DNA of 64,000 nt. It comes from Flavobacterium sp. YJ01. GTDB taxonomy: Bacteria; Bacteroidota; Bacteroidia; Flavobacteriales; Flavobacteriaceae. Both the position numbers and the translations under genes were made by a program. Every line of letters begins with the position of its first letter. The first letter of the stretch is position 1. The DNA lies in NCBI RefSeq assembly GCF_029320955.1, contig NZ_CP119757.1:4030001-4094000 (forward strand), in the 5' to 3' direction. Positions 1 through 64,000 of this stretch are shown here, piece after piece. The notes beneath the pieces are model-generated. The model did no database searches. It saw nothing but the letters and a program-made list of their open reading frames with translations, and had not been told where the DNA came from.

Positions 1-30
1 TACTTTTAAATAATTTTTAAAAATATAAAT

Positions 31-1089
31 ATGAAAAATATAAAAATTGTTTCGTTAGCAGCGTGCATAGCACTGATGCTTTCTTTAATGTTTTTTACTT
101 CATGCTCTAATGATGATAGCGCATCTTCTTCTTCGGGAGGCGCGCCAGTTATCGAAAGTGTGATGCGTTCGGGTTACGATGAAAACGGAAATATGTTTCC
201 GTCGACTCCTGTAACAATTGGAGATCCTAAAAACTATTATATCATTCATGGAAAAGGTTTTTTAACTACCGAGAAGATTTACTTTAATGATTATGATACC
301 TATTTTAGACCAACATTTGTTACGGATACAGATATAGTTGTTTTAATTGACGAAAATACGCCGTACGCAAATGCATCAAATGAGTTAAAAATCGTTACTA
401 AAAATGGTACGGTTACAATGCCTTTTACGGTTGCTCCTCCAGTTCCAACTTTTTCAGGATTTAATTATATCAATTGTGCAGCAGGCGATGAGGTAATTAT
501 TAAAGGTAAATATTTCTTGAATCCTGTTGTTACACTAGCAAAAACCGCTACGCTTCCAGAAGTTCCGGTTACAATTGTTTCTTCAACTTTAGAACAAATC
601 GTAGTGAAAATTCCAGCAAATGCTGACTATAGAAATCTTGCAGTAACTAATATTTCTGGTACTGCGGTTTCAAAAGAAGCAATCGGAACTGCTTTATACG
701 ATGATAAATTATACGGAATGCAATGGGGCGGACCTTGGGCAGGAAAAGGAGTTAATTTTGATTTTGATGGAGATTCTTATCAAGGAGAAAAATCTTGGCA
801 ATGGACTTTTGGCGCTTGGGATGGCGGTAACTGGGGTTTCAATGTTGATTTATCTAAATATAAAGCCTTCAGAATTGCAGTAAAAGGAGCTAAAAATGGT
901 CAGGTAAATTTCAGTATGAATGGAGGAGCAAACTACGTAATTCCAGTAACAACTACTTGGGTCTACATAGAAATTCCATTTGATAAATTAGGAAATCCTA
1001 CAACTTTAAGTATGATTACTTTCCAAGAATCTAACAATGACGGCGGAAATGTTGTGCTGTTTGATGATCTTGGATTTGTATTAAAATAA
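31..1089 (+). CDS. Surface glycan-binding lipoprotein (SGBP-B-like, IPT/TIG domains)
   Basis: The 352-residue protein begins with a lipoprotein signal peptide (hydrophobic core, then FFTSCSND with the lipobox Cys near residue 25). It continues with two IPT/TIG-type immunoglobulin-like stretches (roughly 35-135 and 138-215) and a C-terminal beta-rich glycan-binding-like domain of about 130 residues rich in Trp and Gly (GGPWAGKG, WQWTFGAWDGG), ending VVLFDDLGFVLK. This architecture is known from the surface glycan-binding proteins of Bacteroidota polysaccharide utilisation loci, where it holds polysaccharide at the outer membrane for a SusCD-type importer. The following GH27 and GH5 genes fit that role. 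SusC/SusD would lie left of the window. The substrate cannot be read from the sequence. Confidence 0.8.
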   Translation: MKNIKIVSLAACIALMLSLMFFTSCSNDDSASSSSGGAPVIESVMRSGYDENGNMFPSTPVTIGDPKNYYIIHGKGFLTTEKIYFNDYDTYFRPTFVTDTDIVVLIDENTPYANASNELKIVTKNGTVTMPFTVAPPVPTFSGFNYINCAAGDEVIIKGKYFLNPVVTLAKTATLPEVPVTIVSSTLEQIVVKIPANADYRNLAVTNISGTAVSKEAIGTALYDDKLYGMQWGGPWAGKGVNFDFDGDSYQGEKSWQWTFGAWDGGNWGFNVDLSKYKAFRIAVKGAKNGQVNFSMNGGANYVIPVTTTWVYIEIPFDKLGNPTTLSMITFQESNNDGGNVVLFDDLGFVLK

Positions 1090-1113
1090 GATTCTGTTTT
1101 GAGTTAGTTTGTG

Positions 1114-1151
1114 AGATGTTCCCTAGTTGAAAAATTAGGGAACATCTTTTT
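1114..1151 (+). terminator. Intrinsic terminator after the SGBP gene
   Basis: A perfect 12-bp stem (AGATGTTCCCTA, 1114-1125, pairing with 1136-1147) with a 10-base loop is followed by a short T tract. It separates the glycan-binding gene from the GH27 gene although they share strand and pathway, so either the two have separate promoters or this hairpin attenuates read-through. Confidence 0.8.
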
Positions 1152-1173
1152 ATAATAATTTAAGTTTTATAAA

Positions 1174-2406
1174 ATGAAAAAAATCGCTTTGTTGCTTGCT
1201 TTGGGTTTGTCCAGTTTAGGTTTCAGTCAAGGAAATACGCATAAACAGCAAGCTGGAAAATTTGAAGGCCTTGCTATGACACCGCCAATGGGATGGAATT
1301 CGTGGAATACTTTTGCAACTAATATCGATGAAAAACTGGTAAAAGAAACTGCAGATATAATGGTTTCTTCTGGTTTGGCAGCTGCGGGTTACAATTATAT
1401 AGTATTAGACGATGGCTGGATGACACACGAACGCGATGTAAATGGTGATTTGGTTCCAGATCCTGAAAAATTTCCTAGCGGAATGAAAGCAGTGATTGAT
1501 TATGTTCATAGTAAAGGTTTGAAATTCGGTTTGTACAATTGCGCTGGAACAAAAACTTGCGCTGGTTATCCTGGTACACGAGGTTATGAATATCAAGATG
1601 CGAGATTTTATGCAAAATTGGGAATCGATTTTCTAAAATACGATTGGTGTAATACAGAAGGAATTACAGCAAAAGAAGCTTACGCAACAATGAGTAATGC
1701 GCTAAAAACTGCAGGAAGACCAATTGTTTTTAGCCTTTGCGAATGGGGCGATAATCAACCTTGGGAATGGGGAAAGCCTATTGGGAATCTTTGGAGAATT
1801 TCGGGCGATATTTATCCTTGTTTTGATTGCGAATACAAACATCCAGAAAATTGGTCTTCTTGGGGATTTATGAAAATTGCTGACATGAGAAAAGATATCC
1901 GTAAATATTCAGGTCCAGATCATTGGAATGATTTTGATATGATGGAAGTTGGAAACGAAATGAACAATACCGAAGATAAAACCCATTTTGCAATGTGGTG
2001 TATGCTTTCTTCGCCTTTGTTTACAGGAAATGATTATCGAAAAATGTCTAAAGAAACATTAGCAATTTTAACCAATAAAGAATTGCTCTTAGTAAATCAA
2101 GATAAGCTTGGAATTCAAGGTTTTAAATATGCTGTTTTAGATGGAATAGAAGTTTGGGTAAAACCACTTTCTGACGGAGCTTGGGCAATAAGTTTTGTAA
2201 ATAGAACTGAAACTTCGAAAAAAATTAATTTTGATTGGAAGAAAAACAATATTAAAGATGCTGATTTTGGATATGAAGCCGATTTTTCTAAAACAAATTT
2301 CAAAATAAAAGATCTTTGGAAAAATAAAGAAGTAGGAAATACTAAAAAGGCTTTCATTGCCCAAATTGCGTCGCATGATGTTATAACATTAAAATTAATT
2401 CCTTAA
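1174..2406 (+). CDS. Alpha-galactosidase, glycoside hydrolase family 27
   Basis: The 410-residue protein has an N-terminal signal peptide (to about residue 18, SLGFSQ) and the GH27 TIM-barrel landmarks. These are TPPMGWNSWN at residues 36-45, LDDGW at 78-82, the nucleophile Asp157 in FLKYDWCN, and the acid/base Asp212 in RISGD. A beta-sandwich tail follows (about 310-410). Family members remove terminal alpha-1,6-linked galactose from galactomannan, galactoglucomannan or related glycans, usually in the periplasm. It lies 12 bases upstream of a GH5 gene on the same strand, which suggests side-chain removal coupled to backbone cleavage. No TAnnTTTG promoter is evident in the short gap behind the upstream terminator. 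Confidence 0.93.
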   Translation: MKKIALLLALGLSSLGFSQGNTHKQQAGKFEGLAMTPPMGWNSWNTFATNIDEKLVKETADIMVSSGLAAAGYNYIVLDDGWMTHERDVNGDLVPDPEKFPSGMKAVIDYVHSKGLKFGLYNCAGTKTCAGYPGTRGYEYQDARFYAKLGIDFLKYDWCNTEGITAKEAYATMSNALKTAGRPIVFSLCEWGDNQPWEWGKPIGNLWRISGDIYPCFDCEYKHPENWSSWGFMKIADMRKDIRKYSGPDHWNDFDMMEVGNEMNNTEDKTHFAMWCMLSSPLFTGNDYRKMSKETLAILTNKELLLVNQDKLGIQGFKYAVLDGIEVWVKPLSDGAWAISFVNRTETSKKINFDWKKNNIKDADFGYEADFSKTNFKIKDLWKNKEVGNTKKAFIAQIASHDVITLKLIP

Positions 2407-2418
2407 AAAATTGTCACT

Positions 2419-3381
2419 ATGAAATCAAAAATTTGGATTGTCGCTTTTTCTTTTTTGCTGATTGCTAATATTTCCAAAGCGCAATTCGTAAAAAAGCATG
2501 GACAATTAAGTGTTCAAGGAACGCAGTTGGTAGATAAAAATAGCAATCCTATTGTTCTTCGCGGATTAAGTTTTGGTTGGCATAGTTTGTGGCCAAGATT
2601 TTATAATGAAAAAGCAGTAAGCTGGTTAAAAAAGGATTTTAATTGCAATGTAGTTCGAGCTGCAATGGGAATAGAACTTGGAGATCATTCCTATATAAAA
2701 GATCCAGAATTTTCTAAACAAAAAATAGAAGCGGTTGTAAACGGTGCCATTAAATCTGATATCTATGTAATTATAGATTGGCACAGTCATAATGTTAATT
2801 TGAAAGAAGCTAAAAAGTTTTTTGATGAAATGTCAAGAAAATATGCCAAGTATCCTAATATTATATATGAAGTTTTTAATGAACCAGATTATGAAACTTG
2901 GCAGGAGGTAAAGGCTTATTCGGAAGAAATAATTAGAGTTATTAGACAAAACGATCCTAAAAATATTATTTTGGTTGGCTGTCCGCATTGGGATCAGGAT
3001 ATTGATCGTCCTGCCGAAGATCCGATAATGGGTTATACTAATATAATGTATACGATGCACTTTTATGCGGCAACTCACGGGAAATATTTGAGAGATAGAA
3101 CAGACGAAGCCATAAAAAGCGGTTTACCTGTTTTTATTTCAGAATCGGCTGGGATGGAAGCTTCTGGTGATGGTCCTTTAGATTATAAAGCTTGGCAGGA
3201 TTATATAGATTGGATGGAATCTAAAAAACTCAGCTGGATTACTTGGTCAATTTCAGATAAAGATGAAACATGTTCAATTTTGAAGAAATCTGCCAATTCC
3301 GAAGGAAAATGGAAAGAGGAAGATTTAAAAGACTCTGGAATTAAAGTTCGAGAATATTTGAGAAAGTATAATAAGGAATAA
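2419..3381 (+). CDS. Glycoside hydrolase family 5 endoglucanase/mannanase-type enzyme
   Basis: The 320-residue protein has a signal peptide ending near SKAQ (residue 21) and a compact GH5 barrel. LRGLSFGW (48-54) is the first strand motif. Acid/base Glu155 lies in YEVFNEP, substrate His214 in YTMHFYAATH, and nucleophile Glu242 in FISESAG. The pattern resembles the GH5_2 cellulase group, but the exact subfamily and substrate (beta-glucan, xyloglucan or mannan) cannot be settled by eye. The gap to the GH27 gene is 12 bases, so the two are probably cotranscribed and end at the terminator 20 bases downstream. There is no carbohydrate-binding module or type IX secretion tail, so a periplasmic enzyme is likely. 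Confidence 0.9.
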   Translation: MKSKIWIVAFSFLLIANISKAQFVKKHGQLSVQGTQLVDKNSNPIVLRGLSFGWHSLWPRFYNEKAVSWLKKDFNCNVVRAAMGIELGDHSYIKDPEFSKQKIEAVVNGAIKSDIYVIIDWHSHNVNLKEAKKFFDEMSRKYAKYPNIIYEVFNEPDYETWQEVKAYSEEIIRVIRQNDPKNIILVGCPHWDQDIDRPAEDPIMGYTNIMYTMHFYAATHGKYLRDRTDEAIKSGLPVFISESAGMEASGDGPLDYKAWQDYIDWMESKKLSWITWSISDKDETCSILKKSANSEGKWKEEDLKDSGIKVREYLRKYNKE

Positions 3382-3401
3382 AAGTTAGTTTAATTTTTTT
3401 T

Positions 3402-3435
3402 AAAGCCTGTTCAATTATTGAGCAGGCTTTTTTTG
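3402..3435 (+). terminator. Terminator of the GH27-GH5 unit
   Basis: A 13-bp stem (AAAGCCTGTTCAA against 3418-3430, one G-U pair) with a 3-base loop is followed by a T run. Confidence 0.9.
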
Positions 3436-3986
3436 TTATATCAATTGTGTTTCCTTTAGAGAAAAAGCACTTTAAAAATAAGTCATAAAAGTAAGTTTTG
3501 TGAAGTTGTTTTTGTAAGAATTATAATTGATGAATATTTTTTGTTTTTCCTTGATTAGATTATTATGTGTTTTCTGGGTTTTGTTTTAATTTTTTAATTA
3601 GCCCCTATTTTTTTAGGGGGTGTTTCTTGTTTGCTCTCTTTTTTTACTTGTTTTAGGTTTATTTTTGTAGTAAAATTTACTTTTAACCCTGTTGTTTTTG
3701 AAAAAACTCTTAAAATTTTGTTATTGAATTTTCAAAAACAATTATCGATAAATATGAAATAATGATTATTGGAAGATTAATTTTTGTAATCCGTAATTCT
3801 TCGCTCAAAACACCAAAAAAGTAGTTTTGAATTATTCTGATGATACAAAAGTTAATAAATTCGCTAATGAAAATGATGATGATTTGAGGCGAATGAAAGT
3901 TTTTAGAAATGACTTATACTATTACATAGATATATAAAAGATTAACTAACCAGAATCAATTTAATAACTAAAAACCAATTTAAAAC
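3436..3986. other. AT-rich 0.55-kb spacer before the porin gene
   Basis: No intact gene. It holds a short hairpin at 3602-3619 (CCCCTA, six T, TAGGGG), a possible TAnnTTTG box at 3660-3667 whose upstream TTTG (3630-3633) is spaced too far for a confident promoter, and the degraded reading frame at 3797-3940. The porin's own promoter could not be identified. Confidence 0.6.
3797..3940 (+). pseudogene. Short decayed reading frame without start codon
   Basis: An open frame of about 47 codons starts directly after a TAA (3794-3796). It reads FFAQNTKKVVLNYSDD near its start and RRMKVFRNDLYYYIDI near its end, then hits a stop. The start resembles the end of a signal peptide (FFAQ) and the composition is protein-like, but no start codon lies in frame. 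An ATG at 3762 opens a different frame (MIIGRLIFVI) that stops at about 3824, so a single frameshift near 3790-3820 would join a start to this frame. It could be a gene remnant or chance; no family was recognised. Confidence 0.35.
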
Positions 3987-5078
3987 ATGAAAAAAGCATT
4001 TTACATTTTAACCGCCATGTTAACAAGTTCTTTTGCCTTTGCCCAAGAAGATGAAGCTGCCGCTCCACCTGCAACCACTTGGGGAGGTTCTGCTGATGCG
4101 TATTATAAATATGATTTTTCAAAACAAATGAATGGATTAACGAGCTTTACCAACTCTCAGAATTCATTTGAATTAGGAATGGCATCTATTGAAGCAGGTC
4201 ATACTTTCGGAAAAGCATCTGTATTTGTAGATTTAGGTTTCGGAAAAAGAGCAGCAGAGTTTTCATATAATGAAACACCGGATAAAGATGCAAGTGCAAA
4301 ATTTTTAATTAAACAGTTATATTTTACATATAATGTAACAGACGAATTTAAATTTGTAGCCGGTAGTTTCGGAACGCATATCGGGTATGAAGTGTTAGAT
4401 GCAGTAGATAACAAAAACTACAGTATGTCTTACGCTTTCTCTTACGGACCATTTTTTAATACTGGTTTGAAAGCACAATATACTTCTGGTAAATTTACTG
4501 CGATGTTAGGACTAACAAATCCAACAGATTTTAAATCTGCAATGGATGCTGGATCTTATCAAAAAACATTTATCGGACAAGTGGGATATATTGGAGAAAC
4601 AGGAAGTGCTTACTTGAATTTTACAACAGGAAGTACTAACCCGATTCCAGGAAGTACAATTCCAGTTTCTGATGAAAACAAAACACAGTTTGACTTAACA
4701 GCATCTAAAACAATCAGCGATAGTTTTGCACTTGGTTTAAATGCAACTTATGCTAAAACTAAAAATGATTTTGACAGTGCTTTAGATGGAGAATGGTTTT
4801 CTATCGTAGGATATGCAAACTACTCTTTCAGCCCATCATTGCTTTTGGCTTACAGAATGGAGTACTTTGATGCAAAAGATGCTGCTCCAAGTCTTGGAAC
4901 TTTAGCTGGATCAAGTGTTTTTGCAAATACTGTTTCTTTGAATTTTAAAGTTGGAAAACTAACAATCATTCCTGAGTTAAGATACGACGCTGCATCTGAA
5001 GATATTTTCGTGGATAAAGATGTAATGCCAACAGGAGGAAACTTCTACGGATTAATTGCTACAACATACTCTTTCTAG
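3987..5078 (+). CDS. Outer-membrane beta-barrel porin (OmpL/BBP2-like)
   Basis: The 363-residue protein has a signal peptide (cleavage after AFA-Q, residue 19), an Ala/Pro-rich linker and then alternating amphipathic beta strands to the C-terminal aromatic LIATTYSF. Motifs such as WGGSADAYYKYDF (residues 31-43), FVDLGFGKRAAEF and LKQLYFTY-type strands fit the putative beta-barrel porin-2 (OmpL-like) family, which forms outer-membrane pores of poorly defined specificity. It is monocistronic: a 0.6-kb spacer precedes it and a terminator follows. Its codon use looks more like that of a well-expressed gene than its neighbours (an impression, not computed). Confidence 0.8.
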   Translation: MKKAFYILTAMLTSSFAFAQEDEAAAPPATTWGGSADAYYKYDFSKQMNGLTSFTNSQNSFELGMASIEAGHTFGKASVFVDLGFGKRAAEFSYNETPDKDASAKFLIKQLYFTYNVTDEFKFVAGSFGTHIGYEVLDAVDNKNYSMSYAFSYGPFFNTGLKAQYTSGKFTAMLGLTNPTDFKSAMDAGSYQKTFIGQVGYIGETGSAYLNFTTGSTNPIPGSTIPVSDENKTQFDLTASKTISDSFALGLNATYAKTKNDFDSALDGEWFSIVGYANYSFSPSLLLAYRMEYFDAKDAAPSLGTLAGSSVFANTVSLNFKVGKLTIIPELRYDAASEDIFVDKDVMPTGGNFYGLIATTYSF

Positions 5079-5111
5079 AGATAAAGATTGATATTTTTTT
5101 TTTTTTTTTGG

Positions 5112-5148
5112 AGCTGTCGAAACATACTAATGTTTTGGCAGCTTTTTT
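5112..5148 (+). terminator. Terminator of the porin gene
   Basis: A 13-bp stem with wobble pairs (AGCTGTCGAAACA, 5112-5124, with 5131-5143) and a 6-base loop, followed by six T. A T-rich run also precedes it. Confidence 0.85.
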
Positions 5149-5158
5149 ATTTGTAATT

Positions 5159-5200
5159 GTTAGTTGTTAGTTGTTAGTTGTTAGTTGTTAGTTGTTAGTT
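5159..5200. repeat. Six exact tandem copies of a 7-base unit
   Basis: The unit GTTAGTT is repeated six times without error in the porin/amidase spacer. It is too short-period for CRISPR. It shares the 7-base period of the trp-operon repeats but not their sequence. Confidence 0.95.
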
Positions 5201-5414
5201 GTTGGGACTTTATAGACTATGAAAGCCTAGATCTATTATGTGTATATTTCTAAGAGCTAATTTGGATGTTGTTTTTTGTTATTTATGGTTTAAATTTCCA
5301 TCTGTAGAGGCTCACCGCAGTGCGTCTCCTTTGAATAAGAGTAAACAAGACGTTTTATAATAAATATGTTTTTAATATATAGAAAAACGGATTAGAATTA
5401 AGAATTGATATAAA
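5201..5414. other. Spacer between porin and amidase genes
   Basis: No gene seen. At 5303-5329 there is an imperfect palindrome (GTAGAGGCTCACC facing GTGCGTCTC) that looks like a worn copy of a dispersed repeat. Confidence 0.5.
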
Positions 5415-5450
5415 AAAACGCATTTCTAGTTTAGTAGAAATGCGTTTTTA
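5415..5450 (-). terminator. Terminator of the rimO-amidase operon
   Basis: A perfect 15-bp stem (AAAAACGCATTTCTA against 5436-5450) with a 6-base loop. On the minus strand it is followed by a T run, directly downstream of the amidase stop codon. Confidence 0.9.
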
Positions 5451-5470
5451 TATTTTGAATTAACTCTTAT

Positions 5471-6373
5471 TTATTGAACCTGTTTTTTGTAAATCGAATA
5501 AATGGTGTCAATTGTTTTTCTGTCTAAAACTGATGTTGCATCAGTTTGAATATAATGTAATTTGAAAGCTTGAATTGCTGCGGTTAAATTTTTGGTGTTG
5601 TAACCGATAATTCTAAGTGCTGGTTCAATCTTAAAATCGAATGGCGCTGGTTCTAAAACTTCGTCTGGCCAAATTCCGAATCCTTTTTCTGCAAGTGTTT
5701 TCCAAGGAAACAAGGCGCTTGGATCTTGTTTTCTACCCGGAGCAATATCTGCATGACCTAAAAAGTTTTGAGTCGGAATGTTATAATCCTTTTTTAATTT
5801 AGTTAACAAAGCAACTAAACTGCTAATTTGTGCTTCTGTAAAAGGTTTAAAACCATTATTGTCCAATTCAATTCCGATAGAACAAGAATTTAAATCGGTT
5901 GTTTTTCCCCAAGTAGAATTGCCTGCATGCCACGCTCTCAGATAATCATTAAGCATTTGCACCACTTTTCCATTTTCAGAAATCACATAATGTGCGCTTA
6001 CTTGTGTTTTTGTTTTTGTAAAAGTATTAATTGTCTGCTGAAGAGAATCTTGAGCAGTATGATGAATGATAACAAAACTTGGTTTTCTTAAGTTGAAATT
6101 TACAGTTCCGATCCATTCGGTATTAATTCCGTTTTGCAAATAAGTCGAATTTGTTTTAGATAAAGTATCTTTTACAATTCTCAACTGTTGTGCATAAGAA
6201 GTATCAATCACAACTGTAGTGGCCGGGATTGGTTTTGCTTCTTTATTTGTAATTTGATTCTCTAAGGTCTTTAATTGCTGGTCATATGCTTTTTCCGTGT
6301 TTTTGTACGGATTTGTAGAGCAAGAGCTGATAATGGCAGCCAAAAGCAGATAACAAAAAAGCTTTTTTGTCAT
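5471..6373 (-). CDS. N-acetylmuramoyl-L-alanine amidase lipoprotein (Amidase_2/PGRP fold)
   Basis: The 300-residue protein is a lipoprotein (IISSCST, Cys18) with a coiled linker and an AmpD/PGRP-type zinc amidase domain at about residues 95-225. Ligand His lies in VIIHHTAQ (104/105) and the second set in GHADIAPGRKQDP (His207, Lys215, Asp217), with SIGIEL in between. The family cleaves the amide between muramic acid and the stem peptide, in recycling or wall remodelling. A roughly 70-residue C-terminal tail (after FPWKTLAEKGFGIWPDE) resembles the peptidoglycan-binding extension of AmiD-type enzymes. It is the last gene of a minus-strand unit with rimO, 27 bases after the preceding gene. Confidence 0.9.
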   Translation of the reverse strand: MTKKLFCYLLLAAIISSCSTNPYKNTEKAYDQQLKTLENQITNKEAKPIPATTVVIDTSYAQQLRIVKDTLSKTNSTYLQNGINTEWIGTVNFNLRKPSFVIIHHTAQDSLQQTINTFTKTKTQVSAHYVISENGKVVQMLNDYLRAWHAGNSTWGKTTDLNSCSIGIELDNNGFKPFTEAQISSLVALLTKLKKDYNIPTQNFLGHADIAPGRKQDPSALFPWKTLAEKGFGIWPDEVLEPAPFDFKIEPALRIIGYNTKNLTAAIQAFKLHYIQTDATSVLDRKTIDTIYSIYKKQVQ

Positions 6374-6400
6374 AATACGTTGTTTTATAAGTTTAAACGA

Positions 6401-6958
6401 TTATTCGGAGATTTTCGTATCTGTATTTTCTTTTACTTCCTTAGAATCTTTTGTGTCTTTTGAATCTTTATCTTTTTTCTTTTTAGATTTAGTTTTCTTA
6501 ACCTCTTTCAAAGTGTCCATAAAAGTCTTGTACTTCTCAACTTGGTCTGGATTCAAAAATGCGTTAATTCTTTTATCTGTATTTTCTCGTAGAGCTTTTA
6601 TTTGCTCAATTTTTTGATCTTGGCTACTACTTTCGTTTTTTAGTAAAATACCTTGTTCTCTGATACTTTCTGCTAAAACATTTGTAATTGCAATGGCTTG
6701 CAATTCATCAAGATTTACTTGAGGTTTCATTTGTTCAACCACGATAGCTGCAGTTTCTTCTGGAGGAGTTTCTTTTGGTTTGCTTGGGGTTCCTTGTTGC
6801 TGTCCTCCCATCATACTTCTGTCCATTCCCATTCCGCCGCCTCTTCCGTAGCCGTTTCCGTAACCACCATAGCCATTGTTGTAACCACCATACTGCGCAG
6901 AAGCAGTAAAATAGAATAAGCTAAAAACTAAAATAAATAAAGTTTGAGTTGGTTTCAT
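6401..6958 (-). CDS. Secreted Gly/Tyr-rich protein with charged C-terminus, function unknown
   Basis: The 185-residue protein has a signal peptide (to about residue 21, FTASAQ), a low-complexity segment of GGY/GYG repeats and Met/Gln (22-55), a helical middle (65-150: LDELQAIAITNVLAES, INAFLNPDQVEKYKTF) and a tail very rich in Lys, Asp and Glu. The middle resembles the helical Spy/LTXXQ-type periplasmic proteins seen in many Bacteroidota (inference only). It sits between rimO and the amidase with short gaps (41 and 27 bases), so it is probably part of the same transcript. A role at the cell surface or in envelope stress is a guess. Confidence 0.7.
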   Translation of the reverse strand: MKPTQTLFILVFSLFYFTASAQYGGYNNGYGGYGNGYGRGGGMGMDRSMMGGQQQGTPSKPKETPPEETAAIVVEQMKPQVNLDELQAIAITNVLAESIREQGILLKNESSSQDQKIEQIKALRENTDKRINAFLNPDQVEKYKTFMDTLKEVKKTKSKKKKDKDSKDTKDSKEVKENTDTKISE

Positions 6959-6999
6959 AAAAGTATTTTATCTAAGATTAACAATTGTTAAGTGTAAAT

Positions 7000-8313
7000 T
7001 TAAGCAGGTTCTCCGTATAAATCAAATTCTGTTGCTTCTATTATCTTGATATTAACAAATTCTCCAGTTTTTACGTAATGTTTAGATGCGTCGATTAAAA
7101 CTTCATTGTCAACATCTGGGCTATCAAATTCTGTTCTTCCAACAAAATGCGCCCCTTCTTTTCTGTCTATAATACATCTGAATACTTTGCCAACTTTTTC
7201 TTGGTTTAAATCCCAAGAAATTTGAGATTGCAATTCCATAATTTCATTTGCTCTTGCTTGTTTTACATCGTCTGGAACATTATCTTCTAGTAAATAAGCA
7301 TGAGTATTTTCTTCATGAGAATAAGCAAAACATCCCATTCTGTCAAATTTCATTTCTTGTACAAAATCTTTCAAAATTTCAAAATCTTCTTGAGTTTCAC
7401 CAGGATAACCAACAATAAGAGTTGTTCTGATTGCCATTCCAGGAACCGCAGCACGGAAGTCTTTTAATAATTGAGTGGTTTTAGCCTGAGTAGTTCCACG
7501 ACGCATTGATTTCAAAATAGAATCTGAAATGTGCTGTAAAGGAATATCAATGTAATTGCAGATTTTTGGCTCGCGTTTCATTAATTCTAAAACATCCATC
7601 GGGAAACCAGTAGGGTAGGCATAATGCAAACGAATCCATTCAATACCTTCAACTTTTGCTAGTTCTTCTAAAAGTTCAGCAAGATTTCTTTTTTTGTAAA
7701 GATCAAGTCCGTAATAAGTTAGATCTTGAGCAATTAGGATTAATTCTTTTACGCCATTTTTTGCTAAACCTTGTGCTTCTTTAACTAATTTTTCAATTGG
7801 CTGAGAAACATGAGAACCACGCATTAAAGGAATTGCACAGAAACTGCAAGGTCTGTCACAGCCTTCGGCAATTTTTAAATAAGCATAATTTTTTGGAGTT
7901 GTAGTTAAACGTTCTCCAAGTAATTCATGTTTATAATCAGCTCCAAGAGCTTTTAATAATTGAGGTAATTCTGTAGTTCCAAAATATTGGTCCACATTTG
8001 GAATTTCTTTTTCCAAATCTGGTCTGTAACGTTCAGACAAACATCCTGTAACGAAAACTTTGTCAACAAGTCCTCTGTCTTTTTTATCAGCATATTCCAA
8101 AATCATATTTACTGATTCTGCTTTTGCATTGTCAATAAAACCACAAGTGTTGATTACAATAATGTTTCCTTCTTTTTCTGCAGGAGCTTCATGTTCAACT
8201 TCTTTTCCATTAGCACGCAGCTGTCCCATAAGGACTTCACTGTCATAAACATTTTTTGAACACCCAAGAGTGATTACGTTAATTTTGTTCTTTTTTAAAG
8301 ACTTGGTTCTCAT
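7000..8313 (-). CDS. rimO: Ribosomal protein S12 methylthiotransferase RimO
   Basis: The 437-residue radical-SAM methylthiotransferase has the N-terminal MTTase domain cysteines Cys18 (LGCSKN), Cys57 (NTCGFI) and Cys91 (VTGCLSERY). The radical-SAM cluster motif CxxxCxxC is at 152-159 (EGCDRPCSFC) and a TRAM domain forms the last 65 or so residues. CGFI after the second cysteine and the YPTGFP region point to RimO rather than MiaB or MtaB. The enzyme attaches a methylthio group to an aspartate of ribosomal protein S12. It is the first gene of the unit ending with the amidase. A TAATTTTG box at 8333-8340 on the minus strand lies about 20 bases upstream of the ATG. Confidence 0.95.
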   Translation of the reverse strand: MRTKSLKKNKINVITLGCSKNVYDSEVLMGQLRANGKEVEHEAPAEKEGNIIVINTCGFIDNAKAESVNMILEYADKKDRGLVDKVFVTGCLSERYRPDLEKEIPNVDQYFGTTELPQLLKALGADYKHELLGERLTTTPKNYAYLKIAEGCDRPCSFCAIPLMRGSHVSQPIEKLVKEAQGLAKNGVKELILIAQDLTYYGLDLYKKRNLAELLEELAKVEGIEWIRLHYAYPTGFPMDVLELMKREPKICNYIDIPLQHISDSILKSMRRGTTQAKTTQLLKDFRAAVPGMAIRTTLIVGYPGETQEDFEILKDFVQEMKFDRMGCFAYSHEENTHAYLLEDNVPDDVKQARANEIMELQSQISWDLNQEKVGKVFRCIIDRKEGAHFVGRTEFDSPDVDNEVLIDASKHYVKTGEFVNIKIIEATEFDLYGEPA

Positions 8314-8332
8314 ACTTTTATAAATTGGAGTG

Positions 8333-8340
8333 CAAAATTA
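8333..8340 (-). promoter_or_regulatory. Probable -7 box of the rimO promoter
   Basis: Minus-strand TAATTTTG fits the Bacteroidota TAnnTTTG box. No convincing -33 TTTG at the usual distance, so only moderate support. Confidence 0.45.
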
Positions 8341-8429
8341 CACTTTTTTTATTCAAACAGCACTAGTTTTAAAGTTGTTTTAGCTGTTTTTTATGAAGTT
8401 AATGCGTTGAAAAAGCTTTAGTAATGATT

Positions 8430-8460
8430 AAAAAAAATCCGCCAGATAAAAATCTGACGG
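8430..8460 (-). terminator. Terminator of the FadL-type gene
   Basis: A 9-bp stem (8439-8447 with 8452-8460) with a 4-base loop and a T run on the minus strand. The single non-Watson-Crick position is G-U only in the minus-strand RNA, which supports that direction. Confidence 0.85.
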
Positions 8461-8488
8461 AAATTTTCATTAATCTATTTAATTTTAA

Positions 8489-9991
8489 TTACAATGCGAA
8501 TAATAAGGTAAGCGTTACATTGTTCAATTTAGAATTAATGTTTGCGCCGTCTGTAAAACCTGTTGCGAAAAATCCTTGATTTGATTTTCTATGAGCGTAA
8601 GAATAAGCTAAGTCTAATTTTGTTCCTCCAAAATCATATCCTAAACCACCAGAAAAGCTGTTTAAGTCCCCTACAGTTCTTCTATTTTCGTACGGACTTC
8701 CTTCAAAACGATATCCGCCTCTTAAACTTAATTGGTTTATTTTGTATTCTGCACCAATTCTAAGTTCATCGTTTCTTTTTAAAGCGCTGCTTATATCAGC
8801 GTTTACGCCTCTAAAGCCTTCATCGTTAGTTGGTTTGAATTTGCTGTTCCCGTAGTTTTTTGTAGAGTAGTCGATACTTATTAAACCTGATTTTCCAAAA
8901 ACATAAGCGGCGCTAAGAGTCCATTTATCAGGAGTTTGTAAAGTGTATGAATCATATACATTTACAACATTTGGATTAACAGGATTGTCAAATGTATCAC
9001 CAGCGCTAGTTTCAGTTGTTGTGAATAAACTTTGTGAAACTTCGTCATAAAGGGTGTACCAAGTGTTTGATTCGTAAGATAAACCTAACCTAAGAGCTTC
9101 TGTTACTTTTCCTATTGCTCCCAATTGAAAAGAGAATCCGTTTCCATAAGTGTAAAGTTCATTGTTGAAACGTAAATTTGAAATTGTTTCGTAAGTTTCT
9201 AAAGGATTATTGTTGTATTCGTAAAAACTTGTAGTTCTTCTATAATCTGTTACGTGAACATTTAAGTTAGCTCCAAGATAAAGTCTGTCTTTATAAGAAG
9301 TGGAAATATTAAAACTTGCTTTGCTGTTATAACCTCTAGCGTAAATTTCATTTTCTTGATGATAATTTCCGCCAGCTGGCACATTAGATGTGTAAGCTGT
9401 ATTGTTGTTATTGTCTGCAACAGGATTAATTACATATCCTTCGTAACCAAAAAAAGCTTGCTGCTCTCTATAACTTAAGTCTTCGTATGGATTATTAGTA
9501 ATGTTTCCTAAAGGAATTCCATTTGCGAAAGCTAAGAAATAACCATCAACAGAATTAGTTGGATTTGTTCCTGCAGAGAAAACACTATTGTTGAAGTTGT
9601 TTGTATTCTCGTACATTGCACCAATTGCAATTTTGTTCCATCCATTGTTAGGATTACGATCTTTAAAAACAAAAATAGCTCCAGCTTGGTTTAAGATAAA
9701 TGAGTTTTCTTTCTCAGAAGTCTGAGTTCCAAAATAATTAGAATTGTTTTTAATATTCTGATTGCTGAAAGATACACCTACTTGATTAGTGTTAAAGATT
9801 GATGAACCTGCTGGATTTACGCTTAAAGAAGATAAATCTCCTCCTACTGCGCCGAAAGCACCGCTCATTGCTCTATATCGAGCAGTTCCTGTTAGATTGT
9901 CCTGAGCATAACGCAAAGCATCTGAAACTTCTTGAGAATATGACGCGCTGACAGTTAGTCCTGTTATAAAAAGGAATAGTATTTTTTTCAT
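8489..9991 (-). CDS. Outer-membrane transport protein of the OMPP1/FadL/TodX type
   Basis: The 500-residue protein has a signal peptide (cleaved near YSQ, residue 20) and the FadL-type N-terminus (about residues 33-65, ALRYAQDNLTGTARYRAMSG and VGGDLSSLSVNPAG), followed by a long beta barrel ending in TLTLLFAL. The family makes 14-strand barrels with an N-terminal hatch that pass hydrophobic compounds through the outer membrane. The substrate is unknown; several external loops are Asn/Tyr rich. It is downstream of, and 38 bases from, the repeat-rich lipoprotein gene, so the two may be cotranscribed, ending at the terminator just downstream. Confidence 0.88.
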   Translation of the reverse strand: MKKILFLFITGLTVSASYSQEVSDALRYAQDNLTGTARYRAMSGAFGAVGGDLSSLSVNPAGSSIFNTNQVGVSFSNQNIKNNSNYFGTQTSEKENSFILNQAGAIFVFKDRNPNNGWNKIAIGAMYENTNNFNNSVFSAGTNPTNSVDGYFLAFANGIPLGNITNNPYEDLSYREQQAFFGYEGYVINPVADNNNNTAYTSNVPAGGNYHQENEIYARGYNSKASFNISTSYKDRLYLGANLNVHVTDYRRTTSFYEYNNNPLETYETISNLRFNNELYTYGNGFSFQLGAIGKVTEALRLGLSYESNTWYTLYDEVSQSLFTTTETSAGDTFDNPVNPNVVNVYDSYTLQTPDKWTLSAAYVFGKSGLISIDYSTKNYGNSKFKPTNDEGFRGVNADISSALKRNDELRIGAEYKINQLSLRGGYRFEGSPYENRRTVGDLNSFSGGLGYDFGGTKLDLAYSYAHRKSNQGFFATGFTDGANINSKLNNVTLTLLFAL

Positions 9992-10029
9992 TTTGATAAG
10001 TTTTAGTTTGAAATTATTTTGAGGAAGAA

Positions 10030-11052
10030 TTATCTTCTTCCTCCACCGCCACCGCCGCCAGATCTCATTCCTCCACCGCCACCGCCGCCAGACGATCTCA
10101 TGCTTCCGCCGCCGCTATTGTTCATTGAACGTGATGGGCTAGGGCTGTAGCTTCTAGATGAGTTGCTGTTGCTGCTTGGTGTGTAGCTTCTATTTGTAGT
10201 TCCGCTACTATTATTGTTGTAAGATCTTCTATTGCTGTAAGTGCTGTAATCAGATCCGTTTGTAGTAGATCTTCTATTTGTAAATGTTGGAGTTGAGGTT
10301 CTTCCGTTTACTGTAGAAGTTCTTCTAAAATCGGTATAGCCATTACTAGATCTATTGGTTGTATAATTTCTGTTTGTCGTATAGCTACTTCTATTAGTGG
10401 TGTAGTTTCTATTAGAGTTGTAGCTTCTGTTAGAAGCATAACCTCTGCTTGACATATATCCTCCTCTGTCTGAGCTGTAGTTTCTGTTGCCATAATAAGC
10501 TGCAGAACCTCTTCTTCCGTAGGTGTAGTTGTAATTGTTGTAGCCGTAATAACCGCCACCCCAATATCCTGGATAACCCCAGCCCCAGTAACCTGGATAA
10601 CCCCAGCCACCCCAGTAGCCTGGATATCCCCAGCCCCAGTAACCGCCGTAACCCCAGCCATAATAAGGATATCCCATTCCGAATCCGAAAGACCAAGTTG
10701 GATCTGAGTATACATTAACTGAAACTTCAGAATTGCTGCTTCCCCAAGCTGGATAGCCTACAGAGGCAGTTTGAGTGCTGTCATTTTCTGCGTAATTAGT
10801 GTAATTGTCTACGTCTGTAAATATTTCAGTTGGCTGATTGTCATCTTGCATAGATCTGAAGTATTCTTTGTATTGATTGTTCGTGCCGTTCGAATTAGAC
10901 TGCACGTAGCTGTTTGATGAGTTACCATATACACCGTCATTATCATGATAAGATGAATTTTGGTAAGAACCACACGACGCTAGCAATAAACTCAATAATC
11001 CGATTAAGTAAAAATGATTAGAGTTTTGGCGAATAGAAATGTTAGTTTTCAT
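10030..11052 (-). CDS. Low-complexity lipoprotein with Tyr/Gly/Trp repeats
   Basis: The 340-residue protein has a lipoprotein signal (LLSLLLASCGS, Cys27). A Ser/Asn/Tyr-rich region is followed by a run of near-identical GYWGWGYPGYWGG-type repeats (about 120-175), then Asn/Arg/Ser/Thr-rich repeats of the type NRNYTTNRSS (180-270), and a C-terminal tail of GGGGG blocks with MRS. No enzymatic domain was recognised. The DNA repeats give long open frames on both strands, but only this frame has a signal peptide and the periodic aromatic pattern. Its likely place is the outer-membrane surface as a structural or adhesive protein (inference). The C-terminal poly-Gly region may be a site of slippage. 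Confidence 0.75.
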   Translation of the reverse strand: MKTNISIRQNSNHFYLIGLLSLLLASCGSYQNSSYHDNDGVYGNSSNSYVQSNSNGTNNQYKEYFRSMQDDNQPTEIFTDVDNYTNYAENDSTQTASVGYPAWGSSNSEVSVNVYSDPTWSFGFGMGYPYYGWGYGGYWGWGYPGYWGGWGYPGYWGWGYPGYWGGGYYGYNNYNYTYGRRGSAAYYGNRNYSSDRGGYMSSRGYASNRSYNSNRNYTTNRSSYTTNRNYTTNRSSNGYTDFRRTSTVNGRTSTPTFTNRRSTTNGSDYSTYSNRRSYNNNSSGTTNRSYTPSSNSNSSRSYSPSPSRSMNNSGGGSMRSSGGGGGGGMRSGGGGGGGRR

Positions 11053-11072
11053 ATCTGTGGTGTTTTTTATTG

Positions 11073-11100
11073 TTGCACATTACAAAAATAGTTAGTTTTG
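11073..11100 (+). promoter_or_regulatory. Probable proS promoter
   Basis: TTG at 11073-11075, a 17-base spacer and TAGTTTTG at 11093-11100 fit the Bacteroidota -33/-7 pattern. The -7 box lies inside an imperfect palindrome (AATAGTTAG facing CAAACTATT, 11087-11110) that could bind a regulator of this divergent region. On the minus strand TATTTTTG (11083-11090) could be the -7 box of the lipoprotein gene. Confidence 0.5.
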
Positions 11101-11154
11101 TCAAACTATTTAGTTAAAATTATTTAAAACAAAATTTGTGCCAAACTATATAAT

Positions 11155-12633
11155 ATGAGTAAGAACCTCACTACAAGATCAGAAGATTATTCGAAATGGT
11201 ATAACGAGCTGGTTGTGAAAGCAGATCTAGCTGAAAATTCAGGAGTTAGAGGCTGTATGGTTATTAAACCGTACGGATATGCTATTTGGGAAAAAATGCA
11301 GGCTGAGTTAGATCGAATGTTTAAAGAAACGGGACATCAAAATGCTTATTTTCCGTTATTCGTGCCGAAGAGCATGTTTGAGGCTGAAGAAAAAAATGCA
11401 GAAGGATTTGCAAAAGAATGTGCTGTTGTAACGCATTATAGACTAAAAAATGATGAAGATAGGCCAGGAAAATTAATGGTTGATCCAAATGCAAAACTAG
11501 AAGAAGAACTTATTGTTCGTCCGACAAGTGAAGCAATTATTTGGTCTACATATAAAGGATGGGTACAGTCATATAGAGATTTGCCTTTATTGATTAATCA
11601 ATGGGCAAATGTGGTTCGTTGGGAAATGCGTACGCGTTTGTTTTTAAGAACTGCAGAGTTTTTATGGCAAGAGGGGCATACGGCTCACGCTACAAAAGCA
11701 GAAGCTATTGAAGAATCTGAGAAAATGATGAATGTGTATGCGGATTTTGCTGAAAATTTCATGGCAATTCCTGTAGTAAAAGGATTCAAGACAGAAACAG
11801 AGCGTTTTGCAGGAGCTGATGAAACGTATTGTATTGAAGCTTTAATGCAGGATGGAAAAGCTTTACAGGCTGGAACTTCACACTTTTTAGGTCAAAACTT
11901 TGCAAAAGCATTTGATGTTAAGTTTGCTAATGCTGAAGGAAAACAAGAGCATGTTTGGGGGACTTCATGGGGAGTTTCAACTCGTTTAATGGGGGCTTTG
12001 ATTATGACGCATTCAGATGATCAAGGTTTGGTTCTGCCTCCAAATTTAGCGCCAATTCAGGTTGTAATTGTTCCTATTCATAAAACAGATGAGCAATTAG
12101 CGCAAATCACTGCTGCGGTTAATGAATTGACTGCAAAATTGAAAAAACTAAAGATTTCGGTAAAATATGATGACAGAACGACTCAAAAGCCAGGATTTAA
12201 ATTTGCTGAATGGGAATTAAAAGGTGTTCCTGTTAGAATTGCTGTTGGTCCGAAAGATTTAGAAAACGGAACTTTTGAAGTGGCAAGACGCGATAATTTA
12301 TCAAAAGAAGTTGTGGCTTCAGAGAAAATTGTTGATTATGTAAATGATTTGTTAGAGCAGATTCAAAAAGATTTGTTTGATAGAGCTTTGAATTATCGTA
12401 ATACACATATTACAGAAGTAAATAGCTTTGAAGAATTTAAAGAAGTTTTAGAAGGTAAAGGAGGTTTTATTTCGGCACATTGGGATGGAACTGCGGCTAC
12501 AGAAGAAAAGATAAAAGACTTGACAAAAGCTACGATTCGTTGTATTCCTTTGGACGCTGTTGAAGAGGCGGGAACCTGTGTGTTTACTGGTAGTCCTTCT
12601 GCTAAAAGAGTGCTGTTTGCAAAGGCTTATTAA
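11155..12633 (+). CDS. proS: Prolyl-tRNA synthetase
   Basis: The 492-residue class IIa synthetase charges tRNA-Pro. It is of the shorter, archaeal/eukaryote-like type (no inserted editing domain between motifs 2 and 3), with motif 2 around [20 protein letters not shown] and motif 3 around [16 protein letters not shown]. The anticodon-binding domain starts near VVIVPIHK, and a C-terminal zinc-type domain ends in RVLFAKAY. ProS of this length and type is usual in Bacteroidota. The gene is followed by two tRNA-Glu genes that have their own promoter. No frameshift or missing motif was seen. Confidence 0.96.
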
Positions 12634-12661
12634 AAAAAAATAAAAAAAATAGCATCAGCTA

Positions 12662-12691
12662 TTGTGCAACTAAAAAATAGATGTATCTTTG
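12662..12691 (+). promoter_or_regulatory. Promoter of the tRNA-Glu pair
   Basis: TTG at 12662-12664, exactly 19 bases of spacer, and TATCTTTG at 12684-12691 match the Bacteroidota consensus (TTTG/TTG, N19, TAnnTTTG). The first tRNA starts 20 bases further on. Confidence 0.8.
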
Positions 12692-12711
12692 CATCCGCAT
12701 TAGAGAAGCAC

Positions 12712-12783
12712 GGTCCGTTCGTCTATCGGTTAGGACGCCAGGTTTTCATCCTGGTAAGGGGGGTTCGATTCCCCCACGGACTA
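12712..12783 (+). tRNA. tRNA-Glu (anticodon TTC), first copy
   Basis: 72 nt without an encoded CCA. The acceptor stem GGTCCGT pairs with ACGGACT (G-U at the first pair). The D arm is GTC...GAC. The anticodon stem CCAGG/CCTGG encloses TTTTCAT with anticodon TTC, and the T arm is GGGGG/CCCCC with TTCGATT. The discriminator is A. Confidence 0.97.
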
Positions 12784-12828
12784 CTAGTTATATTACATAT
12801 TGAAAAGTTTCCAAACTAGGAGAATTTA

Positions 12829-12900
12829 GGTCCGTTCGTCTAGGGGTTAGGACGCCAGGTTTTCATCCTGGTAACAGGGGTTCGATTCCCCTACGGACTA
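12829..12900 (+). tRNA. tRNA-Glu (anticodon TTC), second copy
   Basis: 72 nt with the same acceptor, anticodon arm and discriminator as the first copy. The D loop differs by two bases (GTCTAGGGGTTAGGAC), and the variable/T arm has compensating changes (AGGGG/CCCCT), so the fold is intact. It lies 45 bases after the first copy, consistent with one transcript. Confidence 0.97.
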
Positions 12901-12965
12901 CAAAATTAGTTGTAAATAAGTTTTGTAAAATAAAAATTGGTGTCTCGGTTTTTGTTTTATTAGTT

Positions 12966-13012
12966 AAAACCAAAGTGATTGCTTTGCAATTGTGGGAGGT
13001 TTTTCTTTTTTA
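12966..13012 (+). terminator. Possible terminator behind the tRNA pair
   Basis: AAAACC (12966-12971) can pair with GGTTTT (12998-13003) around an inner CAAAG/CTTTG hairpin, followed by a T-rich run. The stem is interrupted, so this is a weak call. Confidence 0.35.
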
Positions 13013-13054
13013 ACTAGTATTTATAATAATTATTACATCTAAAATTGAAAGAAA

Positions 13055-13306
13055 ATGGCAAATCATAAGTCAGCATTAAAAAGAATCAGAAGTAACGAAA
13101 AGAAAAGAGTACTTAACAGATACCAACACAAAACTACTCGTAATGCTATTAAAGCATTAAGATTAGCTACTGATAAGTCTGATGCTGCTGCTAAGTTATC
13201 TACTGTAATCTCTATGATTGATAAATTAGCTAAAAAGAACATCATTCATGATAATAAAGCTTCTAATTTGAAGTCTAAATTAACTAAACATGTTGCTAAA
13301 TTGTAA
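13055..13306 (+). CDS. rpsT: 30S ribosomal protein S20
   Basis: The 83-residue basic protein starts MANHKSALKRIRSNEKK and has the helical, Lys/Arg/Ala-rich composition typical of S20, which binds 16S rRNA early in small-subunit assembly. The length matches the family. It has a GAAAG-type purine stretch before the ATG and ends at a strong terminator 24 bases after the stop. Upstream are the tRNA-Glu genes; no clear TAnnTTTG box of its own was found, so read-through from the tRNA transcript or an unseen promoter must supply it. Confidence 0.97.
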   Translation: MANHKSALKRIRSNEKKRVLNRYQHKTTRNAIKALRLATDKSDAAAKLSTVISMIDKLAKKNIIHDNKASNLKSKLTKHVAKL

Positions 13307-13330
13307 TTAATACAATTTGCTAAAGATATA

Positions 13331-13357
13331 AAAGTCCTCTAAAAGAGGACTTTTTTT
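13331..13357 (+). terminator. Terminator of rpsT
   Basis: A perfect 10-bp stem (AAAGTCCTCT with AGAGGACTTT), 3-base loop and T run. Confidence 0.93.
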
Positions 13358-13458
13358 GTTTTAACTCCAATTGGATTCTGATAAAATAATAAATTCCAAA
13401 TTCCAATATTTGTCAAGATTAGAATTTGAAATTTAAAATATTTGGAGTTTTGAAAATT

Positions 13459-13866
13459 TTATAAATCTATTTTCTTTTTAAGGTACTCTAGCATCTGTTG
13501 GGTAACCGGTTTTGAAAGAAAATCAATGATAATTGGATATTTTTTTGCTTTGGCAAGATCTTCAGGGTCTATTGTTGAGGACAATACAATTACTGGAGCA
13601 GAATTAAATTCATTATAAGCAGAAGAAGTAAAATGATCTAAAAATTCCCAGCCACCCATGATAGGCATGTTTAAATCTAAAAAAATTAATTCTGGTTTTT
13701 TTCTATTCTTATCATTAGTGTATTTTAAGGTATTGAAATGATGAAGTGCTTCTTCACCGTTTTGAGCTGTAATAACTTCATTCGAAAATGAAGATTTTGA
13801 AATTACTTTTTTGCATAGCATTAATGTGATTGGATCATCGTCTATGCATAAAATCTGCTCAAGCAT
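13459..13866 (-). CDS. Single-domain response regulator (CheY-like)
   Basis: The 135-residue receiver domain has the acidic pocket in LCIDDDP (Asp9-11), phospho-acceptor Asp64 in IFLDLNMP, the switch Ser in VLSS (96-97) and Lys119 in LSKP. It has no output domain, so it must act by protein contact or as a phosphorelay intermediate. It starts five bases after the stop of the PAS histidine kinase gene on the same strand, which makes that kinase its likely partner. Stand-alone receivers of this length that follow PAS kinases are common in Flavobacterium. Confidence 0.92.
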   Translation of the reverse strand: MLEQILCIDDDPITLMLCKKVISKSSFSNEVITAQNGEEALHHFNTLKYTNDKNRKKPELIFLDLNMPIMGGWEFLDHFTSSAYNEFNSAPVIVLSSTIDPEDLAKAKKYPIIIDFLSKPVTQQMLEYLKKKIDL

Positions 13867-13871
13867 AATAA

Positions 13872-15581
13872 TTAGTTTTTAAATGTTATTGTAAATGTGG
13901 TGCCTTTATTAACTTCACTATCTATAGCAATTGTTCCTCCCATCGTTTCTACTTGTGATTTTACAAGATAAAGTCCCAATCCTTTGCTGTCTGGATAATT
14001 GTGGAATCTTTGATATAGCCCAAAAACTTTATCGCGATTTCTTTCTAAATCGATTCCTATTCCGTTGTCTTTAAAAGTGATTATTGTTTTATTGTCTACT
14101 TGTTCGGCCGTAATGGCTATTTTTAGTTTTCTGTTTTCAGATTTGTATTTTATTGAATTGGTTAGTAGATTAAGTAAAATGCTTTCAATATACGCTTTAT
14201 TTATTATTAGCTGTGGCAGTTTGTCAAATTTAAGTTTGATAATGGGTTTGTGTAATTCAATTTGAAAGGATAATTGGCTAAAAACATTTTCAAAAACTTC
14301 TTTTAGAGAAACTTCTTCTTTTTGCATTGAAGGATTGTCTTTGATAATAATGACTTTTACTAAATCATTAATTGTTTCGTTAAGCAAATGGGTAGATTTT
14401 GTAAATCCTGCTAAGATTTCTTGTAGTTCTTCATTCTCAATCGGAATATCTTCTGTCAAGTTTAGAAGCCCAATTAGGTTAGATAATGGAGCTCGAAGGT
14501 TGTGAGATGTTATGTAAGAGAACTGTTTGAGGTCTTTATTATTTTGAGTAAGTTCTCGAATAAGATGCTCTTTTTCTGTTTCTAATTTTTTTTCGTCTGT
14601 AATGTCTCGTTGTATAGAAATCCAGTGGGTGATTACTTCATCATTGTTAAAAATCGGAATCATAGAGAAACGTACCCAATACTCTTCCTTATTTTTGGTG
14701 TATGTAATAGTTTCTATTAGGCATTCTTCTTCGTTTTTTATTGCTTTTAATAATTTTTTTAATTCATCCGAATCAGATTTTGGACCTTTAAAAATATTGG
14801 CTGATTTTCCAATTATTTCATTAGATTGATAGCCTGACATCTGCGAAAACGCTGGGTTTACGTAAACAATTTTAGGGATTTTGCCGTCGGGCGAATTGGC
14901 TTCTGTAATTAAAATAGAATCTTTAGATTGTGTAATTACCGTTTCCAGAAGTTTTAAACGTTGTTCCTCTTCTTTTTGTTTAGTGATATCCTGAATGGCT
15001 CCAATCATTCTGATGGCTCTTCCTTTTTCATCCTTTAATAAAAAACCCCTGTCTAAAACATATTTATAAGTGCCGTCTGCACATCTAAAACGATATTGAT
15101 CCTGCCAGTTTTGTGTTTTTTGTTCAATAAAAGAGTAAAGTTTTATTGACATTCGAATGCTGTCTTCAGGGTGTATTTTATCAAACCACCATTTTGAAGT
15201 TTTGCCCACTTCTTCTGGGTTGTAGCCAAAAACGCTTTCTATTCCTTTGTTCCAATTAATGCTGTCTTCTTGAATTTTCCAATCCCAAATTGTATCACTT
15301 GTTGCTTTTGCTACAATGTCATATTTCTCGTTGGATTCTTTTATGTCTTCATTAGTTTTGTTTAACTTTTCAAAAATGCTAATATTCTTTTTTTCGTTTT
15401 TTGAAAGTATGAAACTAAAAACTATTCCCGTTATTAAAATGAATGAAATATCCTTCAAGAGCGATAAAAGCGGATATTGAGAAAATGAAAAGTAGGTTGT
15501 TAGTAATTGATGACAAATAATTGCCATAATTATCGTGATGATTGTATAAATAAGAGTAATTTGGAGAGTTTTACTTTTCAT
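13872..15581 (-). CDS. PAS-domain sensor histidine kinase
   Basis: The 569-residue protein has two N-terminal membrane segments (about 8-28 and 45-60) with almost no periplasmic loop. Two PAS domains with PAC segments follow (about 85-205, FGYNPEEVG, and 210-330, VYVNPAFSQMSGY), then a short coiled linker, a HisKA-type helix with His360 in ITSHNLRAPL, and a HATPase with N box (LLNLLTNSIKYK), DNGIGID and GLGLYLVKS. The second PAS lacks the LOV cysteine motif, so flavin light sensing is unlikely. It likely passes phosphate to the adjacent single-domain regulator. A TAnnTTTG box six bases before the ATG suggests a leaderless mRNA, and a 19-bp palindrome overlaps that promoter. Confidence 0.92.
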   Translation of the reverse strand: MKSKTLQITLIYTIITIIMAIICHQLLTTYFSFSQYPLLSLLKDISFILITGIVFSFILSKNEKKNISIFEKLNKTNEDIKESNEKYDIVAKATSDTIWDWKIQEDSINWNKGIESVFGYNPEEVGKTSKWWFDKIHPEDSIRMSIKLYSFIEQKTQNWQDQYRFRCADGTYKYVLDRGFLLKDEKGRAIRMIGAIQDITKQKEEEQRLKLLETVITQSKDSILITEANSPDGKIPKIVYVNPAFSQMSGYQSNEIIGKSANIFKGPKSDSDELKKLLKAIKNEEECLIETITYTKNKEEYWVRFSMIPIFNNDEVITHWISIQRDITDEKKLETEKEHLIRELTQNNKDLKQFSYITSHNLRAPLSNLIGLLNLTEDIPIENEELQEILAGFTKSTHLLNETINDLVKVIIIKDNPSMQKEEVSLKEVFENVFSQLSFQIELHKPIIKLKFDKLPQLIINKAYIESILLNLLTNSIKYKSENRKLKIAITAEQVDNKTIITFKDNGIGIDLERNRDKVFGLYQRFHNYPDSKGLGLYLVKSQVETMGGTIAIDSEVNKGTTFTITFKN

Positions 15582-15586
15582 TACTC

Positions 15587-15609
15587 CAAATATAGTTAAA
15601 TTAACTATA
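15587..15609 (-). promoter_or_regulatory. Promoter -7 box and overlapping palindromic operator of the PAS kinase
   Basis: Minus-strand TATATTTG (15587-15594) matches the -7 box. The perfect palindrome TATAGTTAAATTAACTATA (15591-15609) overlaps its upstream end. With transcription starting about seven bases after the box, the mRNA would begin at or within a few bases of the start codon (15581). Confidence 0.5.
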
Positions 15610-15722
15610 ACTAAACATATGTTAATGTCAATTTAAGGGCTATATTTTGATGATTTATATTAACTAATTGATTGTATTTACGTAAACTATATTAGAAACG
15701 TTTTTTTTATCAAAATAAAGTG

Positions 15723-15730
15723 TACCTTTG
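15723..15730 (+). promoter_or_regulatory. Promoter -7 box of typA
   Basis: TACCTTTG fits TAnnTTTG and lies 19 bases before the ATG. The region 19-20 bases upstream is a T tract without a clean TTTG. Confidence 0.6.
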
Positions 15731-15749
15731 CGCCCATTAAAAATCACAG

Positions 15750-17546
15750 ATGGAATCTATTAGAAACATTGCAATTATTGCCCACGTCGATCACGGTAAA
15801 ACCACTTTGGTTGATAAAATTATGTATCACTGTCAATTATTTCGTGAAAACGAAAATACAGGTGATTTAATCCTAGATAATAATGATTTAGAGCGTGAGA
15901 GAGGTATTACAATTACTTCTAAGAACGTATCAGTTCAATATAAAGGAACAAAAATCAATATTATTGACACTCCTGGCCACGCGGATTTTGGAGGAGAAGT
16001 TGAACGTGTTTTGAACATGGCCGATGGTGTATGTTTACTAGTAGATGCTTTTGAAGGGCCTATGCCACAAACGCGTTTCGTGTTACAAAAAGCTATTGAC
16101 TTAGGTTTAAAACCATGCGTAGTTATTAATAAAGTTGATAAAGAAAACTGTACTCCAGAAGAAGTTCACGAGAAAGTTTTCGACTTAATGTTTGAATTAG
16201 GTGCTACTGAAGAACAATTGGATTTCCCAACTGTTTATGGTTCGGCTAAAAACAACTGGATGTCTGATGATTGGAAAAATCAAACAGAAAACATTGAACC
16301 ATTATTAGATATGGTTATCGCTAATGTTCCAGCTCCTAAAGTTTCTGAAGGAACTCCTCAAATGTTGATTACATCTTTAGATTTCTCTTCTTTTACAGGT
16401 CGTATCGCTATTGGACGTCTTGAAAGAGGTGTATTGAAAGAAGGATCACCTATTTCTTTAGTAAAAAGAGATGGTAAAATTATCAAATCAAGAATTAAAG
16501 AATTACATACTTTCGAAGGTTTAGGCCGTAGAAAAGTAGAAGAAGTTGTTGCTGGAGATATTTGTGCTGTAGTTGGTATTGAAGGATTTGAAATTGGTGA
16601 TACTATCGCTGACTTCGAAAACCCTGAAGCTTTACAAACTATTGCTATCGATGAGCCAACAATGTCTATGTTGTTCACAATTAACGATTCACCTTTCTTT
16701 GGTAAAGAAGGTAAATTTGTTACTTCTCGTCATATTCGTGAAAGATTAACAAAAGAGCTTGAGAAAAACTTAGCAATGAAAGTTGGAGAAACTGATTCTG
16801 CTGATAAATTCATGGTTTTTGGTCGTGGTGTACTTCACTTATCTGTTCTTATTGAAACAATGAGAAGAGAAGGTTATGAGCTTCAAATTGGTCAGCCACA
16901 AGTTATCATCAAAGAAGTTGATGGTGTTAAATGTGAGCCAATTGAGGAATTAACTATCGACTTACCAGAAAATCTTTCAGGTAGAGCGGTTGAATTCGTA
17001 ACTATCCGTAAAGGAGAAATGCTTTCTATGGAAGGTAAAGGTGAGCGTATGATTATTAAATTCAATATTCCATCTCGTGGAATTATCGGTTTAAGAAATC
17101 AATTGCTTACTGCTACTGCTGGTGAGGCTATTATGGCACACCGTTTCATAGGATACGAACCATACAAAGGGGAAATTCCTGGACGTAACAACGGTTCACT
17201 AATCTCTATGGAAAACGGAAAAGCTATTCCTTACTCTATCGATAAATTACAAGATCGTGGTAAATTCTTCGTTGATCCAAATGAGGATATTTATGAAGGT
17301 CAGGTTATTGGAGAAAACACTCGTAGCGACGATATGACTGTTAACGTTACTAAAACGAAAAAACTTTCTAACGTGCGTTCTTCTGGAGCTGATGATAAAG
17401 CTAGAATTATTCCAGCTATCAAATTCTCTTTAGAAGAAGCTTTAGAGTACATCCAAAAAGATGAGTATGTTGAAGTTACTCCAAAATCTCTTCGTTTAAG
17501 AAAGATTTACTTAAGTGAAACTGATAGAAAAAGATATAAAATCTAA
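15750..17546 (+). CDS. typA: Translational GTPase TypA/BipA
   Basis: The 598-residue protein has an EF-G-like GTPase domain: G1 AHVDHGKT at residues 11-18, switch [14 protein letters not shown]4 NKVDKE, and a G5 SAKN-type stretch. It is followed by the EF-G-like domains and the TypA-specific C-terminal domain with the [19 protein letters not shown] segment. It is a ribosome-bound GTPase that helps large-subunit assembly and growth under stress, especially cold. The length is standard. It is monocistronic, between its own promoter and a strong terminator. Codon use appears that of a well-expressed gene (ACT/GCT/GGT rich compared with neighbours, judged by eye). Confidence 0.97.
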
Positions 17547-17569
17547 TTAGTTTTTCTTTCAATATAAAA

Positions 17570-17609
17570 AATCCCAAATTCCAGTTATGGAGTTTGGGAT
17601 TCTTTTTTT
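17570..17609. terminator. Bidirectional terminator between typA and the type-IX cargo gene
   Basis: A 14-bp stem with one wobble (AATCCCAAATTCCA against 17588-17601), 4-base loop, T run on the plus side and A run (T on the minus strand) on the other. Confidence 0.9.
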
Positions 17610-17653
17610 ACCGTATTTTAGAATTTGGAATTTAAATTTTAGAGTTTAAATTT

Positions 17654-20002
17654 TTATCTTTTTAATGAGAAATGACCTTTAACAATTTTCCCATTTACAA
17701 ATAAAAGCGTAAACCAATAATCGTCTGAAGGTAATTCTTGTCCGTTGAATACTCCATTCCAGCCAGAACTATTTTGATTCATTTGTTTTAATAATTTCCC
17801 ATATCGATCAAAGATAGAAATGCTGTAATCTGGCATTTGACCTATATTTTCAATTGCCCAAAGGTCGTTGTAACCATCTCCATTCGGAGTGAAGAATCGT
17901 GGATAATCTAAAACATAAAGCAAAAATGAATTTGAAATGCCACATCCATGTTGATCTCGTGCCGTTGCGTTATAAATTCCTGGTTTTACTTGCGTAAATG
18001 TAGGATCGTCTTGGAAAGTATATCCGTCTAGCGAAAACTCATAATTACCAACTCCTGTATATAAAACTTCAACTGAATTGTCTATTCCAGAAAAATCCTT
18101 TATATCTGCTCCTGTAATAAATGCTGGTTCAGATAAAATTACTTTAAATGTTTTTGTTTTTTGGCAATCATTTGCGTCAGTTACCACAATCTTATGATCT
18201 CCAGCTGTATTGATTATTGTTGAGTTAACATTATCTCCATTCGACCATTGATAACTTTTAAAACCTGTTGCAACCGATAAAGTCATTTGCTCTCCTTTGC
18301 ATAAATATAAAGTTTCATCTTCAAAATTTGGAGGATCAAAAGTATGTACAACTAATTCTACAGGAGCAATATCATAACAATCTGGTCCGTTTATGGCTCG
18401 AACGTAAATTGTTTGATTATTTGGAATCGTATTTTTGAAAACATTCGGCAACGGATTTGTTTCGGCTAAAGCATCATCTGCTGTTAAAAAGTAATTGACA
18501 ACCAATCCAGAAGGAAGTGTTGCCATAATCTGCGGTGTTATTTGTTCTGCTAAATTAAATTGATACAAACCGTCTTGCTCCTGATCTTCGTCACATGTTG
18601 TAAATGGCGGCTGATCTGGAATTATGTAAGGAGAAACATTTAGTAAAATTTGCGGAGTTGCAAAACAGCCATAAGTGTTTTCGATTCTAGCATATACACT
18701 TTGATTCGGAAATTTATTGAAATATTTTTTTGGATTAAGAATTGGATTTACTTTGTTTCTTGCATTTGCTAAAGTTTCATAATAACCCTGATTGGTAATT
18801 TGCGAAACGTTGTTTTTTACAATATTGGCAACTTTAGTTAAATCAAAAAATGTGATTCCATCAGTATCATCATCACATTGTAATATAGTAGTATTTGTAG
18901 ATTTGATTTCTTGCGTAAATTCTACCGAAATTTCTCCTGTTGCTATACAGGAAGCACTGTTTAAACTTGCTTCAACTTTGTATGTTCCTGGCGTTATTAC
19001 CGCATATGTTGGTGTCGTTGCTCCAGATAATAAAACATAATTGTTAGAGGCATCTTTTATATACCATTTAAAAGTATAATCGGCACCATTTAATTTTGTG
19101 TCTAAAACAAAATTTTCTCCAAAACAAACCGGATTGTCATTAGCAAATGTTCTGTCTTTTCCAAAATTGATTTTACTTAAAAAACTGCCTCCTTCTATAA
19201 AAACTGCTGAATGGAAATTTCTAGTTAAATCGTCAGCGACAACCAATTTTAAATGATATTTTTTGTTTGGGACAACATCTGTAGAAGCATTCATAACTAC
19301 AGTTTGTCCTGCGTAGTTAATTGGACTTGATGGTGAATTATAACCTTTAAAATAATTTTCGTTAACCGCTTCACATCCTGGTTTTGGAGTTCCTTCAACA
19401 ATAGTACTATTAATTTTAGGATGGACGGTTGTTGCAGAAACCGCAATTGTTGAGTTGGGTAAAACAGCTAAATTTTTATAAGGTTCTGTTGTTCCTACTT
19501 CTTTAATCAGGAAAGCAAATCCATCTGAATAAGAACATGGGTAAAAAGATTGATACTCATTCGAAGCAAAAAAATAATTAAAGCTTATTGAATTGGTTGA
19601 AGACGTAAAATCAAATTCTAAAACAGTTGCTTGTGTACTTGTAGTAGTTCCTAAAGCAGTGTTTAAATCTTGATCCCCATTCCAAGACATGATTCTTTCT
19701 CCTATCGAAGTTGCTTGATTATATGGACCTTCGGCATTTTTACTAGCAGAAGTGGTTAAAACAAGTCCGTTAGAAAATGGAAAATTGCTTCCTGCCGTAA
19801 AAGATGCATAACTTTGTTTTCCTGGTATTGGATTCCCAGAAGCATTTATATTCTCTATACTTAGGCAAGAGCTGTTGATTAAAATATTTTTTACTAAAAC
19901 TTCCGGCGTTACAGTTGGATCAACAGAAATATTTTGGGCATTGGTTTTAGTCCCGATACAAAACAAAAGGCAGATAAGGAGTATTACTTTTACATAATTC
20001 AT
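17654..20002 (-). CDS. Type IX secreted protein with choice-of-anchor-L-like domain and type-B sorting domain
   Basis: The 782-residue protein has a signal peptide (to about residue 22, TNAQ). The N-terminal 280 residues match the choice-of-anchor-L pattern (GLVLTTS near 80, FNYFFASNEYQSFYP near 143, FAFLIKEVG). Several PKD/Ig-like repeats follow (about 290-620: DNPVCFGENF, LYLCKGEQMTLSVATG). A gliding-motility-type C-terminal domain starts near FFTPNGDGYNDLWAI and ends VKGHFSLKR, which is the type-B signal for the type IX secretion system. It is therefore probably exported to the cell surface as an adhesin-like protein. It is 13 bases downstream of an ABC permease on the same strand, so probably cotranscribed with the exporter. 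Confidence 0.88.
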   Translation of the reverse strand: MNYVKVILLICLLFCIGTKTNAQNISVDPTVTPEVLVKNILINSSCLSIENINASGNPIPGKQSYASFTAGSNFPFSNGLVLTTSASKNAEGPYNQATSIGERIMSWNGDQDLNTALGTTTSTQATVLEFDFTSSTNSISFNYFFASNEYQSFYPCSYSDGFAFLIKEVGTTEPYKNLAVLPNSTIAVSATTVHPKINSTIVEGTPKPGCEAVNENYFKGYNSPSSPINYAGQTVVMNASTDVVPNKKYHLKLVVADDLTRNFHSAVFIEGGSFLSKINFGKDRTFANDNPVCFGENFVLDTKLNGADYTFKWYIKDASNNYVLLSGATTPTYAVITPGTYKVEASLNSASCIATGEISVEFTQEIKSTNTTILQCDDDTDGITFFDLTKVANIVKNNVSQITNQGYYETLANARNKVNPILNPKKYFNKFPNQSVYARIENTYGCFATPQILLNVSPYIIPDQPPFTTCDEDQEQDGLYQFNLAEQITPQIMATLPSGLVVNYFLTADDALAETNPLPNVFKNTIPNNQTIYVRAINGPDCYDIAPVELVVHTFDPPNFEDETLYLCKGEQMTLSVATGFKSYQWSNGDNVNSTIINTAGDHKIVVTDANDCQKTKTFKVILSEPAFITGADIKDFSGIDNSVEVLYTGVGNYEFSLDGYTFQDDPTFTQVKPGIYNATARDQHGCGISNSFLLYVLDYPRFFTPNGDGYNDLWAIENIGQMPDYSISIFDRYGKLLKQMNQNSSGWNGVFNGQELPSDDYWFTLLFVNGKIVKGHFSLKR

Positions 20003-20015
20003 AGTAACAAATATA

Positions 20016-20852
20016 CTATAAATCTCTATTTTTTAATAATTTGTATGAAGAAGATATAAATATCAGAGTCCATGTTAAGACAATCAAAATAGTAAAATAA
20101 CTTACACTATAATCTTTTGTGCTTTCAATGCCAATTTTGCTTCCCATATTTTGAATTAATGATAATCTTGTAAAAGGCTCAATTAATAAATTAGAGATTG
20201 ATTCTAATGGAAGAAATTGAGTAAACAATAAATCTTTATCGCTATCAGGAAAAACTTGAGAAGCTAAAAACCATTTTATAAAAATTTCTAAACAAAACCA
20301 AATTAAAAGAAATCCCAGAGCAAAAGCAGATCGTTTGACTAAAATTCCGATGAACAAACAAAATGAAAAGAACCCTAAAAGATTTACAAAAAAAGCAAGA
20401 AGATAGCCTAAGTCACTAAAAATAATGCCAAATTCGGTATACGAAGAATAACACAGACCTAGAATTAAAGTTATAATAAAAACAAAAATTGTTGAGCAGG
20501 CAGCAAATATCAAAACTGTTAAGAATTTAGAAATGACAAATTCTTTTTTGCTTAAACCGTCAATGAGGTTTTGTTTTAAAGTTCCATAAGTGTATTCATT
20601 TGCCATCATAGAAACAATTACAATAGCTAGAAAAAGTTTAAAAAATACAGCAACGTAGGTGTTAAAGTGCCAAATAAAAGGAAAATTAAAAATTCCCATT
20701 TCTGAAGGCTGAAATGTGAAATTTCCGATTTCAAATTTTACAGCAGCCACCAATGCAATAAAGCAAAGTAGTATAAAATAAGTTAAAGTTAAAATGCGAC
20801 TGGCTTTGTTCATCCAGATTTTTTGCAATTCTATAGAGAGAAGTCTTTTCAT
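20016..20852 (-). CDS. ABC-2 type transporter permease
   Basis: The 278-residue integral membrane protein has about six hydrophobic segments (near 20-40, 65-85, 110-135, 145-170, 175-195 and 250-268). The short NEYTYGTLKQNLIDGLSKKEF motif around residues 86-105 is typical of ABC-2 permeases. It starts three bases after the ATPase gene ends, a pairing seen in bipartite exporters for lipids, antibiotics or polysaccharides. The substrate is not readable. Downstream (13 bases) is the type-IX cargo gene. Confidence 0.88.
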   Translation of the reverse strand: MKRLLSIELQKIWMNKASRILTLTYFILLCFIALVAAVKFEIGNFTFQPSEMGIFNFPFIWHFNTYVAVFFKLFLAIVIVSMMANEYTYGTLKQNLIDGLSKKEFVISKFLTVLIFAACSTIFVFIITLILGLCYSSYTEFGIIFSDLGYLLAFFVNLLGFFSFCLFIGILVKRSAFALGFLLIWFCLEIFIKWFLASQVFPDSDKDLLFTQFLPLESISNLLIEPFTRLSLIQNMGSKIGIESTKDYSVSYFTILIVLTWTLIFISSSYKLLKNRDL

Positions 20853-20855
20853 GGT

Positions 20856-21767
20856 TTAGTTTTTTTGAGCAATGGCATTTTGGGTTAATTCTAAAAATTG
20901 GGCTTCTAAACTGTTTTTGCGTTTCACTAAATGACTTAAAACAATATTTTTAGAAAATAAAAACTGATTTAAATCAGAAGCAGATAATTCAGAATTAAGA
21001 TAAACTAAAACTTTTCCGTCTTCTTCAGTAATTCGATCAATAGCTGGATGTTCTTGCAGAACTGTTTTTAAAAGCAAATTGTCGCTAGATTGCACCTCAA
21101 AGAAACCTTCGTTTGAAGCCATTCCATCAACAGAACCAGAATATAGAATTTCTCCCTTTCGTAAAACAATTACTTGAGAGCAAACTTTTTCCACTTCATC
21201 TAGTAAATGTGAAGCCAATAAAATAGTGGTTCCTTGCGAAGCAATTTGTCTAATAATATCTCGAATCTGATGAATTCCCTGCGGATCTAAACCGTTAGTT
21301 GGTTCATCTAAAATCAAAATTTCTGGATCGTTTAAAAGGGCAGAAGCAATTGCCAGACGTTGTTTCATACCTAAAGAAAAAGTGCTGAATTTGCTGTCTT
21401 TTCTATCATCTAGACCAACTAATTCCAGTTTTTCATTTACTTTAGAATAATTGATGTTTTTGATTTTGCAAACCAATTTCAGATTTTGTTCAGCCGTCAT
21501 ATAAGGATAGAAGTTTGGTCTTTCTATAATAGCGCCAACTTTTTTTAAGGCTTCGTGCGTTTCAACTTGTCCGTCAAACCATTTGTAATTACCAGATGAT
21601 TTGTTTACTACATTCAAAACAATGCCTAATGTAGTCGATTTTCCGCTGCCGTTAGGGCCAAGAATGCCATAAACAAGACCTTTCTTTATGGTAAAAGATA
21701 CATTTTTTAAAGCCTGAATTCGGCCGTATCTCTTATTTAGATTTTCAATGGTTAATATGGTTTCCAA
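20856..21767 (-). CDS. ABC transporter ATP-binding protein
   Basis: The 303-residue ATPase has Walker A GPNGSGKST (about residues 38-46), signature FSLGMKQRLA (near 138), Walker B ILILDEPTNGLD, H-loop ASHLLDEVE, and a C-terminal extension of 90 residues as in the CcmA/NatA-type exporter ATPases. The open frame has no ATG at its N-terminus. METILTIENLNKRYG is read from a TTG codon (complement of 21765-21767), which the family alignment makes the likely start. It forms an operon with the permease and a type-IX secreted protein. Confidence 0.92.
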   Translation of the reverse strand: METILTIENLNKRYGRIQALKNVSFTIKKGLVYGILGPNGSGKSTTLGIVLNVVNKSSGNYKWFDGQVETHEALKKVGAIIERPNFYPYMTAEQNLKLVCKIKNINYSKVNEKLELVGLDDRKDSKFSTFSLGMKQRLAIASALLNDPEILILDEPTNGLDPQGIHQIRDIIRQIASQGTTILLASHLLDEVEKVCSQVIVLRKGEILYSGSVDGMASNEGFFEVQSSDNLLLKTVLQEHPAIDRITEEDGKVLVYLNSELSASDLNQFLFSKNIVLSHLVKRKNSLEAQFLELTQNAIAQKN

Positions 21768-21873
21768 ATTTTTCTGGTTTTAGTTTTTAGTATGACGAGT
21801 CAATTTGAATTTTGTTACTTTAAATTCTAACATTAAATCGTATTGATGTAAATTTGTATTAAAGATATTCAAA

Positions 21874-22926
21874 ATGAGCGAGCCTTTAATGGTTTTAAAA
21901 AAACCTTCTTATCCTTTAACACAGCCACTTTTAAGTTATTTAGAACGATACGAACGTATTTCTAAAGTTTCTGTGTTTTATGATGATTTGCTTCGTTTTT
22001 CGGGTTCAATTAATGTTTACGATAAAAACGATACCGATACGCTTTGGATTCGAGTTTATTACGGAGAATTTGAACGTAATGAGATTGATTTGAATTTAAA
22101 GAAAATCTATTCGCTTTTGCATTCTGATGGAAATAGTGAAATCATTCAGTATCTAAATGTCGACGCGATTGATTATTGTACTTTCGGAAATTCAAAGCCT
22201 TTTAGAATAAAAGTCAGAAATATTCTCAACGATAATTACGTTCATTTTTACATCAAAAAAGCCGACGCTTCTAGAATTTACGGATTAGAGTTGGAGGATA
22301 TTCTTTCGCCAGATAAAATCAATTTTTTGGTTTATAAAGACACTTTGATAGAAGAACATATTATCGGAATTCCAGGTGATGTTTTTATGGATACTTTGTT
22401 AGACAGTTGCTCGGAAACCGAAAAAGCACAAATCGCAAAAGAGTTTGTAAAGTTTAACGAACGCTGTATGATTCGTCTTTTAGGAGATATGCGCGCCTAT
22501 AATTACGTGATTGTCCCGATTCATGATTTTGATCAAGTAGTTTATAAAATTCGCCCAATCGATTTTGATCAGCAATGTTATGAAGGGAATTTTAAAGTAT
22601 ATCGTCCGCAATTTTTCAAAGAAAATTTTCCGATGATTCAATTGATTAAAGAAAAATTAGAAGAACGTTCGATTATTCAGTATAAAGATGAAGAAAGAGC
22701 GATTTTGGCAAAACGTATACATTCGGCAGAAACCAGAATTCATAAATTGTTGAATATAATGTGCCACGATACGATTTCAACGCAAGAACATTTATTGCAA
22801 TTAAAAATGGAATTGTACCGATATACCAACGATATGAAATTTAAAAATGCCAAATCGATGGGGCATATCATGCATGCTGCATTCGAATTTATTACACGTA
22901 ATTTTAAAAATACACATTTAGTATAA
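21874..22926 (+). CDS. Conserved-type hypothetical protein, possibly kinase-like
   Basis: The 350-residue soluble protein has no signal peptide or membrane segment. Family not recognised with certainty. The N-terminal 110 residues are mixed alpha/beta (VSVFYDDLLRFSGSINVYD). The middle has MIRLLGDMRAYNYVIVP (about 215-230) followed by YKIRPIDFDQQCYEG (about 240-255), which in order and spacing recalls the catalytic-loop and Mg-binding IDFD motifs of aminoglycoside-phosphotransferase-like kinases. The last 80 residues are helical with MCHDTISTQEHLLQL. It is monocistronic, divergent from the ABC operon. The kinase idea is inference and needs structure prediction. Confidence 0.6.
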   Translation: MSEPLMVLKKPSYPLTQPLLSYLERYERISKVSVFYDDLLRFSGSINVYDKNDTDTLWIRVYYGEFERNEIDLNLKKIYSLLHSDGNSEIIQYLNVDAIDYCTFGNSKPFRIKVRNILNDNYVHFYIKKADASRIYGLELEDILSPDKINFLVYKDTLIEEHIIGIPGDVFMDTLLDSCSETEKAQIAKEFVKFNERCMIRLLGDMRAYNYVIVPIHDFDQVVYKIRPIDFDQQCYEGNFKVYRPQFFKENFPMIQLIKEKLEERSIIQYKDEERAILAKRIHSAETRIHKLLNIMCHDTISTQEHLLQLKMELYRYTNDMKFKNAKSMGHIMHAAFEFITRNFKNTHLV

Positions 22927-22935
22927 AATTATCTC

Positions 22936-23006
22936 GCCACAGATTTTACAGATTAAAATGATTTTTCTATAATTTTTTAATCCATATAATCCGTAAAATC
23001 TGTGTC
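22936..23006. repeat. Palindromic intergenic repeat (CACAGATT family)
   Basis: CACAGATTTTACAGATT (22938-22954) faces its inverse at 22988-23004 with one mismatch. GATT recurs every 9 bases in the left arm. The right arm supplies a GTG in frame with the next gene that is unlikely to be its start. Confidence 0.9.
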
Positions 23007-23022
23007 TAAAAAAATAAATCTT

Positions 23023-23883
23023 ATGAAAAAATATTTTTTAGTTTTTGGTTCTATAATTTTATTGGCTTGTCAGCAGCAATCTAATTCTAATTTTAAAGAA
23101 CTTTATTCACTTCCGAAAAAATTAAAAGAAGTCTCAGGAATTACCTATTTTCCTGAAACAAATATTCTTTATACTTTGGAAGACAGCGGTAATAAAAATG
23201 CTATTTACGCTGTAGATTCTAAAGGGAAATTAGCTAAAACGATAACCATTTCTAACGCGACAAATATAGATTGGGAAGACATTACAAAAGACAAAGCAGG
23301 AAATATTTACATTGGTGATTTCGGAAATAATGATAATGAAAGAAGAGATTTATGCATTTATAAAGTAGCAAAAAATCAACTGAATAATGATTTGGCTAAA
23401 GCCGAATATAAAATTTCATTCTCATATCCGGAACAAAAAGAATTTCCGCCAAAGAAAAAAGAAATGTTTTATGATGTTGAAAGTTTCTTTGAACATGGAG
23501 GTTATTTCTATCTTTTTACCAAAAACAGAAGTAAAGGTTTTGACGGAACAGCATTTATCTACAAAATCAAAAATACGCCAGGAACTCAAAAAGCAGTGAA
23601 AATAGGAGAATTTAAAACCTGCAGCAATTATAATCATTGTGTTTTAACAGGTGCGACAATTAGCCCAGATGGGAAAAAAGTAGCATTATTAAGTCATGAT
23701 AAAGTGCTTTTATTCAAAGGTTTTAAAGGAGATTTATTTCATAAAGGAACCCAAACGCAAATAGAACTAAATCATTTTTCTCAAAAAGAAGCGATCGTTT
23801 TTAAAGACAACAATACCCTTTTGATCGCCGATGAAAAAGCCGATAAAATAGGAGGGAACGTCTATGAATTTAAATTGAAATAA
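23023..23883 (+). CDS. Lipoprotein with beta-propeller-like repeats (SdiA-regulated/NHL-like)
   Basis: From the ATG at 23023 this is a 286-residue lipoprotein: MKKYFLVFGSIILLACQQQ, with the lipobox Cys near residue 16. The rest has propeller-type blades with aspartate-rich turns (VSGITYFPETNILYTLEDSGN, DWEDITKDKAGNIYIGDFGNN, TGATISPDGKKVALLSHD), reminiscent of the SdiA-regulated/NHL propeller group. Function unknown; such proteins often bind ligand or metal at the cell surface. A longer frame starts at a GTG at 23002, but that lies in the preceding palindromic repeat and would spoil the lipoprotein signal. It is followed by another palindromic repeat. Confidence 0.75.
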   Translation: MKKYFLVFGSIILLACQQQSNSNFKELYSLPKKLKEVSGITYFPETNILYTLEDSGNKNAIYAVDSKGKLAKTITISNATNIDWEDITKDKAGNIYIGDFGNNDNERRDLCIYKVAKNQLNNDLAKAEYKISFSYPEQKEFPPKKKEMFYDVESFFEHGGYFYLFTKNRSKGFDGTAFIYKIKNTPGTQKAVKIGEFKTCSNYNHCVLTGATISPDGKKVALLSHDKVLLFKGFKGDLFHKGTQTQIELNHFSQKEAIVFKDNNTLLIADEKADKIGGNVYEFKLK

Positions 23884-23890
23884 AAAGTTT

Positions 23891-23962
23891 GCCACGAATT
23901 ACACAAATTTTCACTAATTTTTATTTTAAATATAATTCGTGGAAATTTGTGTAATTCGTGGC
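23891..23962. repeat. Palindromic intergenic repeat (CACGAATT family)
   Basis: Perfect 20-base inverted arms (GCCACGAATTACACAAATTT at 23891-23910, inverse at 23943-23962), extending to 29 bases with a few mismatches. CAC recurs every 9-10 bases along the arm. It may also end transcription of the converging genes. Confidence 0.95.
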
Positions 23963-23970
23963 AAAAAAAA

Positions 23971-24010
23971 CTTTGAACCTTTGTCACTTTGTTCCTCTGA
24001 ACCTAACCGC
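23971..24010. repeat. 8-base-period repeat tract
   Basis: Five consecutive 8-base units of the type CTTTGAAC, ending at the stop codon (24010-24012) of the phosphoesterase gene. It belongs to the same period-8 family as the tracts at 34273, 34720, 42177, 42399 and 50891. Confidence 0.85.
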
Positions 24011-27000
24011 TAAAAGCTGTAAGCCGCTCCAAAAATCACCCTTCCAATTTCGTCAGGCGATTTAAAATATGAAATTCTAGCTGTAAGTACGTTAATGGCA
24101 TTTAACCAAAGTCCGCCACCGTAATCATGGTGCCATTTTTTAGAATCTTCGCCATCAAGCCAAACTCTTCCGTAGTCGAAACCACCTAAAATTCCGTATG
24201 TAAAAGGAGCAATCGTTTTACGAATCTTTCCAATGCTTAAGCGTAAATCAGAACTTTGAGAAAAATACGAATTTCCTAAGAAACGCTCATTTCTAAAACC
24301 TCTTAAATCAGTATCGCCGCCTAAAGCCGCACCTTGATAAAATTCATAATTATTATTGAAAATAGCTTTTCCTTTAAGATAACTTGCCAAAACCAGTTTT
24401 CCGTTTTTATCAATTTTATGCGTAAATCCTAAAGCACTTTCTAGAGTAGGAAAGTTTTTGCTGGTTTCATCAAGGTTAGCAGTCCAAGTTCCAGCAATCA
24501 TAAAAAACATTCCTAAAGTTGGTTTCGCTGCAAAATCAGAATTTTTGAACAGATATTTCACTTTCAAACTTCCGTAATTCTGAGTATTAAAGACATCTGG
24601 ATTTACAATTCCTGGAATATTGATATATCTATTTTCAGTTTCTTCAACCGTCATTCTCTGGAAAATTGGCTGAATGCTAAATTCGCTTCCATATCTTCCA
24701 ACATGTCGAATGGCGCCCGAAGCATTAAATTTTCTAATACGAACTCGGTTATAATCCAAACTCAAATCATCATCATATTGCGCTTCATTTCCGTAACCAA
24801 AATAGTTCATTGCAAAATTTGGCGTAGTATAAAGTGATTCAACATCAATAACCCATTTTCCTAATAATCCAGGGAAATGCGCCGCATAATTAAACTCTAA
24901 ACCTCCAGTTGCGAAGTAATAAAAAGCATTTAAAACATGTCTCTGCGTGTACGGATTCTGTTTAAAATTATTAACTGTATAATTCAAATTAATACCAACT
25001 TTTACACCATCATCAGGATTAAAACCAATATTTGGAAGACCAGAAACTACGTTATATTTTGGTTTTTCATAATTGTACAAGTTAACATCATAATCGTCGG
25101 TTAATTGAGTTTGTGTTTTAGAATCTAAATTATAAGTGTTTTGCTTTGATTTAAAATCATATACAATAACTTTTCTTCCGTTTTCAATGTTGTAAGTGTC
25201 ATTGTTCTGACCACCAATTAATCGTATTTTGATATTTGACTTGTAATTTCCTTTAACTTCAAAAATATCATCATCATCTAAACCATAAATCCATAAATTT
25301 TTGGTTTTAGCATCGGTAACCGTTTTAGTATATTGCAATTCGTCGCCTTCTTTTTTAGATCTGAAAACCTGAATTTCAATGCTTTTTTTAGCGTTATGGT
25401 TCAAAACAAACTTGTCTTTTTTATCTGTTCCCGCAATCATAACCGTTCTGCTCAAAACATCAGCATAAATAGCTGCATATTTTTGAAGTTCTTTTTTTCT
25501 GTTTTTTAGTTTTCGAATGATTTCGTCAACCGTTTCATCCTGAACTTCTTTAGGCATGTTTTTAAATGACTTTTCTATATCAGCATCCGATAAATTGTCC
25601 TGAATATATTTTGCCTGTTCAATCCAATCTTTTTGGTCAGCCGTTTTTAAGAAAGCCAAATCCTGCGGATAAGGTTCTCTACTCAGCCATTTTACATTGC
25701 CAATATTATCTTTAAAAGTACGCATGTGGCGCAATGCAGGAATATTCATTAAGATAGAAAGCAAAGCTCCATCATATTTTACAAATGCTTGATCTCTGTC
25801 GCGCGGAATAGGTTTGTAAATTACTTTTCCGTCTTTTTTAAATTCGGCCCAGCGCCATTGATCGCTATGTCTGTCCCAATCTCCAATTAAGATGTCAAAC
25901 AAACGAGCTTTTATGTACTCTTTCTCGTCAACCGAATATTTTTCATCTTTATGAAGATTTAGCATCAAATCATCAGTTCCAATTATATTACTTGGATTTC
26001 CAAAGTTTTTTCCATCCAAATGATTATCCGCTGGCCTTTCTTCAATCATATATAATTGATCTCCAAAACCAGCATTGAATTCGCCCAAACCATTTTGTCT
26101 CGGAATATAATAAAGTATCGGATTTGTATGAAGAAGCCCAATTTTATTAGACATTCCATCAATTGCGTAAGGCGCATACGGGTGAGAAGTGGTGTAAAAA
26201 TCGAATAAGAAACTTTCTGCATAAGTATCTTCAAAATCATTTACCACATATTGATCTTTAAAAGCAACAGACTGTAAAAATACTGTGGCACTTTTTTTCA
26301 TGCCGCGCATTACAAATTCGCGACCTTTTGGATCAGACATTCTTAATGAAACTGATTGATGTCCGCCGCCTTCGCGAATTGGTTTCAAACCGCCTTTTAA
26401 AGTATCAACAGTTGCAACTGTGGCTTCAATTGGCATGCTGTAATATTTTCTATAATGTTTTCCGAACAAAAAGCTATGAAACCAACTTTTATCGGTCATT
26501 TTTGAAGAATAAATCGAGGTTGTAATTTTTGATGGAAATTTATTTGGAATATCCGAAGCCCAGTTAATTTCTTTGGCTTTTATAATTTCGCGTTCAAAAA
26601 GCAGTTTTTCTTTATTGTTTTCATTTCCATAATACGAAACTTTAGCATCGCCGCTTTTAAAAAGAGTTAAAGTTGCGTAACCATTTCCGCCATATGAAAA
26701 ATCATTTTCATTTATTGCTCTTGCTGCTTCAGATTTAGATCCGGCACCGCTAATAATCTGCTGAATATTTTCTTTACTGATATATTGAAGATTATGATCG
26801 TGCCCAGAAACCACAATTACATTTTTCTGCTTTTGCAAAAGAGTTTTAATTCGCTTAGCATAAATTGTATATTGTTTATTTTGAATATCTTGAGGACTTA
26901 CGCCAGAAGTTTTTCTCAACAAATTGATAAACGAACCAATAATTGGCAAAGGAATTTTTTGCTCTAACGGAAATAATTGTTTTTCTAATGAAAACTGTCC

Positions 27001-27741
27001 GCCGTGTGTTCCGTTGCTCAATAAAGGATGATGAATAGCAAGGACAACTGTTTTTTCTTGATTTTTGTTTAAAATATTTTCCAGTTCTTCAAAAAAAGCT
27101 TCTCGGGTTTTAATCTCGCAATTATCATTAATTGTTGGATGATCGTCCCAATCTTCCAGAAACCATTCACTATCAATAGTTACTAACGTTGTAGTGCTAT
27201 CTATTTTTACATCTTCAATCGGGCAGGACTTTCTTGGTAAAAATGCTTTTTTGTCATTTAAGTGTTTTGTAACAAAATCTGCCTGTAATTCAAGTCCTTT
27301 AATGCCGCTGTACCAATCGTGATTACCAGGAATAAAAACGGTTTTTCCTCGATAACCGTCGGCTAATTTTAATTGATTGGTTAATTTTGTTTCGGCTAAA
27401 GCCTTGTCTCCAGACTTTTTATCACTTGGAAAACCTTTCGGGTAAATGTTATCTCCCAAGAAAAGCAACGTCGATTTTTTATTGGCTTTCTTCAATCTTT
27501 TATGTAAAAGTTCGAGTGTCTGCTGCGCTTGTTCTTCATCAGCATTTCCTGCATCGCCAACTAAATAAAAAGTATGCGCAATTTTTATAGTATCTGTAGC
27601 GTTTTCATTTTCGTTCGCGCTTACATTTTTGCCGTATTGGGGCTTGTGAGTTGCACAAGAATAAACAAGAAAAAGTATTGCCAAAGCAATAGCTCTCGTT
27701 TTAATTTTTGCAATAAAATGATTATCCAAAAACAATTTCAT
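24010..27741 (-). CDS. Giant lipoprotein: metallophosphoesterase, kinase-like middle and Omp85-type beta barrel
   Basis: The 1243-residue lipoprotein (VYSCATH, Cys29) starts with a calcineurin-type phosphoesterase (55-370): Asp63 in LVGDAGN, GDNIY 96-100, GNHDW 139-143, HH 237-238, GHDH 313-316. The middle (about 445-680) reads like an atypical kinase: GGGHQSVSLRM (458-468) and FVMRGMKK (476-483) resemble a glycine loop and ATP-lysine strand, LIGDWDRHSDQWRW (618-631) a DRH catalytic loop, and PIPRDRDQAF (644-653) a metal-binding Asp. The last 380 or so residues are beta strands ending GRVIFGAAYSF, as in surface-antigen/BamA-like barrels. The kinase reading is inference; the other two domains are clear. 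Only 26 bases separate it from the divergent HD gene. Confidence 0.85.
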   Translation of the reverse strand: MKLFLDNHFIAKIKTRAIALAILFLVYSCATHKPQYGKNVSANENENATDTIKIAHTFYLVGDAGNADEEQAQQTLELLHKRLKKANKKSTLLFLGDNIYPKGFPSDKKSGDKALAETKLTNQLKLADGYRGKTVFIPGNHDWYSGIKGLELQADFVTKHLNDKKAFLPRKSCPIEDVKIDSTTTLVTIDSEWFLEDWDDHPTINDNCEIKTREAFFEELENILNKNQEKTVVLAIHHPLLSNGTHGGQFSLEKQLFPLEQKIPLPIIGSFINLLRKTSGVSPQDIQNKQYTIYAKRIKTLLQKQKNVIVVSGHDHNLQYISKENIQQIISGAGSKSEAARAINENDFSYGGNGYATLTLFKSGDAKVSYYGNENNKEKLLFEREIIKAKEINWASDIPNKFPSKITTSIYSSKMTDKSWFHSFLFGKHYRKYYSMPIEATVATVDTLKGGLKPIREGGGHQSVSLRMSDPKGREFVMRGMKKSATVFLQSVAFKDQYVVNDFEDTYAESFLFDFYTTSHPYAPYAIDGMSNKIGLLHTNPILYYIPRQNGLGEFNAGFGDQLYMIEERPADNHLDGKNFGNPSNIIGTDDLMLNLHKDEKYSVDEKEYIKARLFDILIGDWDRHSDQWRWAEFKKDGKVIYKPIPRDRDQAFVKYDGALLSILMNIPALRHMRTFKDNIGNVKWLSREPYPQDLAFLKTADQKDWIEQAKYIQDNLSDADIEKSFKNMPKEVQDETVDEIIRKLKNRKKELQKYAAIYADVLSRTVMIAGTDKKDKFVLNHNAKKSIEIQVFRSKKEGDELQYTKTVTDAKTKNLWIYGLDDDDIFEVKGNYKSNIKIRLIGGQNNDTYNIENGRKVIVYDFKSKQNTYNLDSKTQTQLTDDYDVNLYNYEKPKYNVVSGLPNIGFNPDDGVKVGINLNYTVNNFKQNPYTQRHVLNAFYYFATGGLEFNYAAHFPGLLGKWVIDVESLYTTPNFAMNYFGYGNEAQYDDDLSLDYNRVRIRKFNASGAIRHVGRYGSEFSIQPIFQRMTVEETENRYINIPGIVNPDVFNTQNYGSLKVKYLFKNSDFAAKPTLGMFFMIAGTWTANLDETSKNFPTLESALGFTHKIDKNGKLVLASYLKGKAIFNNNYEFYQGAALGGDTDLRGFRNERFLGNSYFSQSSDLRLSIGKIRKTIAPFTYGILGGFDYGRVWLDGEDSKKWHHDYGGGLWLNAINVLTARISYFKSPDEIGRVIFGAAYSF

Positions 27742-27767
27742 AATTTAGTGGTATAAAAATATTCTCT

Positions 27768-28946
27768 ATGAATCTAATAGAACAATCCGAAGATTTCGTC
27801 AGTAATTTACTCAAAGATAAACTTTCTAATTTATATTCTTACCATAATTTTAACCATACTTTCACTGTGGTTACAGCGGTAAAAGAGCTTTGTAAAAAAG
27901 AAGATGTCGAAGCTGATGATAAAGAGGCGCTTTTAGTAGCGGCTTGGTTTCATGATACAGGATATGTTCATGGATATGAAAATCACGAAAGTACAAGCAC
28001 TAAAGTAGCTGCTGACTTTTTGCGAGAAAAAGGAAAATCAGAGGAATTTATAGCACTTGTTTCCAGTTTGATTTTAGCTACAGCTAAAGAATATGAGCCG
28101 AAAACACATTTAGAAAAAATTATTAAAGATGCCGATTATGCGCATTTAATGGGAACTGAATATACCACAACTTGCGAATTATTGCGTTTAGAATTAAAAA
28201 ATACCGGAATTGTAAGTTTCTCAAATGCCGAATGGACAAGAGAAAATTTGAATTTCTTATTGAACAAACATCGTTTTTATACCGATTATGCTTTAAGAAA
28301 ATGGCAACCTTTAAAAGAAAAAAATCTATTATTGATTCAGAAAAAAATCAATAAACAAGAATTAAAAGCTGCCGCTGCCATCGAAGAAGAAAACAAAAAG
28401 AAAGATAAAACAGAAAAACCAGATCGCGGAATTGATACTTTATTTCGTGTTACACTTGGAAACCACACGCGTTTAAGCGGAATTGCCGATAGTAAAGCAA
28501 ATATTTTATTGTCTGTAAATGCAATTATTATTTCGATTGCGCTTTCGTCGATTATTCCAAAATTGGATAGTCCGAAAAATGCGCATTTGGTTGTTCCGAC
28601 TTTTATTATGCTGATGTCTAGTGTAATTACGATTATTTTTGCGATTCTTTCGACAAGACCAAAAGTAACATCAGGATTTTTTACAAGAGGAGATGTCGAA
28701 GCTAAAAAAGTAAATTTAATGTTCTTCGGAAATTTCTATAAAATGCCTTTGGAAGATTACGATTGGGCAATGAATGAAATGATGAAAGACCGTGATTATC
28801 TTTATTCAACCATGATAAAAGATTTATATTATCTAGGTTTGGTTTTACAGCGAAAATATAATCTACTCCGAATTGCCTACAATTTCTTTATGTTCGGATT
28901 GATTATAACGGTAATCTCGTTTGTTATTGCTTTTAAATCTATTTAA
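27768..28946 (+). CDS. HD phosphohydrolase fused to a Pycsar-effector-type membrane module
   Basis: The 392-residue protein has an HD domain at about residues 5-190. Its motifs are His26/His30 in YHNFNH, His62-Asp63 in AAWFHDTGY, a second His in ENHES, and Asp121/Asp123 in KDADYAHL, as in metal-dependent (cyclic) nucleotide phosphohydrolases. A charged linker (195-220) leads to about 170 residues that match from memory the DUF5706/PycTM family: DTLFRVTLGNHTRLSGIADSKANILL, then hydrophobic helices near 246-264, 276-294 and 372-390. In Pycsar defence the PycTM module responds to a cyclic pyrimidine nucleotide. No nucleotide cyclase gene is adjacent, so this may be a housekeeping relative. The enzyme substrate is unknown. 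Confidence 0.85.
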   Translation: MNLIEQSEDFVSNLLKDKLSNLYSYHNFNHTFTVVTAVKELCKKEDVEADDKEALLVAAWFHDTGYVHGYENHESTSTKVAADFLREKGKSEEFIALVSSLILATAKEYEPKTHLEKIIKDADYAHLMGTEYTTTCELLRLELKNTGIVSFSNAEWTRENLNFLLNKHRFYTDYALRKWQPLKEKNLLLIQKKINKQELKAAAAIEEENKKKDKTEKPDRGIDTLFRVTLGNHTRLSGIADSKANILLSVNAIIISIALSSIIPKLDSPKNAHLVVPTFIMLMSSVITIIFAILSTRPKVTSGFFTRGDVEAKKVNLMFFGNFYKMPLEDYDWAMNEMMKDRDYLYSTMIKDLYYLGLVLQRKYNLLRIAYNFFMFGLIITVISFVIAFKSI

Positions 28947-28966
28947 AAATTTCACGTGTAATTTAG

Positions 28967-29091
28967 ACGCAGATTTTACGGATTCGCTATCGCGAAGACG
29001 CGGATAGACACAGATTCTTTTTCTAGTAATTAAAAATCAGTTTTATCTGCGTCTTCGCGATAGCGAATCAGTTTTATCCGTGTTCCCAAAA
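28967..29091. repeat. Palindromic repeat carrying a nested small palindromic insert
   Basis: GCAGATTTTACGGAT and its inverse frame perfect 21-base arms (28981-29001 with 29049-29069) containing TTCGCTATCGCGAAGACG. This reads like a CAGATT-family repeat with a roughly 20-base insert in each arm. It lies between convergent genes. Confidence 0.85.
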
Positions 29092-29094
29092 GCC

Positions 29095-29123
29095 CAAAAA
29101 AAAGCTCAACTTTTAGTTGAGCT
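29095..29123 (-). terminator. Terminator of the GAF-domain gene
   Basis: An 8-bp stem AGCTCAAC/GTTGAGCT with T run on the minus strand. It overlaps the last codons and stop (29113-29115) of the gene. Confidence 0.8.
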
Positions 29124-31482
29124 CATCTAATAAATCTTGATAGGTTATTTTTTTTGTCTTCAAATTGGAAGTGTTATTAATTACTTTAACACGAATCGCT
29201 CTCAAACCAGAAACGCCTTGAAGATCTTCTACTTCAAATTGTTCAATTGCTGGCTCTAAAATTTTCTTGTGCTGCAGGTATTTTATATATTTTAAATATT
29301 CTGCTTCTTCACTATTTTGAGAGTAAACAATTGTAATTTTTTCTTTTTCAGTAATTCTCTCGTTTGTTCCTTTAATGTTCGATTTGTCAATTCGTTTTTT
29401 AACGACTTCATATCTTGCATTATACGTTCCGTCAACATCAAAACGTTTTTCATCCATTCTAAAACGAATAGAAAGCGGAGAACTGAAAACCAAAATCAAA
29501 GAAGTTACATCCAATTCATATGGAAGTGATTCTTTAAGTTCGTGATGTTCTAATTCCATTTCGCATAAAGTCTGCAATTGCCATAAACGAAGATTATGTA
29601 AATACATAATATCAAAAGGTTTAGTTGGCGAAATTGAAGCTCCAATATATAAATTATGTTCAACACCATCCGTTTTAAAACGTTCGTAATAGTGTGGATA
29701 TATTTGTTGCGCTTCAACTTGTTTTTTGTCTAAAACCGTTGCTAGCCTTTTGTTGATAATAGACATTGCGTTATCAAACTTTTTTCTTTCGTGATAAAAC
29801 ATTCCAGTTTTTTCATCCAGCTTTTCAAAATAAAGTTCTGCTAATTTTTCGTCTTTAGCGCTGCCTTTTGTGTTTTTTAAAATCGGATGAATTTCTTCTT
29901 CAATATAACGCTGAATATGTTGTTCTGTATCTGCTTTTAAAGGAAAATCCAATTCACTTCGAAGTGATTCTAATTCAAATTTTCTTTGTTCTAAAAGAAC
30001 TAGATTCGAATTTGGTTTCTGATTATCAAAGATTTCCAAAAGAGCTGTAAGCTGACTTTTCAAATCAGTTTTTACAGTTTCATTTCGATGTTCAGACGAA
30101 CCTTTAATATCTATTTGACCATAAAGCGGAAATACATTTTTAAAAACAATTTCCTTAAAAATATAATCTTTGGTATGATTTAGATTTTGAAAATAATTTT
30201 GAGATTCTTTTTTAAATTTCCAATAGACACTTGGGTGAATTGTAGTGTACTCACGCTGAATAATAGCTTCAACTTGATGCTGCATATCCGTATTGTAACG
30301 ATCAATTGTGTCTGTTAAATACGGCAGAACTAAATCCAATTTTGTGGCATTTACGCTATTTAAATCTCTTGGCTTTTCAGAAACTAATTCTACAACACCC
30401 AACAAATGACCGTCTTTTATAACTGGAGCAAAAATACAGCTTTGAATATTTTGCTTTAATAAATGCTCGCCAAGTCTTTTATTTGTTGATTCTTCTGTGA
30501 ATTTTTTGACATTAGAAATTACAAAAGGCTCATTCTTGTCCAATAAATTTTCGAATGAACAGCCAAAAAAAGCATTTTTACAATCTAATTCCTGTTCGGT
30601 CGAAAGTAAAAAACTTCTAAGTTGTGTGTCATATTTTTCGGGTCTTAGAAATTTCTCTTCTTCTGGATTATAAATAATGAAACCGACTTTTAGATTCGCA
30701 AGATTAAAAATAGACTGAAATATGTTAGAAATCTCCTCTCCTGAAGTAGCGGTTGTTGCGCCAGGTTTTAGCAAATTACTTTTTAAAGTAGAAATTGCAC
30801 TTTCTGTCGTAGCGTCAAATAAAGAAACAATTCCAAAACCTCTTAAAATCCAACTTCCTTTTGGGAATTTAGATTTCCATAAATCAATATCATTATAATT
30901 ATCAATAAGCTGGTCAATATCTTCCTGAGTTAAATCAATAGCATTTTCGGTCGGAATAATTTCCATGAAATCAGCATTATACAAAATTCTGTAATGCCTT
31001 TCTACACCATTTTCATCTGGAATATCGTAGAAAAAAGGCTGATTAAAGTCAATATGCTGATTGTAATAATAGCTAAGAATCAAACAGCAATTATTGATAT
31101 AGAATTGATGTTCGCTAAAATCACGAATTTCCATATAAAATTCATCTCCAGCATTTTTAAGAATTTTTTTGAAACGTTCTGTGTAATTAAAAGAGATATT
31201 TTGAAATGGAATCGTAACCGCTTTTATTTCGTTGTGAGTTAACGCAGTCGGAAATAAATCGGCTAATATATTTTTGATTAAAGCTTCATTGTCTTTAATA
31301 ACAGAATAATCGGTAATTCCTGTTCGTAATTCTGGAATCAAATCGATCTGTTCTAAAATAGCTTTGGCGTAATTTGATCTGTAATCAACATCAGACAAAG
31401 CAATTTCTTCAAAAGATTCAATTAGCTTATGAAAAGAGATTATGGTGGCAAAAGGACTTTCTTTGAAAAATTGAATATCCAT
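29113..31482 (-). CDS. Large GAF-domain protein, function unknown
   Basis: The 789-residue soluble protein has no signal peptide or membrane helix. A GAF-like domain is visible at about residues 245-390 (VGFIIYNPEEEKF, FAPVIKDGHLLGVVELVSEKP). Before it lies a 240-residue alpha-helical region, after it 400 residues of helices and a strand-rich end. There is no kinase, cyclase or DNA-binding motif. The LGVVEL strand and the following helix are typical GAF signatures, which usually bind small ligands. Similar long GAF proteins are part of the common gene set of Flavobacterium, to my knowledge without assigned role. The -7 box TAATTTTG at 31501-31508 (minus strand) fits a promoter directly upstream. 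Confidence 0.75.
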   Translation of the reverse strand: MDIQFFKESPFATIISFHKLIESFEEIALSDVDYRSNYAKAILEQIDLIPELRTGITDYSVIKDNEALIKNILADLFPTALTHNEIKAVTIPFQNISFNYTERFKKILKNAGDEFYMEIRDFSEHQFYINNCCLILSYYYNQHIDFNQPFFYDIPDENGVERHYRILYNADFMEIIPTENAIDLTQEDIDQLIDNYNDIDLWKSKFPKGSWILRGFGIVSLFDATTESAISTLKSNLLKPGATTATSGEEISNIFQSIFNLANLKVGFIIYNPEEEKFLRPEKYDTQLRSFLLSTEQELDCKNAFFGCSFENLLDKNEPFVISNVKKFTEESTNKRLGEHLLKQNIQSCIFAPVIKDGHLLGVVELVSEKPRDLNSVNATKLDLVLPYLTDTIDRYNTDMQHQVEAIIQREYTTIHPSVYWKFKKESQNYFQNLNHTKDYIFKEIVFKNVFPLYGQIDIKGSSEHRNETVKTDLKSQLTALLEIFDNQKPNSNLVLLEQRKFELESLRSELDFPLKADTEQHIQRYIEEEIHPILKNTKGSAKDEKLAELYFEKLDEKTGMFYHERKKFDNAMSIINKRLATVLDKKQVEAQQIYPHYYERFKTDGVEHNLYIGASISPTKPFDIMYLHNLRLWQLQTLCEMELEHHELKESLPYELDVTSLILVFSSPLSIRFRMDEKRFDVDGTYNARYEVVKKRIDKSNIKGTNERITEKEKITIVYSQNSEEAEYLKYIKYLQHKKILEPAIEQFEVEDLQGVSGLRAIRVKVINNTSNLKTKKITYQDLLDELN

Positions 31483-31500
31483 CTTAGTTTATTTTTAATG

Positions 31501-31508
31501 CAAAATTA
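31501..31508 (-). promoter_or_regulatory. Probable -7 box of the GAF-protein gene
   Basis: Minus-strand TAATTTTG matches TAnnTTTG 18 bases before the ATG. No clear -33. Confidence 0.45.
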
Positions 31509-31630
31509 ATGATAAATTAAGAATCTATGACATTTTACTATTTCTTTCCTTTATAATTAAATAATGATATCCTTTATAAATAAAGGCTTGAAAAAGCACT
31601 CTTGTAAAATTAACTAATTTTTAACACAAA

Positions 31631-31666
31631 TAATAACGGAACGATCGTTCCGTTATTATATCTTTG
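31631..31666 (+). promoter_or_regulatory. TetR-type operator and promoter of the SDR gene
   Basis: A perfect 28-bp palindrome (31631-31658) with core GGAACGATCGTTCC is followed directly by the -7 box TATCTTTG (31659-31666), so a bound repressor would cover the -33 region. The same core, one base changed, lies before the TetR gene at 32482-32495. Confidence 0.85.
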
Positions 31667-31711
31667 TACCATAATAATTGAATAATCAATAACTTAAAAA
31701 AAATTATAAAA

Positions 31712-32464
31712 ATGAAAAATTTAGAAAACAAAGTAGCAATCGTGACAGGTGGAAACAGTGGAATAGGATACGCAGCAGCGGCAGATTTAGTAGCAAAAGG
31801 AGCAAAAGTAATTGTAACAGGAAGAAACAAAGAGGCTTTAGTGAAAGCAGAAACAGAATTGAATGTTACTGGAATCGTTGCAGATCAATCTGATTTAAAA
31901 TCAATTGACAGTTTGGTAGAACAAGTAAAAGCACAATTCGGAAAAGTTGATATTTTATTCTTAAATGCAGGAATCGCAGCTTTTGCTCCAGTAGATTCAG
32001 CTTCAGAAGATCATTATGACAGTATTATGAATGTGAACGTTAAAGGAGTTTATTTTACAGTTCAAAAAGTCTTGCCAATTTTAAACGATGGAGGTTCTAT
32101 TATTTTTAATACTTCCGTAAATGCCCAATTAGGAATGCCAGGCTCAAGCGTATATGGAGCAAGTAAAGCAGCAGTTTTATCATTAAACAGAATTTTTGCA
32201 GCAGAATTAGCACCAAGAAAAATCAGAGTAAATGCGGTTTCTCCTGGTCCAATTGAAACTCCATTATACGGTAAAGTTGGTTTAGAAAAAGAAGAAGTAG
32301 AAGGTTTAGGAGCTGCTTTAGGAAACAAAATTTTGTTGAAACGTTTTGGACAAGCTGCAGAAGTTGCTAAAACAATCAGTTTCTTAGCTTCAGATGATTC
32401 TTCATTCATTACAGGAACTGAAATTGTTGTTGACGGCGGACTTACTGTAAATACAGTATTATAA
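31712..32464 (+). CDS. SDR-family NAD(P)-dependent oxidoreductase
   Basis: The 250-residue classical short-chain dehydrogenase has cofactor motif TGGNSGIG (12-19), NAG at 85-87, and catalytic Ser135, Tyr148 and Lys152 (YGASK). The C-terminal TGTEIVVDGGL segment is typical. Arg38 in VTGRN after the second strand suggests NADP preference. The substrate is unknown. A perfect TetR-type operator sits at its promoter and a TetR gene follows 72 bases after its stop, which suggests induction by a reactive or toxic small molecule that the enzyme reduces. Confidence 0.92.
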   Translation: MKNLENKVAIVTGGNSGIGYAAAADLVAKGAKVIVTGRNKEALVKAETELNVTGIVADQSDLKSIDSLVEQVKAQFGKVDILFLNAGIAAFAPVDSASEDHYDSIMNVNVKGVYFTVQKVLPILNDGGSIIFNTSVNAQLGMPGSSVYGASKAAVLSLNRIFAAELAPRKIRVNAVSPGPIETPLYGKVGLEKEEVEGLGAALGNKILLKRFGQAAEVAKTISFLASDDSSFITGTEIVVDGGLTVNTVL

Positions 32465-32481
32465 TTTTTTTGACTAATTCA

Positions 32482-32513
32482 GGAACGATTGTTCCGTATT
32501 TTTAGTATCTTTG
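32482..32513 (+). promoter_or_regulatory. Second operator and promoter, in front of tetR
   Basis: The palindrome GGAACGATTGTTCC (32482-32495) lies ten bases upstream of the -7 box TATCTTTG (32506-32513). This implies autoregulation and shows that the coding start lies downstream at 32537. Confidence 0.8.
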
Positions 32514-32536
32514 GAGATGAATTTAATTTTGAAGCG

Positions 32537-33118
32537 ATGGCTAGAACGAAAGAATTTAACGAAGATCAGGCTTTAGAGAAAGCAATTGAAATTTTTTGGC
32601 ACAAAGGTTACAACGGAACTTCTGCACAAGATTTGGTAACGCATTTAGGATTAAGTCGTTCGAGTTTGTATGATACTTTTGGCGATAAGCAAAAGCTTTT
32701 TGTAAAGTCTTTAAAACGCTATCAGCAACAAAACCAGGAAAGTTTAACAGAGCTTTTTGAAAACTCTGAGAATATCAGAACAACAATTACCGAAATTTTC
32801 AAACAAGCTGTTTTAGAAAGCCTTCAAGACAACATTACAAAAGGTTGTTTTATGGTAAATTCTGCGGTCGAATTGGCGATGCACGATCCTGAAATTGGAA
32901 AAATTGTTCACGATAACCAGAAAGTGGTTGAAGATATTTTTTATAATGCGGTAAAAAAAGGGCAGGAGTCAGGTCAGATTTCAGATAAACAAGAAGCCAG
33001 ATCGCTAGCGCGTTTTATCTTTAATAATTATTCGGGAATTCGGGTTTTGGCTAGATCAGGCGAGAAAGACAAACAAGTTTACGATGATATTTTAAAAGCA
33101 ATTTTTTCTTTATTTTAG
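32537..33118 (+). CDS. TetR/AcrR-family repressor of the SDR gene
   Basis: From the ATG at 32537 the protein has 193 residues and starts MARTKEFNEDQALEKAIEIF. The HTH follows (GYNGTSAQDLVTHLGLSRSSLYDTFGDKQKLF, about residues 23-55), then an all-helical ligand domain with KGCFMVNSAVELA, as in the AcrR/YxaF-like group. An upstream ATG at 32489 in frame lies inside the operator and before the -7 box, so it cannot be the start. Matching operators at both promoters make control of the SDR gene and of itself very likely. The inducer is unknown. Confidence 0.92.
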   Translation: MARTKEFNEDQALEKAIEIFWHKGYNGTSAQDLVTHLGLSRSSLYDTFGDKQKLFVKSLKRYQQQNQESLTELFENSENIRTTITEIFKQAVLESLQDNITKGCFMVNSAVELAMHDPEIGKIVHDNQKVVEDIFYNAVKKGQESGQISDKQEARSLARFIFNNYSGIRVLARSGEKDKQVYDDILKAIFSLF

Positions 33119-33134
33119 AAAGAATTAAAGCAAA

Positions 33135-33171
33135 TAAAAAAGGCAATTACAAATGTAACTGCCTTTTTTTG
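33135..33171. terminator. Bidirectional terminator
   Basis: A 14-bp stem (AAAAAGGCAATTAC against the complement GTAACTGCCTTTTT, one mispair) with T runs on both sides, between the convergent tetR and nucleoid-protein genes. Confidence 0.85.
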
Positions 33172-33202
33172 TTTTAAGTAAGTAATAGAAAATGAAAACT
33201 TC

Positions 33203-34261
33203 TTAGCTTTTTTCTTCTTTGTTGAAGTAAACTAAGTAGTAATACATTTGTTTTTCTTCATCCCAGCCTTTTTCAACAAATTTTTCTGCACTTTCTGGAT
33301 TAATAAAATCCATTTTGATTTGAATGTGAGTATCTAAATTAATCACATTTTTAATCGATTTTCTAGCGTCAGAAACCGCTGCGTTGGCGATAGGGAATGA
33401 GGTTACATCTTCGATGCTGTATTTTTCTCCTTTATCAACTTTATAGTTTTTGAATTCAGGAATCAAATCAGGATTGTCTAATACTTCATTCAAGAAATTC
33501 TGCTCTTCAAACTGATCATTTTTAGCGAAATAATTCACAGATCGGTTCATAAACATTACTTCCTCTTTCTTGTCTTCTGCTGGCAAAACTACATCTTTTG
33601 CGAAGTTTTGACAGAACTTTAAATATTTTTTAGTGATGAAATTTTCATCTTCAAAAGCATCAACAGATAAAAAGTGCTCCAACCAATAACGCGCGTCGTA
33701 ACGGTTGCTGTCTACGGTTAAAATTTTGTATCCTTCTTCTTTTTTGTAATTGAAGATCAAACATCCTTTATCCAGTTTATTCAAGTTGATCCCTTGTTGT
33801 AGAATCATTTCAAGGTTGCTGTTTTTTTCTTCAAACTGTAAAAAGTCAGCCTGCAATTCGCTTTTAAAAATACCGATTGCATCTACAACATTATTATCAA
33901 TGCTTAAATTGGTCAAATACGTTACATAAACCTCTCCGTTTTTAATATGCGGATGATTTGATTGCTCGTATAAATGTTTAGTGATGTTTTTAGAAACCTC
34001 ATGTACACTCGACGGATTTGAGAAAATCTCAGTCGCGTATTTAAACATGTCGTTGTAATCCAAGTCCACTTCGTGTGCAAACTGATAATAGTTTTCTTCT
34101 TTTTCTCTAAAAGGCTTAAAAAAGAATTCTTTTATCAAAGGAACAATTTCATCATTTAAATTAAATGGCTGCTCCGATAAAAAAATAGCTTCGTTACGGC
34201 TTTTGTTTCCTACGCGGTGTATCGCCAGCGTCTCGATGTGGGTGTTGAAAAGATTTATCAT
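33203..34261 (-). CDS. Nucleoid-associated protein of the 37-kDa NdpA/YejK type
   Basis: The 352-residue cytosolic protein has the N-terminal ETLAIHRVGNKSRNEAIFLS, GIFKSE in the centre (about 138-143), an acidic/basic mixed middle and KGWDEEKQMYYYLVYFNK at the end. This fits the NdpA/37-kD nucleoid-associated family, bacterial proteins that copurify with the nucleoid and whose biochemical task is unclear. The length is typical. Upstream on the same strand is the four-helix-bundle gene, separated by a period-8 repeat arm, so any cotranscription would pass through that repeat. Confidence 0.85.
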   Translation of the reverse strand: MINLFNTHIETLAIHRVGNKSRNEAIFLSEQPFNLNDEIVPLIKEFFFKPFREKEENYYQFAHEVDLDYNDMFKYATEIFSNPSSVHEVSKNITKHLYEQSNHPHIKNGEVYVTYLTNLSIDNNVVDAIGIFKSELQADFLQFEEKNSNLEMILQQGINLNKLDKGCLIFNYKKEEGYKILTVDSNRYDARYWLEHFLSVDAFEDENFITKKYLKFCQNFAKDVVLPAEDKKEEVMFMNRSVNYFAKNDQFEEQNFLNEVLDNPDLIPEFKNYKVDKGEKYSIEDVTSFPIANAAVSDARKSIKNVINLDTHIQIKMDFINPESAEKFVEKGWDEEKQMYYYLVYFNKEEKS

Positions 34262-34272
34262 ATATTTTTTTA

Positions 34273-34312
34273 GGTACTGAGGTTCTGAGATGCTAAGGTA
34301 CTAAGGTTTAGT
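34273..34312. repeat. Left arm of inverted period-8 repeat around the four-helix-bundle gene
   Basis: Five 8-base units of the type GGTTCTGA/GATGCTAA/GGTACTAA. The last codons and stop of the four-helix-bundle gene (34301-34303) lie inside the tract. Confidence 0.9.
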
Positions 34313-34666
34313 TCTGTCTTTTATTTTTTTTATAAAAGAAACTAACATTCTTTCTACTTCGCGACTGTCCTCGTATAGGGTGTTAAAATCGTCTTCTTTT
34401 AAATAAGATATATTTTTTGCGATCTCTAATTGCGTTTGCATTTCAAATAGAGAACCAATAGAAATGCTTAAAAAACGCAAAAGTTCTTTGTCACTTTCTC
34501 TTCCATATCCTTCGGCAATATTGCTTGGAATAGAAATCGAACTACGTCTAATTTGTGAAATTAATCCGAAGATTTCTTCTTTTGGAAATTTGTTTGTTAA
34601 GGAATAAATTTTGGTAATCAAGGTCATCGATTTCTGCCAAACCAATAAAGTTCTAAAATTGCTCAT
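34301..34666 (-). CDS. Four-helix-bundle protein (S23/IVS-type)
   Basis: The 121-residue protein has the diagnostic pattern of the family originally found in 23S rRNA intervening sequences: FRTLLVWQKSMTLITKIY at the N-terminus, IRRSSISIPSNIAEGYGR (residues 39-56), and LRFLSISIGSLFEMQTQLEIA. Despite the old name it is not a ribosomal component. A related fold (Avd) binds reverse transcriptase in diversity-generating retroelements. Here the gene is bracketed by inverted period-8 repeats (34273-34312 and 34720-34758), and its final codons (RTKP-stop) are written by the repeat itself. This suggests it travels as a unit with the repeat. Target and function are unknown. Confidence 0.9.
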   Translation of the reverse strand: MSNFRTLLVWQKSMTLITKIYSLTNKFPKEEIFGLISQIRRSSISIPSNIAEGYGRESDKELLRFLSISIGSLFEMQTQLEIAKNISYLKEDDFNTLYEDSREVERMLVSFIKKIKDRTKP

Positions 34667-34719
34667 TTCTTATTTTTATATTAAACATAAAAATAAGAAA
34701 AATCTGTTAAAATAAAGAC

Positions 34720-34758
34720 CTTAGAGCCTTAGCATCTCAGAATCTTAGAACCTCAAAA
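34720..34758. repeat. Right arm of inverted period-8 repeat
   Basis: Units CTTAGAGC, CTTAGCAT, CTCAGAAT, CTTAGAAC in register, the inverse of the arm at 34273-34312. The right end of the roughly 0.49-kb element touches the stop of the next gene. Confidence 0.9.
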
Positions 34759-34760
34759 AG

Positions 34761-35303
34761 TTAATTCCAATTCTCCTCAAATCCATAATCTTCGAAGCTG
34801 TCGTCTCCTTCGAACATATCAAGATCATCTTCGTCTAAATCATCTTCAAATTCTCCGTAAATATCGTTGTGCATGTCATCAGCTTCGAAGTTTTTTTCAA
34901 GAGCTTCATCAGGCATTTCACCGTGAGAGAATAAAGTTTCTGGGTAAGTTGCTCCTACAGCTTCGTCTTCGATTGCAGCCAATTCAACCAAGAAAGTCCA
35001 CATACTAATAAAATCGTAAACGTAGATAATCTTTGTATTTTCTTTATCTAAAATACTAGATAACGGATAATCGTTCATGGTTCTCATTTCGCCAGGAACA
35101 TCTCCTGTATCAAAAAGCGGAATTTCATCTTCTTGATTCCAAGTATCATCACAAGTATAAAATGAAGCTACTTCAGATCCGTCAAAACCAAAAGCATTGA
35201 AGATTGCATTATGCAAATCCTCAAGTGTATCTTCCTCAAGAATAGCAATGTCTCTAAAAATATCTTCTTCGGCGTCTAGAATTACTCTAAATTTATAAAC
35301 CAT
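34761..35303 (-). CDS. pRiA4b ORF-3-like protein
   Basis: The 180-residue protein starts MVYKFRVILDAEEDIFRDIAILEEDTLEDLHNAI and has the ADDMHNDIYG-type region. This is the pattern of the plasmid pRiA4b ORF-3-like family (also linked to an IS1096 passenger gene), common as a single-domain protein in Bacteroidota. The last 50 residues are extremely acidic (DEDDLDMFEGDD). No catalytic motif; function unknown. Its stop is two bases from the right arm of the repeat element carrying the four-helix-bundle gene. No neighbour suggests mobility of this gene itself. Confidence 0.8.
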   Translation of the reverse strand: MVYKFRVILDAEEDIFRDIAILEEDTLEDLHNAIFNAFGFDGSEVASFYTCDDTWNQEDEIPLFDTGDVPGEMRTMNDYPLSSILDKENTKIIYVYDFISMWTFLVELAAIEDEAVGATYPETLFSHGEMPDEALEKNFEADDMHNDIYGEFEDDLDEDDLDMFEGDDSFEDYGFEENWN

Positions 35304-35417
35304 AATCTGTGTTTTTATTGAGAGGTCAAAGGTAAAATATAAAAAACGAAATACGAATTAGGAATTGCGATTTGTTGAAAAGATTTTTAAAATGGAATAA
35401 TGAAGTTCGAAATACGA

Positions 35418-35486
35418 TTGTCATCCTGAGCGAAGTCGAAGGCTCGCAAATTGGAATGTGGCTTCGACTCCGCTCAGCCTGACAAA
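35418..35486. repeat. Palindromic repeat (GTCATCCTGAGCGAAG type)
   Basis: TTGTCATCCTGAGCGAAG (from 35418) faces GACTCCGCTCAGCCTGACAA (35466-35485) with a few mismatches, loop about 20 bases. It is a common intergenic palindrome type in Flavobacterium and relatives (from memory). Confidence 0.8.
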
Positions 35487-35502
35487 CGGAACTTAAAAAA
35501 AA

Positions 35503-36102
35503 CTATTTTCTCGCCAATCTCTTTCGAATCTTATGATAATGTTTGTGATAAGTACTGTGGCTCGGATAACTTCTGCTCGAAGTCATATTATTAAAAATCA
35601 AAGCCGTTAAAAATAAAATCAAAACTCCACTTAAAACAGGAGAAAGAACATACATATAACCTAAAGCTTTTACTTTTTCGGTTCCAATAACAGCAATTAA
35701 TGCAGTTGCCCCTCCAGGCGGATGAAGCGTTTTGGTAATTTGCATTAAGATTATGGCAATTGAAACGGCCAATGGAGCGGCGATATACATAATATCTGGA
35801 ACCAATTTATGAACCGTTACACCGACAAGAGCAGAAATAACGTGTCCACCAATTAAATTTCTTGGTTGCGAAAACGGACTCTGGATAATTCCGTAAACCA
35901 AAACACTCGAAGCTCCAAAAGAACCGATTAAATAAACTGCGTCAGAACCAGAAAAATGTATCGATTGTACGTAAGCTAAAATTCCAATTCCAACAAATGA
36001 GCCTAAAAAAGACCAAAAATGTTCTTTAAAATCAATTAAAGTTTCTTTGTAAAGAATGTAACGTGTTTTGCGGTAGCTTCTTTTTATTTTTTCAGTTGGC
36101 AT
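35503..36102 (-). CDS. HPP family membrane protein
   Basis: The 199-residue protein has four or five membrane helices (near 30-50, 55-75, 85-105, 108-128 and 145-170) and the eponymous motif TKTLHPPGGATAL (about 123-135), plus GSFGASSVLVYG and PFSQPRNLIGGH. HPP proteins are integral membrane proteins; plant members have been linked to nitrite transport, and bacterial roles are unclear. The C-terminus is basic and His-rich. It is downstream of the CLC gene (82-base gap) on the same strand, so joint expression as an anion-handling pair is conceivable. Confidence 0.88.
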   Translation of the reverse strand: MPTEKIKRSYRKTRYILYKETLIDFKEHFWSFLGSFVGIGILAYVQSIHFSGSDAVYLIGSFGASSVLVYGIIQSPFSQPRNLIGGHVISALVGVTVHKLVPDIMYIAAPLAVSIAIILMQITKTLHPPGGATALIAVIGTEKVKALGYMYVLSPVLSGVLILFLTALIFNNMTSSRSYPSHSTYHKHYHKIRKRLARK

Positions 36103-36184
36103 TGTGGTATTATTTTCTCGTTATGCTTTTAAATATATTTTGCTATATCTTTTTAATCTTTAATCCGTAGATTTTAATCTGAGA

Positions 36185-37465
36185 TTATTTCACTAAACTT
36201 GGTGAATAACTATAAACGGTATAAGGATAAATCGTTTTTGCAGTGTATTTTGAAATCAAACAAACGGCTAGAATTGGGAAAAATAATGTATAATCGTTTG
36301 TTAATCCGCAAACCAGAAAAATAGCTGTAAAAGGCGCATGAATGCTTGCACTCAAAACGGCAGCCATTCCGATAATCATAAAGTTAACCGGAATTACATT
36401 TACATGAAAAAAACTGTTTAAAATCGAAGCTAATAATAATCCTAAAAAAGCTCCAATAAATAAACTTGGCGCGAAAACACCGCCGTCACCGCCTGAAGCC
36501 AATGTTATTGAGGTAACAATTGGTTTTAGAATTAAAATTCCGATAAATGTCAGCGCTAAAGTAATTGTTAATTGAGCTTGATGCGTATTTCCAAAAATTC
36601 CTTTTATAGCGTGATAACCTTCTCCGTATAATTTTGGAAAAAAGAATAAGGAAAGACTCAAAACAGCAGATCCTAAAATGATTTTATAATAATGTGTATC
36701 GATTTTTCCGAATTGAGATTTGAAGAATAATACACAACGTGTTAGATAAACAGAATTCATTCCAGCTAAAATTCCTAAAAGAATAAAATACGGAATGGCT
36801 TTTAAATTCCATGTTGTAATTGAAACTGCAAATAATGGTTCTTCTTTTAAAATGGTCAATAATCCAAAAGCAATAGAAACGGCAATTAAATTTGAAATGA
36901 TAAATGCTCGTGTAACTTTTCTTGAAATGACTTCGAAGGCAAATAAAACTCCCGCAATCGGACTGCTAAAAAGTGCCGTAACTCCCGCCGCAACTCCCGC
37001 GCAAATTAATTCTGTTTTATATTGACGGAAAACATTTTCTTTTTCGTGCGCAACAGAACCAATAGTTGCTGTGGCTACAACTGTAGAAACTTCGATTCCT
37101 GTTGAACCTCCAAAAATAACGGTTAATAATCCATTGATAAAGTGAGATGGAATTTTATAAGATGGAAGATTTTTAGATTTTGATGCTGTACTTTCAAAAA
37201 CTTCTTTGATTCCTTTGTTTTCTTTTTTCTTAAAAAGATATTGTCTTAAAAAATAGATTACTGACAGACCAAAAACTGGAAATATGATGTAAAATATGGG
37301 ATGAACTGAAACTTCATGAAAGAAGATTTCTTCGTAGTATTCGGTTATTTTTTTTAGTGAAATTCCGAGAAAGGCTGAAAGAAAGCCAATTAAAATAGAA
37401 ACAATAACTAATTTTCGGAATTTAATGAATTGATGATTTTTTTTGATTTGCGCCGTTTTGTTCAT
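36185..37465 (-). CDS. CLC-family anion channel/transporter with altered motifs
   Basis: The 426-residue protein has about ten or more membrane helices. CLC landmarks: GIEVS at 123-127 stands where GREGP is usual and keeps the external gating Glu (Glu125); GVFAP at 329-333 is the third motif. The first motif GSGIP is replaced by KGIKEV (84-89), and the position of the internal proton glutamate of CLC-ec1 reads Val179 (SPIAGVLFAFEV). Loss of the internal Glu argues for a channel or an uncoupled transporter rather than a 2:1 antiporter, by analogy. There are no C-terminal CBS domains. The 5' leader has a hairpin (37482-37506) after a TAATTTTG box at 37508-37515. Confidence 0.88.
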   Translation of the reverse strand: MNKTAQIKKNHQFIKFRKLVIVSILIGFLSAFLGISLKKITEYYEEIFFHEVSVHPIFYIIFPVFGLSVIYFLRQYLFKKKENKGIKEVFESTASKSKNLPSYKIPSHFINGLLTVIFGGSTGIEVSTVVATATIGSVAHEKENVFRQYKTELICAGVAAGVTALFSSPIAGVLFAFEVISRKVTRAFIISNLIAVSIAFGLLTILKEEPLFAVSITTWNLKAIPYFILLGILAGMNSVYLTRCVLFFKSQFGKIDTHYYKIILGSAVLSLSLFFFPKLYGEGYHAIKGIFGNTHQAQLTITLALTFIGILILKPIVTSITLASGGDGGVFAPSLFIGAFLGLLLASILNSFFHVNVIPVNFMIIGMAAVLSASIHAPFTAIFLVCGLTNDYTLFFPILAVCLISKYTAKTIYPYTVYSYSPSLVK

Positions 37466-37599
37466 CAGAGTAAGATTAAGAAATCCGCATTTTTTTTCTG
37501 CGGATTACAAAATTAAGCATCAAATTCGGTTTTTTCTAGGAAATCTTCATTTTAGTGTGTTAAAATGAATATAAACAGGAAAATTCTTTCGATGTGTTG

Positions 37600-37808
37600 T
37601 TTTGCCACAAAGGCACTAAGACGAAATTTTTTTTTATAAAACGAATGATTAAAGTCAAAGTTTGTCATTTCGACGAAGGAGAAATCTTCACAAGTAACTC
37701 CGCAATCAAAATCGCCAATCTTTGTAGAGCTTCTCGTGGAGATTTCTCCTTCGTCGAAATGACAAAAAATGAGAGAAATCTTTGCGTCTTAGTGCCTTCG
37801 TGGCAAAA
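37600..37808. repeat. Nested double palindrome between the CLC and VOC genes
   Basis: Outer 24-base arms (37600-37623 and 37785-37808, one mismatch, TTTTGCCACAAAGGCACTAA type) enclose perfect 26-base inner arms (37661-37686 and 37741-37766, GTCATTTCGACGAAGGAG type). One repeat appears inserted in the loop of another. An 86-codon open frame across it is an artefact. Confidence 0.95.
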
Positions 37809-37810
37809 AC

Positions 37811-38200
37811 TTACCTTTCATAAAACTCAATCGGCAATAAATCAGGATCAGTAATAAAAGTAAAACGTTTTTCAGTAGTTTCGTCAATTCTGATAGGTTC
37901 AGATTCTATATTTTTTGAAGTTAAAAATGTGATGGTTTCTTCTAAATTTATTACTTCAAAAGCCAAATGTCTTAAACCAACTGCCTCAGGTCTAGAAGGT
38001 CTTTGCGGCGGATTTGGAAAGGAGAATAATTCAACAACATAAGAGCCATTTAAAGCCAAATCTAATTTATAAGATTGGCGTTCTTCGCGATAAATTTCTC
38101 TAATAATCGTTAAACCTAAAATCTGAGTGTAGAAATATTTCGATTTTTCGTAATCAGAACATAAAATGGCAATATGATGAACTTTATTAAGTGTGAGCAT
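37811..38200 (-). CDS. VOC-family protein (glyoxalase/bleomycin-resistance fold)
   Basis: The 129-residue protein has two beta-alpha-beta-beta-beta modules: KVHHIAILCSDYEKSKYFYTQILG at the start, GLRHLAFEV (about 84-92) and DPDLLPIEFYE at the C-terminus. Metal ligands His9, Glu57-type (VVELFSF), His87 and Glu126 can be placed as in YaeR-like VOC enzymes. The exact reaction is not known. The start codon overlaps the stop of the acetyltransferase gene (TAATG), showing coupled translation. Its 3' end is three bases from the nested palindrome, which may end the transcript. Confidence 0.88.
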   Translation of the reverse strand: MLTLNKVHHIAILCSDYEKSKYFYTQILGLTIIREIYREERQSYKLDLALNGSYVVELFSFPNPPQRPSRPEAVGLRHLAFEVINLEETITFLTSKNIESEPIRIDETTEKRFTFITDPDLLPIEFYER

Positions 38201-38775
38201 TATTTTTTAGATTCAGGTTCTTGATTTAATTTTCGGATAACTTTAGCAGGATTTCCAACAGCCAAAGAATTGTCTGGAATATCTTTAGTTACTACAGATC
38301 CAGCGCCGATTACACAACCTTTTCCAATAGTAACTCCAGGGCAAATAACAGAATTGCCTCCAATCCAACAATCGTCTCCAATGGTAACAGGATAAGCATT
38401 TTCTAATGTTTTTCTTAATTCGGCGTCAAGCGGATGAGAAGCCGTGTAAATTTGAACATTTGGCGCAATAAATACATTTGAGCCAATAATTACAGGCGCA
38501 CAGTCCAAAACCACACAATTCACATTGAAATAAACGTTTTCGCCTGCAAAAATATTATAGCCATAATCGCAATGAAAAGGTGGTTCAATATATAAACCTG
38601 CTCCAGCATTTGGAATCAGTTCGTTTAAAATTTCTTTTGCTTTTTTAGTAACTCTATATTCTTTTACATTTAAACTGTGTAAAAGGTTTTTTGCGGCACG
38701 GCGACCTTTTAGTAATTCTGGATCAAAGGCATTGTAGTATTCGCCAGAGATCATTTTTTCTTTTTCTGTTTTCAT
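38200..38775 (-). CDS. Maltose/galactoside-type O-acetyltransferase
   Basis: The 191-residue protein has the Mac N-terminal segment (KEKMISGEYYNAFDPELLKGRRAAKNLLHSLN) and left-handed beta-helix hexapeptides (IGSNVFIAPNVQIYTASHPLDAELR with the catalytic His, IGDDCWIGGNSVICPGVTIGKGCVIGAGSVVTKDIP). It transfers acetyl from acetyl-CoA to a sugar hydroxyl; the true acceptor is often unknown. It lies in a tight minus-strand unit: YCII gene, four bases, this gene, overlapping VOC gene. Confidence 0.93.
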   Translation of the reverse strand: MKTEKEKMISGEYYNAFDPELLKGRRAAKNLLHSLNVKEYRVTKKAKEILNELIPNAGAGLYIEPPFHCDYGYNIFAGENVYFNVNCVVLDCAPVIIGSNVFIAPNVQIYTASHPLDAELRKTLENAYPVTIGDDCWIGGNSVICPGVTIGKGCVIGAGSVVTKDIPDNSLAVGNPAKVIRKLNQEPESKK

Positions 38776-38778
38776 ATT

Positions 38779-39237
38779 TTACATTTTCGTCTTGGCAATT
38801 TTTTCATGAATTTTTACAGTTTCTTGCAAAGCTGCGGTACAATACCAAGGCGTTAATTCGGCTTCCAATAAATTTGCTTTTATAGCTGGATCAGTTTCTA
38901 CAAGTTTTTTTGCTTCTTCGACAGTTTCCACATTAAATACATAAATGCCTCGATAGTTTCTGTCGTTTTTCATGAAAGGTCCAGCAACAACTAGTTTTCC
39001 TTCTTTAGCCAATTTATTAATATTAGCCATATGACCTTCAAATAATTTTTTGCTTTCTTCTTTTGAAGCTGTTGTATTGGTTCCTGATTTTAAAAGACAA
39101 AAAACATATTTCTTCATTCCATATTCGTCGGCGTGAAGTGATTTTGCTAAAGCTTCATCATATTTTACTTCGGCTTCTTGCGAAAAAGCGATTGTGGTGA
39201 ACATCAATACGGCTAGAATAAAAATTGAAGTTTTCAT
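38779..39237 (-). CDS. Secreted YCII-domain protein
   Basis: The 152-residue protein has a signal peptide (to about residue 19, IAFSQ) and a YCII-related ferredoxin-like domain (KYVFCLLKSGTN near 43, LFEGHMANINKLAKEGKLVVAGPF near 65-88, GIYVFNVETVEEAKKLVETDP, ELTPWY). YCII proteins are thought to be small enzymes or binding proteins with a His-Asp pair. Export is less usual but recurrent in Bacteroidota. It is the first gene of the three-gene unit with the acetyltransferase and VOC protein. Upstream is a palindromic repeat. Confidence 0.87.
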   Translation of the reverse strand: MKTSIFILAVLMFTTIAFSQEAEVKYDEALAKSLHADEYGMKKYVFCLLKSGTNTTASKEESKKLFEGHMANINKLAKEGKLVVAGPFMKNDRNYRGIYVFNVETVEEAKKLVETDPAIKANLLEAELTPWYCTAALQETVKIHEKIAKTKM

Positions 39238-39275
39238 TTGATAAATTAAGTTTTAAAATTAATCTGAGTCTCATT

Positions 39276-39379
39276 TTTGTCATTCCGACGAAGGAGGAAT
39301 CTTCACAAGAAACTCCGTGAAGAAATCGTCAATCTTTGTCGAGTTACTTACGAAGATTTCTCGTTCCTCGAAATGACAA
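39276..39379. repeat. Palindromic repeat (GTCATTCCGACGAAGGAG type)
   Basis: About 100 bases: left arm TTTGTCATTCCGACGAAG from 39276, right arm ending TCGAAATGACAA at 39379, with worn pairing. Same family as the inner palindrome at 37661-37766 and the copy at 55846-55950. Confidence 0.88.
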
Positions 39380-39402
39380 TATTATGGAAGATCGTATCTT
39401 AA

Positions 39403-39861
39403 CTAAAGCAGTTTCTTCAAAATAACAATCTGCCCTAAATGATAAACATCGTGCTGAATAATTCCATGCAAATGTTCGTAATAACTATGACCATTATTAA
39501 CGTAGATTTTTGCTAAATCAGCATCGTCAAAAGTTTCAAAAAAGGTATTCCAAGATTCTTGTGATTTCGCCAATGTTTGAAGCGATTGTTCCCAAGCAGC
39601 TTCAGATGGATCTAAGACAGGAACAAAATAATTATGATCTGGAGTTTTGATGACTTCTCCCTGCATGCGCTCGAGAATATTTCTTCTCCATTGAATTAAA
39701 TGATTTACTATTTCCCAAATAGTATTCAAATTTGGATTTATTTTTTTGTAAGCCTGTTCTGCCGTTACATTTTGTAAAGTGTTGGCTAGATTAACTTCCA
39801 GCCACGGATTTCCATTATAAATGGATTGGTATAAATTTGAAATTCTAACGCTTTCTGACAT
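39403..39861 (-). CDS. DinB-family protein
   Basis: From the ATG at 39861 (MSESVRISNLYQSIYNGNPW) the protein has 152 residues in a four-helix bundle with the DinB metal histidines: His in WEIVNHLIQWRRNI, and the pair in HLHGIIQHDVYHLGQIV near the C-terminus. DinB/YfiT proteins are metal-binding, often thiol transferases or of unknown function. The frame is open 16 codons further upstream (ATG at 39909), but that extension has no family similarity. Monocistronic. Confidence 0.88.
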   Translation of the reverse strand: MSESVRISNLYQSIYNGNPWLEVNLANTLQNVTAEQAYKKINPNLNTIWEIVNHLIQWRRNILERMQGEVIKTPDHNYFVPVLDPSEAAWEQSLQTLAKSQESWNTFFETFDDADLAKIYVNNGHSYYEHLHGIIQHDVYHLGQIVILKKLL

Positions 39862-39974
39862 AAATGGTAATTTTTTGGAATTCCTAGCTAAGATACAAAT
39901 TATAGTCATTTACAACTCATCCTCGAAATTCTACAATTGGGTTATTATATATTTTTTAACGTTTAATGTTAAAA

Positions 39975-39982
39975 TATATTTG
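39975..39982 (+). promoter_or_regulatory. -7 box of the TonB-dependent receptor gene
   Basis: TATATTTG, exact TAnnTTTG match. It lies inside the longest open frame but before the ATG at 40005, so it fixes the start at 40005. Confidence 0.65.
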
Positions 39983-40004
39983 CCTCATCAAAACCAAAGA
40001 TGAT

Positions 40005-42170
40005 ATGAAAACCAAATTATTTTTTACGATTAGCTTTTTATTTTTTACAGCTTTAATTTTTGCTCAAAATACGATTTCGGGAAAAGTTGTAGACCAAAAA
40101 GGAAAACCAGTTGTTGGTGCCAACATTTATATAGACGGAACTTACGATGGAGCAACAAGTTCTGAAACGGGAGACTTTTCTTTTGAAACTACAGAAACTG
40201 GAAATAAATTTTTAGTGGTTAGTTTTCTACTTTTCGAAACGTTCAAACAAGAAATTGATGTTGCCAATTATAAAAATCAAATCGTTAAACTAAGAGAAAA
40301 TGTAAATGCACTTGATGCTGTTGTTATTACAGCTGGAACTTTAGAATCTGGAGATAAAGCGAGGGTTTCTGTTTTAAAACCATTAGATATTGTAACAACG
40401 GCTGGTTCGGCAGGAAATATTGTGGCTGCTTTACAGACTTTGCCAGGTACTCAAAGCGTAGGTGAGGATGGACGTTTGTTTGTTCGTGGAGGAGAAGCAA
40501 ATGAAACACAGACATTTGTAGACGGAATTCGTGTTGCGCAACCTTACGGAGCAACAACAAATAATTTGCCAACTCGTAGCCGATTTTCGCCTTTCTTATT
40601 TAGCGGAATCGCATTTTCTACTGGAGGTTATTCTGCCGAATATGGTGAAGCATTATCAAGTGTTTTACTTTTAAATACGCAAGACGAAGAAGATCACGAG
40701 AAAACTGACATCGGATTTATGACTGTTGGTTTGAGTTTAGGAAATACTCAGAAATGGGAAAAAAGCTCTTTAAGCGTTAATATGATGTATGTAAATCTAG
40801 CGCCTTATCAAGCTGTAATTCCACAAAATGTAGATTGGAATAATCCTTATCAATCGCTTGGAGGTGAAACGGTTTACAGATATAAGTTCACAAATGGTGT
40901 GTTTAAATTGTATGCTTCTTTCGACTCTGAAAGATTCGATTTAAATCAGAAAAATATCAATTTTGAAAATCCGATTAGAACAGATATGAACAATAATAAC
41001 TTCTATTTGAATTCATCTTATAAAGGAAGCATTGGGCCAGGATGGCAGTTAACTTCTGGAGTTAGTTATGGTTACAGCAAAAACAAATTGAAATATGATA
41101 TTACTGGAATTGACAATCAGGAAAATGCTGCGCAATTAAAATTGAAATTGTCAAAAAAAGTTTCAAACCATTTTAAATTTTCTTTTGGAGCAGATTATTT
41201 CATTACAAAATTTAATGAAGATATTGCTGACAACGTTTCTCTTAATGTTAACAACGGTTACGACTCTAATATTTTTGCATCTTATGCAGAAGGAGATATT
41301 GCATTCTCGAAAAATTTAGCTTTAAAAGTTGGTTTAAGATATTCTAACAACAGCTTGTTGAATGAAAATAATATTGCGCCAAGAGCTTCTTTAGGATATA
41401 AAGTTTCAAAAAGCAGTCAATTTTCTTTCGCTTACGGAGATTTTACACAGACACCAGTTGTAGATTATATTAAATATTCTAAATATCATCAATTTGAAAG
41501 TGAAAAAGCAAAGCATTATATTTTGAATTACACATTTACAAAACCTGGACAATTGCTTAGAACAGAATTATATTATAAAGATTATAGCAATTTAGTTCAA
41601 TACGATACAAGAGATATTCAGTATAATTCGGTTTTTAATAACAACGGATCGGGTTATGCAAAAGGTTTTGATTTGCTTTGGAGAGACAGTAATTTGTACA
41701 AAAACCTAGAATATTGGATTTCTTATTCTTACATCGATTCAGAAAGGCAATACAAGAACTTTCCAAACATGGTAACTCCTAGTTTTGTTGCAAATCATAA
41801 TTTATCTGTTGTAACGAAATATTTTATCACAGATTGGAAATCACAAATCGGATTTACTAATAGTTTCAGTTCAGGCCGTCCGTATAATGATCCGAACCAA
41901 ACACAATTTATGAACGGAAAAACAAAATCTTACAATAGTTTGAGTTTTAACTGGGCGTATTTATTGACAACACAAAAAATCCTTTATTTCTCTGTTTCAA
42001 ATATTTTAGGAACTCAAAACGTTTTTGGATACGATTACGCAAGAATGCCAGATGCAAGCGGAGTTTATCAAAGACAAGCTATAATTCCAACAGCAGATAG
42101 ATTTTTCTTCGTAGGTTTCTTCTGGACGATTAGTCAGAATAAAAGCGAGAATCAGTTGAAAAACTTGTAG
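40005..42170 (+). CDS. TonB-dependent receptor with carboxypeptidase-like N-terminal domain
   Basis: From 40005 the protein has 721 residues. It has a signal peptide (MKTKLFFTISFLFFTALIFAQ), a CarboxypepD_reg-like domain (TISGKVVDQKGKPVVGANIY, about 22-100) and a plug (AGSAGNIVAALQTLPGTQS, LFVRGGEANETQTFVDGIRV, STGGYSAEYGEALSSVL). A beta barrel follows, ending FFVGFFWTISQNKSENQLKNL, so the last aromatic strand is followed by a short tail. No SusD partner is adjacent, which makes siderophore, vitamin or peptide uptake as likely as glycan. An alternative start at 39966 lies before the -7 box and is rejected. Confidence 0.92.
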   Translation: MKTKLFFTISFLFFTALIFAQNTISGKVVDQKGKPVVGANIYIDGTYDGATSSETGDFSFETTETGNKFLVVSFLLFETFKQEIDVANYKNQIVKLRENVNALDAVVITAGTLESGDKARVSVLKPLDIVTTAGSAGNIVAALQTLPGTQSVGEDGRLFVRGGEANETQTFVDGIRVAQPYGATTNNLPTRSRFSPFLFSGIAFSTGGYSAEYGEALSSVLLLNTQDEEDHEKTDIGFMTVGLSLGNTQKWEKSSLSVNMMYVNLAPYQAVIPQNVDWNNPYQSLGGETVYRYKFTNGVFKLYASFDSERFDLNQKNINFENPIRTDMNNNNFYLNSSYKGSIGPGWQLTSGVSYGYSKNKLKYDITGIDNQENAAQLKLKLSKKVSNHFKFSFGADYFITKFNEDIADNVSLNVNNGYDSNIFASYAEGDIAFSKNLALKVGLRYSNNSLLNENNIAPRASLGYKVSKSSQFSFAYGDFTQTPVVDYIKYSKYHQFESEKAKHYILNYTFTKPGQLLRTELYYKDYSNLVQYDTRDIQYNSVFNNNGSGYAKGFDLLWRDSNLYKNLEYWISYSYIDSERQYKNFPNMVTPSFVANHNLSVVTKYFITDWKSQIGFTNSFSSGRPYNDPNQTQFMNGKTKSYNSLSFNWAYLLTTQKILYFSVSNILGTQNVFGYDYARMPDASGVYQRQAIIPTADRFFFVGFFWTISQNKSENQLKNL

Positions 42171-42176
42171 TTTTTA

Positions 42177-42278
42177 GGTACAAAGGGACAAAGGGACAAA
42201 GGTTCAGAGGTTATTGAAATGAGTTGATTTTTAGGAGAAAGACCTTTGCCCCTTTGTTCCTCTAAACCTTTGCACCTC
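42177..42278. repeat. Period-8 palindrome without gene
   Basis: Left arm: three units of the type GGGACAAA plus GGTTCAGA (42177-42208). Right arm: CCTTTGCC/CCTTTGTT/CCTCTAAA/CCTTTGCA (42243-42274). The arms pair with few mismatches around a roughly 34-base loop. It is a short relative of the element around the four-helix-bundle gene. Confidence 0.9.
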
Positions 42279-42398
42279 AAAAAAAACAATTCAGTAACCA
42301 AAATCAACAACTCAGTATTATTTAATTTTAAAAGAGTAAAAACCAACATACTTTTGAAGTATAAATTAACAACCAGAGTTTTAATCATCAACAAAAAG

Positions 42399-42434
42399 CT
42401 CAGAACCTTAGTAACTTAGAATCTTAGAACCTTT
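42399..42434. repeat. Single period-8 repeat arm
   Basis: CTCAGAAC, CTTAGTAA, CTTAGAAT, CTTAGAAC in register. No inverted partner was found nearby. It ends 15 bases before the TPR-protein ATG. Confidence 0.85.
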
Positions 42435-42448
42435 AAAAAAAAGAAATC

Positions 42449-43069
42449 ATGACCAAAATTATCACCGTTATTACATTATTTGTTTGCAGTTTATTATCTG
42501 CACAAACGCAATTTGAACAAGGAATGACAAAAGCTTTTGGGCTTTGGAAAGAAGGAAAAAATACAGAAGCTTCTCAATTATTTGAAAGAATTGCAGCTGC
42601 TGAAAAAAATAGTTATCTGCCAAATTATTATATTGCTTTAATCAATACAACGGCAGTATTTACAGAAAAAGACAAAACAAAAATTGCTCTATTATTGACA
42701 AAAGCACAAGACGCATTAGACGTAGAATTAATAAAAGATCAAAGCAATTCAGAATTATATGTAATGCAAGCTTTAATCTACACGGGATATGTTGTTGCAG
42801 ACCCAATGACAAACGGAATGAAATATTCGGGTAAAGTTATGGAAGCTTACGCGAAAGCTAAAGCCTTAGATCCAAACAATCCGAGAGCGGTTTTTGGTGA
42901 AGCAGATTACCAATTAGGTGGCGCAAAATGGACAGGAGTTGATACAAAACCTTTATGTGCGCAAGTTGATAAATCTATTGAACTTTTTAATACATTTAAA
43001 CCAGCAACACCTTTTTCTCCAAAATGGGGATTGGAAAGAGCTTTGGAAATTCAAAAAACTTGTAAATAA
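42449..43069 (+). CDS. Secreted TPR-like protein
   Basis: The 206-residue protein has a signal peptide (VCSLLSAQT, to about residue 19) and helical repeats of the TPR type (KAFGLWKEGKNTEASQLFERIAAAE, YAKAKALDPNNPRAVFGEADYQ). No enzyme domain. It ends 25 bases before the LytS-type kinase gene on the same strand, which suggests the 2TM/LytTR unit begins with it. It could be the periplasmic partner of that sensor (inference). The period-8 repeat arm lies in its leader. Confidence 0.78.
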   Translation: MTKIITVITLFVCSLLSAQTQFEQGMTKAFGLWKEGKNTEASQLFERIAAAEKNSYLPNYYIALINTTAVFTEKDKTKIALLLTKAQDALDVELIKDQSNSELYVMQALIYTGYVVADPMTNGMKYSGKVMEAYAKAKALDPNNPRAVFGEADYQLGGAKWTGVDTKPLCAQVDKSIELFNTFKPATPFSPKWGLERALEIQKTCK

Positions 43070-43094
43070 TAAATTAATATAAGCAGATATTATA

Positions 43095-44447
43095 ATGAAA
43101 GAAAGAACATTTACCGATCTGAAAAGTGGAACAATAGTCTGTTTCAAGATTTCTATGATCTTTGCCGTAATATTTTCAGCTTCTTTAGGAGATGATTTAA
43201 ATGTTAGAAATGTTCTCTTGACCTTTTTTATAAGCTGTCTATATTCTTTCGGATTGGGTTTTGGAAACGGCTTTCTGAATGTGCTTTTAGATAAAAAATG
43301 GGATTGGCTAGAACAAACAAATCTTAGAGTTTATTACGGAATTCTGGTAACCGTTTTGTATACAGTTCCCGTAGTTTTAGCCATAAACTATTTCATTTTT
43401 GTGGTATTGCAAGATGTAAGTTTAGAGGTGTTTTTCGGGGCAAGAATGATCTGGATACATCTTTTTTATATCATTTTATCTTTAGGAGTTTCGACTTTTT
43501 TGCAAGCCAGAAGTTTCATGGTAAAATGGAAAAAAGCTTCAAAAGTTGAAATCACCCAGCAAAAAATTATCGCAGGAACTGCCAGCGCAAAATTCGAAAG
43601 TTTAAAAAACCAGATCGATCCGCATTTTTTATTTAATAGTTTAAATGTTTTAAGTTCTTTGATCGAAGAAAATCCAGATAATGCGCAGCGTTTTACTACT
43701 TCTTTATCTAAAATTTACAGATATGTTTTAGAACAAAAAGATAAAGAATTGGTTTCTGTTGAAGACGAATTATCATTCGCAAAAACTTACATGAATTTGC
43801 TGAAAATGCGTTTCGAAAATAGTTTGTTTTACGAATTGCCAACAGAAAATAGCAATCCAGAGGCAAAAGTGGTTCCGCTTTCTTTACAGCTTTTATTAGA
43901 AAATACAGTAAAGCATAATATTGTAAGCGAACAAAAACCATTGCATATTAGAATATTCATTGATGGAGATTATCTGGCGATTCAAAATGATCTTCAGAAA
44001 AAAGAAGTTTTGCAAGACAGACAAGGTGTTGGATTGCAGAATATTGTAAATCGATACGGAATTGTAACCGACCGAAGAGTGAAAATTGATCAAGACGAAA
44101 AGAATTTCACGGTTAGGATTCCAATTTTAACCAAACAAATTACAGTTATGGAAATGAGTGCAGAATATACAGATGAAGCAAAAGCATATTATAGAGCCAA
44201 AAAAAGAGTAGAAGAACTAAAAGGTTTTTACGGAAATATTATTGCATACTGTTGTGTGATTCCTTTTTTAGTTTTTATTAACTTAAAATTTTCACCAGGA
44301 TTTCAATGGTTTTGGTTCTCTGCTTTAGGATGGGGTTTTGGAGTAGCCATGCATGCTTTTAAAGTTTTTGGATACAGTTCAGACTGGGAAGAACGTAAAA
44401 TAAGAGAAATTTTAGAAAGAGATAATAAACAAAAAACGTGGAAATAA
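43095..44447 (+). CDS. LytS-type histidine kinase with C-terminal 2TM domain
   Basis: The 450-residue protein has four membrane helices (about 12-32, 38-60, 80-106 and 115-138) and a short linker. The His_kinase domain has phospho-acceptor His177 in LKNQIDPHFLFNSLNVLSSL, and the HATPase has LQLLLENTVKHN and QGVGLQNIVNRYG. From about 355 there is an extra module: AKAYYRAKKRVEELKGFYGN, two hydrophobic helices, then WEERKIREILE. This is the 2TM domain also found alone in the next four genes. The order membrane-kinase-2TM is unusual because a membrane hairpin lies after the ATPase. Its stop overlaps the next ATG. Confidence 0.93.
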   Translation: MKERTFTDLKSGTIVCFKISMIFAVIFSASLGDDLNVRNVLLTFFISCLYSFGLGFGNGFLNVLLDKKWDWLEQTNLRVYYGILVTVLYTVPVVLAINYFIFVVLQDVSLEVFFGARMIWIHLFYIILSLGVSTFLQARSFMVKWKKASKVEITQQKIIAGTASAKFESLKNQIDPHFLFNSLNVLSSLIEENPDNAQRFTTSLSKIYRYVLEQKDKELVSVEDELSFAKTYMNLLKMRFENSLFYELPTENSNPEAKVVPLSLQLLLENTVKHNIVSEQKPLHIRIFIDGDYLAIQNDLQKKEVLQDRQGVGLQNIVNRYGIVTDRRVKIDQDEKNFTVRIPILTKQITVMEMSAEYTDEAKAYYRAKKRVEELKGFYGNIIAYCCVIPFLVFINLKFSPGFQWFWFSALGWGFGVAMHAFKVFGYSSDWEERKIREILERDNKQKTWK

Positions 44448-44773
44448 TGACTGATAAAGATTTTACTGAAGCGGACCGTTATTATGATGCTCAGAAAAAA
44501 GTAAAAGAAATAAGAGAGTTTTATGAACATCTTACCGTATATGTGTTGTGCAACCCAATTGTAATTGTTGTCAACTACATGGTTTCTCCAGGATATCTCT
44601 GGTGGATTTGGTCGGTAATGGGATGGGGAATTGCAATAATCTTACACGGATTGAAAGCTTTTGAATATCCACCATTTTTTAATAGAAAATGGGAGGATAA
44701 AAAAATCCAAGAACTTTTAGAAAAAGAAAATAAACGTAGACTTGAAAGTAATCATGGAAACAAATTTGAGTAA
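44447..44773 (+). CDS. Small 2TM-domain protein, copy 1
   Basis: 108 residues from the ATG that overlaps the kinase stop (TAATG at 44445-44449). Pattern: charged amphipathic helix (EADRYYDAQKKVKEIREFYEH), TM helix (LTVYVLCNPIVIVVNYMV), SPGYLWWIWSVMGWG, second TM helix with HGLKAF, then KWEDKKIQELLEKENKRR. This is the 2TM domain family, function unknown. It ends 20 bases inside the next gene in another frame, so translation is coupled. It closely resembles the C-terminal module of the kinase, so it may interact with it in the membrane (inference). Confidence 0.88.
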   Translation: MTDKDFTEADRYYDAQKKVKEIREFYEHLTVYVLCNPIVIVVNYMVSPGYLWWIWSVMGWGIAIILHGLKAFEYPPFFNRKWEDKKIQELLEKENKRRLESNHGNKFE

Positions 44774-45083
44774 CGATCAGGAACAAACTATTTTGAAGGA
44801 AATGGCCAGCAAAAAAGTGACACAGCTGAAGTCTTTTTACAATCATTTATTCGTTTATGTAATCTCGATGATTGTATTTCTTCTAAAAGAATATACCAAT
44901 TTGCCACTTCATTTTTTTCCAATAAAATACATCAATTGGGTGGTTATGATTATTTGGTCGGCGGTAATACTTGGTTCTGCTATTGATATGTTTGCGTCTT
45001 ATAAAATTTTTGGCACACAATGGGAACAACGCAAATTGAAAAGCATCTTAGAAAAAAAATATAAAAAACAAAAATGGGAATAG
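44754..45083 (+). CDS. Small 2TM-domain protein, copy 2 (divergent)
   Basis: 109 residues from the ATG at 44754, which overlaps the end of the previous gene by 20 bases. Same layout (KEMASKKVTQLKSFYNHLFVYVIS, TM, WVVMIIWSAVILGSAIDMF, WEQRKLKSILEKKYKKQKWE), but it lacks the SPxxxWF turn and the GWGxG-H signature of the other copies, so it is the most divergent of the set. The KKQKWE end is shared with the others. Confidence 0.82.
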   Translation: METNLSNDQEQTILKEMASKKVTQLKSFYNHLFVYVISMIVFLLKEYTNLPLHFFPIKYINWVVMIIWSAVILGSAIDMFASYKIFGTQWEQRKLKSILEKKYKKQKWE

Positions 45084-45085
45084 TC

Positions 45086-45391
45086 ATGGAAAGGAATTTA
45101 AGCGAAGAGGAAAGATATATTGCGGCTAAAAAGAAAGTCGAAAATATTAAAGGATTTTATGGAAATCTGGTTTCTTATATATTAGTAAATGCGATTTTAA
45201 TCTTTATTAATTTATATACATCGCCGCAATATTTATGGTTTTTCTGGCCACTTTTGTGGTGGGGAGTTGGCGTAATCTTTCACGGATTGAAAGTTTTTGA
45301 AGTTTTTCCTGGAATGGGTAAAGATTGGGAAGAAAGAAAAATTCAGGAATTTATGGAGAAAGAAAAAGAGAATAAAAACAAGTGGCAATAA
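45086..45391 (+). CDS. Small 2TM-domain protein, copy 3
   Basis: 101 residues from the ATG three bases after the previous stop (MERNLSEEERYIAAKKKVENIKGFYGN). Full 2TM signature: NAILIFINLYTSPQYLWFFWPLLWWGVGVIFHGLKVF, then WEERKIQEFMEKEKENKNKWQ. Closest by eye to the kinase module (KGFYGN, WEERKI). A start at 45074 is possible but overlaps the preceding gene without need. Confidence 0.88.
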   Translation: MERNLSEEERYIAAKKKVENIKGFYGNLVSYILVNAILIFINLYTSPQYLWFFWPLLWWGVGVIFHGLKVFEVFPGMGKDWEERKIQEFMEKEKENKNKWQ

Positions 45392-45411
45392 TTTATTAAA
45401 AAAATATAGTT

Positions 45412-45792
45412 ATGGGACGTTTTAGAAGAGAAATGTACGAAGAATATACAAAACAGCATTCTGGAGAATATACTAACGATGAGAGTTACAATGCAGCTTA
45501 TCAAAAAGTAAAAAAAATAAAAGGATTTTATTCCCATTTGAAGGTTTATGTAATTGTAAATATGATTATTATTGTATCAAGTTTAAGTAGAAATCATTTA
45601 GGAAGCGGAATCGATTTTAGCGGTTTATCTGAATGGCATACTTATTCGACAGCATTCTTTTGGGGAATTGGTTTAGTAGCGCACGGATTATCTGTTTTTG
45701 CTTCTGAATGGTTCTTTAACTCAGACTGGGAGCAAAAGAAAATCCAAAAATATATGGATAGAGACGCTACAAATAAAAATAAATGGGAGTAA
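45412..45792 (+). CDS. Small 2TM-domain protein, copy 4
   Basis: 126 residues with a longer polar N-terminus (MGRFRREMYEEYTKQHSGEY) before AAYQKVKKIKGFYSHLKVYVIVNM. The loop between the helices is longer (SRNHLGSGIDFSGLSEWHTY), then FFWGIGLVAHGLSVF and WEQKKIQKYMDRDATNKNKWE. It is followed after 40 bases by the LytTR regulator, so the kinase and the regulator bracket four 2TM genes. Confidence 0.87.
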   Translation: MGRFRREMYEEYTKQHSGEYTNDESYNAAYQKVKKIKGFYSHLKVYVIVNMIIIVSSLSRNHLGSGIDFSGLSEWHTYSTAFFWGIGLVAHGLSVFASEWFFNSDWEQKKIQKYMDRDATNKNKWE

Positions 45793-45832
45793 CTTTGACC
45801 AAATATATTTTTCAAATTTCATAGTATAATAG

Positions 45833-46597
45833 ATGATTACATTAATTATAGAAGACGAAAAACCGGCAGCAAGATTGTTGCAGAGAAAACTTGAAAAGTT
45901 AGATGTAACTGTAGAAACGATGCTTCATTCGGTTGAAGAATCAGTTCAATGGTTTGAAAATAATCCGCATCCAGATTTAATTTTTCTGGATATTCAACTA
46001 TCTGACGGTTTGTCTTTTGAAATTTTTGAAAAGATCGATATCAAAAGCGCTATAATCTTTACAACAGCGTATGATGAATATGCTTTAAAGGCTTTTAAGC
46101 TAAACAGTATAGATTATTTACTAAAGCCAATTGATGAGGATGATTTGGAAACTGCGGTTTCTAAATATAAAACGCGAATTCCGAAAACAGCAGAAACTTC
46201 AAACCTGCAATTAGATTTTGAACAGATTCGCCAAATGCTTTCAAATCCATTTGAAAAGGAATATAAAAAAAGATTTACGGTAAAAATTGGTCAGCATCTA
46301 AAAGTCATTACAACTGAAGAAATTGAATGTTTTTTTAGTGAAAATAAAGGAACATACATTCACACATACGACAATCGCGATTATTTGATTGATTCGACTT
46401 TAGAAATTTTGGAGCAAGAATTGGACAAAAAGGATTTCTTTCGCGTAAGCAGAAAATTTATTGTGCCGTTAAAAGCGATTAAAGAAATTCAGGTTTATAC
46501 TAATTCTCGACTTAAAATGATTCTTCCAACTTATAAAGAAGATGAGGTAATTGTGAGTCGTGAAAAAGTACAAGATTTTAAGACTTGGCTAGGATAA
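45833..46597 (+). CDS. LytTR-type response regulator
   Basis: The 254-residue protein has a receiver domain (acidic pocket EDEKP at 7-11, phospho-acceptor Asp53 in IFLDIQLSDG, Lys near SIDYLLKPID) and a C-terminal LytTR DNA-binding domain (FTVKIGQHLKVITTEEIECFFSENKGTYIH, FFRVSRKFIVPLKAIKEI). It is the cognate partner of the LytS-type kinase at the head of the run. Such regulators bind direct repeats at their targets; none was identified here. Its stop codon abuts, without a spare base, the stop of the convergent downstream gene. Confidence 0.94.
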   Translation: MITLIIEDEKPAARLLQRKLEKLDVTVETMLHSVEESVQWFENNPHPDLIFLDIQLSDGLSFEIFEKIDIKSAIIFTTAYDEYALKAFKLNSIDYLLKPIDEDDLETAVSKYKTRIPKTAETSNLQLDFEQIRQMLSNPFEKEYKKRFTVKIGQHLKVITTEEIECFFSENKGTYIHTYDNRDYLIDSTLEILEQELDKKDFFRVSRKFIVPLKAIKEIQVYTNSRLKMILPTYKEDEVIVSREKVQDFKTWLG

Positions 46598-47119
46598 TTA
46601 TCTGTCCATAGTAGACATAATTTCTATAGCTCCAAATTTCCAGTCAGGATTCAATTGTATTGCAACAGAGGGTTCTACAAAAGCTATTGATGAAATTTTC
46701 AGCGCATCGTCAGTATTTGGAGTGGTTTTTATGTATCTCACAAGTTCAGCATAAGGCAAATCTTTAAATTCTGCCCTACTTCCTATAATACCAATTTTAG
46801 ATAAAGATTCAATTGTTGGAATTATCGTTTTTAACGATGAATGTTCTATATTATTTTTATAGAAAGTATCAAGAATATATTTTTTGGTAACATAGATAAG
46901 AACTCCTGATTTAGAGCCGAATTTTTGTTCAATTTCTTCCGCATTTCCTTTATAAAAAAACAGCAACATATCATTCTGATTGATATGTTTCAAAGTATTT
47001 TCTGCCTGATCCATATAGCCAATATTTTTAGAATCTAAAATAACTAATGGATTGCCTTTTGTTTGTCCAGAAATAAAACAACTAAAAAATACAGTTAAAA
47101 CAACGAATAATTTTTTCAT
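46598..47119 (-). CDS. Secreted protein of unknown function
   Basis: The 173-residue protein has a signal peptide (FFSCFISGQ, to about residue 20). The mature part starts NPLVILDSKNIGYMDQ, which recalls TonB-dependent-receptor plug-domain proteins in miniature (PLVILDGK), and contains KSGVLIYVTKKYI; there is no barrel. By that resemblance it could be a solitary plug-like domain (tentative). The gene converges on the LytTR gene with abutting stop codons and no room for a terminator. Confidence 0.65.
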   Translation of the reverse strand: MKKLFVVLTVFFSCFISGQTKGNPLVILDSKNIGYMDQAENTLKHINQNDMLLFFYKGNAEEIEQKFGSKSGVLIYVTKKYILDTFYKNNIEHSSLKTIIPTIESLSKIGIIGSRAEFKDLPYAELVRYIKTTPNTDDALKISSIAFVEPSVAIQLNPDWKFGAIEIMSTMDR

Positions 47120-47201
47120 GCAATAATTATTTAGTTAATCATTAATGATGCAAGATAAGGTGTTTTTCTGATTTTTTGCAAGAATTATCTTGTGTTTGTG
47201 T

Positions 47202-47229
47202 AAAAAAAAGAGCCTCATATTGAAGCTCT
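47202..47229 (-). terminator. Terminator of the cca-ctaA unit
   Basis: A 9-bp stem (minus strand AGAGCTTCA with TGAGGCTCT, one G-U) and a T run on the minus strand. Confidence 0.85.
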
Positions 47230-47246
47230 CTTATATTAGATTTTTT

Positions 47247-48272
47247 TTATTTACTCAATCTATGCAATGTAAATGTCATGGCGCTCAAAAGGAAAAATGC
47301 CATAATTTGGTGAATTAATCCTAAAGCCAAAGGAACGCTATACAATAAAGTAAAAACTCCAAGTAAGAATTGGATAAAAACAAAAACAACTAAAGTATTG
47401 ATTCCGTTTGATTGAGTTCTTGTAAGCGTATATTTTTTGCTTTTAAAGAAAAGAAAAAGAATAATTGCTACGACAACATAAGCAAAAGTTCTATGCACAA
47501 ATTGAACACCGCTTTTTCCTTCAATTAAATTTTTTATTAAAGAAGATTGTTCAATAAAAACCGATTCGTGAATAAATTCTCCGTCGCTCATTAATGGCCA
47601 ATGATTGTGAATTAATCCTGCATTTAACCCAGCAACAAAACCGCCATAAATAATCTGAATTAGTAAAGCAACTAAAGCGTAACGAGCAATTTTTCTAAGA
47701 GGTAATATTTTGTTGATATTTCTTTCTGGATAAATTAAATCGAGCGCAACCCAAAGCGTGTAGGCGAACGTAATGAAAGCAAAAGTTAAGTGAAGCGAAA
47801 GTCTAAAATGACTCACATCTGGATTATCAATTAATCCGCTACGAACCATAAACCATCCCAAAAATCCTTGGAAACCGCCCATTGCCAAAAGAACTACACA
47901 TTTTTTGATTGTTGGAGTGTCTAATTTCTTTTTTGCTAAAAAGTACACAAATGGCACAAAGAAAACTAATCCAATAATACGGCCGATAAAACGGTGAAAC
48001 CATTCCCAGAAATAAATAAATTTATAATCTGAAAGCTGAAAATCGTTGTGAATATTGATTTTTTGATACTCTGGAAATTTTTTATATTCGTCAAAAGCAG
48101 CTTGCCATTTGGCTTCTGTTAAAGGTGGAAATGTATCCGTTACCAAATGCCAGTCGGTCATTGATAAACCTGAATTGGTTAAACGGGTAATTCCGCCTAC
48201 AACAACCATTAAAAATAATAAAACACAACCTGATAGTAACCAAATGATTACTGATTTATTCTCTTTTTTCAT
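47247..48272 (-). CDS. ctaA: Heme A synthase (COX15/CtaA family)
   Basis: The 341-residue protein has eight membrane helices and the two-half CtaA layout. Heme-ligand histidines are visible in EWFHRFIGR (about 89-97), SLHLTFAF, HNHWP-type loops and LIHQIMAF. It has GGITRLTNSGLSMTDWH near the start (26-42), diagnostic of COX15/CtaA. It oxidises the heme O methyl group to the formyl group of heme A for aa3-type oxidases. It is 15 bases downstream of cca on the same strand. The heme O synthase gene is not in the window. Confidence 0.95.
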   Translation of the reverse strand: MKKENKSVIIWLLSGCVLLFLMVVVGGITRLTNSGLSMTDWHLVTDTFPPLTEAKWQAAFDEYKKFPEYQKINIHNDFQLSDYKFIYFWEWFHRFIGRIIGLVFFVPFVYFLAKKKLDTPTIKKCVVLLAMGGFQGFLGWFMVRSGLIDNPDVSHFRLSLHLTFAFITFAYTLWVALDLIYPERNINKILPLRKIARYALVALLIQIIYGGFVAGLNAGLIHNHWPLMSDGEFIHESVFIEQSSLIKNLIEGKSGVQFVHRTFAYVVVAIILFLFFKSKKYTLTRTQSNGINTLVVFVFIQFLLGVFTLLYSVPLALGLIHQIMAFFLLSAMTFTLHRLSK

Positions 48273-48287
48273 TTTATTAAATAATAC

Positions 48288-49721
48288 TTATTTCTCAACT
48301 TTTTTTAAGCCTAATTTCTCAGCTCTTTTAATCACAAAATCGTAAGCAGCTTGATATTCATTTGGAATCACACCTTCTAAAATAGCTTCTTTTACGGCCT
48401 CTTTCAAAACACCAATTTCGCGTGAAGGTTTTAGATTGAAGATTTCCATAATTTCTTCACCCGAAATTGGGGGTTGAAAATTACGTACTTGATCGCGTTC
48501 TTCTACTTCGACAATTTTCTTGCGAACAACTTCAAAGTTTTTATGGTATTTCTTGAATTTCGCTGGATTTTTAGTCGTGATATCAGCTTCACACAAAGTC
48601 ATTAAATCTTCAACATCTTCGCCAGCATCAAAAACCAAACGGCGAACTGCACTGTCAGTTACAATATCTTGCGCCAAAACAATCGGACGCGAACTCATAA
48701 TAACCATTTTTTGCACAAATTTCATTTTGTGGTTTAAAGGCATGTGTAAACGTTCGAAGATTTTCTTAGCCATTTTTCCGCCGAGGAATTCATGTCCATG
48801 AAAAGTCCAGCCTTGTTTTTTAGTGAAACGTTTTGTTGGTGCTTTTCCAATATCATGCAATAATGCCGCCCATCGCAACCAAACATCGTCTGTATTTGGG
48901 CAAATATTATCAACAACTTCAAGTGTGTGATAAAAATTGTTTTTATGCGTATGACCTTCAATTTCTTCTACTTGATTCAACGCTGTTAATTCAGGTAAGA
49001 TTAAGTCTAAAAGTCCCGTTTTGTATAAAAGTAAAAATCCCGTTGAAGGTTTTGGAGTAGAAAGAATTTTATTCAATTCGTCTACAATTCTTTCGCCAGA
49101 AATAATTTTGATTCTTTCGGCATTTTTTGTGATAGCATTCAATGAATTTTCTTCGATTTCAAAATTCAATTGCGTTGCAAAACGAATCGCGCGAAGCATT
49201 CGCAAAGGATCATCAGAATACGTGATATCTGGATCTAAAGGTGTTTTTATAGTTTTATTTTCTAAATCAGTTAATCCATCAAAAGGATCTAGAAGATCTC
49301 CGAAATTACTTTGGTTTAATGATAAAGCCAAAGCATTAATGGTAAAATCACGACGATTTTGATCATCTTGCAAAGTTCCGTTTTCTACAACTGGATTTCG
49401 GCTGTCACGAGTATAAGATTCTTTTCTGGCACCAACAAATTCGATATCGGTATCTTCAAAACGAAGCATTGCTGTTCCGTAAGTTTTAAAAACCTGAACT
49501 TTTGGTTTATTCGGAAGTAAATCAGAAACTTTAAGCGCCAATTCGATGCCACTTCCAACAGCAACTACATCAATATCTTTTTTAGAACCTCGATTTAAAA
49601 GCAAGTCACGAACAAATCCTCCTATCACGTAAGAGTCAACATTTAATTCTTGAGAAGCTTTCGAAATAATATCGAAGATTTTGTTTTGTAAAGCAGTTTT
49701 ATAGTTTGTTTGTATCGCCAC
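48288..49721 (-). CDS. cca: CCA tRNA nucleotidyltransferase with HD domain
   Basis: The 477-residue class II nucleotidyltransferase has GGFVRDLLL (34-42), the metal pair Asp49 and Asp51 in KKDIDVV, RRDFTINALAL (motif B-like, near 129), RMLRAIRF (motif D-like), and an HD domain in the middle (AALLHDIGK with FHGHEFLG). It adds or repairs the 3' CCA of tRNAs, needed here because both tRNA-Glu genes lack an encoded CCA. The N-terminus is read from a GTG (49719-49721) inside a CACGAATT-family repeat arm; no ATG fits before the conserved region, so this start is accepted with reserve. Confidence 0.93.
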   Translation of the reverse strand: MAIQTNYKTALQNKIFDIISKASQELNVDSYVIGGFVRDLLLNRGSKKDIDVVAVGSGIELALKVSDLLPNKPKVQVFKTYGTAMLRFEDTDIEFVGARKESYTRDSRNPVVENGTLQDDQNRRDFTINALALSLNQSNFGDLLDPFDGLTDLENKTIKTPLDPDITYSDDPLRMLRAIRFATQLNFEIEENSLNAITKNAERIKIISGERIVDELNKILSTPKPSTGFLLLYKTGLLDLILPELTALNQVEEIEGHTHKNNFYHTLEVVDNICPNTDDVWLRWAALLHDIGKAPTKRFTKKQGWTFHGHEFLGGKMAKKIFERLHMPLNHKMKFVQKMVIMSSRPIVLAQDIVTDSAVRRLVFDAGEDVEDLMTLCEADITTKNPAKFKKYHKNFEVVRKKIVEVEERDQVRNFQPPISGEEIMEIFNLKPSREIGVLKEAVKEAILEGVIPNEYQAAYDFVIKRAEKLGLKKVEK

Positions 49722-49740
49722 GAATTCACTAATTTTTTAA
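49716..49740. repeat. Half copy of the CACGAATT repeat at the cca start
   Basis: CGCCACGAATTCACTAATTT and the following T/A stretch match the left arm of the repeat at 23891. No inverted partner nearby. The cca start GTG is the complement of its CAC. Confidence 0.7.
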
Positions 49741-49880
49741 TAAAAAGCATTTCAGATTTTAATAGAAATAAAATGCATGCAAATTTACAACATAGAAAAT
49801 GCCTTTTATAATCTAGAGCTGACTTTTTTGAACAATTTCACATTTTGTAGCATTGATTTTTATGAATTGAGAAAGGGTTG

Positions 49881-50033
49881 CTATGAATTTCACGAATTTT
49901 CACGAATTTATTTTTTTGTAGAGATTTTTTTTGCCACAGATTAAAAAGATTTACACAGATTTTTTTAATCATTTTAATCCTGTAATCTGTGGCTATAAAA
50001 AGAAAATTAGTGGAAATTCGTGAAATTCGTGGC
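49881..50033. repeat. Nested palindromes, CACGAATT arms outside and CACAGATT arms inside
   Basis: Outer: TTTCACGAATTTTCACGAAT (from 49888) faces ATTCGTGAAATTCGTGGC ending 50033. Inner: GCCACAGATTAAAAAGATT (from 49933) faces AATCTGTGGC ending 49993. A second repeat sits in the loop of the first, as at 37600 and 56815. Confidence 0.88.
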
Positions 50034-50094
50034 AAGAAAAATACAACAATAGAACAAATCAATTGCGATAATCTTTTTTTAGAAATTCAATTTG

Positions 50095-50102
50095 TATTTT
50101 TG
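50095..50102 (+). promoter_or_regulatory. -7 box of yaaA
   Basis: TATTTTTG, TAnnTTTG match, 20 bases before the ATG. The -33 region is T-rich without clear TTTG. Confidence 0.5.
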
Positions 50103-50122
50103 AATCATAGAAAAAAGCACAA

Positions 50123-50881
50123 ATGAAAATAGTTATATCGCCAGCGAAGTCTTTGAATTTTGAAAAAGAATTACCAACATCTCAGTATACAGAACCTTCA
50201 TTTCTAAAAGAAGCGAGAGTAGTTCATAAAGTAGTAAAACAAAAAAAGCCATCTGAATTATCAGAACTAATGTCAATATCAGACAAATTAGCCGATTTAA
50301 ACTGGAAAAGAAATCAAGATTGGAAAACACCTTTTACACCAGAAAATGCACGTCCAGCGATTTATACTTTCGACGGTGATGTTTACACGGGTTTGGATGC
50401 TTATACAATTCCACTAGAAAAATTAGATGTTCTTCAAGATAAATTAAGAATCTTATCTGGTCTTTACGGACTTTTGAAACCCCTAGATTTAATGCAGGCA
50501 TACCGTTTAGAAATGGGAACAAAAATGCCTGTTGGCGAATCTAAAAATTTACATGAGTTTTGGAAACCACCAGTAACCAAAGCTTTAAATAAAGAATTGA
50601 AAAAAGATGAATTATTCGTGAATTTAGCGAGTAACGAATATTTTTCTGCGGTTGATGTAAAAGGGTTGAAAGTTCCTGTAATTACTCCAGATTTCAAAGA
50701 TTACAAAGACGGAAAATTAAAAATGATTAGTTTCTTTGCCAAAAAGGCGAGGGGAATGATGGTTCGTTATATTATTGATACGAATGCAGAAACGATTGAT
50801 GATTTAAAAGGTTTTAATTATGAAGGATATCAGTTTGATGCCAATCTTTCAAAAGCAAATCATTTGGTTTTTACGAGATAG
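50123..50881 (+). CDS. yaaA: Peroxide stress protein YaaA (DUF328)
   Basis: The 252-residue protein starts MKIVISPAKSLNFEKELP. It contains YTFDGDVYTGLDAY, LRILSGLYGLLKPLDLMQAYRLEMGTK (about 112-138), NLASNEYFSAV, and ends with FAKKARGMMVRYII and GYQFD. All are hallmarks of the YaaA family, which limits intracellular iron damage after hydrogen peroxide and binds DNA through a helix-hairpin-helix-like element. The length is standard. It is monocistronic, followed by a period-8 repeat arm and another repeat. Confidence 0.95.
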   Translation: MKIVISPAKSLNFEKELPTSQYTEPSFLKEARVVHKVVKQKKPSELSELMSISDKLADLNWKRNQDWKTPFTPENARPAIYTFDGDVYTGLDAYTIPLEKLDVLQDKLRILSGLYGLLKPLDLMQAYRLEMGTKMPVGESKNLHEFWKPPVTKALNKELKKDELFVNLASNEYFSAVDVKGLKVPVITPDFKDYKDGKLKMISFFAKKARGMMVRYIIDTNAETIDDLKGFNYEGYQFDANLSKANHLVFTR

Positions 50882-50890
50882 TTTTTTTAA

Positions 50891-50930
50891 GGTTCTGAGT
50901 TGCTAAGATGCTAAGATTCTAAGATTTTTT
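50891..50930. repeat. Single period-8 repeat arm
   Basis: GGTTCTGA, GTTGCTAA, GATGCTAA, GATTCTAA in register, almost identical to the arms around the four-helix-bundle gene at 34273. No partner arm nearby. Confidence 0.88.
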
Positions 50931-50936
50931 ATTAGA

Positions 50937-50982
50937 GAGCCGAAGGCTCGGAACATATTGTAGGCAGGGATTTTAATCCCTG
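50937..50982. repeat. Double-hairpin repeat
   Basis: Two short palindromes in a row: GAGCCGAAGGCTC (50937-50949) and CAGGGATTTTAATCCCTG (50965-50982). This composite is, from memory, a dispersed intergenic element of flavobacteria. Confidence 0.7.
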
Positions 50983-50999
50983 TAGATTTTGTGAATGTC

Positions 51000-51042
51000 A
51001 AAAAAAAAATAAACGCCGAATTCAATTTAGAATTCGGCGTTT
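51000..51042 (-). terminator. Terminator of the efflux operon
   Basis: A perfect 13-bp stem (AAACGCCGAATTC with 51030-51042), 6-base loop, and a T run on the minus strand. Confidence 0.92.
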
Positions 51043-51066
51043 CTGCGTATTATAAACTTATTATTA

Positions 51067-52653
51067 TTAATGCATTGCGTCGGCTGCATTAATTTTGTTC
51101 TTCCCTTTTTTGATAAAGAGAATAATCGGTATGCAACATAAAAACATAATTCCTAAATAAAGGAAAATATCCATATAAGCCATTACAGTACTTTGTTTCA
51201 TTATAGAGTATTCTATAGCTTGGTAAGCTTTTTTAAGAGCAACATCAGCACTGTATCCTTTTGCCATAAAAGCGTGCTGCATTCCAGTAACACGTTGCTG
51301 TACTTCAAATTTGGCAGGATCTAAATTATTAATTAAATCTACTCTGTGAGATTGGCTGAAACGAGTTATAAATGTTGTAATAATCGCAATACCAAAAGAT
51401 CCGCCTAATTGACGCATCATTCCAGTAAATGCCGCTCCTTCACCAATTTGTTTTCCTTTCAATGTAGAAAGAGAAAGCGTTGTAATCGGAACGAAAAGCA
51501 ATCCTAAACCAATTCCTCTTAAGATTAATGGCCAGTACATATGCTCGACTCCAGTATCTGGTGTCATACGGCTGTACATCATAAAAGTAAAGAAGAAGAA
51601 AACTAAAAATCCAACTCCAACCATATAACCTTGCGGAACACCTTTCTGAATCATATTACCCACAAAAGGCATCATAATAGCCGTTGTAATAGATCCAGGA
51701 ATTAATAATAATCCGGCATCAGTTGCGGTCCATCCTAAAATAGACTGTGTATAAATCGGAATAATTAACGTTGAACCGTACAATCCAAATCCAAGAATGA
51801 AACACATAATAGTTCCGATTCTTAAATTTCCGTCTTTTAAGACACTTAGGTTTACAATTGGATGTTTATAAGTAAGTTCTCTCCAGATAAACAATACTAA
51901 ACCAAGAACAGTTACAACGCTTAAGGTAACAATTAAAGAATCATTAAACCAATCGTCTTGTTGGCCGTGCTCTAATACAAATTGTAAAGAACCAATAAAG
52001 GCGCTCAACAAAATAATTCCCCACCAGTCAACCTGATTTGCTTTTAATTTCTCTCCATATTTCGGACTTCTAACAAATGTTAAAGCCAAAATAGTGGCAA
52101 TAATTCCCAACGGAATATTGATATAGAAAATATAAGGCCAAGAATAATTGTCTACTAAATATCCTCCCAAAGGCGGACCAAGAGTTGGACCAACAATTAC
52201 ACCCATTCCGTAAATAGCTTGCGCCATTCCACGTTTTGCTACAGGGTAACTTTCTGTAATAATCGTTTGGGCTGTTACAAGTAACGCTCCACCACCCATA
52301 CCTTGTACGAATCTGAAGGCTACAAGTTCCCATATATTTGTGGCATTTCCGCACAAAAAGGAGCAGACTGTAAATATTATGATCGAAGCCACAAAGTAAT
52401 TACGTCGTCCAAATTGTTGCGATAGCCAGCTCGTCATCGGAATTACAATAACATTCGCAATTGCGTATGCTGTAATAACCCATGCTACATCGGTCAAGGT
52501 AGCACCAAGACTTCCGCGCATGTCAGTTAGCGCTACGTTTACAATCGTGGTATCAACAATTTCCAGCAATGCACAAAGTACAGCTGTAATTGTAATGATC
52601 ACTCGACGGTAACCGTATTCTACTAAATCGTCATCTTGTACTGCTGCTGCCAT
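51067..52653 (-). CDS. MFS multidrug efflux permease, DHA2 (EmrB/QacA) type
   Basis: The 528-residue protein has 14 predicted membrane helices. Motif LDxTIVNVALP appears as LEIVDTTIVNVALTDM (about 28-43), motif A-like as SWLSQQFGRRNYF, and motif C-like as GMGVIVGPTLGPPLGG (near 145-160). DHA2 pumps use the proton gradient and work with an HlyD adaptor and a TolC channel, both of which precede it in this operon (4-base gap to the adaptor). Substrate unknown; hydrophobic drugs, bile-type detergents or fatty acids are typical. It is regulated by the TetR protein at the operon head. Confidence 0.94.
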   Translation of the reverse strand: MAAAVQDDDLVEYGYRRVIITITAVLCALLEIVDTTIVNVALTDMRGSLGATLTDVAWVITAYAIANVIVIPMTSWLSQQFGRRNYFVASIIIFTVCSFLCGNATNIWELVAFRFVQGMGGGALLVTAQTIITESYPVAKRGMAQAIYGMGVIVGPTLGPPLGGYLVDNYSWPYIFYINIPLGIIATILALTFVRSPKYGEKLKANQVDWWGIILLSAFIGSLQFVLEHGQQDDWFNDSLIVTLSVVTVLGLVLFIWRELTYKHPIVNLSVLKDGNLRIGTIMCFILGFGLYGSTLIIPIYTQSILGWTATDAGLLLIPGSITTAIMMPFVGNMIQKGVPQGYMVGVGFLVFFFFTFMMYSRMTPDTGVEHMYWPLILRGIGLGLLFVPITTLSLSTLKGKQIGEGAAFTGMMRQLGGSFGIAIITTFITRFSQSHRVDLINNLDPAKFEVQQRVTGMQHAFMAKGYSADVALKKAYQAIEYSIMKQSTVMAYMDIFLYLGIMFLCCIPIILFIKKGKNKINAADAMH

Positions 52654-52657
52654 TTAT

Positions 52658-53737
52658 TTATTTTAAATGTACATCTACATCAACATTCATTCCTGGTCTC
52701 AAAAGTTTTACTTTTTCAGGATCGTTAGATTGATCTAAACTAATTTTTACTGGTAATCTCTGAATTGTTTTTACGAAGTTTCCTGTTGCATTGTCAGGAG
52801 GTAATAATGAAAAACGAGACCCTGTTGCTGGTGAAAATGATGTTACAGTTCCTTTAAATTCGTAGTTTGGATAAGCATCAACTTTTAAGCTTACTTTTTG
52901 TCCAATCACCATTTTATTCAATTGTGTTTCTTTAAAGTTTGCTACAACCCAAGCTTCATTATTATTGATGATATAAAATAAAGATTGTCCTGGTTGAACC
53001 AATTGTCCTGGCTGAATATCAACTTTAGAAACCTGACCATCAATTGCAGCGGTAACAACTGTGTAAGAAAGATTTAAATGCGCAACATCTAACATTGTTT
53101 TTGCTTTTTTGATGTTTGCGGCAGCAACTTCTGTTTGTTTATCAGAAACTTTAGATTTTGATTGAATAACAGATTTTTGGTAAGAAGTAGCTTTTTGTTG
53201 TTGTTCTAAAACGCGTACTTGGTTTTCAGCTTCTTCTTTTGCTGTCAAAGCTTGCTCATATTGTTGTTTTGTAATTGTATGAGTTTTGTACAAGTTGTTG
53301 TAACGGTTATAATCGTTTGTAAGCTGTCTCAATCTAATCTTAGCACTTTCGATAGAACCACTTGCAGATCTCATTTGAGCATCAGAAACCGAAATACTTG
53401 CATAAGCACTTCCAATATCTGCTTTTGCAGCTTCAAATTGACCTTCAGCTCCCAATAATGCAGCATTAGCTTCATCGATTTTTAATTGATAATCTCTCTT
53501 ATCGATAGTAAATAAAGTATCTCCTTTTTTTACATAATCATTATCTTTCACATAAACTTTGCTGATATATCCAGAAACTCTCGGGATAATCGGATTCATT
53601 CTTTTCTCAATCTGAGCATCATCCGTTTCTTCGTGAGCTTGTGAATGTAAATATTTTGAGATTCCGTAAGTTCCTCCCAATAAAACCATAACGGTTAATA
53701 TGATGATGAATTTTTTATTTGTCTTTTTCTTTTCCAT
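52658..53737 (-). CDS. HlyD/EmrA-type periplasmic adaptor protein
   Basis: The 359-residue protein has one N-terminal membrane anchor (KKFIIILTVMVLLGGTYGI, 8-26), a split lipoyl domain (PIIPRVSGYISKVYVKDNDYVKKGDTLF near 48-76, and AAIDGQVSKVDIQPGQLVQPGQ near 245), a long alpha hairpin (95-225) and a beta barrel with EAWVVANFKETQL and PVKISLD. The ETDDAQ motif (36-41) is typical of EmrA. It bridges the inner-membrane MFS pump and the TolC channel. Confidence 0.94.
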   Translation of the reverse strand: MEKKKTNKKFIIILTVMVLLGGTYGISKYLHSQAHEETDDAQIEKRMNPIIPRVSGYISKVYVKDNDYVKKGDTLFTIDKRDYQLKIDEANAALLGAEGQFEAAKADIGSAYASISVSDAQMRSASGSIESAKIRLRQLTNDYNRYNNLYKTHTITKQQYEQALTAKEEAENQVRVLEQQQKATSYQKSVIQSKSKVSDKQTEVAAANIKKAKTMLDVAHLNLSYTVVTAAIDGQVSKVDIQPGQLVQPGQSLFYIINNNEAWVVANFKETQLNKMVIGQKVSLKVDAYPNYEFKGTVTSFSPATGSRFSLLPPDNATGNFVKTIQRLPVKISLDQSNDPEKVKLLRPGMNVDVDVHLK

Positions 53738-53749
53738 GAGAGCTATCGA

Positions 53750-55072
53750 TTATATTTTAGAAAGATTGAATGATTGTGATAATTGTCCTGATACTGAAAG
53801 TAATTCGTAATATTTTTGAATGATTGATGCTTTTGCAACCGCAGTATTTATTTTAGCGCTTAATTGCTCAACATCTGCTTCAACCAAGTCGTTGGTATCT
53901 GCCAATCCATTATCGAATTTGTCTTTAACAAGTCTGTAGTTTTCAGCAGCTTGTTGAAGCGCTTCTTCATAAACCACACTTTGATTAATTGCTAAGTCAT
54001 AATCTTCAAGAGATTTCTGAACTTCAACTTTAATGCGGTCTGTCATGATAGCTTCTGTATTTTTTACTTCAAGTGCTCTACTTTCAGCTTCTTTTACGTG
54101 TGCGCTATTTTTTATAATTCCTGATAAATCATAAGATAAACCTAAACCAAAATTCATAGCATATTTTACAGTAATGATATCTTTAAGATCTAACGCTGTG
54201 TAACCTCCAAGTAATGAAAGAGTTGGATAATAACCTGCTTTTGCAATCTTAACATTGGCTTCAGAAGCTTTAGATTGTAAACGAATTGCTTCCAAATCTT
54301 TTCTGCTTTCTAATGCTAATGCATCTGTTGTTGGAGCATTATTTGTCTTCAAATTAAAGAAATCATCCTCATTAACCTGAAGTTTTGTTTCAGGAGCTAA
54401 TTTCAATAAAGTCGTCAAATAGAAATTGATATTGTTTAAATTGTTAGTTGCTTCATCAATAGATAATTGCGTTTTTGAAACTAACAATTGCGCTTTCAAC
54501 AAATCGTTTCTCGGAATAATTCCGTTTTTCTCCAATTCTATAAAATCTGTTACACGCTGTTTAGCACTTTTTTGATTTTCATTTAGAACATCTAAAGTTT
54601 TTTGCGCTTTGTATAATGCAGTATAATAAGTAATTACTCGTAAAGCTACATCTTCTTTTGTTTTTGCAGCATTTGCAGTTTCAGCTTCATACAAATTATC
54701 ATAAGCATCGATACTGCTTTGAATTTTAAATCCAGCAAAAATTGGTAAACTTAAATTTGCCATTCCTAACATTGCGCGATCCGGAGAAGCTAAAGTAGCA
54801 GCACTTTCCCCTTCGTTGTGCATATCAATCGAAGCTTTTGTTAGTCGCTGATATTGTCCAGAAATTTTAAGATCAGGATATTGATTGTTTTTTACGGCTG
54901 TTAACTCGTGTTTTTTTGTGTTTACCTTAGTGTTGGCAAGCGTAACTTCGTTACTCTTTTCCCAAGCCATTTTTACGGCTTCATCTAAAGTTAAACTTGT
55001 TTTTTCTTGTGCTTCTATTGAAGATATTCCAATAAAGAAAACCCCAAAGAGCATTAATTGACTAATTTTCAT
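53750..55072 (-). CDS. TolC-family outer-membrane efflux channel
   Basis: 440 residues from the ATG at 55072 (MKISQLMLFGVFFIGISSIEA, signal peptide); an ATG two codons upstream is equally possible. It has the duplicated OEP layout: LTLDEAVKMAWEKSNEV at the mature N-terminus, GLSYDLSGIIKNSAHVKEAE (second half, about 310-330), and long coiled-coil helices. The C-terminal third includes VKDKFDNGLADTNDLVEADVE. It forms the trimeric outer-membrane exit duct for the pump encoded downstream. The start overlaps the tetR stop by about 11 bases, so translation is coupled to the regulator. Confidence 0.93.
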   Translation of the reverse strand: MKISQLMLFGVFFIGISSIEAQEKTSLTLDEAVKMAWEKSNEVTLANTKVNTKKHELTAVKNNQYPDLKISGQYQRLTKASIDMHNEGESAATLASPDRAMLGMANLSLPIFAGFKIQSSIDAYDNLYEAETANAAKTKEDVALRVITYYTALYKAQKTLDVLNENQKSAKQRVTDFIELEKNGIIPRNDLLKAQLLVSKTQLSIDEATNNLNNINFYLTTLLKLAPETKLQVNEDDFFNLKTNNAPTTDALALESRKDLEAIRLQSKASEANVKIAKAGYYPTLSLLGGYTALDLKDIITVKYAMNFGLGLSYDLSGIIKNSAHVKEAESRALEVKNTEAIMTDRIKVEVQKSLEDYDLAINQSVVYEEALQQAAENYRLVKDKFDNGLADTNDLVEADVEQLSAKINTAVAKASIIQKYYELLSVSGQLSQSFNLSKI

Positions 55073-55691
55073 AAACAAGTAGCGCTTTTATAGTTTGTTG
55101 AATGTGCTTTTTTAGATCGTTGTTAATGTAATTGTTAAACATTTCTTCTGTTTTTAAACCCAGTAATTCTTCGAAGAATGAGCGGTTCATGTGAAAGTGA
55201 AAAAAGGTTCCAATAATTGTTGGTGTAATGAGTTGGATATTAATATCTTTTCTAAAAACTCCCTCAGCTTGACCTTGCTTGATAATGCTTTCAACCGATT
55301 TTAAATTTCCCTTTTTAAGTTCAGTAAATGCTTGAAGGCTTTTCTCTCGCTTTTTATTGTAAAGTTCAAAATGTAAAACTCTGTAAATCCCTTTGTTAAG
55401 GCAAATTCTGTTAATGTAAATTTCGATTAATTTATTGACTTTTTCAAGAGGTTCAAGATTTTCTTGTAATAAATTTTCGAGTTGTAGTTTTAAATCAACA
55501 GTTTTGTGAAAAATCAAAGCTTCCAAAAGTCTTTCTTTCGAACCAAAATAATACGAAACCATGGCAATATTAATTTTTGCCTCTTTGGAAATGTCCCGTA
55601 TCGATGTTCCCTCAAATCCTTTCTCAGAAAACAGCTTTTCAGCAACGTTAAGAATCTGAATTTTTTTGTCGTTCAATTCAATCTGTGACAT
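55062..55691 (-). CDS. TetR-family regulator of the efflux operon
   Basis: From the ATG at 55691 (MSQIELNDKKIQILNVAEKLFSEKGFEGTSIRDISKEA) the protein has 209 residues. The HTH (residues about 21-52, TSIRDISKEAKINIAMVSYYFGSKERLLE) and the TetR_C-like ligand domain (KLIEIYINRICLNKGIYRVLHFE) are clear. The frame is open 17 codons further upstream, but that region carries the -7 box and operators. It is the first gene of an operon with TolC, HlyD and MFS genes and most likely represses it from two tandem palindromes just upstream. Confidence 0.93.
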   Translation of the reverse strand: MSQIELNDKKIQILNVAEKLFSEKGFEGTSIRDISKEAKINIAMVSYYFGSKERLLEALIFHKTVDLKLQLENLLQENLEPLEKVNKLIEIYINRICLNKGIYRVLHFELYNKKREKSLQAFTELKKGNLKSVESIIKQGQAEGVFRKDINIQLITPTIIGTFFHFHMNRSFFEELLGLKTEEMFNNYINNDLKKHIQQTIKALLVYEN

Positions 55692-55712
55692 GGTATTGTT
55701 TCTAATCGGATG

Positions 55713-55752
55713 CAAAATTAAACACTTGTTTAATTTAAACACTTGTTTAATT
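55713..55752 (-). promoter_or_regulatory. Promoter with tandem operators of the efflux operon
   Basis: Minus-strand TAATTTTG (55713-55720) is the -7 box. Two copies of the near-palindrome TTAAACACTTGTTTAA (55718-55733 and 55735-55750), spaced 17 bases apart, overlap it and the upstream region, as expected for cooperative TetR binding. Confidence 0.8.
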
Positions 55753-55797
55753 TTATTTTAACACAATATTAACATAAAACGGTTTCGATAATTTTGA

Positions 55798-55835
55798 GCA
55801 AAAAAAAGCTGAAACATAGATGGTGTTTCAGCTTT
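55798..55835 (-). terminator. Terminator of the trp operon
   Basis: A perfect 12-bp stem (AAAGCTGAAACA with TGTTTCAGCTTT), 7-base loop, T run on the minus strand. It lies 150 bases after trpA, beyond a palindromic repeat. Confidence 0.8.
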
Positions 55836-55845
55836 ATTCACAATC

Positions 55846-55950
55846 TTGTAATTCCGAGGAACGAGGAATCTTCGTAAGTAGCTCTACAAAGATTGAGGCT
55901 TTCGATTGTGGAATTTCTTACGAAGATTCCTCGTTCCTCGGAATGACAAA
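55846..55950. repeat. Palindromic repeat (GTAATTCCGAGGAACGAGG type)
   Basis: 33-base arms (55846-55878 with 55917-55949) almost perfectly inverted: ATTCCGAGGAACGAGGAAT and its complement. It lies between trpA and its terminator. Same family as 39276-39379. Confidence 0.93.
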
Positions 55951-55984
55951 CTAAGCGTTTATTAAAAGTTTATATAAGATTTAA

Positions 55985-56746
55985 TTATCGAATCTCTCCA
56001 ACAAATTCCTCAATTTTCCCACTTCCACTTTCGCTCAAATGCTTAATAAAAGCACTTCCAATAATTGCGCCTTTTGCATATTTTGTAGCCTGATTGAAAG
56101 TTTCTTTATTCGAAATTCCGAAACCAACGATTTGAGGATTTTTCAAATTCATTTCAGCAATTCTTTCAAAATAGGTTTCCTGAGTATTGCCAAATCCAGA
56201 TTGAGATCCTGTAACGCTTGCAGAACTTACCATATAAATAAATCCGTTTGAAACGCTGTCAATAAAACGAATTCTTTCGTCTGAAGTTTGTGGTGTAATC
56301 AAAAACACATTTATTAATCCGTATTTTTCGAAAATCGCTTTGTATTCATCTGCATAAACATCAACTGGAAGATCTGGAATAATTAAACCGTCAATTCCAA
56401 TTTCTGCACATTTTTTACAGAAAGCTTCAACACCATATTGCAACATCGGATTAAAATATCCCATAATAATCAACGGAATTTTTACGCTTTCGCGGATGTT
56501 TTTCAGTTGGTCAAAAAGAATTTGAGTTGTCATTCCGTTATGAAGAGCCGTTGTAGAACTTGCCTGAATCGTTGGTCCGTCTGCCAAAGGATCGCTAAAA
56601 GGAAGTCCGATTTCGATTAAATCAACGCCGTTTTTTTCCAAATCCTGAATAATCTGCACCGTATCGTTTAAATTCGGATATCCAGCAGAAAAATAGATCG
56701 AAAGGATCTTTTTATCTTCTTGTAATTTTTGAGTTATTCTGTTCAT
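55985..56746 (-). CDS. trpA: Tryptophan synthase alpha chain
   Basis: 253 residues from the ATG at 56746 (MNRITQKLQEDKKILSIYFSAGYP). The catalytic Glu45 in DLIEIGLPFSDP and Asp56 in LADGP are present, and the phosphate-binding GFGISNKE lies near 205. It cleaves indole-3-glycerol phosphate to indole for TrpB. The frame extends eight codons upstream (MQEKNTLK), which is not family-like. Unusually it is not next to trpB: two other genes and a nested palindrome (56815-56976) intervene. It is the last gene of the operon. Confidence 0.96.
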   Translation of the reverse strand: MNRITQKLQEDKKILSIYFSAGYPNLNDTVQIIQDLEKNGVDLIEIGLPFSDPLADGPTIQASSTTALHNGMTTQILFDQLKNIRESVKIPLIIMGYFNPMLQYGVEAFCKKCAEIGIDGLIIPDLPVDVYADEYKAIFEKYGLINVFLITPQTSDERIRFIDSVSNGFIYMVSSASVTGSQSGFGNTQETYFERIAEMNLKNPQIVGFGISNKETFNQATKYAKGAIIGSAFIKHLSESGSGKIEEFVGEIR

Positions 56747-56814
56747 TTTTAGTGTGTTTTTCTCCTGCAAGTCCCGAAACTTCGGGATAAAAACTTGTAG
56801 GTATGTTAGTTTGT

Positions 56815-56976
56815 TTTGCCACAGATTAAAAGGATTTTCACTGATTATTATTTGAATTTTATTTCACGCAGATTTAAATTGATTTAAGCTGATTCATGCA
56901 GATTTTTTAATTAAATCTGCTCTAATCTGCGAAATCTGCGTGAAAAAAATCTATGCAAATATGTGAATCTGTAGCA
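56815..56976. repeat. Nested palindromes between the nitrilase gene and trpA
   Basis: Inner: TTTCACGCAGATTT (56862-56875) faces AAATCTGCGTGAAA (56932-56945), with GATT recurring every 10 bases along the left arm. Outer: TTTTGCCACAGATT (56814-56827) faces GTGAATCTGTAGC (56963-56975). A short CCCGAAACTTCGGG hairpin at 56773-56786 precedes it. Confidence 0.88.
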
Positions 56977-56983
56977 TTATTTT

Positions 56984-57721
56984 TTAAAAATTTAAAAGCT
57001 TACTTGTCCAAGTATCATTTTGTTTTTCAACTAATAATAATCCGGAATCTGAATCATTCATTTGCCCAATTAATTCACCTTTATTATTCCAAAAAGCACT
57101 TTGTCCAGCCGATGGAGAACCCCAAGATTCGCCGCTGAAATTCGACATTAAAACATTCATTTTATTTTTTTGGGCATATTGCTGTAAATCTCGATAGGCA
57201 TTAGGAATTCCGTTTGGCGAAAAGAAAATGCTCGCAATATAAATGTCTGCGTTATTCTCTGAAGCATTTTCTGGATGTTTCGGATTATCAATATCAGCAC
57301 AAATCGCAAATGAAATTTTCTCATTTTCAACCTCAATCATCGGATTATTATCAAATGAAGATTGAAAATATTGATCTTCTCCTTCATGCAAAAACTGTTT
57401 CGTATAAATAGAAACCGAATCGCTCGGAGCAATAATGAATTCGCCAATAAACAATTGATCTTCAATTAAAATAGGAGCTCCAGCAATAATTGTGATGTTG
57501 TAATCTGTTGCCAAATCTTTCAGATGATCAATTCTGTAATCATCTTCGGCGAAAGCCAAATCTCTAGCATTTTCTCTTTCATAACCCGTAATTGACATTT
57601 CTGGAAAAGCTATTAATTGCGCGCCATTTTGTGCTGCCAATTCAATAAGTTTGTAATGATCTAATAAATTGGAAGCAATATTTCCGCGTTTTGGTTTTGT
57701 TTGCGCTGCCGCTAAAATCAT
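56984..57721 (-). CDS. Carbon-nitrogen hydrolase (nitrilase superfamily)
   Basis: The 245-residue protein has the nitrilase catalytic triad: Glu41 in IAFPEMSITGY, Lys108 in YTKQFLHEGED and Cys141 in SFAICADIDNP. The superfamily hydrolyses amides or nitriles; this short form resembles YbeM/ramA-like or Nit-type amidases. It lies inside the trp operon between a gamma-glutamylcyclotransferase-like gene (7-base gap) and trpA. A link to tryptophan metabolism, such as indole-amide or kynurenine-type amide hydrolysis, is possible but unproven. The active site is intact. Confidence 0.9.
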   Translation of the reverse strand: MILAAAQTKPKRGNIASNLLDHYKLIELAAQNGAQLIAFPEMSITGYERENARDLAFAEDDYRIDHLKDLATDYNITIIAGAPILIEDQLFIGEFIIAPSDSVSIYTKQFLHEGEDQYFQSSFDNNPMIEVENEKISFAICADIDNPKHPENASENNADIYIASIFFSPNGIPNAYRDLQQYAQKNKMNVLMSNFSGESWGSPSAGQSAFWNNKGELIGQMNDSDSGLLLVEKQNDTWTSKLLNF

Positions 57722-57728
57722 TTTTCAA

Positions 57729-58049
57729 TTATTTATTTTCCGTATAAATCCAAGCCGTTCTTCCAGATTTTAATTTTACCTGAACTCTTTTATAAGAATT
57801 AGATTCGAACTGATCTACTTTTAATAATTCGTTATTAGTCACTTCAAAAACAGCACCGTGTATAATGTCTTCCAGATTTTCGCTAGGGACTGCAACAACA
57901 TAATCTGCCATTCCAAATTCTTCTTCAATTTGCAAACTTTTAAGTTTGTAACCCAATATTTGATCTTGAGTTCCCACTAAAACTTTATTAAAAATCTGCA
58001 TCTGAATTTGCTTTGATCTTAGTGTTCCGTATGAGAATAATAGTTCCAT
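57729..58049 (-). CDS. Gamma-glutamylcyclotransferase-like (AIG2/GGCT) protein
   Basis: The 106-residue protein has the substrate loop YGTLR (7-11), VLVGTQDQILGYKL, and HGAVFEVTNNELLKVDQFE, whose Glu (KVDQFE) fits the catalytic acid of the GGCT fold. It is a small single-domain member. The physiological substrate (gamma-glutamyl amines or amino acids) cannot be deduced. It lies between trpB and the nitrilase gene in the trp operon, 7 bases from the latter; a nitrilase plus cyclotransferase pair suggests gamma-glutamyl or amide turnover (inference). Confidence 0.88.
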   Translation of the reverse strand: MELLFSYGTLRSKQIQMQIFNKVLVGTQDQILGYKLKSLQIEEEFGMADYVVAVPSENLEDIIHGAVFEVTNNELLKVDQFESNSYKRVQVKLKSGRTAWIYTENK

Positions 58050-58120
58050 AATTATGATTTTTCTCGTTATTTGTTAGCGTTGGCAATTTTTAAAAACCAA
58101 CCTGCAAATTACAATTTTTA

Positions 58121-59302
58121 TTACAATTTAAAGTAATCAATATAATTATCTAAATCTTTATCGCCACGACCAGAAAGGCTAATAACCACAACATCTGTAG
58201 GTTTGAATTTCTTTTGATCTAAAACTGCAAAAGCGTGAGCACTTTCAATTGCAGGAATAATTCCTTCTAGTTTTGTCAATTGAAGACCAGCATTCATAGC
58301 ATCATCATCCGTTACAGAGAAAAATTCGCCACGTCCGCTTTGTGCTAAATGCGCGTGTAAAGGCCCAACTCCTGGATAATCTAATCCCGCAGAAATAGAA
58401 TAAGGTTCTGTAATTTGTCCATCTGGGGTTTGCATTAAAAGTGTTTTACAGCCGTGAATAACACCAACTTTTCCTAATTTACTTGTAGCAGCGCTATGAC
58501 CGCTATCAACACCTTTTCCAGCTGCTTCCACGGCAATAATTCCAACTTCTGGTTCGTGAAGAAAGTGGTAATAAGTTCCAGCCGCGTTACTTCCGCCACC
58601 AATACAAGCAACTACATAATCAGGGTTTTCGCGACCTTCTTTTTCTTTCAATTGCCATTTAATTTCTTCTGAAATAATACTCTGAAAACGCGTTACCATA
58701 TCAGGATAAGGATGCGGTCCAATTGCCGATCCGATAATATAATGTGTGTCAACTGGATTGTTGATCCAATCACGGATTGCTTCGTTTGTTGCGTCTTTTA
58801 AAGTTCTTGAACCCGAAAGTGCCGGACGAACTTCTGCGCCTAACATTTTCATGCGCGCTACGTTTGGTGCTTGGCGGGCAATGTCGATTTCACCCATATA
58901 AACGATACATTCGATTCCCATTAAAGCGCAAACCGTTGCTGTTGCCACACCGTGCTGACCAGCTCCAGTTTCGGCAATAATTCTTTTTTTGCCTAGACGT
59001 TTTGCTAATAAAATCTGTCCGATTGTATTATTTACTTTGTGCGCTCCTGTGTGATTTAAGTCTTCTCTTTTTAGATAAACTTTGGTATTGTATTTTTCAG
59101 ATAAGCGTTTTGCAAAATACAATGGACTTGGGCGTCCAACGTAATCCTTAAGCAGTTGGTTGAACTCAGCTTTAAAATCTGGTTCGTCCATAATGCTTAA
59201 ATATTTCTGGCGTAGTTCTTCTACATTCGGATATAACATTTCTGGAATAAAAGCTCCGCCAAATTCTCCGTAATATCCTTTTTCGTTAACGTTAAAACTC
59301 AT
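58121..59302 (-). CDS. trpB: Tryptophan synthase beta chain
   Basis: The 393-residue PLP enzyme has Lys89 in LNHTGAHKVNN, YYGEFGGAFIPEML near the start, the phosphate loop CIGGGSNAAG (near 230) and a SLSGRGDKD end (near 377). It condenses indole with serine. The length and motifs are those of TrpB1. It is 11 bases from trpF upstream. The gap to the following cyclotransferase-like gene is 71 bases and holds no repeat. Confidence 0.97.
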   Translation of the reverse strand: MSFNVNEKGYYGEFGGAFIPEMLYPNVEELRQKYLSIMDEPDFKAEFNQLLKDYVGRPSPLYFAKRLSEKYNTKVYLKREDLNHTGAHKVNNTIGQILLAKRLGKKRIIAETGAGQHGVATATVCALMGIECIVYMGEIDIARQAPNVARMKMLGAEVRPALSGSRTLKDATNEAIRDWINNPVDTHYIIGSAIGPHPYPDMVTRFQSIISEEIKWQLKEKEGRENPDYVVACIGGGSNAAGTYYHFLHEPEVGIIAVEAAGKGVDSGHSAATSKLGKVGVIHGCKTLLMQTPDGQITEPYSISAGLDYPGVGPLHAHLAQSGRGEFFSVTDDDAMNAGLQLTKLEGIIPAIESAHAFAVLDQKKFKPTDVVVISLSGRGDKDLDNYIDYFKL

Positions 59303-59313
59303 TTTTTTAAATT

Positions 59314-59946
59314 TTAAAAGTTGGCAACATCAAATTTGCGCTTGAAATTGCTAAATAAATTTCTGTTTTTTAGCCCCGGTTCAATTTCAAATTTACTATT
59401 TACGTCAACAGCGTAAATTGGCAAATTGGTTTTTGAAATTTCTTCAATGGCTTTTAATTCCTTCATTCCGATTCCGCCGCTCAAAAAGAAGGGTTTCTTA
59501 GAATTGTATTTTTTTAATATTGTCCAGTCGAAAGTTGTTCCGTTTCCGCCTGGCAGTTTTCCTTTGGTATCAAATAGAAAATAATCTGAGACTTCTTCAA
59601 AAGGTTTTATAACTTCAAAATCGAAATTTTCATCGGCTGAAAAAACTTTTATAATTTCAATTTTTTTAGGTAATTTTTCTTTTAACTCTGATAAAAATTC
59701 AACGGATTCATTTCCATGTAACTGAACGGCTTGTAAATTATAATTTGTTACTTTTTCTAGAATTTCTTCCTGACTTTGATTTACAAAAACGCCTACTTTT
59801 TTGACAGTTTTTATAAGTTCAGGAATAGTTCCGTTAAAATATCGCGCGGATTTTTTCCAGAAAATAAATCCCATATAATCGGGTAGGAGTGCACCTACTT
59901 CGAGAATGTTTTCAGGATATTTCATACCGCATATTTTAAGTTTCAT
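59314..59946 (-). CDS. trpF: Phosphoribosylanthranilate isomerase
   Basis: The 210-residue TIM barrel has catalytic Cys6 (MKLKICGMK), GFIFWKKSARY near 27, VQLHGNES near 74, the Asp of LFDTK near 125, and LSGGIG near 155. It isomerises phosphoribosylanthranilate to CdRP. It ends 11 bases before trpB. The 193 bases between trpC and this gene hold two worn palindromes. Family features complete. Confidence 0.96.
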   Translation of the reverse strand: MKLKICGMKYPENILEVGALLPDYMGFIFWKKSARYFNGTIPELIKTVKKVGVFVNQSQEEILEKVTNYNLQAVQLHGNESVEFLSELKEKLPKKIEIIKVFSADENFDFEVIKPFEEVSDYFLFDTKGKLPGGNGTTFDWTILKKYNSKKPFFLSGGIGMKELKAIEEISKTNLPIYAVDVNSKFEIEPGLKNRNLFSNFKRKFDVANF

Positions 59947-59950
59947 TTTG

Positions 59951-60133
59951 TTGTGTGTGTTTTTAACGCAAAGTGCGCTAAGTTTTTTGTTTTGTATTGT
60001 GTTTAAAATGCGAAAAAGTTCGCAAAGCTTTGTGTTTGTTTTTTGCCGCGAATTGCACGAATCTCCACTAATTAAATTCGTGTTAATTGGTGTAATTGCT
60101 TCGCCTGTTCGCTATCGCTCGAGTCGTGGCAAA
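59951..60133. repeat. Palindromic repeats in the trpC-trpF junction
   Basis: First part (59958-60037): AACGCAAAGTGCGCTAAG faces TTCGCAAAGCTTTGTG imperfectly. Second part (60051-60133): a CACGAATT-family repeat whose right arm is broken by a 27-base insert (60098-60124, with TTCGCTATCGCTCGAG) between TGTAATT and CGTGGC. Confidence 0.8.
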
Positions 60134-60139
60134 CTTAAA

Positions 60140-60919
60140 TTATAGTTTGCTAATGAATTCTGTTGCTGCCTTCCCTGCGTCGTCAGTTTTCATGAAGTTT
60201 TCTCCAATTAAAAAACCTTTGTAGCCATAAGGTTTTAATTCTTGAATGGCTTCAATTGAAGAAATGCCGCTTTCTGAAACTTTTACAAAATCATTCGGAA
60301 TTTTTGGGGCCAATTCTTTACTGAAATCTAAACTTACTTCGAATGTTTTTAAATTTCTGTTATTCACGCCAATCATATCTAAAGTTGGCATAATTGATTT
60401 TTCTAATTCTTCTTGATTGTGGACTTCCAAAAGAACTTCTAAACCTAAATTTTTCGCAAATTCAGATAATGATTTAATTTCTTCGCGAGTTAAAACTGCT
60501 GCGATTAAAAGAATTAAATCCGCTCCGTGTGCTTTTGCTTCCAAAATCTGATATTCATCAACAATAAATTCTTTTCGCAAAAGCGGAATATTTACTGAAG
60601 CTCTGGCCAAAAGTAAATCGTCTAAAGATCCACCGAAATATTTTCCGTCAGTTAAAACAGAGATTCCGCAAGCGCCAGCATTTTCATAGCCTTTTACGAC
60701 TTCTTCAACAGTAAAATTATTGTTGATAATTGATTTAGAAGGAGAACGACGTTTGTGTTCTGCTATAATTCCAGAATTGCTTTCTTTCAATTTTTTGCTA
60801 AGAGAAATTGTTTGTTTTCCAAAAAATACAGAAGCTTCCAATTGAGAAACCGGAATAATGGATTTCTTCAAAATAACTTCTCGTTTTTTATCTATTATTA
60901 TTTTATCTAGGATATTCAT
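60140..60919 (-). CDS. trpC: Indole-3-glycerol phosphate synthase
   Basis: 259 residues from the ATG at 60919 (MNILDKIIIDKKREV). Active-site features: IIAEHKRRSPSKSII (Glu and Lys near 50-60), VLTDGKYFGGS, LRKEFIVDEYQI with the catalytic Lys, VGVNNRNLKTFEV, and SESGISS. It closes the indole ring from CdRP. The frame opens eight codons earlier (ATG at 60943), but that region falls in the period-7 repeat, so the inner start is preferred. Confidence 0.96.
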   Translation of the reverse strand: MNILDKIIIDKKREVILKKSIIPVSQLEASVFFGKQTISLSKKLKESNSGIIAEHKRRSPSKSIINNNFTVEEVVKGYENAGACGISVLTDGKYFGGSLDDLLLARASVNIPLLRKEFIVDEYQILEAKAHGADLILLIAAVLTREEIKSLSEFAKNLGLEVLLEVHNQEELEKSIMPTLDMIGVNNRNLKTFEVSLDFSKELAPKIPNDFVKVSESGISSIEAIQELKPYGYKGFLIGENFMKTDDAGKAATEFISKL

Positions 60920-60930
60920 TTTTATGTTGT

Positions 60931-60993
60931 TTTCAAGTTTCAAGTTTCAGGTTCGCTCCAACAACTTGAAACTTTAAACCTGAAACTTTAAAC
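60931..60993. repeat. Period-7 palindrome in the trpD-trpC junction
   Basis: Left arm TTTCAAG, TTTCAAG, TTTCAGG (60931-60951). 13-base loop. Right arm CTTGAAA, CTTTAAA, CCTGAAA, CTTTAAA (60965-60992). All units are in exact 7-base register. Confidence 0.93.
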
Positions 60994-61000
60994 AATTTAT

Positions 61001-61993
61001 TTACCTGCTTAGTTCTTGTAATTTCTGTAATGCCTGATGTCCTTTTCCAGACAATAAACTTTCTTTTGCTAATTCAAAACCTTCTTTTGGAGAACATTTT
61101 GTAACGGTTGCAATTGCCATTGCAGCATTAGCGCAGACTACATTGTTTTGTGCCTCAGTTCCTTTTCCTGAAATAATATTAGTAAAGATTTCTGCCGATT
61201 CTTCGATTGTTTTTCCGCCTTCAATTTCAGTTTGGGATAAAAGACGAACGCCAAAATCTTCTGGTTTTAACATTCCTTCCATATGGTTTGAAATCGTTTT
61301 GGTTGCGCCTGTTAACGAAATTTCGTCATATCCGTCAAGCGAATGTAAAATAGTGAAATTCACATCAGTATTTTGGTATAGATAGGCATACATTCTTGCC
61401 AATTCTAAGTTGAAAACCCCAACTAATTGATTTTGCGGAAAAGAAGGATTTACCATTGGCCCCAACATATTAAAGAAGGTTTTTACCGCCAATTCTTTTC
61501 TGATTGGTCCAACATGTTTCATCGCTGGGTGAAATAATGGAGCATGTAAAACGCAGATTCCAGCCTGATCAATACATTTTTCTAAAAAAGAAGGATCGTT
61601 GCTGAATTTAATTCCCATTTTTTCCATTACGTTGCTTGATCCAGAAATTGAAGAAACGCCATAATTTCCGTGTTTTGCAACTTTAATTCCAGCCCCAGCA
61701 GAAACAAAAGAAGCTAAAGTCGAAATATTGAAAGTATCTTTTCCGTCGCCACCCGTTCCGCATAAATCGATTGTATTATAGGCAGATAAATCAACGCGAA
61801 TACATAATTCTAACAAAGCTTCGCGAAATCCCGAAAGTTCATCGATAGTAATGCTTCGCATCATAAAAACAGTCAAAAATGCCGAAATCTGGCTCGGATT
61901 ATATTGACCGCTTGAAATATTAATCAATACTTGTTTTGCTTCTTCTTTAGAAAGCACTTCGTGGTTGATTAATTTGTTTAATATAGTTTTCAT
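61001..61993 (-). CDS. trpD: Anthranilate phosphoribosyltransferase
   Basis: The 330-residue protein has the PRPP-binding loop LCGTGGDGKDTFNIST (78-93), KHGNYGVSS (near 107), GVCVLHAPLFHPAMK-type region (148-160) and the metal-binding DE pair in LDGYDEIS. It transfers phosphoribose to anthranilate. It is separate from trpG, as usual in Bacteroidota. It is followed by the period-7 palindrome before trpC and preceded by a related one after trpG. Confidence 0.96.
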   Translation of the reverse strand: MKTILNKLINHEVLSKEEAKQVLINISSGQYNPSQISAFLTVFMMRSITIDELSGFREALLELCIRVDLSAYNTIDLCGTGGDGKDTFNISTLASFVSAGAGIKVAKHGNYGVSSISGSSNVMEKMGIKFSNDPSFLEKCIDQAGICVLHAPLFHPAMKHVGPIRKELAVKTFFNMLGPMVNPSFPQNQLVGVFNLELARMYAYLYQNTDVNFTILHSLDGYDEISLTGATKTISNHMEGMLKPEDFGVRLLSQTEIEGGKTIEESAEIFTNIISGKGTEAQNNVVCANAAMAIATVTKCSPKEGFELAKESLLSGKGHQALQKLQELSR

Positions 61994-62000
61994 TTTTTTG

Positions 62001-62134
62001 TAGTCTTAAAGTCTAAAGTCGAAGGTCTTAAAGTCCTTGACTTTGTAGTTCATTTATTGCTTGTTTTTTTAGTTTTAAAATTGCGAAAGACCTTTTTTTG
62101 ACTTTATGACTTTCGACTTTAAAACTTTCGACTA
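62001..62134. repeat. Palindromic repeat of 7/8-base units in the trpG-trpD junction
   Basis: Left: TAGTCTTAAAGTCTAAAGTC and further GTC-type units (62001-62039). Right: TTGACTTTATGACTTTCGAC and similar (62098-62133). Unit AAAGTCT/GACTTTC. Period mostly 7, sometimes 8. The loop is about 60 bases. Confidence 0.85.
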
Positions 62135-62698
62135 GCTTTTTATCCAATTCTCTAACATTTTTTTTCCGTTTGGAGTTAAGACACTTTCTGGGTGAAACTG
62201 AACGCCTCTAACGTCATAATTTCTGTGTCTTAAAGACATTACTTGTCCGTTTTCGTCAAATGAAGTTGCTTCAAGTTCGTCTGGAAGATTGGTGTCTACA
62301 ACCCAAGAATGGTATCTTCCAACTTCAAATTCTTTTCCTAAACCTTCAAAAAGAATTTCGTCATCTACAACGGTTTTTACATTTGTCGCAACTCCATGAT
62401 ATACTTTATCAAGGTTTGAAAGCGTTCCGCCAAAAACTTCGCCGATTGCTTGTTGTCCTAAACAAACGCCAAGAATGCTTTTTGTCGGACTATATTTTTC
62501 GATTACTGCTTTTAATAAACCTGCTTCGTCTGGAATTCCTGGTCCTGGGGAAAGTAAAATTTTATCAAAAGAAGCAATTTCATCAATATCGAATTCGTCG
62601 TTTCTATAAACGGTAACTTCGCAGTTTAAATCTTCTAAATAGTGCACTAAATTGTAAGTGAAACTATCGTAATTGTCTATAACTAAAATCTTTTTCAT
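62132..62698 (-). CDS. trpG: Anthranilate synthase component II (glutamine amidotransferase)
   Basis: The 188-residue class I amidotransferase has IDNYDSFTYNL (7-17), the oxyanion PGPG (51-54), nucleophile Cys79 in LGVCLGQQ, His169 and Glu171 in VQFHPESV. It supplies ammonia to TrpE and might also serve aminodeoxychorismate synthase, since the two types are not separable by eye; the context favours trpG. A 118-codon antisense open frame is a shadow. Confidence 0.95.
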   Translation of the reverse strand: MKKILVIDNYDSFTYNLVHYLEDLNCEVTVYRNDEFDIDEIASFDKILLSPGPGIPDEAGLLKAVIEKYSPTKSILGVCLGQQAIGEVFGGTLSNLDKVYHGVATNVKTVVDDEILFEGLGKEFEVGRYHSWVVDTNLPDELEATSFDENGQVMSLRHRNYDVRGVQFHPESVLTPNGKKMLENWIKS

Positions 62699-62712
62699 TG
62701 TGTGTGTTTTTG

Positions 62713-62779
62713 TTTCAAGTTTCAGGTTTCAAGTTTAACGTTCCAACAACTTGAAACTTTAAACCTGAAACTTGAAACC
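62713..62779. repeat. Period-7 palindrome in the junction before trpG
   Basis: Left TTTCAAG, TTTCAGG, TTTCAAG, TTTAACG (62713-62740). Right CTTGAAA, CTTTAAA, CCTGAAA, CTTGAAA (62750-62777). In exact 7-base register. Confidence 0.93.
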
Positions 62780-62787
62780 AAATTTTC

Positions 62788-63228
62788 TTATTTTTCTCGA
62801 ACGTATTTCTCAATGATAATATGATCTACGCCTAATTTTTCTACTTTTTCGATTCCTTTTTGAATTAAGGTATCATTTTGAACTTTTACTACAAATTCGA
62901 ATTTGTTGTTTTCCCAGTTGCGGTTATTAAAATATTCTAGGTTTTCAGTATAAATGCTGTCTTTCAAAGTATATTTTCCGCCTCCAGCAAAATATAATGC
63001 AGTTGTTGAATCTTTTCCGTTTTTCAAATCATGGTTTAAAAAAGCAAAATGAGTTTCGTTTATAATTTTAATCATTTTAGCATTTTTATTGAAGGTTGAA
63101 AAAGTAGAATCTTTTTCGGTTGTTTCAGCTGATATAAGACGCCAGGTTCCTTCAATTGAATTTTTCTTTTCAGAAGTACAAGAGGTCATTATAATGATTA
63201 AAACTAAAATTGAAATTACTTTTTTCAT
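62788..63228 (-). CDS. Lipocalin-like lipoprotein inside the trp operon
   Basis: The 146-residue lipoprotein (IIIMTSCTSEKK, Cys17) has a short antiparallel beta barrel. SIEGTWRLISAETTEKDS at residues 24-41 is the GxW start of small lipocalin-like proteins of Bacteroidota, with strands MIKIINETHFAFLNHD, KYTLKDSIYTENLEYF and KFEFVVKVQNDTLIQKG. Function and ligand unknown. It stands between trpE and trpG and is flanked on both sides by period-7 palindromes, so it may have been inserted into the operon. Confidence 0.8.
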   Translation of the reverse strand: MKKVISILVLIIIMTSCTSEKKNSIEGTWRLISAETTEKDSTFSTFNKNAKMIKIINETHFAFLNHDLKNGKDSTTALYFAGGGKYTLKDSIYTENLEYFNNRNWENNKFEFVVKVQNDTLIQKGIEKVEKLGVDHIIIEKYVREK

Positions 63229-63261
63229 GGGTTTTATGATTTGTTAGTTAATTGTTTCACC

Positions 63262-63325
63262 TTTAAAGTTTCAGGTTCACTCCAAAAACTTGAAACTTGA
63301 AACTTTAAACCTGAAACTTGAAATA
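63262..63325. repeat. Period-7 palindrome in the junction after trpE
   Basis: Left TTTAAAG, TTTCAGG (63262-63275). Right CTTGAAA, CTTGAAA, CTTTAAA, CCTGAAA, CTTGAAA (63289-63323). The two arms differ in unit number (about two against five). Confidence 0.92.
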
Positions 63326-63330
63326 AAAAT

Positions 63331-64000
63331 CTATATTTTTTCTGCAATTTCTAAAGCCGTATTCAAAGCTCTTAATTTATTATAAACTTCCTGCATTTCG
63401 CTTTCTTCATCTGAACTGGCAACGATTCCAGCTCCAGCCTGACAATGCAATTGATGATTTTTAGAAAGGAAAGTTCGAATCATAATGGCGTGATTAAAGT
63501 TTCCGTTAAAATCCATGAAGCCAATTGCGCCGCCATAAAAATTACGATTTGTTTTTTCGCAATCTTCAATTAATTGCATTGCTCTGTGTTTTGGTGCACC
63601 GCTTAAAGTTCCTGCAGGAAAAGTATCTGCAACAACTTGCATTGTTGTAGCTTTATCGTGCAAATGTCCTGTAACTTTAGAAACTAGGTGAATTACGTGT
63701 GAGAAAAATTGAACTTCTCTATATTTTTCCACATTTACATCGTGACCGTTTCTGCTCAAATCATTTCTGGCTAAATCAACAAGCATAACGTGTTCGCTAT
63801 TTTCTTTTTTATCTTCAGAAAGTTCTTTTGCTAAAAGCGCATCTTGCTCATCATTTCCAGTTCTTTTGAAAGTTCCTGCAATCGGATGAATTTCTGCTTT
63901 TCTGTCTTTTACAATAATTTGTGCTTCTGGCGAAGAACCAAATATTTTGAAATCTCCATAATCAAAAAAGAATAAATACGGAGAAGGATTTATACTTCTT
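63331..64000 (-). CDS. trpE: Anthranilate synthase component I (partial, cut by the window edge)
   Basis: The open frame continues without stop to base 64000, so the start lies beyond the window; only the last 223 residues are seen. Visible: PYLFFFDYGDFKIFGSSPE, HPIAGTFKRTGNDEQD, HVMLVDLARNDLSRNG, TFPAGTLSGAPKHRAMQLI and the C-terminal LHCQAGAGIVASSDEESEMQEV. These are the chorismate-binding-domain motifs of TrpE (PIAGT, LARND, GAGIV). It makes anthranilate with TrpG. Being first in the visible operon, its leader, where feedback or attenuation would be found, is outside the window. Confidence 0.96.
   Translation of the reverse strand, partial: RSINPSPYLFFFDYGDFKIFGSSPEAQIIVKDRKAEIHPIAGTFKRTGNDEQDALLAKELSEDKKENSEHVMLVDLARNDLSRNGHDVNVEKYREVQFFSHVIHLVSKVTGHLHDKATTMQVVADTFPAGTLSGAPKHRAMQLIEDCEKTNRNFYGGAIGFMDFNGNFNHAIMIRTFLSKNHQLHCQAGAGIVASSDEESEMQEVYNKLRALNTALEIAEKI

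Follow-up and report, generated by a model that had tools for sequence, protein, structure and literature searches.

The locus described here lies in a stretch of 64,000 nucleotides (nt) of the Flavobacterium sp. YJ01 genome (the window), in which a gene for a four-helix-bundle protein of 121 amino acids occupies positions 34301 to 34666 on the minus strand. The gene product matched the PF05635 (23S_rRNA_IVP) and TIGR02436 profiles above their cutoffs, with 139.6 bits for the former (E = 5.1e-41; curated cutoff, 33.8) and 140.1 bits for the latter (E = 2.8e-41; cutoff, 24). The gene is enclosed by two arms of five 8-nt units each with the core CTRAG. The left arm (34272 to 34311, plus strand), which is the downstream arm of the gene, reads AGGTACTG AGGTTCTG AGATGCTA AGGTACTA AGGTTTAG and contains the last codons and the stop codon of the gene. 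The right, upstream arm (34716 to 34755, minus strand) carries the core on the opposite strand and starts beside the stop codon of the neighboring gene. The original prediction had described mutually inverted arms of five 8-base units on both sides and a left arm that encodes the end of the gene; both features were confirmed. An inverted pair formed by positions 34278 to 34306 and 34727 to 34755 showed 83% identity. Immediately upstream of the start codon there is also an A+T-rich hairpin with 17-nt arms (34666 to 34700; 94%), and a hairpin of this type was seen by eye right before the start codon in many of the related cassettes (L163 to L185). Two open reading frames (ORFs) on the minus strand served as flank markers, the upstream neighbor (34761 to 35303), a putative pRiA4b ORF-3-like gene, and the downstream neighbor (33203 to 34261), presumably nucleoid associated.

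We know of no catalytic activity for the PF05635 four-helix-bundle protein, and an anti-phage defense annotation was rejected, since PADLOC at an E value of 0.01 returned 0 families for the window protein. As RNA, the block folded with a z score of -5.58, none of 100 shuffled sequences being equally good, and the arms closed off the ORF. The Rfam search of the window returned two tRNAs and no other RNA family, and assignment of the block to a known RNA family was rejected on that basis. The closest solved structures were 2gsc (E = 1.8e-22) and 2rld (E = 8.2e-8), with five chains listed for each, and the title of the 2006 paper on the 2gsc protein, as it stands in the reference list of PMC10053308, contains the phrase "five four-helix bundles."

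Six PF05635/TIGR02436 genes were found in this genome, and by eye all six had inverted arms with a period of 7 to 8 nt and six different words. The family was present in 99 of the 101 genus genomes searched and in 114 of 148 genomes drawn from the phylum. When the two flanks of each gene were compared, an inverted match with a score of at least 18 was obtained for 67% of 79 family genes (82 hits, reduced to 80 by removal of duplicates, with one dropped for short flanks). The same score was reached by 7.7% of cross-locus pairs (n = 470), 0 of 237 shuffles, 1 of 16 neighbor genes, and 3.6% of 505 genes from the sample of this genome; because of these low control rates, the inverted flanks were judged not to be due to chance. 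The arms were also scored by a stricter core test, in which the same 3-mer had to be present in each arm in three or more copies spaced 7 or 8 nt apart. Among 135 family genes (157 hits, 136 after duplicates were removed, 1 dropped for short flanks), 100 passed and 35 failed, while the controls gave 0 of 135 when shuffled, 22 in direct orientation, and 75 of 402 cross-locus pairs, orthologues among them. Four or five units were spanned by 149 of the 200 arms of the passing genes, three by 27, and at least six by 24. Cores agreed between arms at 0.93, and spacers matched in register between arms at 0.653 compared with 0.565 after the units were permuted (standard deviation, 0.012), so that word recognition and stem pairing both seem to matter. 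In the upstream arm, read on the sense strand, the best core contained AG at 66 of the 100 loci, CT at 3, both at 5, and neither at 26, AG being twice as frequent as CT across these upstream regions overall, arms included.

Arrays of this kind were counted in 864 kb of this genome, made up of 40 even samples plus the window. There were 34 intergenic arrays at period 7 and 23 at period 8, compared with none at either period in shuffled sequence and 0 to 6 at periods 4 to 6 and 9 to 13; the harmonics 14 and 16 gave 17 and 13. A random or coding origin of the 7- or 8-nt period was rejected from these period counts and the flank controls. The same 864 kb held 28 arms with at least four C[TA]RAG cores, the two arms of the window gene counted, 26 of which had four to five cores; the reversed sequence held none. 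Replication slippage could in principle make such arrays, with template switching keeping the inverted arms alike and the gene a mere bystander. This mutational origin would explain the period, the inverted symmetry, and some hybrid arms, and some long near-perfect arrays do exist, but it fits poorly with the excess of periods 7 and 8 over their neighbors, with the ending of most arms after 4 to 5 units, and with the tie to this gene family rather than to control genes, and we regard it as improbable.

The upstream neighbor was present in 100 of the 101 genus genomes, and the gap between the two neighbors was compared in the 30 closest genus loci. At 22 of these the gene was found with arms between the neighbors, and at the remaining 8 the gene was missing and the gap was 92 to 151 nt long. 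Five of the gene-less gaps held a palindrome of another word, one (L191) kept a short CARAG-like palindrome, one had a G+C-rich palindrome, and one (L190) was masked and was scored as gene-less from its length alone. The 22 cassettes, with the word assigned by the majority of cores in both arms, comprised 12 with CTRAG and 10 with CARAG; the word agreed in both arms, and 3 of the 44 arms, the upstream arms of L174, L182, and L185, held one core of the other word. In the protein tree (21 rows, the frameshifted gene of L178 having been left out), the split between CTRAG and CARAG was a single branch with 100/100 support. In the flanking-gene tree (22 rows), by contrast, nine word changes were needed, at least seven of them forced by supported branches, and a single clade per word was rejected (p-AU = 9e-34). 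The closest pair, L164 and L165, was 97 to 100% identical in bins over the 540 nt before the gap, 100% identical in the first 60 nt past it, and 92 to 100% identical over 900 nt, compared with only 71.6% inside the gene; the junctions were the stop codon of one neighbor and the start codon of the next. Six further pairs had flanks at 85 to 100% and the gene at 65 to 76%, and of the seven pairs, all at 65 to 76% inside the gene, six differed in word and one (L169/L172) had CTRAG on both sides of the comparison.

The agreement between word and protein, the conflict with the flank tree, and the position of the junctions suggest that the gene was repeatedly replaced along with its two arms. The flank tree needs at least seven putative replacements of this block in the one intergenic gap, and the ends of the replaced tracts seem to lie at the arms. 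The idea that the gene and its two arms form one exchangeable unit was supported, and the refutation tests proposed with the original prediction did not overturn it: arms and gene co-varied at the orthologous site, with arms at all 22 gene loci and mostly other palindromes at the 8 gene-less ones, and the protein tree split by word where the flank tree took nine changes. That protein clade and word switch together puts further strain on a mutational origin of the arms. The same tree conflict could be given by ordinary homologous recombination via the conserved flanks or by an ancestral tandem pair of which different lineages lost different members; L184 does have part of a second copy.

The reading that we favor, and hold to be rather probable, is that of a palindromic cassette, consisting of the four-helix-bundle gene and inverted arrays of 7- or 8-nt words and exchanged as a unit. 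Its main rival is an immobile, resident operon gene whose mRNA has a regulatory stem and whose alleles are swapped between species by ordinary homologous recombination under diversifying selection; RNase III would cut this stem, or the protein ring would bind it in TRAP-like autoregulation. The stable folding of the block is consistent with such a stem, and so is the AG polarity of the upstream arm, yet AG is generally the commoner of the two dinucleotides there. The occupation of the same gap at 22 of the 30 loci compared above and at named Aquimarina loci also speaks for a resident gene. On balance, and with the distribution of the words described below, we consider this rival unlikely, albeit a serious one.

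In a wider set of 57 named loci at this site, which overlaps the 22 loci in part, CTRAG was found in both arms at 21 and CARAG in both arms at 18, whereas 4 had unlike arms (CTRAG upstream and CARAG downstream) and 2 had a mixed upstream arm with a CARAG downstream arm. The other 12 were unclassed, at least 5 of which (L311, L316, L334, L344, and L357) have a shortened frame, so that the downstream arm was sought at the wrong place. Another unclassed locus, L336 from an Aquimarina record, had a different 8-nt word, ACTGTTAG, in about eleven perfect copies. In L184, a partial second copy of the gene and a third arm followed the first cassette. G+C-rich palindromes of the type CCCTCTCC/GGGAGG or CCCCC/GGGGG were seen in the same intergenic gaps of other species (L186, L217, L218, and L221). 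At the compared sites, one cassette or palindrome had taken the place of another in the same gap, or the gap was shorter, and no target duplication at a virgin insertion site was recognized by eye in the compared gaps. The genome-wide ratio of the two words followed the resident cassette weakly (0.64 versus 0.54; one-sided P = 0.035). This weak tracking, the unlike and mixed arms, the three arms with a core of the other word, and the genes that failed the core test count against the cassette reading.

Gene-free arrays were present elsewhere in the window. Four gene-free copies of the same arms had been predicted, all as empty palindromes. Those at 42399 and 50891 do carry the word of the window gene, being arms with CTRAGNNN at 42402 to 42433 (minus strand) and at 50885 to 50926 (plus strand; five cores), whereas those at 23971 and 42177 carry the sister word CARAGNNN, on the minus strand at 23970 to 24004 and in a palindrome at 42176 to 42280. 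Two arms are present only in the last of these, and each of the other copies consists of one arm. Within the 864-kb sample, the six words of the family genes of this genome had 27, 12, 12, 2, 2, and 2 gene-free matches, thus at least 2 each, whereas 34% of the arms of foreign genes (n = 103) had at least 2 and their median was 0; the foreign arms with many matches here carry the CTRAG or CARAG word. Three CTRAGNNN units in a row were matched in 50 of the 101 genus genomes and in none of the other 51, with 30 to 393 matches per genome in the 22 species that have the cassette at the site studied here, and three CARAGNNN units were matched in 76 of 101; a single arm can be counted more than once here, and the arms around the gene are part of the counts. 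The occurrence of gene-free arrays of the same word elsewhere in the genome argues against a resident regulatory stem. In a 400-kb sample of genome G163, which has 11 family genes, arrays were no commoner than in shuffled sequence, and the arms of its two genes with usable arms had 0 gene-free matches; the gene-free spread thus appears to be a property of some lineages. Of the predicted view of empty arrays as copies of the unit, their dispersal stood for the 864 kb sampled here, and their generality did not, given the G163 sample. A derivation of the gene-free palindromes from the gene-bearing unit is plausible.

The 42 array-bearing gaps of this genome were convergent in 13 cases, codirectional in 29, and divergent in none, compared with 70 divergent gaps among 403 overall (P = 0.00035 for their absence), a distribution that fits the cassette reading as well as the regulatory-RNA alternative. 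Not every word could be matched with a gene: TTTCAAG and AATTGTT are common in this genome and had no partner among 136 family genes in a rough pattern search, in which one of the alternatives for AATTGTT was ineffective. The partnerless loci examined were L087, L091, L095, L096, L108, L110, L111, L116, and L120.

Gene-free arrays of TTTCAAG with a 7-nt period were located in the window at 60931 to 60993, 62712 to 62778, and 63286 to 63323, between genes that we take, by eye, to be a trp operon (including trpD, trpC, and trpG). The gaps of this presumed operon (60931 to 63323) hold TTTCAAG or GTCGAAA palindromes, and other words occur there in related species. The trpD-trpC gap was matched in 71 of 101 genomes, and the 30 closest loci were classed by simple patterns and by eye: 10 had the TTTCAAG palindrome, 7 a CACGAATT element, 4 a four-helix-bundle gene with arms, 1 a one-armed remnant of the gene, and 8 something else. 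Mapped onto a quick trpD tree, these classes required 13 changes, and the sisters L195 and L197 had unlike trpD-trpC gaps even though trpD and trpC were 90 to 97% identical. Unlike gene-free palindromes in one gap of sister species count in favor of the cassette reading, and the turnover of words in a gap where the gene is mostly missing weighs against the regulatory-RNA rival. In the trpG-trpD gap, an extra ORF that by eye has the look of a GNAT acetyltransferase was seen in L195, L198, L202, L204, L207, L211, L219, and L222, often between arrays of different words. Hybrid trpG-trpD gaps, whose left and right arms were built from CAGTNNN (7 nt) and CTTAGNNN (8 nt), respectively, were seen in L194, L197, and L201.

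Relatives of the protein with the same words were also present in records from other phyla. CARAG cores flank proteins with 55 to 64% identity in records titled Nitrospirae, KSB1, Verrucomicrobia, Syntrophaceae, and Deltaproteobacteria; since metagenome bins make up most of these records, misbinning is possible. In nine genomes with such records, one of them titled only "uncultured bacterium," the core test was passed by 16 of 27 genes and failed by 11, compared with 0 when shuffled and 7 in direct orientation. The 27 genes came from 30 loci among 60 listed matches, L360 having been dropped for a short flank and two loci because they held no profile gene, and about eight of them are also in the named set described next. 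At least three CARAG cores on each side were found for 5 of the 27; in L346 (Syntrophaceae), the downstream CARAG array was in direct orientation. Among 77 named loci (3 of 80 dropped for short records), 53 had an inverted flank match of at least 18, and the rate among cross pairs was 25% of 612, a high value because most of these loci share the words. The same word beside relatives in other-phyla records is a further point against the regulatory-RNA rival. Four alignment positions, 33, 86, 93, and 109, separated CTRAG from CARAG proteins, and at position 109 there was no overlap between the two groups (36 and 40 sequences, near-copies included); because each word group is a clade, these positions are a lead only.

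Our best reading of the cassette is that it is related to the intervening sequences (IVSs) of 23S rRNA and resembles RAYT/REP systems in layout without having that transposase. The IVSs of Coxiella and Leptospira, with their S23/IVP gene, share with the cassette the protein family, a gene within terminal inverted repeats that can form a stem, a sporadic distribution, and horizontal transfer. Unlike an IVS, which sits inside an rRNA gene and is excised from the RNA by RNase III, the block studied here lies in the gap between two protein ORFs, its words vary with the locus and the clade, some genomes are rich in gene-free arrays, and cassettes are swapped in place. In PMC4990558, the Coxiella IVS is described as a selfish element whose terminal stem measures 28 bp, with tandem heptamers (GACAGAT) upstream of its ORF and a protein that is apparently not made in vivo; the heptamers before the ORF fit the cassette layout. 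The IVP domain is reported in rRNA inserts of CPR bacteria (PMC11270868), the IVP/S23 family is related to Avd (PMC10053308), and the family is called functionally uncharacterized in both papers.

The window protein matched bAvd with an E value of 1.5e-7 (below the bAvd cutoff) and the PHROG Avd family with an E value of 5.3e-8, in keeping with Avd of the diversity-generating retroelements (DGRs) being a related four-helix-bundle family. DGRs have a reverse transcriptase beside the gene as well as template and variable repeats. The cassette genes differ in that no reverse transcriptase is near them, and DGR membership was rejected because this genome gave two RVT_1 hits, both separated by about 50 kb or more from each of the six genes. 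RAYT genes lie between inverted repeats, and gene-free extragenic REP/REPIN copies are found in the same genome. If the cassette were a RAYT/REP system, the protein would be the transposase of REP palindromes. The inverted repeats around a gene, dispersed in the genome as gene-free extragenic copies, are shared with such systems, but the product is not a Y1 (HuH) tyrosine transposase, Pfam at an E value of 0.001 giving PF05635 and bAvd only, and the arms are arrays of 7- or 8-nt words private to each locus. Moreover, the three Y1_Tnp genes of this genome lack periodic arms; the flanks of two give no inverted match, and the third is flanked by a nonperiodic inverted repeat. RAYT membership was rejected on these grounds, the chance that the locus is of this kind being in our estimate very slight, and the predicted comparison with RAYT was not supported as far as mechanism is concerned. 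The Y1_Tnp gene with the nonperiodic repeat (L390) has an ordinary RAYT/REP look, unlike the cassettes. TRAP is a ring protein that binds repeated NAG triplets, and the combination of a ring protein with regularly spaced short cores is analogous, with a spacing here of 7 to 8 nt; TRAP and the four-helix-bundle protein are not known to be related.

On these comparisons, a working model can be proposed for the cassette. The protein, presumably a five-chain ring, would recognize its own arm words in folded single-stranded nucleic acid, with about one word unit per protein subunit, and this self-recognition would keep the gene and its ends together. The cassette would then spread between strains by replacing whatever palindrome fills the gap, probably via recombination started at the hairpin, and gene-free arrays of the same word, where present, would be its passive derivatives. 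The apparent joint exchange of gene and arrays among related bacteria suggests that the cassette is a little-recognized kind of mobile element. Private words in the flanks, exchanged with the protein, point to a putative and testable function, word-specific nucleic-acid binding; the link also sets the rRNA IVSs in a wider context, and the cassette may account for many of the short-period intergenic palindromes of these bacteria.

A second family, GxxExxY (TIGR04256), had six hits in this genome, five of them above the cutoff, and was found in 50 of 99 phylum genomes; the three genes tested belonged to PF13366 of the PD-(D/E)XK superfamily. The flanks of GxxExxY genes gave an inverted match of at least 18 at 23 of 33 loci, compared with 3.3% of 1,056 cross pairs as the only control; L228 (weak score) and L247 (short record) were left out of the count. 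Automatic period calls scattered, with values of 8 to 10 nt in the clearest cases (L225, L229, L233, L238, and L250), and CRCRNAG was seen by eye to be common to many of the words. The GxxExxY and four-helix-bundle genes are mentioned only in passing in PMC8934634 and PMC5524665, and a literature search that took in few subscription journals found no published link of either family with periodic palindromes. We tentatively suggest, as a possibility that we would not yet bet on, a class of word-programmed palindromic cassettes in which a five-subunit ring reads five evenly spaced cores at the ends of its own cassette, words are set by the protein clade, and cassettes with different words compete for intergenic gaps and overwrite one another, with the rRNA IVSs as the rRNA branch and the nuclease-like GxxExxY genes as a second lineage. 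In L223 to L227 and L229 to L257, GxxExxY genes were seen between inverted short-word flanks, the core being more conserved by eye, and the word of L225 and L227 was, also by eye, the one found gene-free in the trpD-trpC gap.
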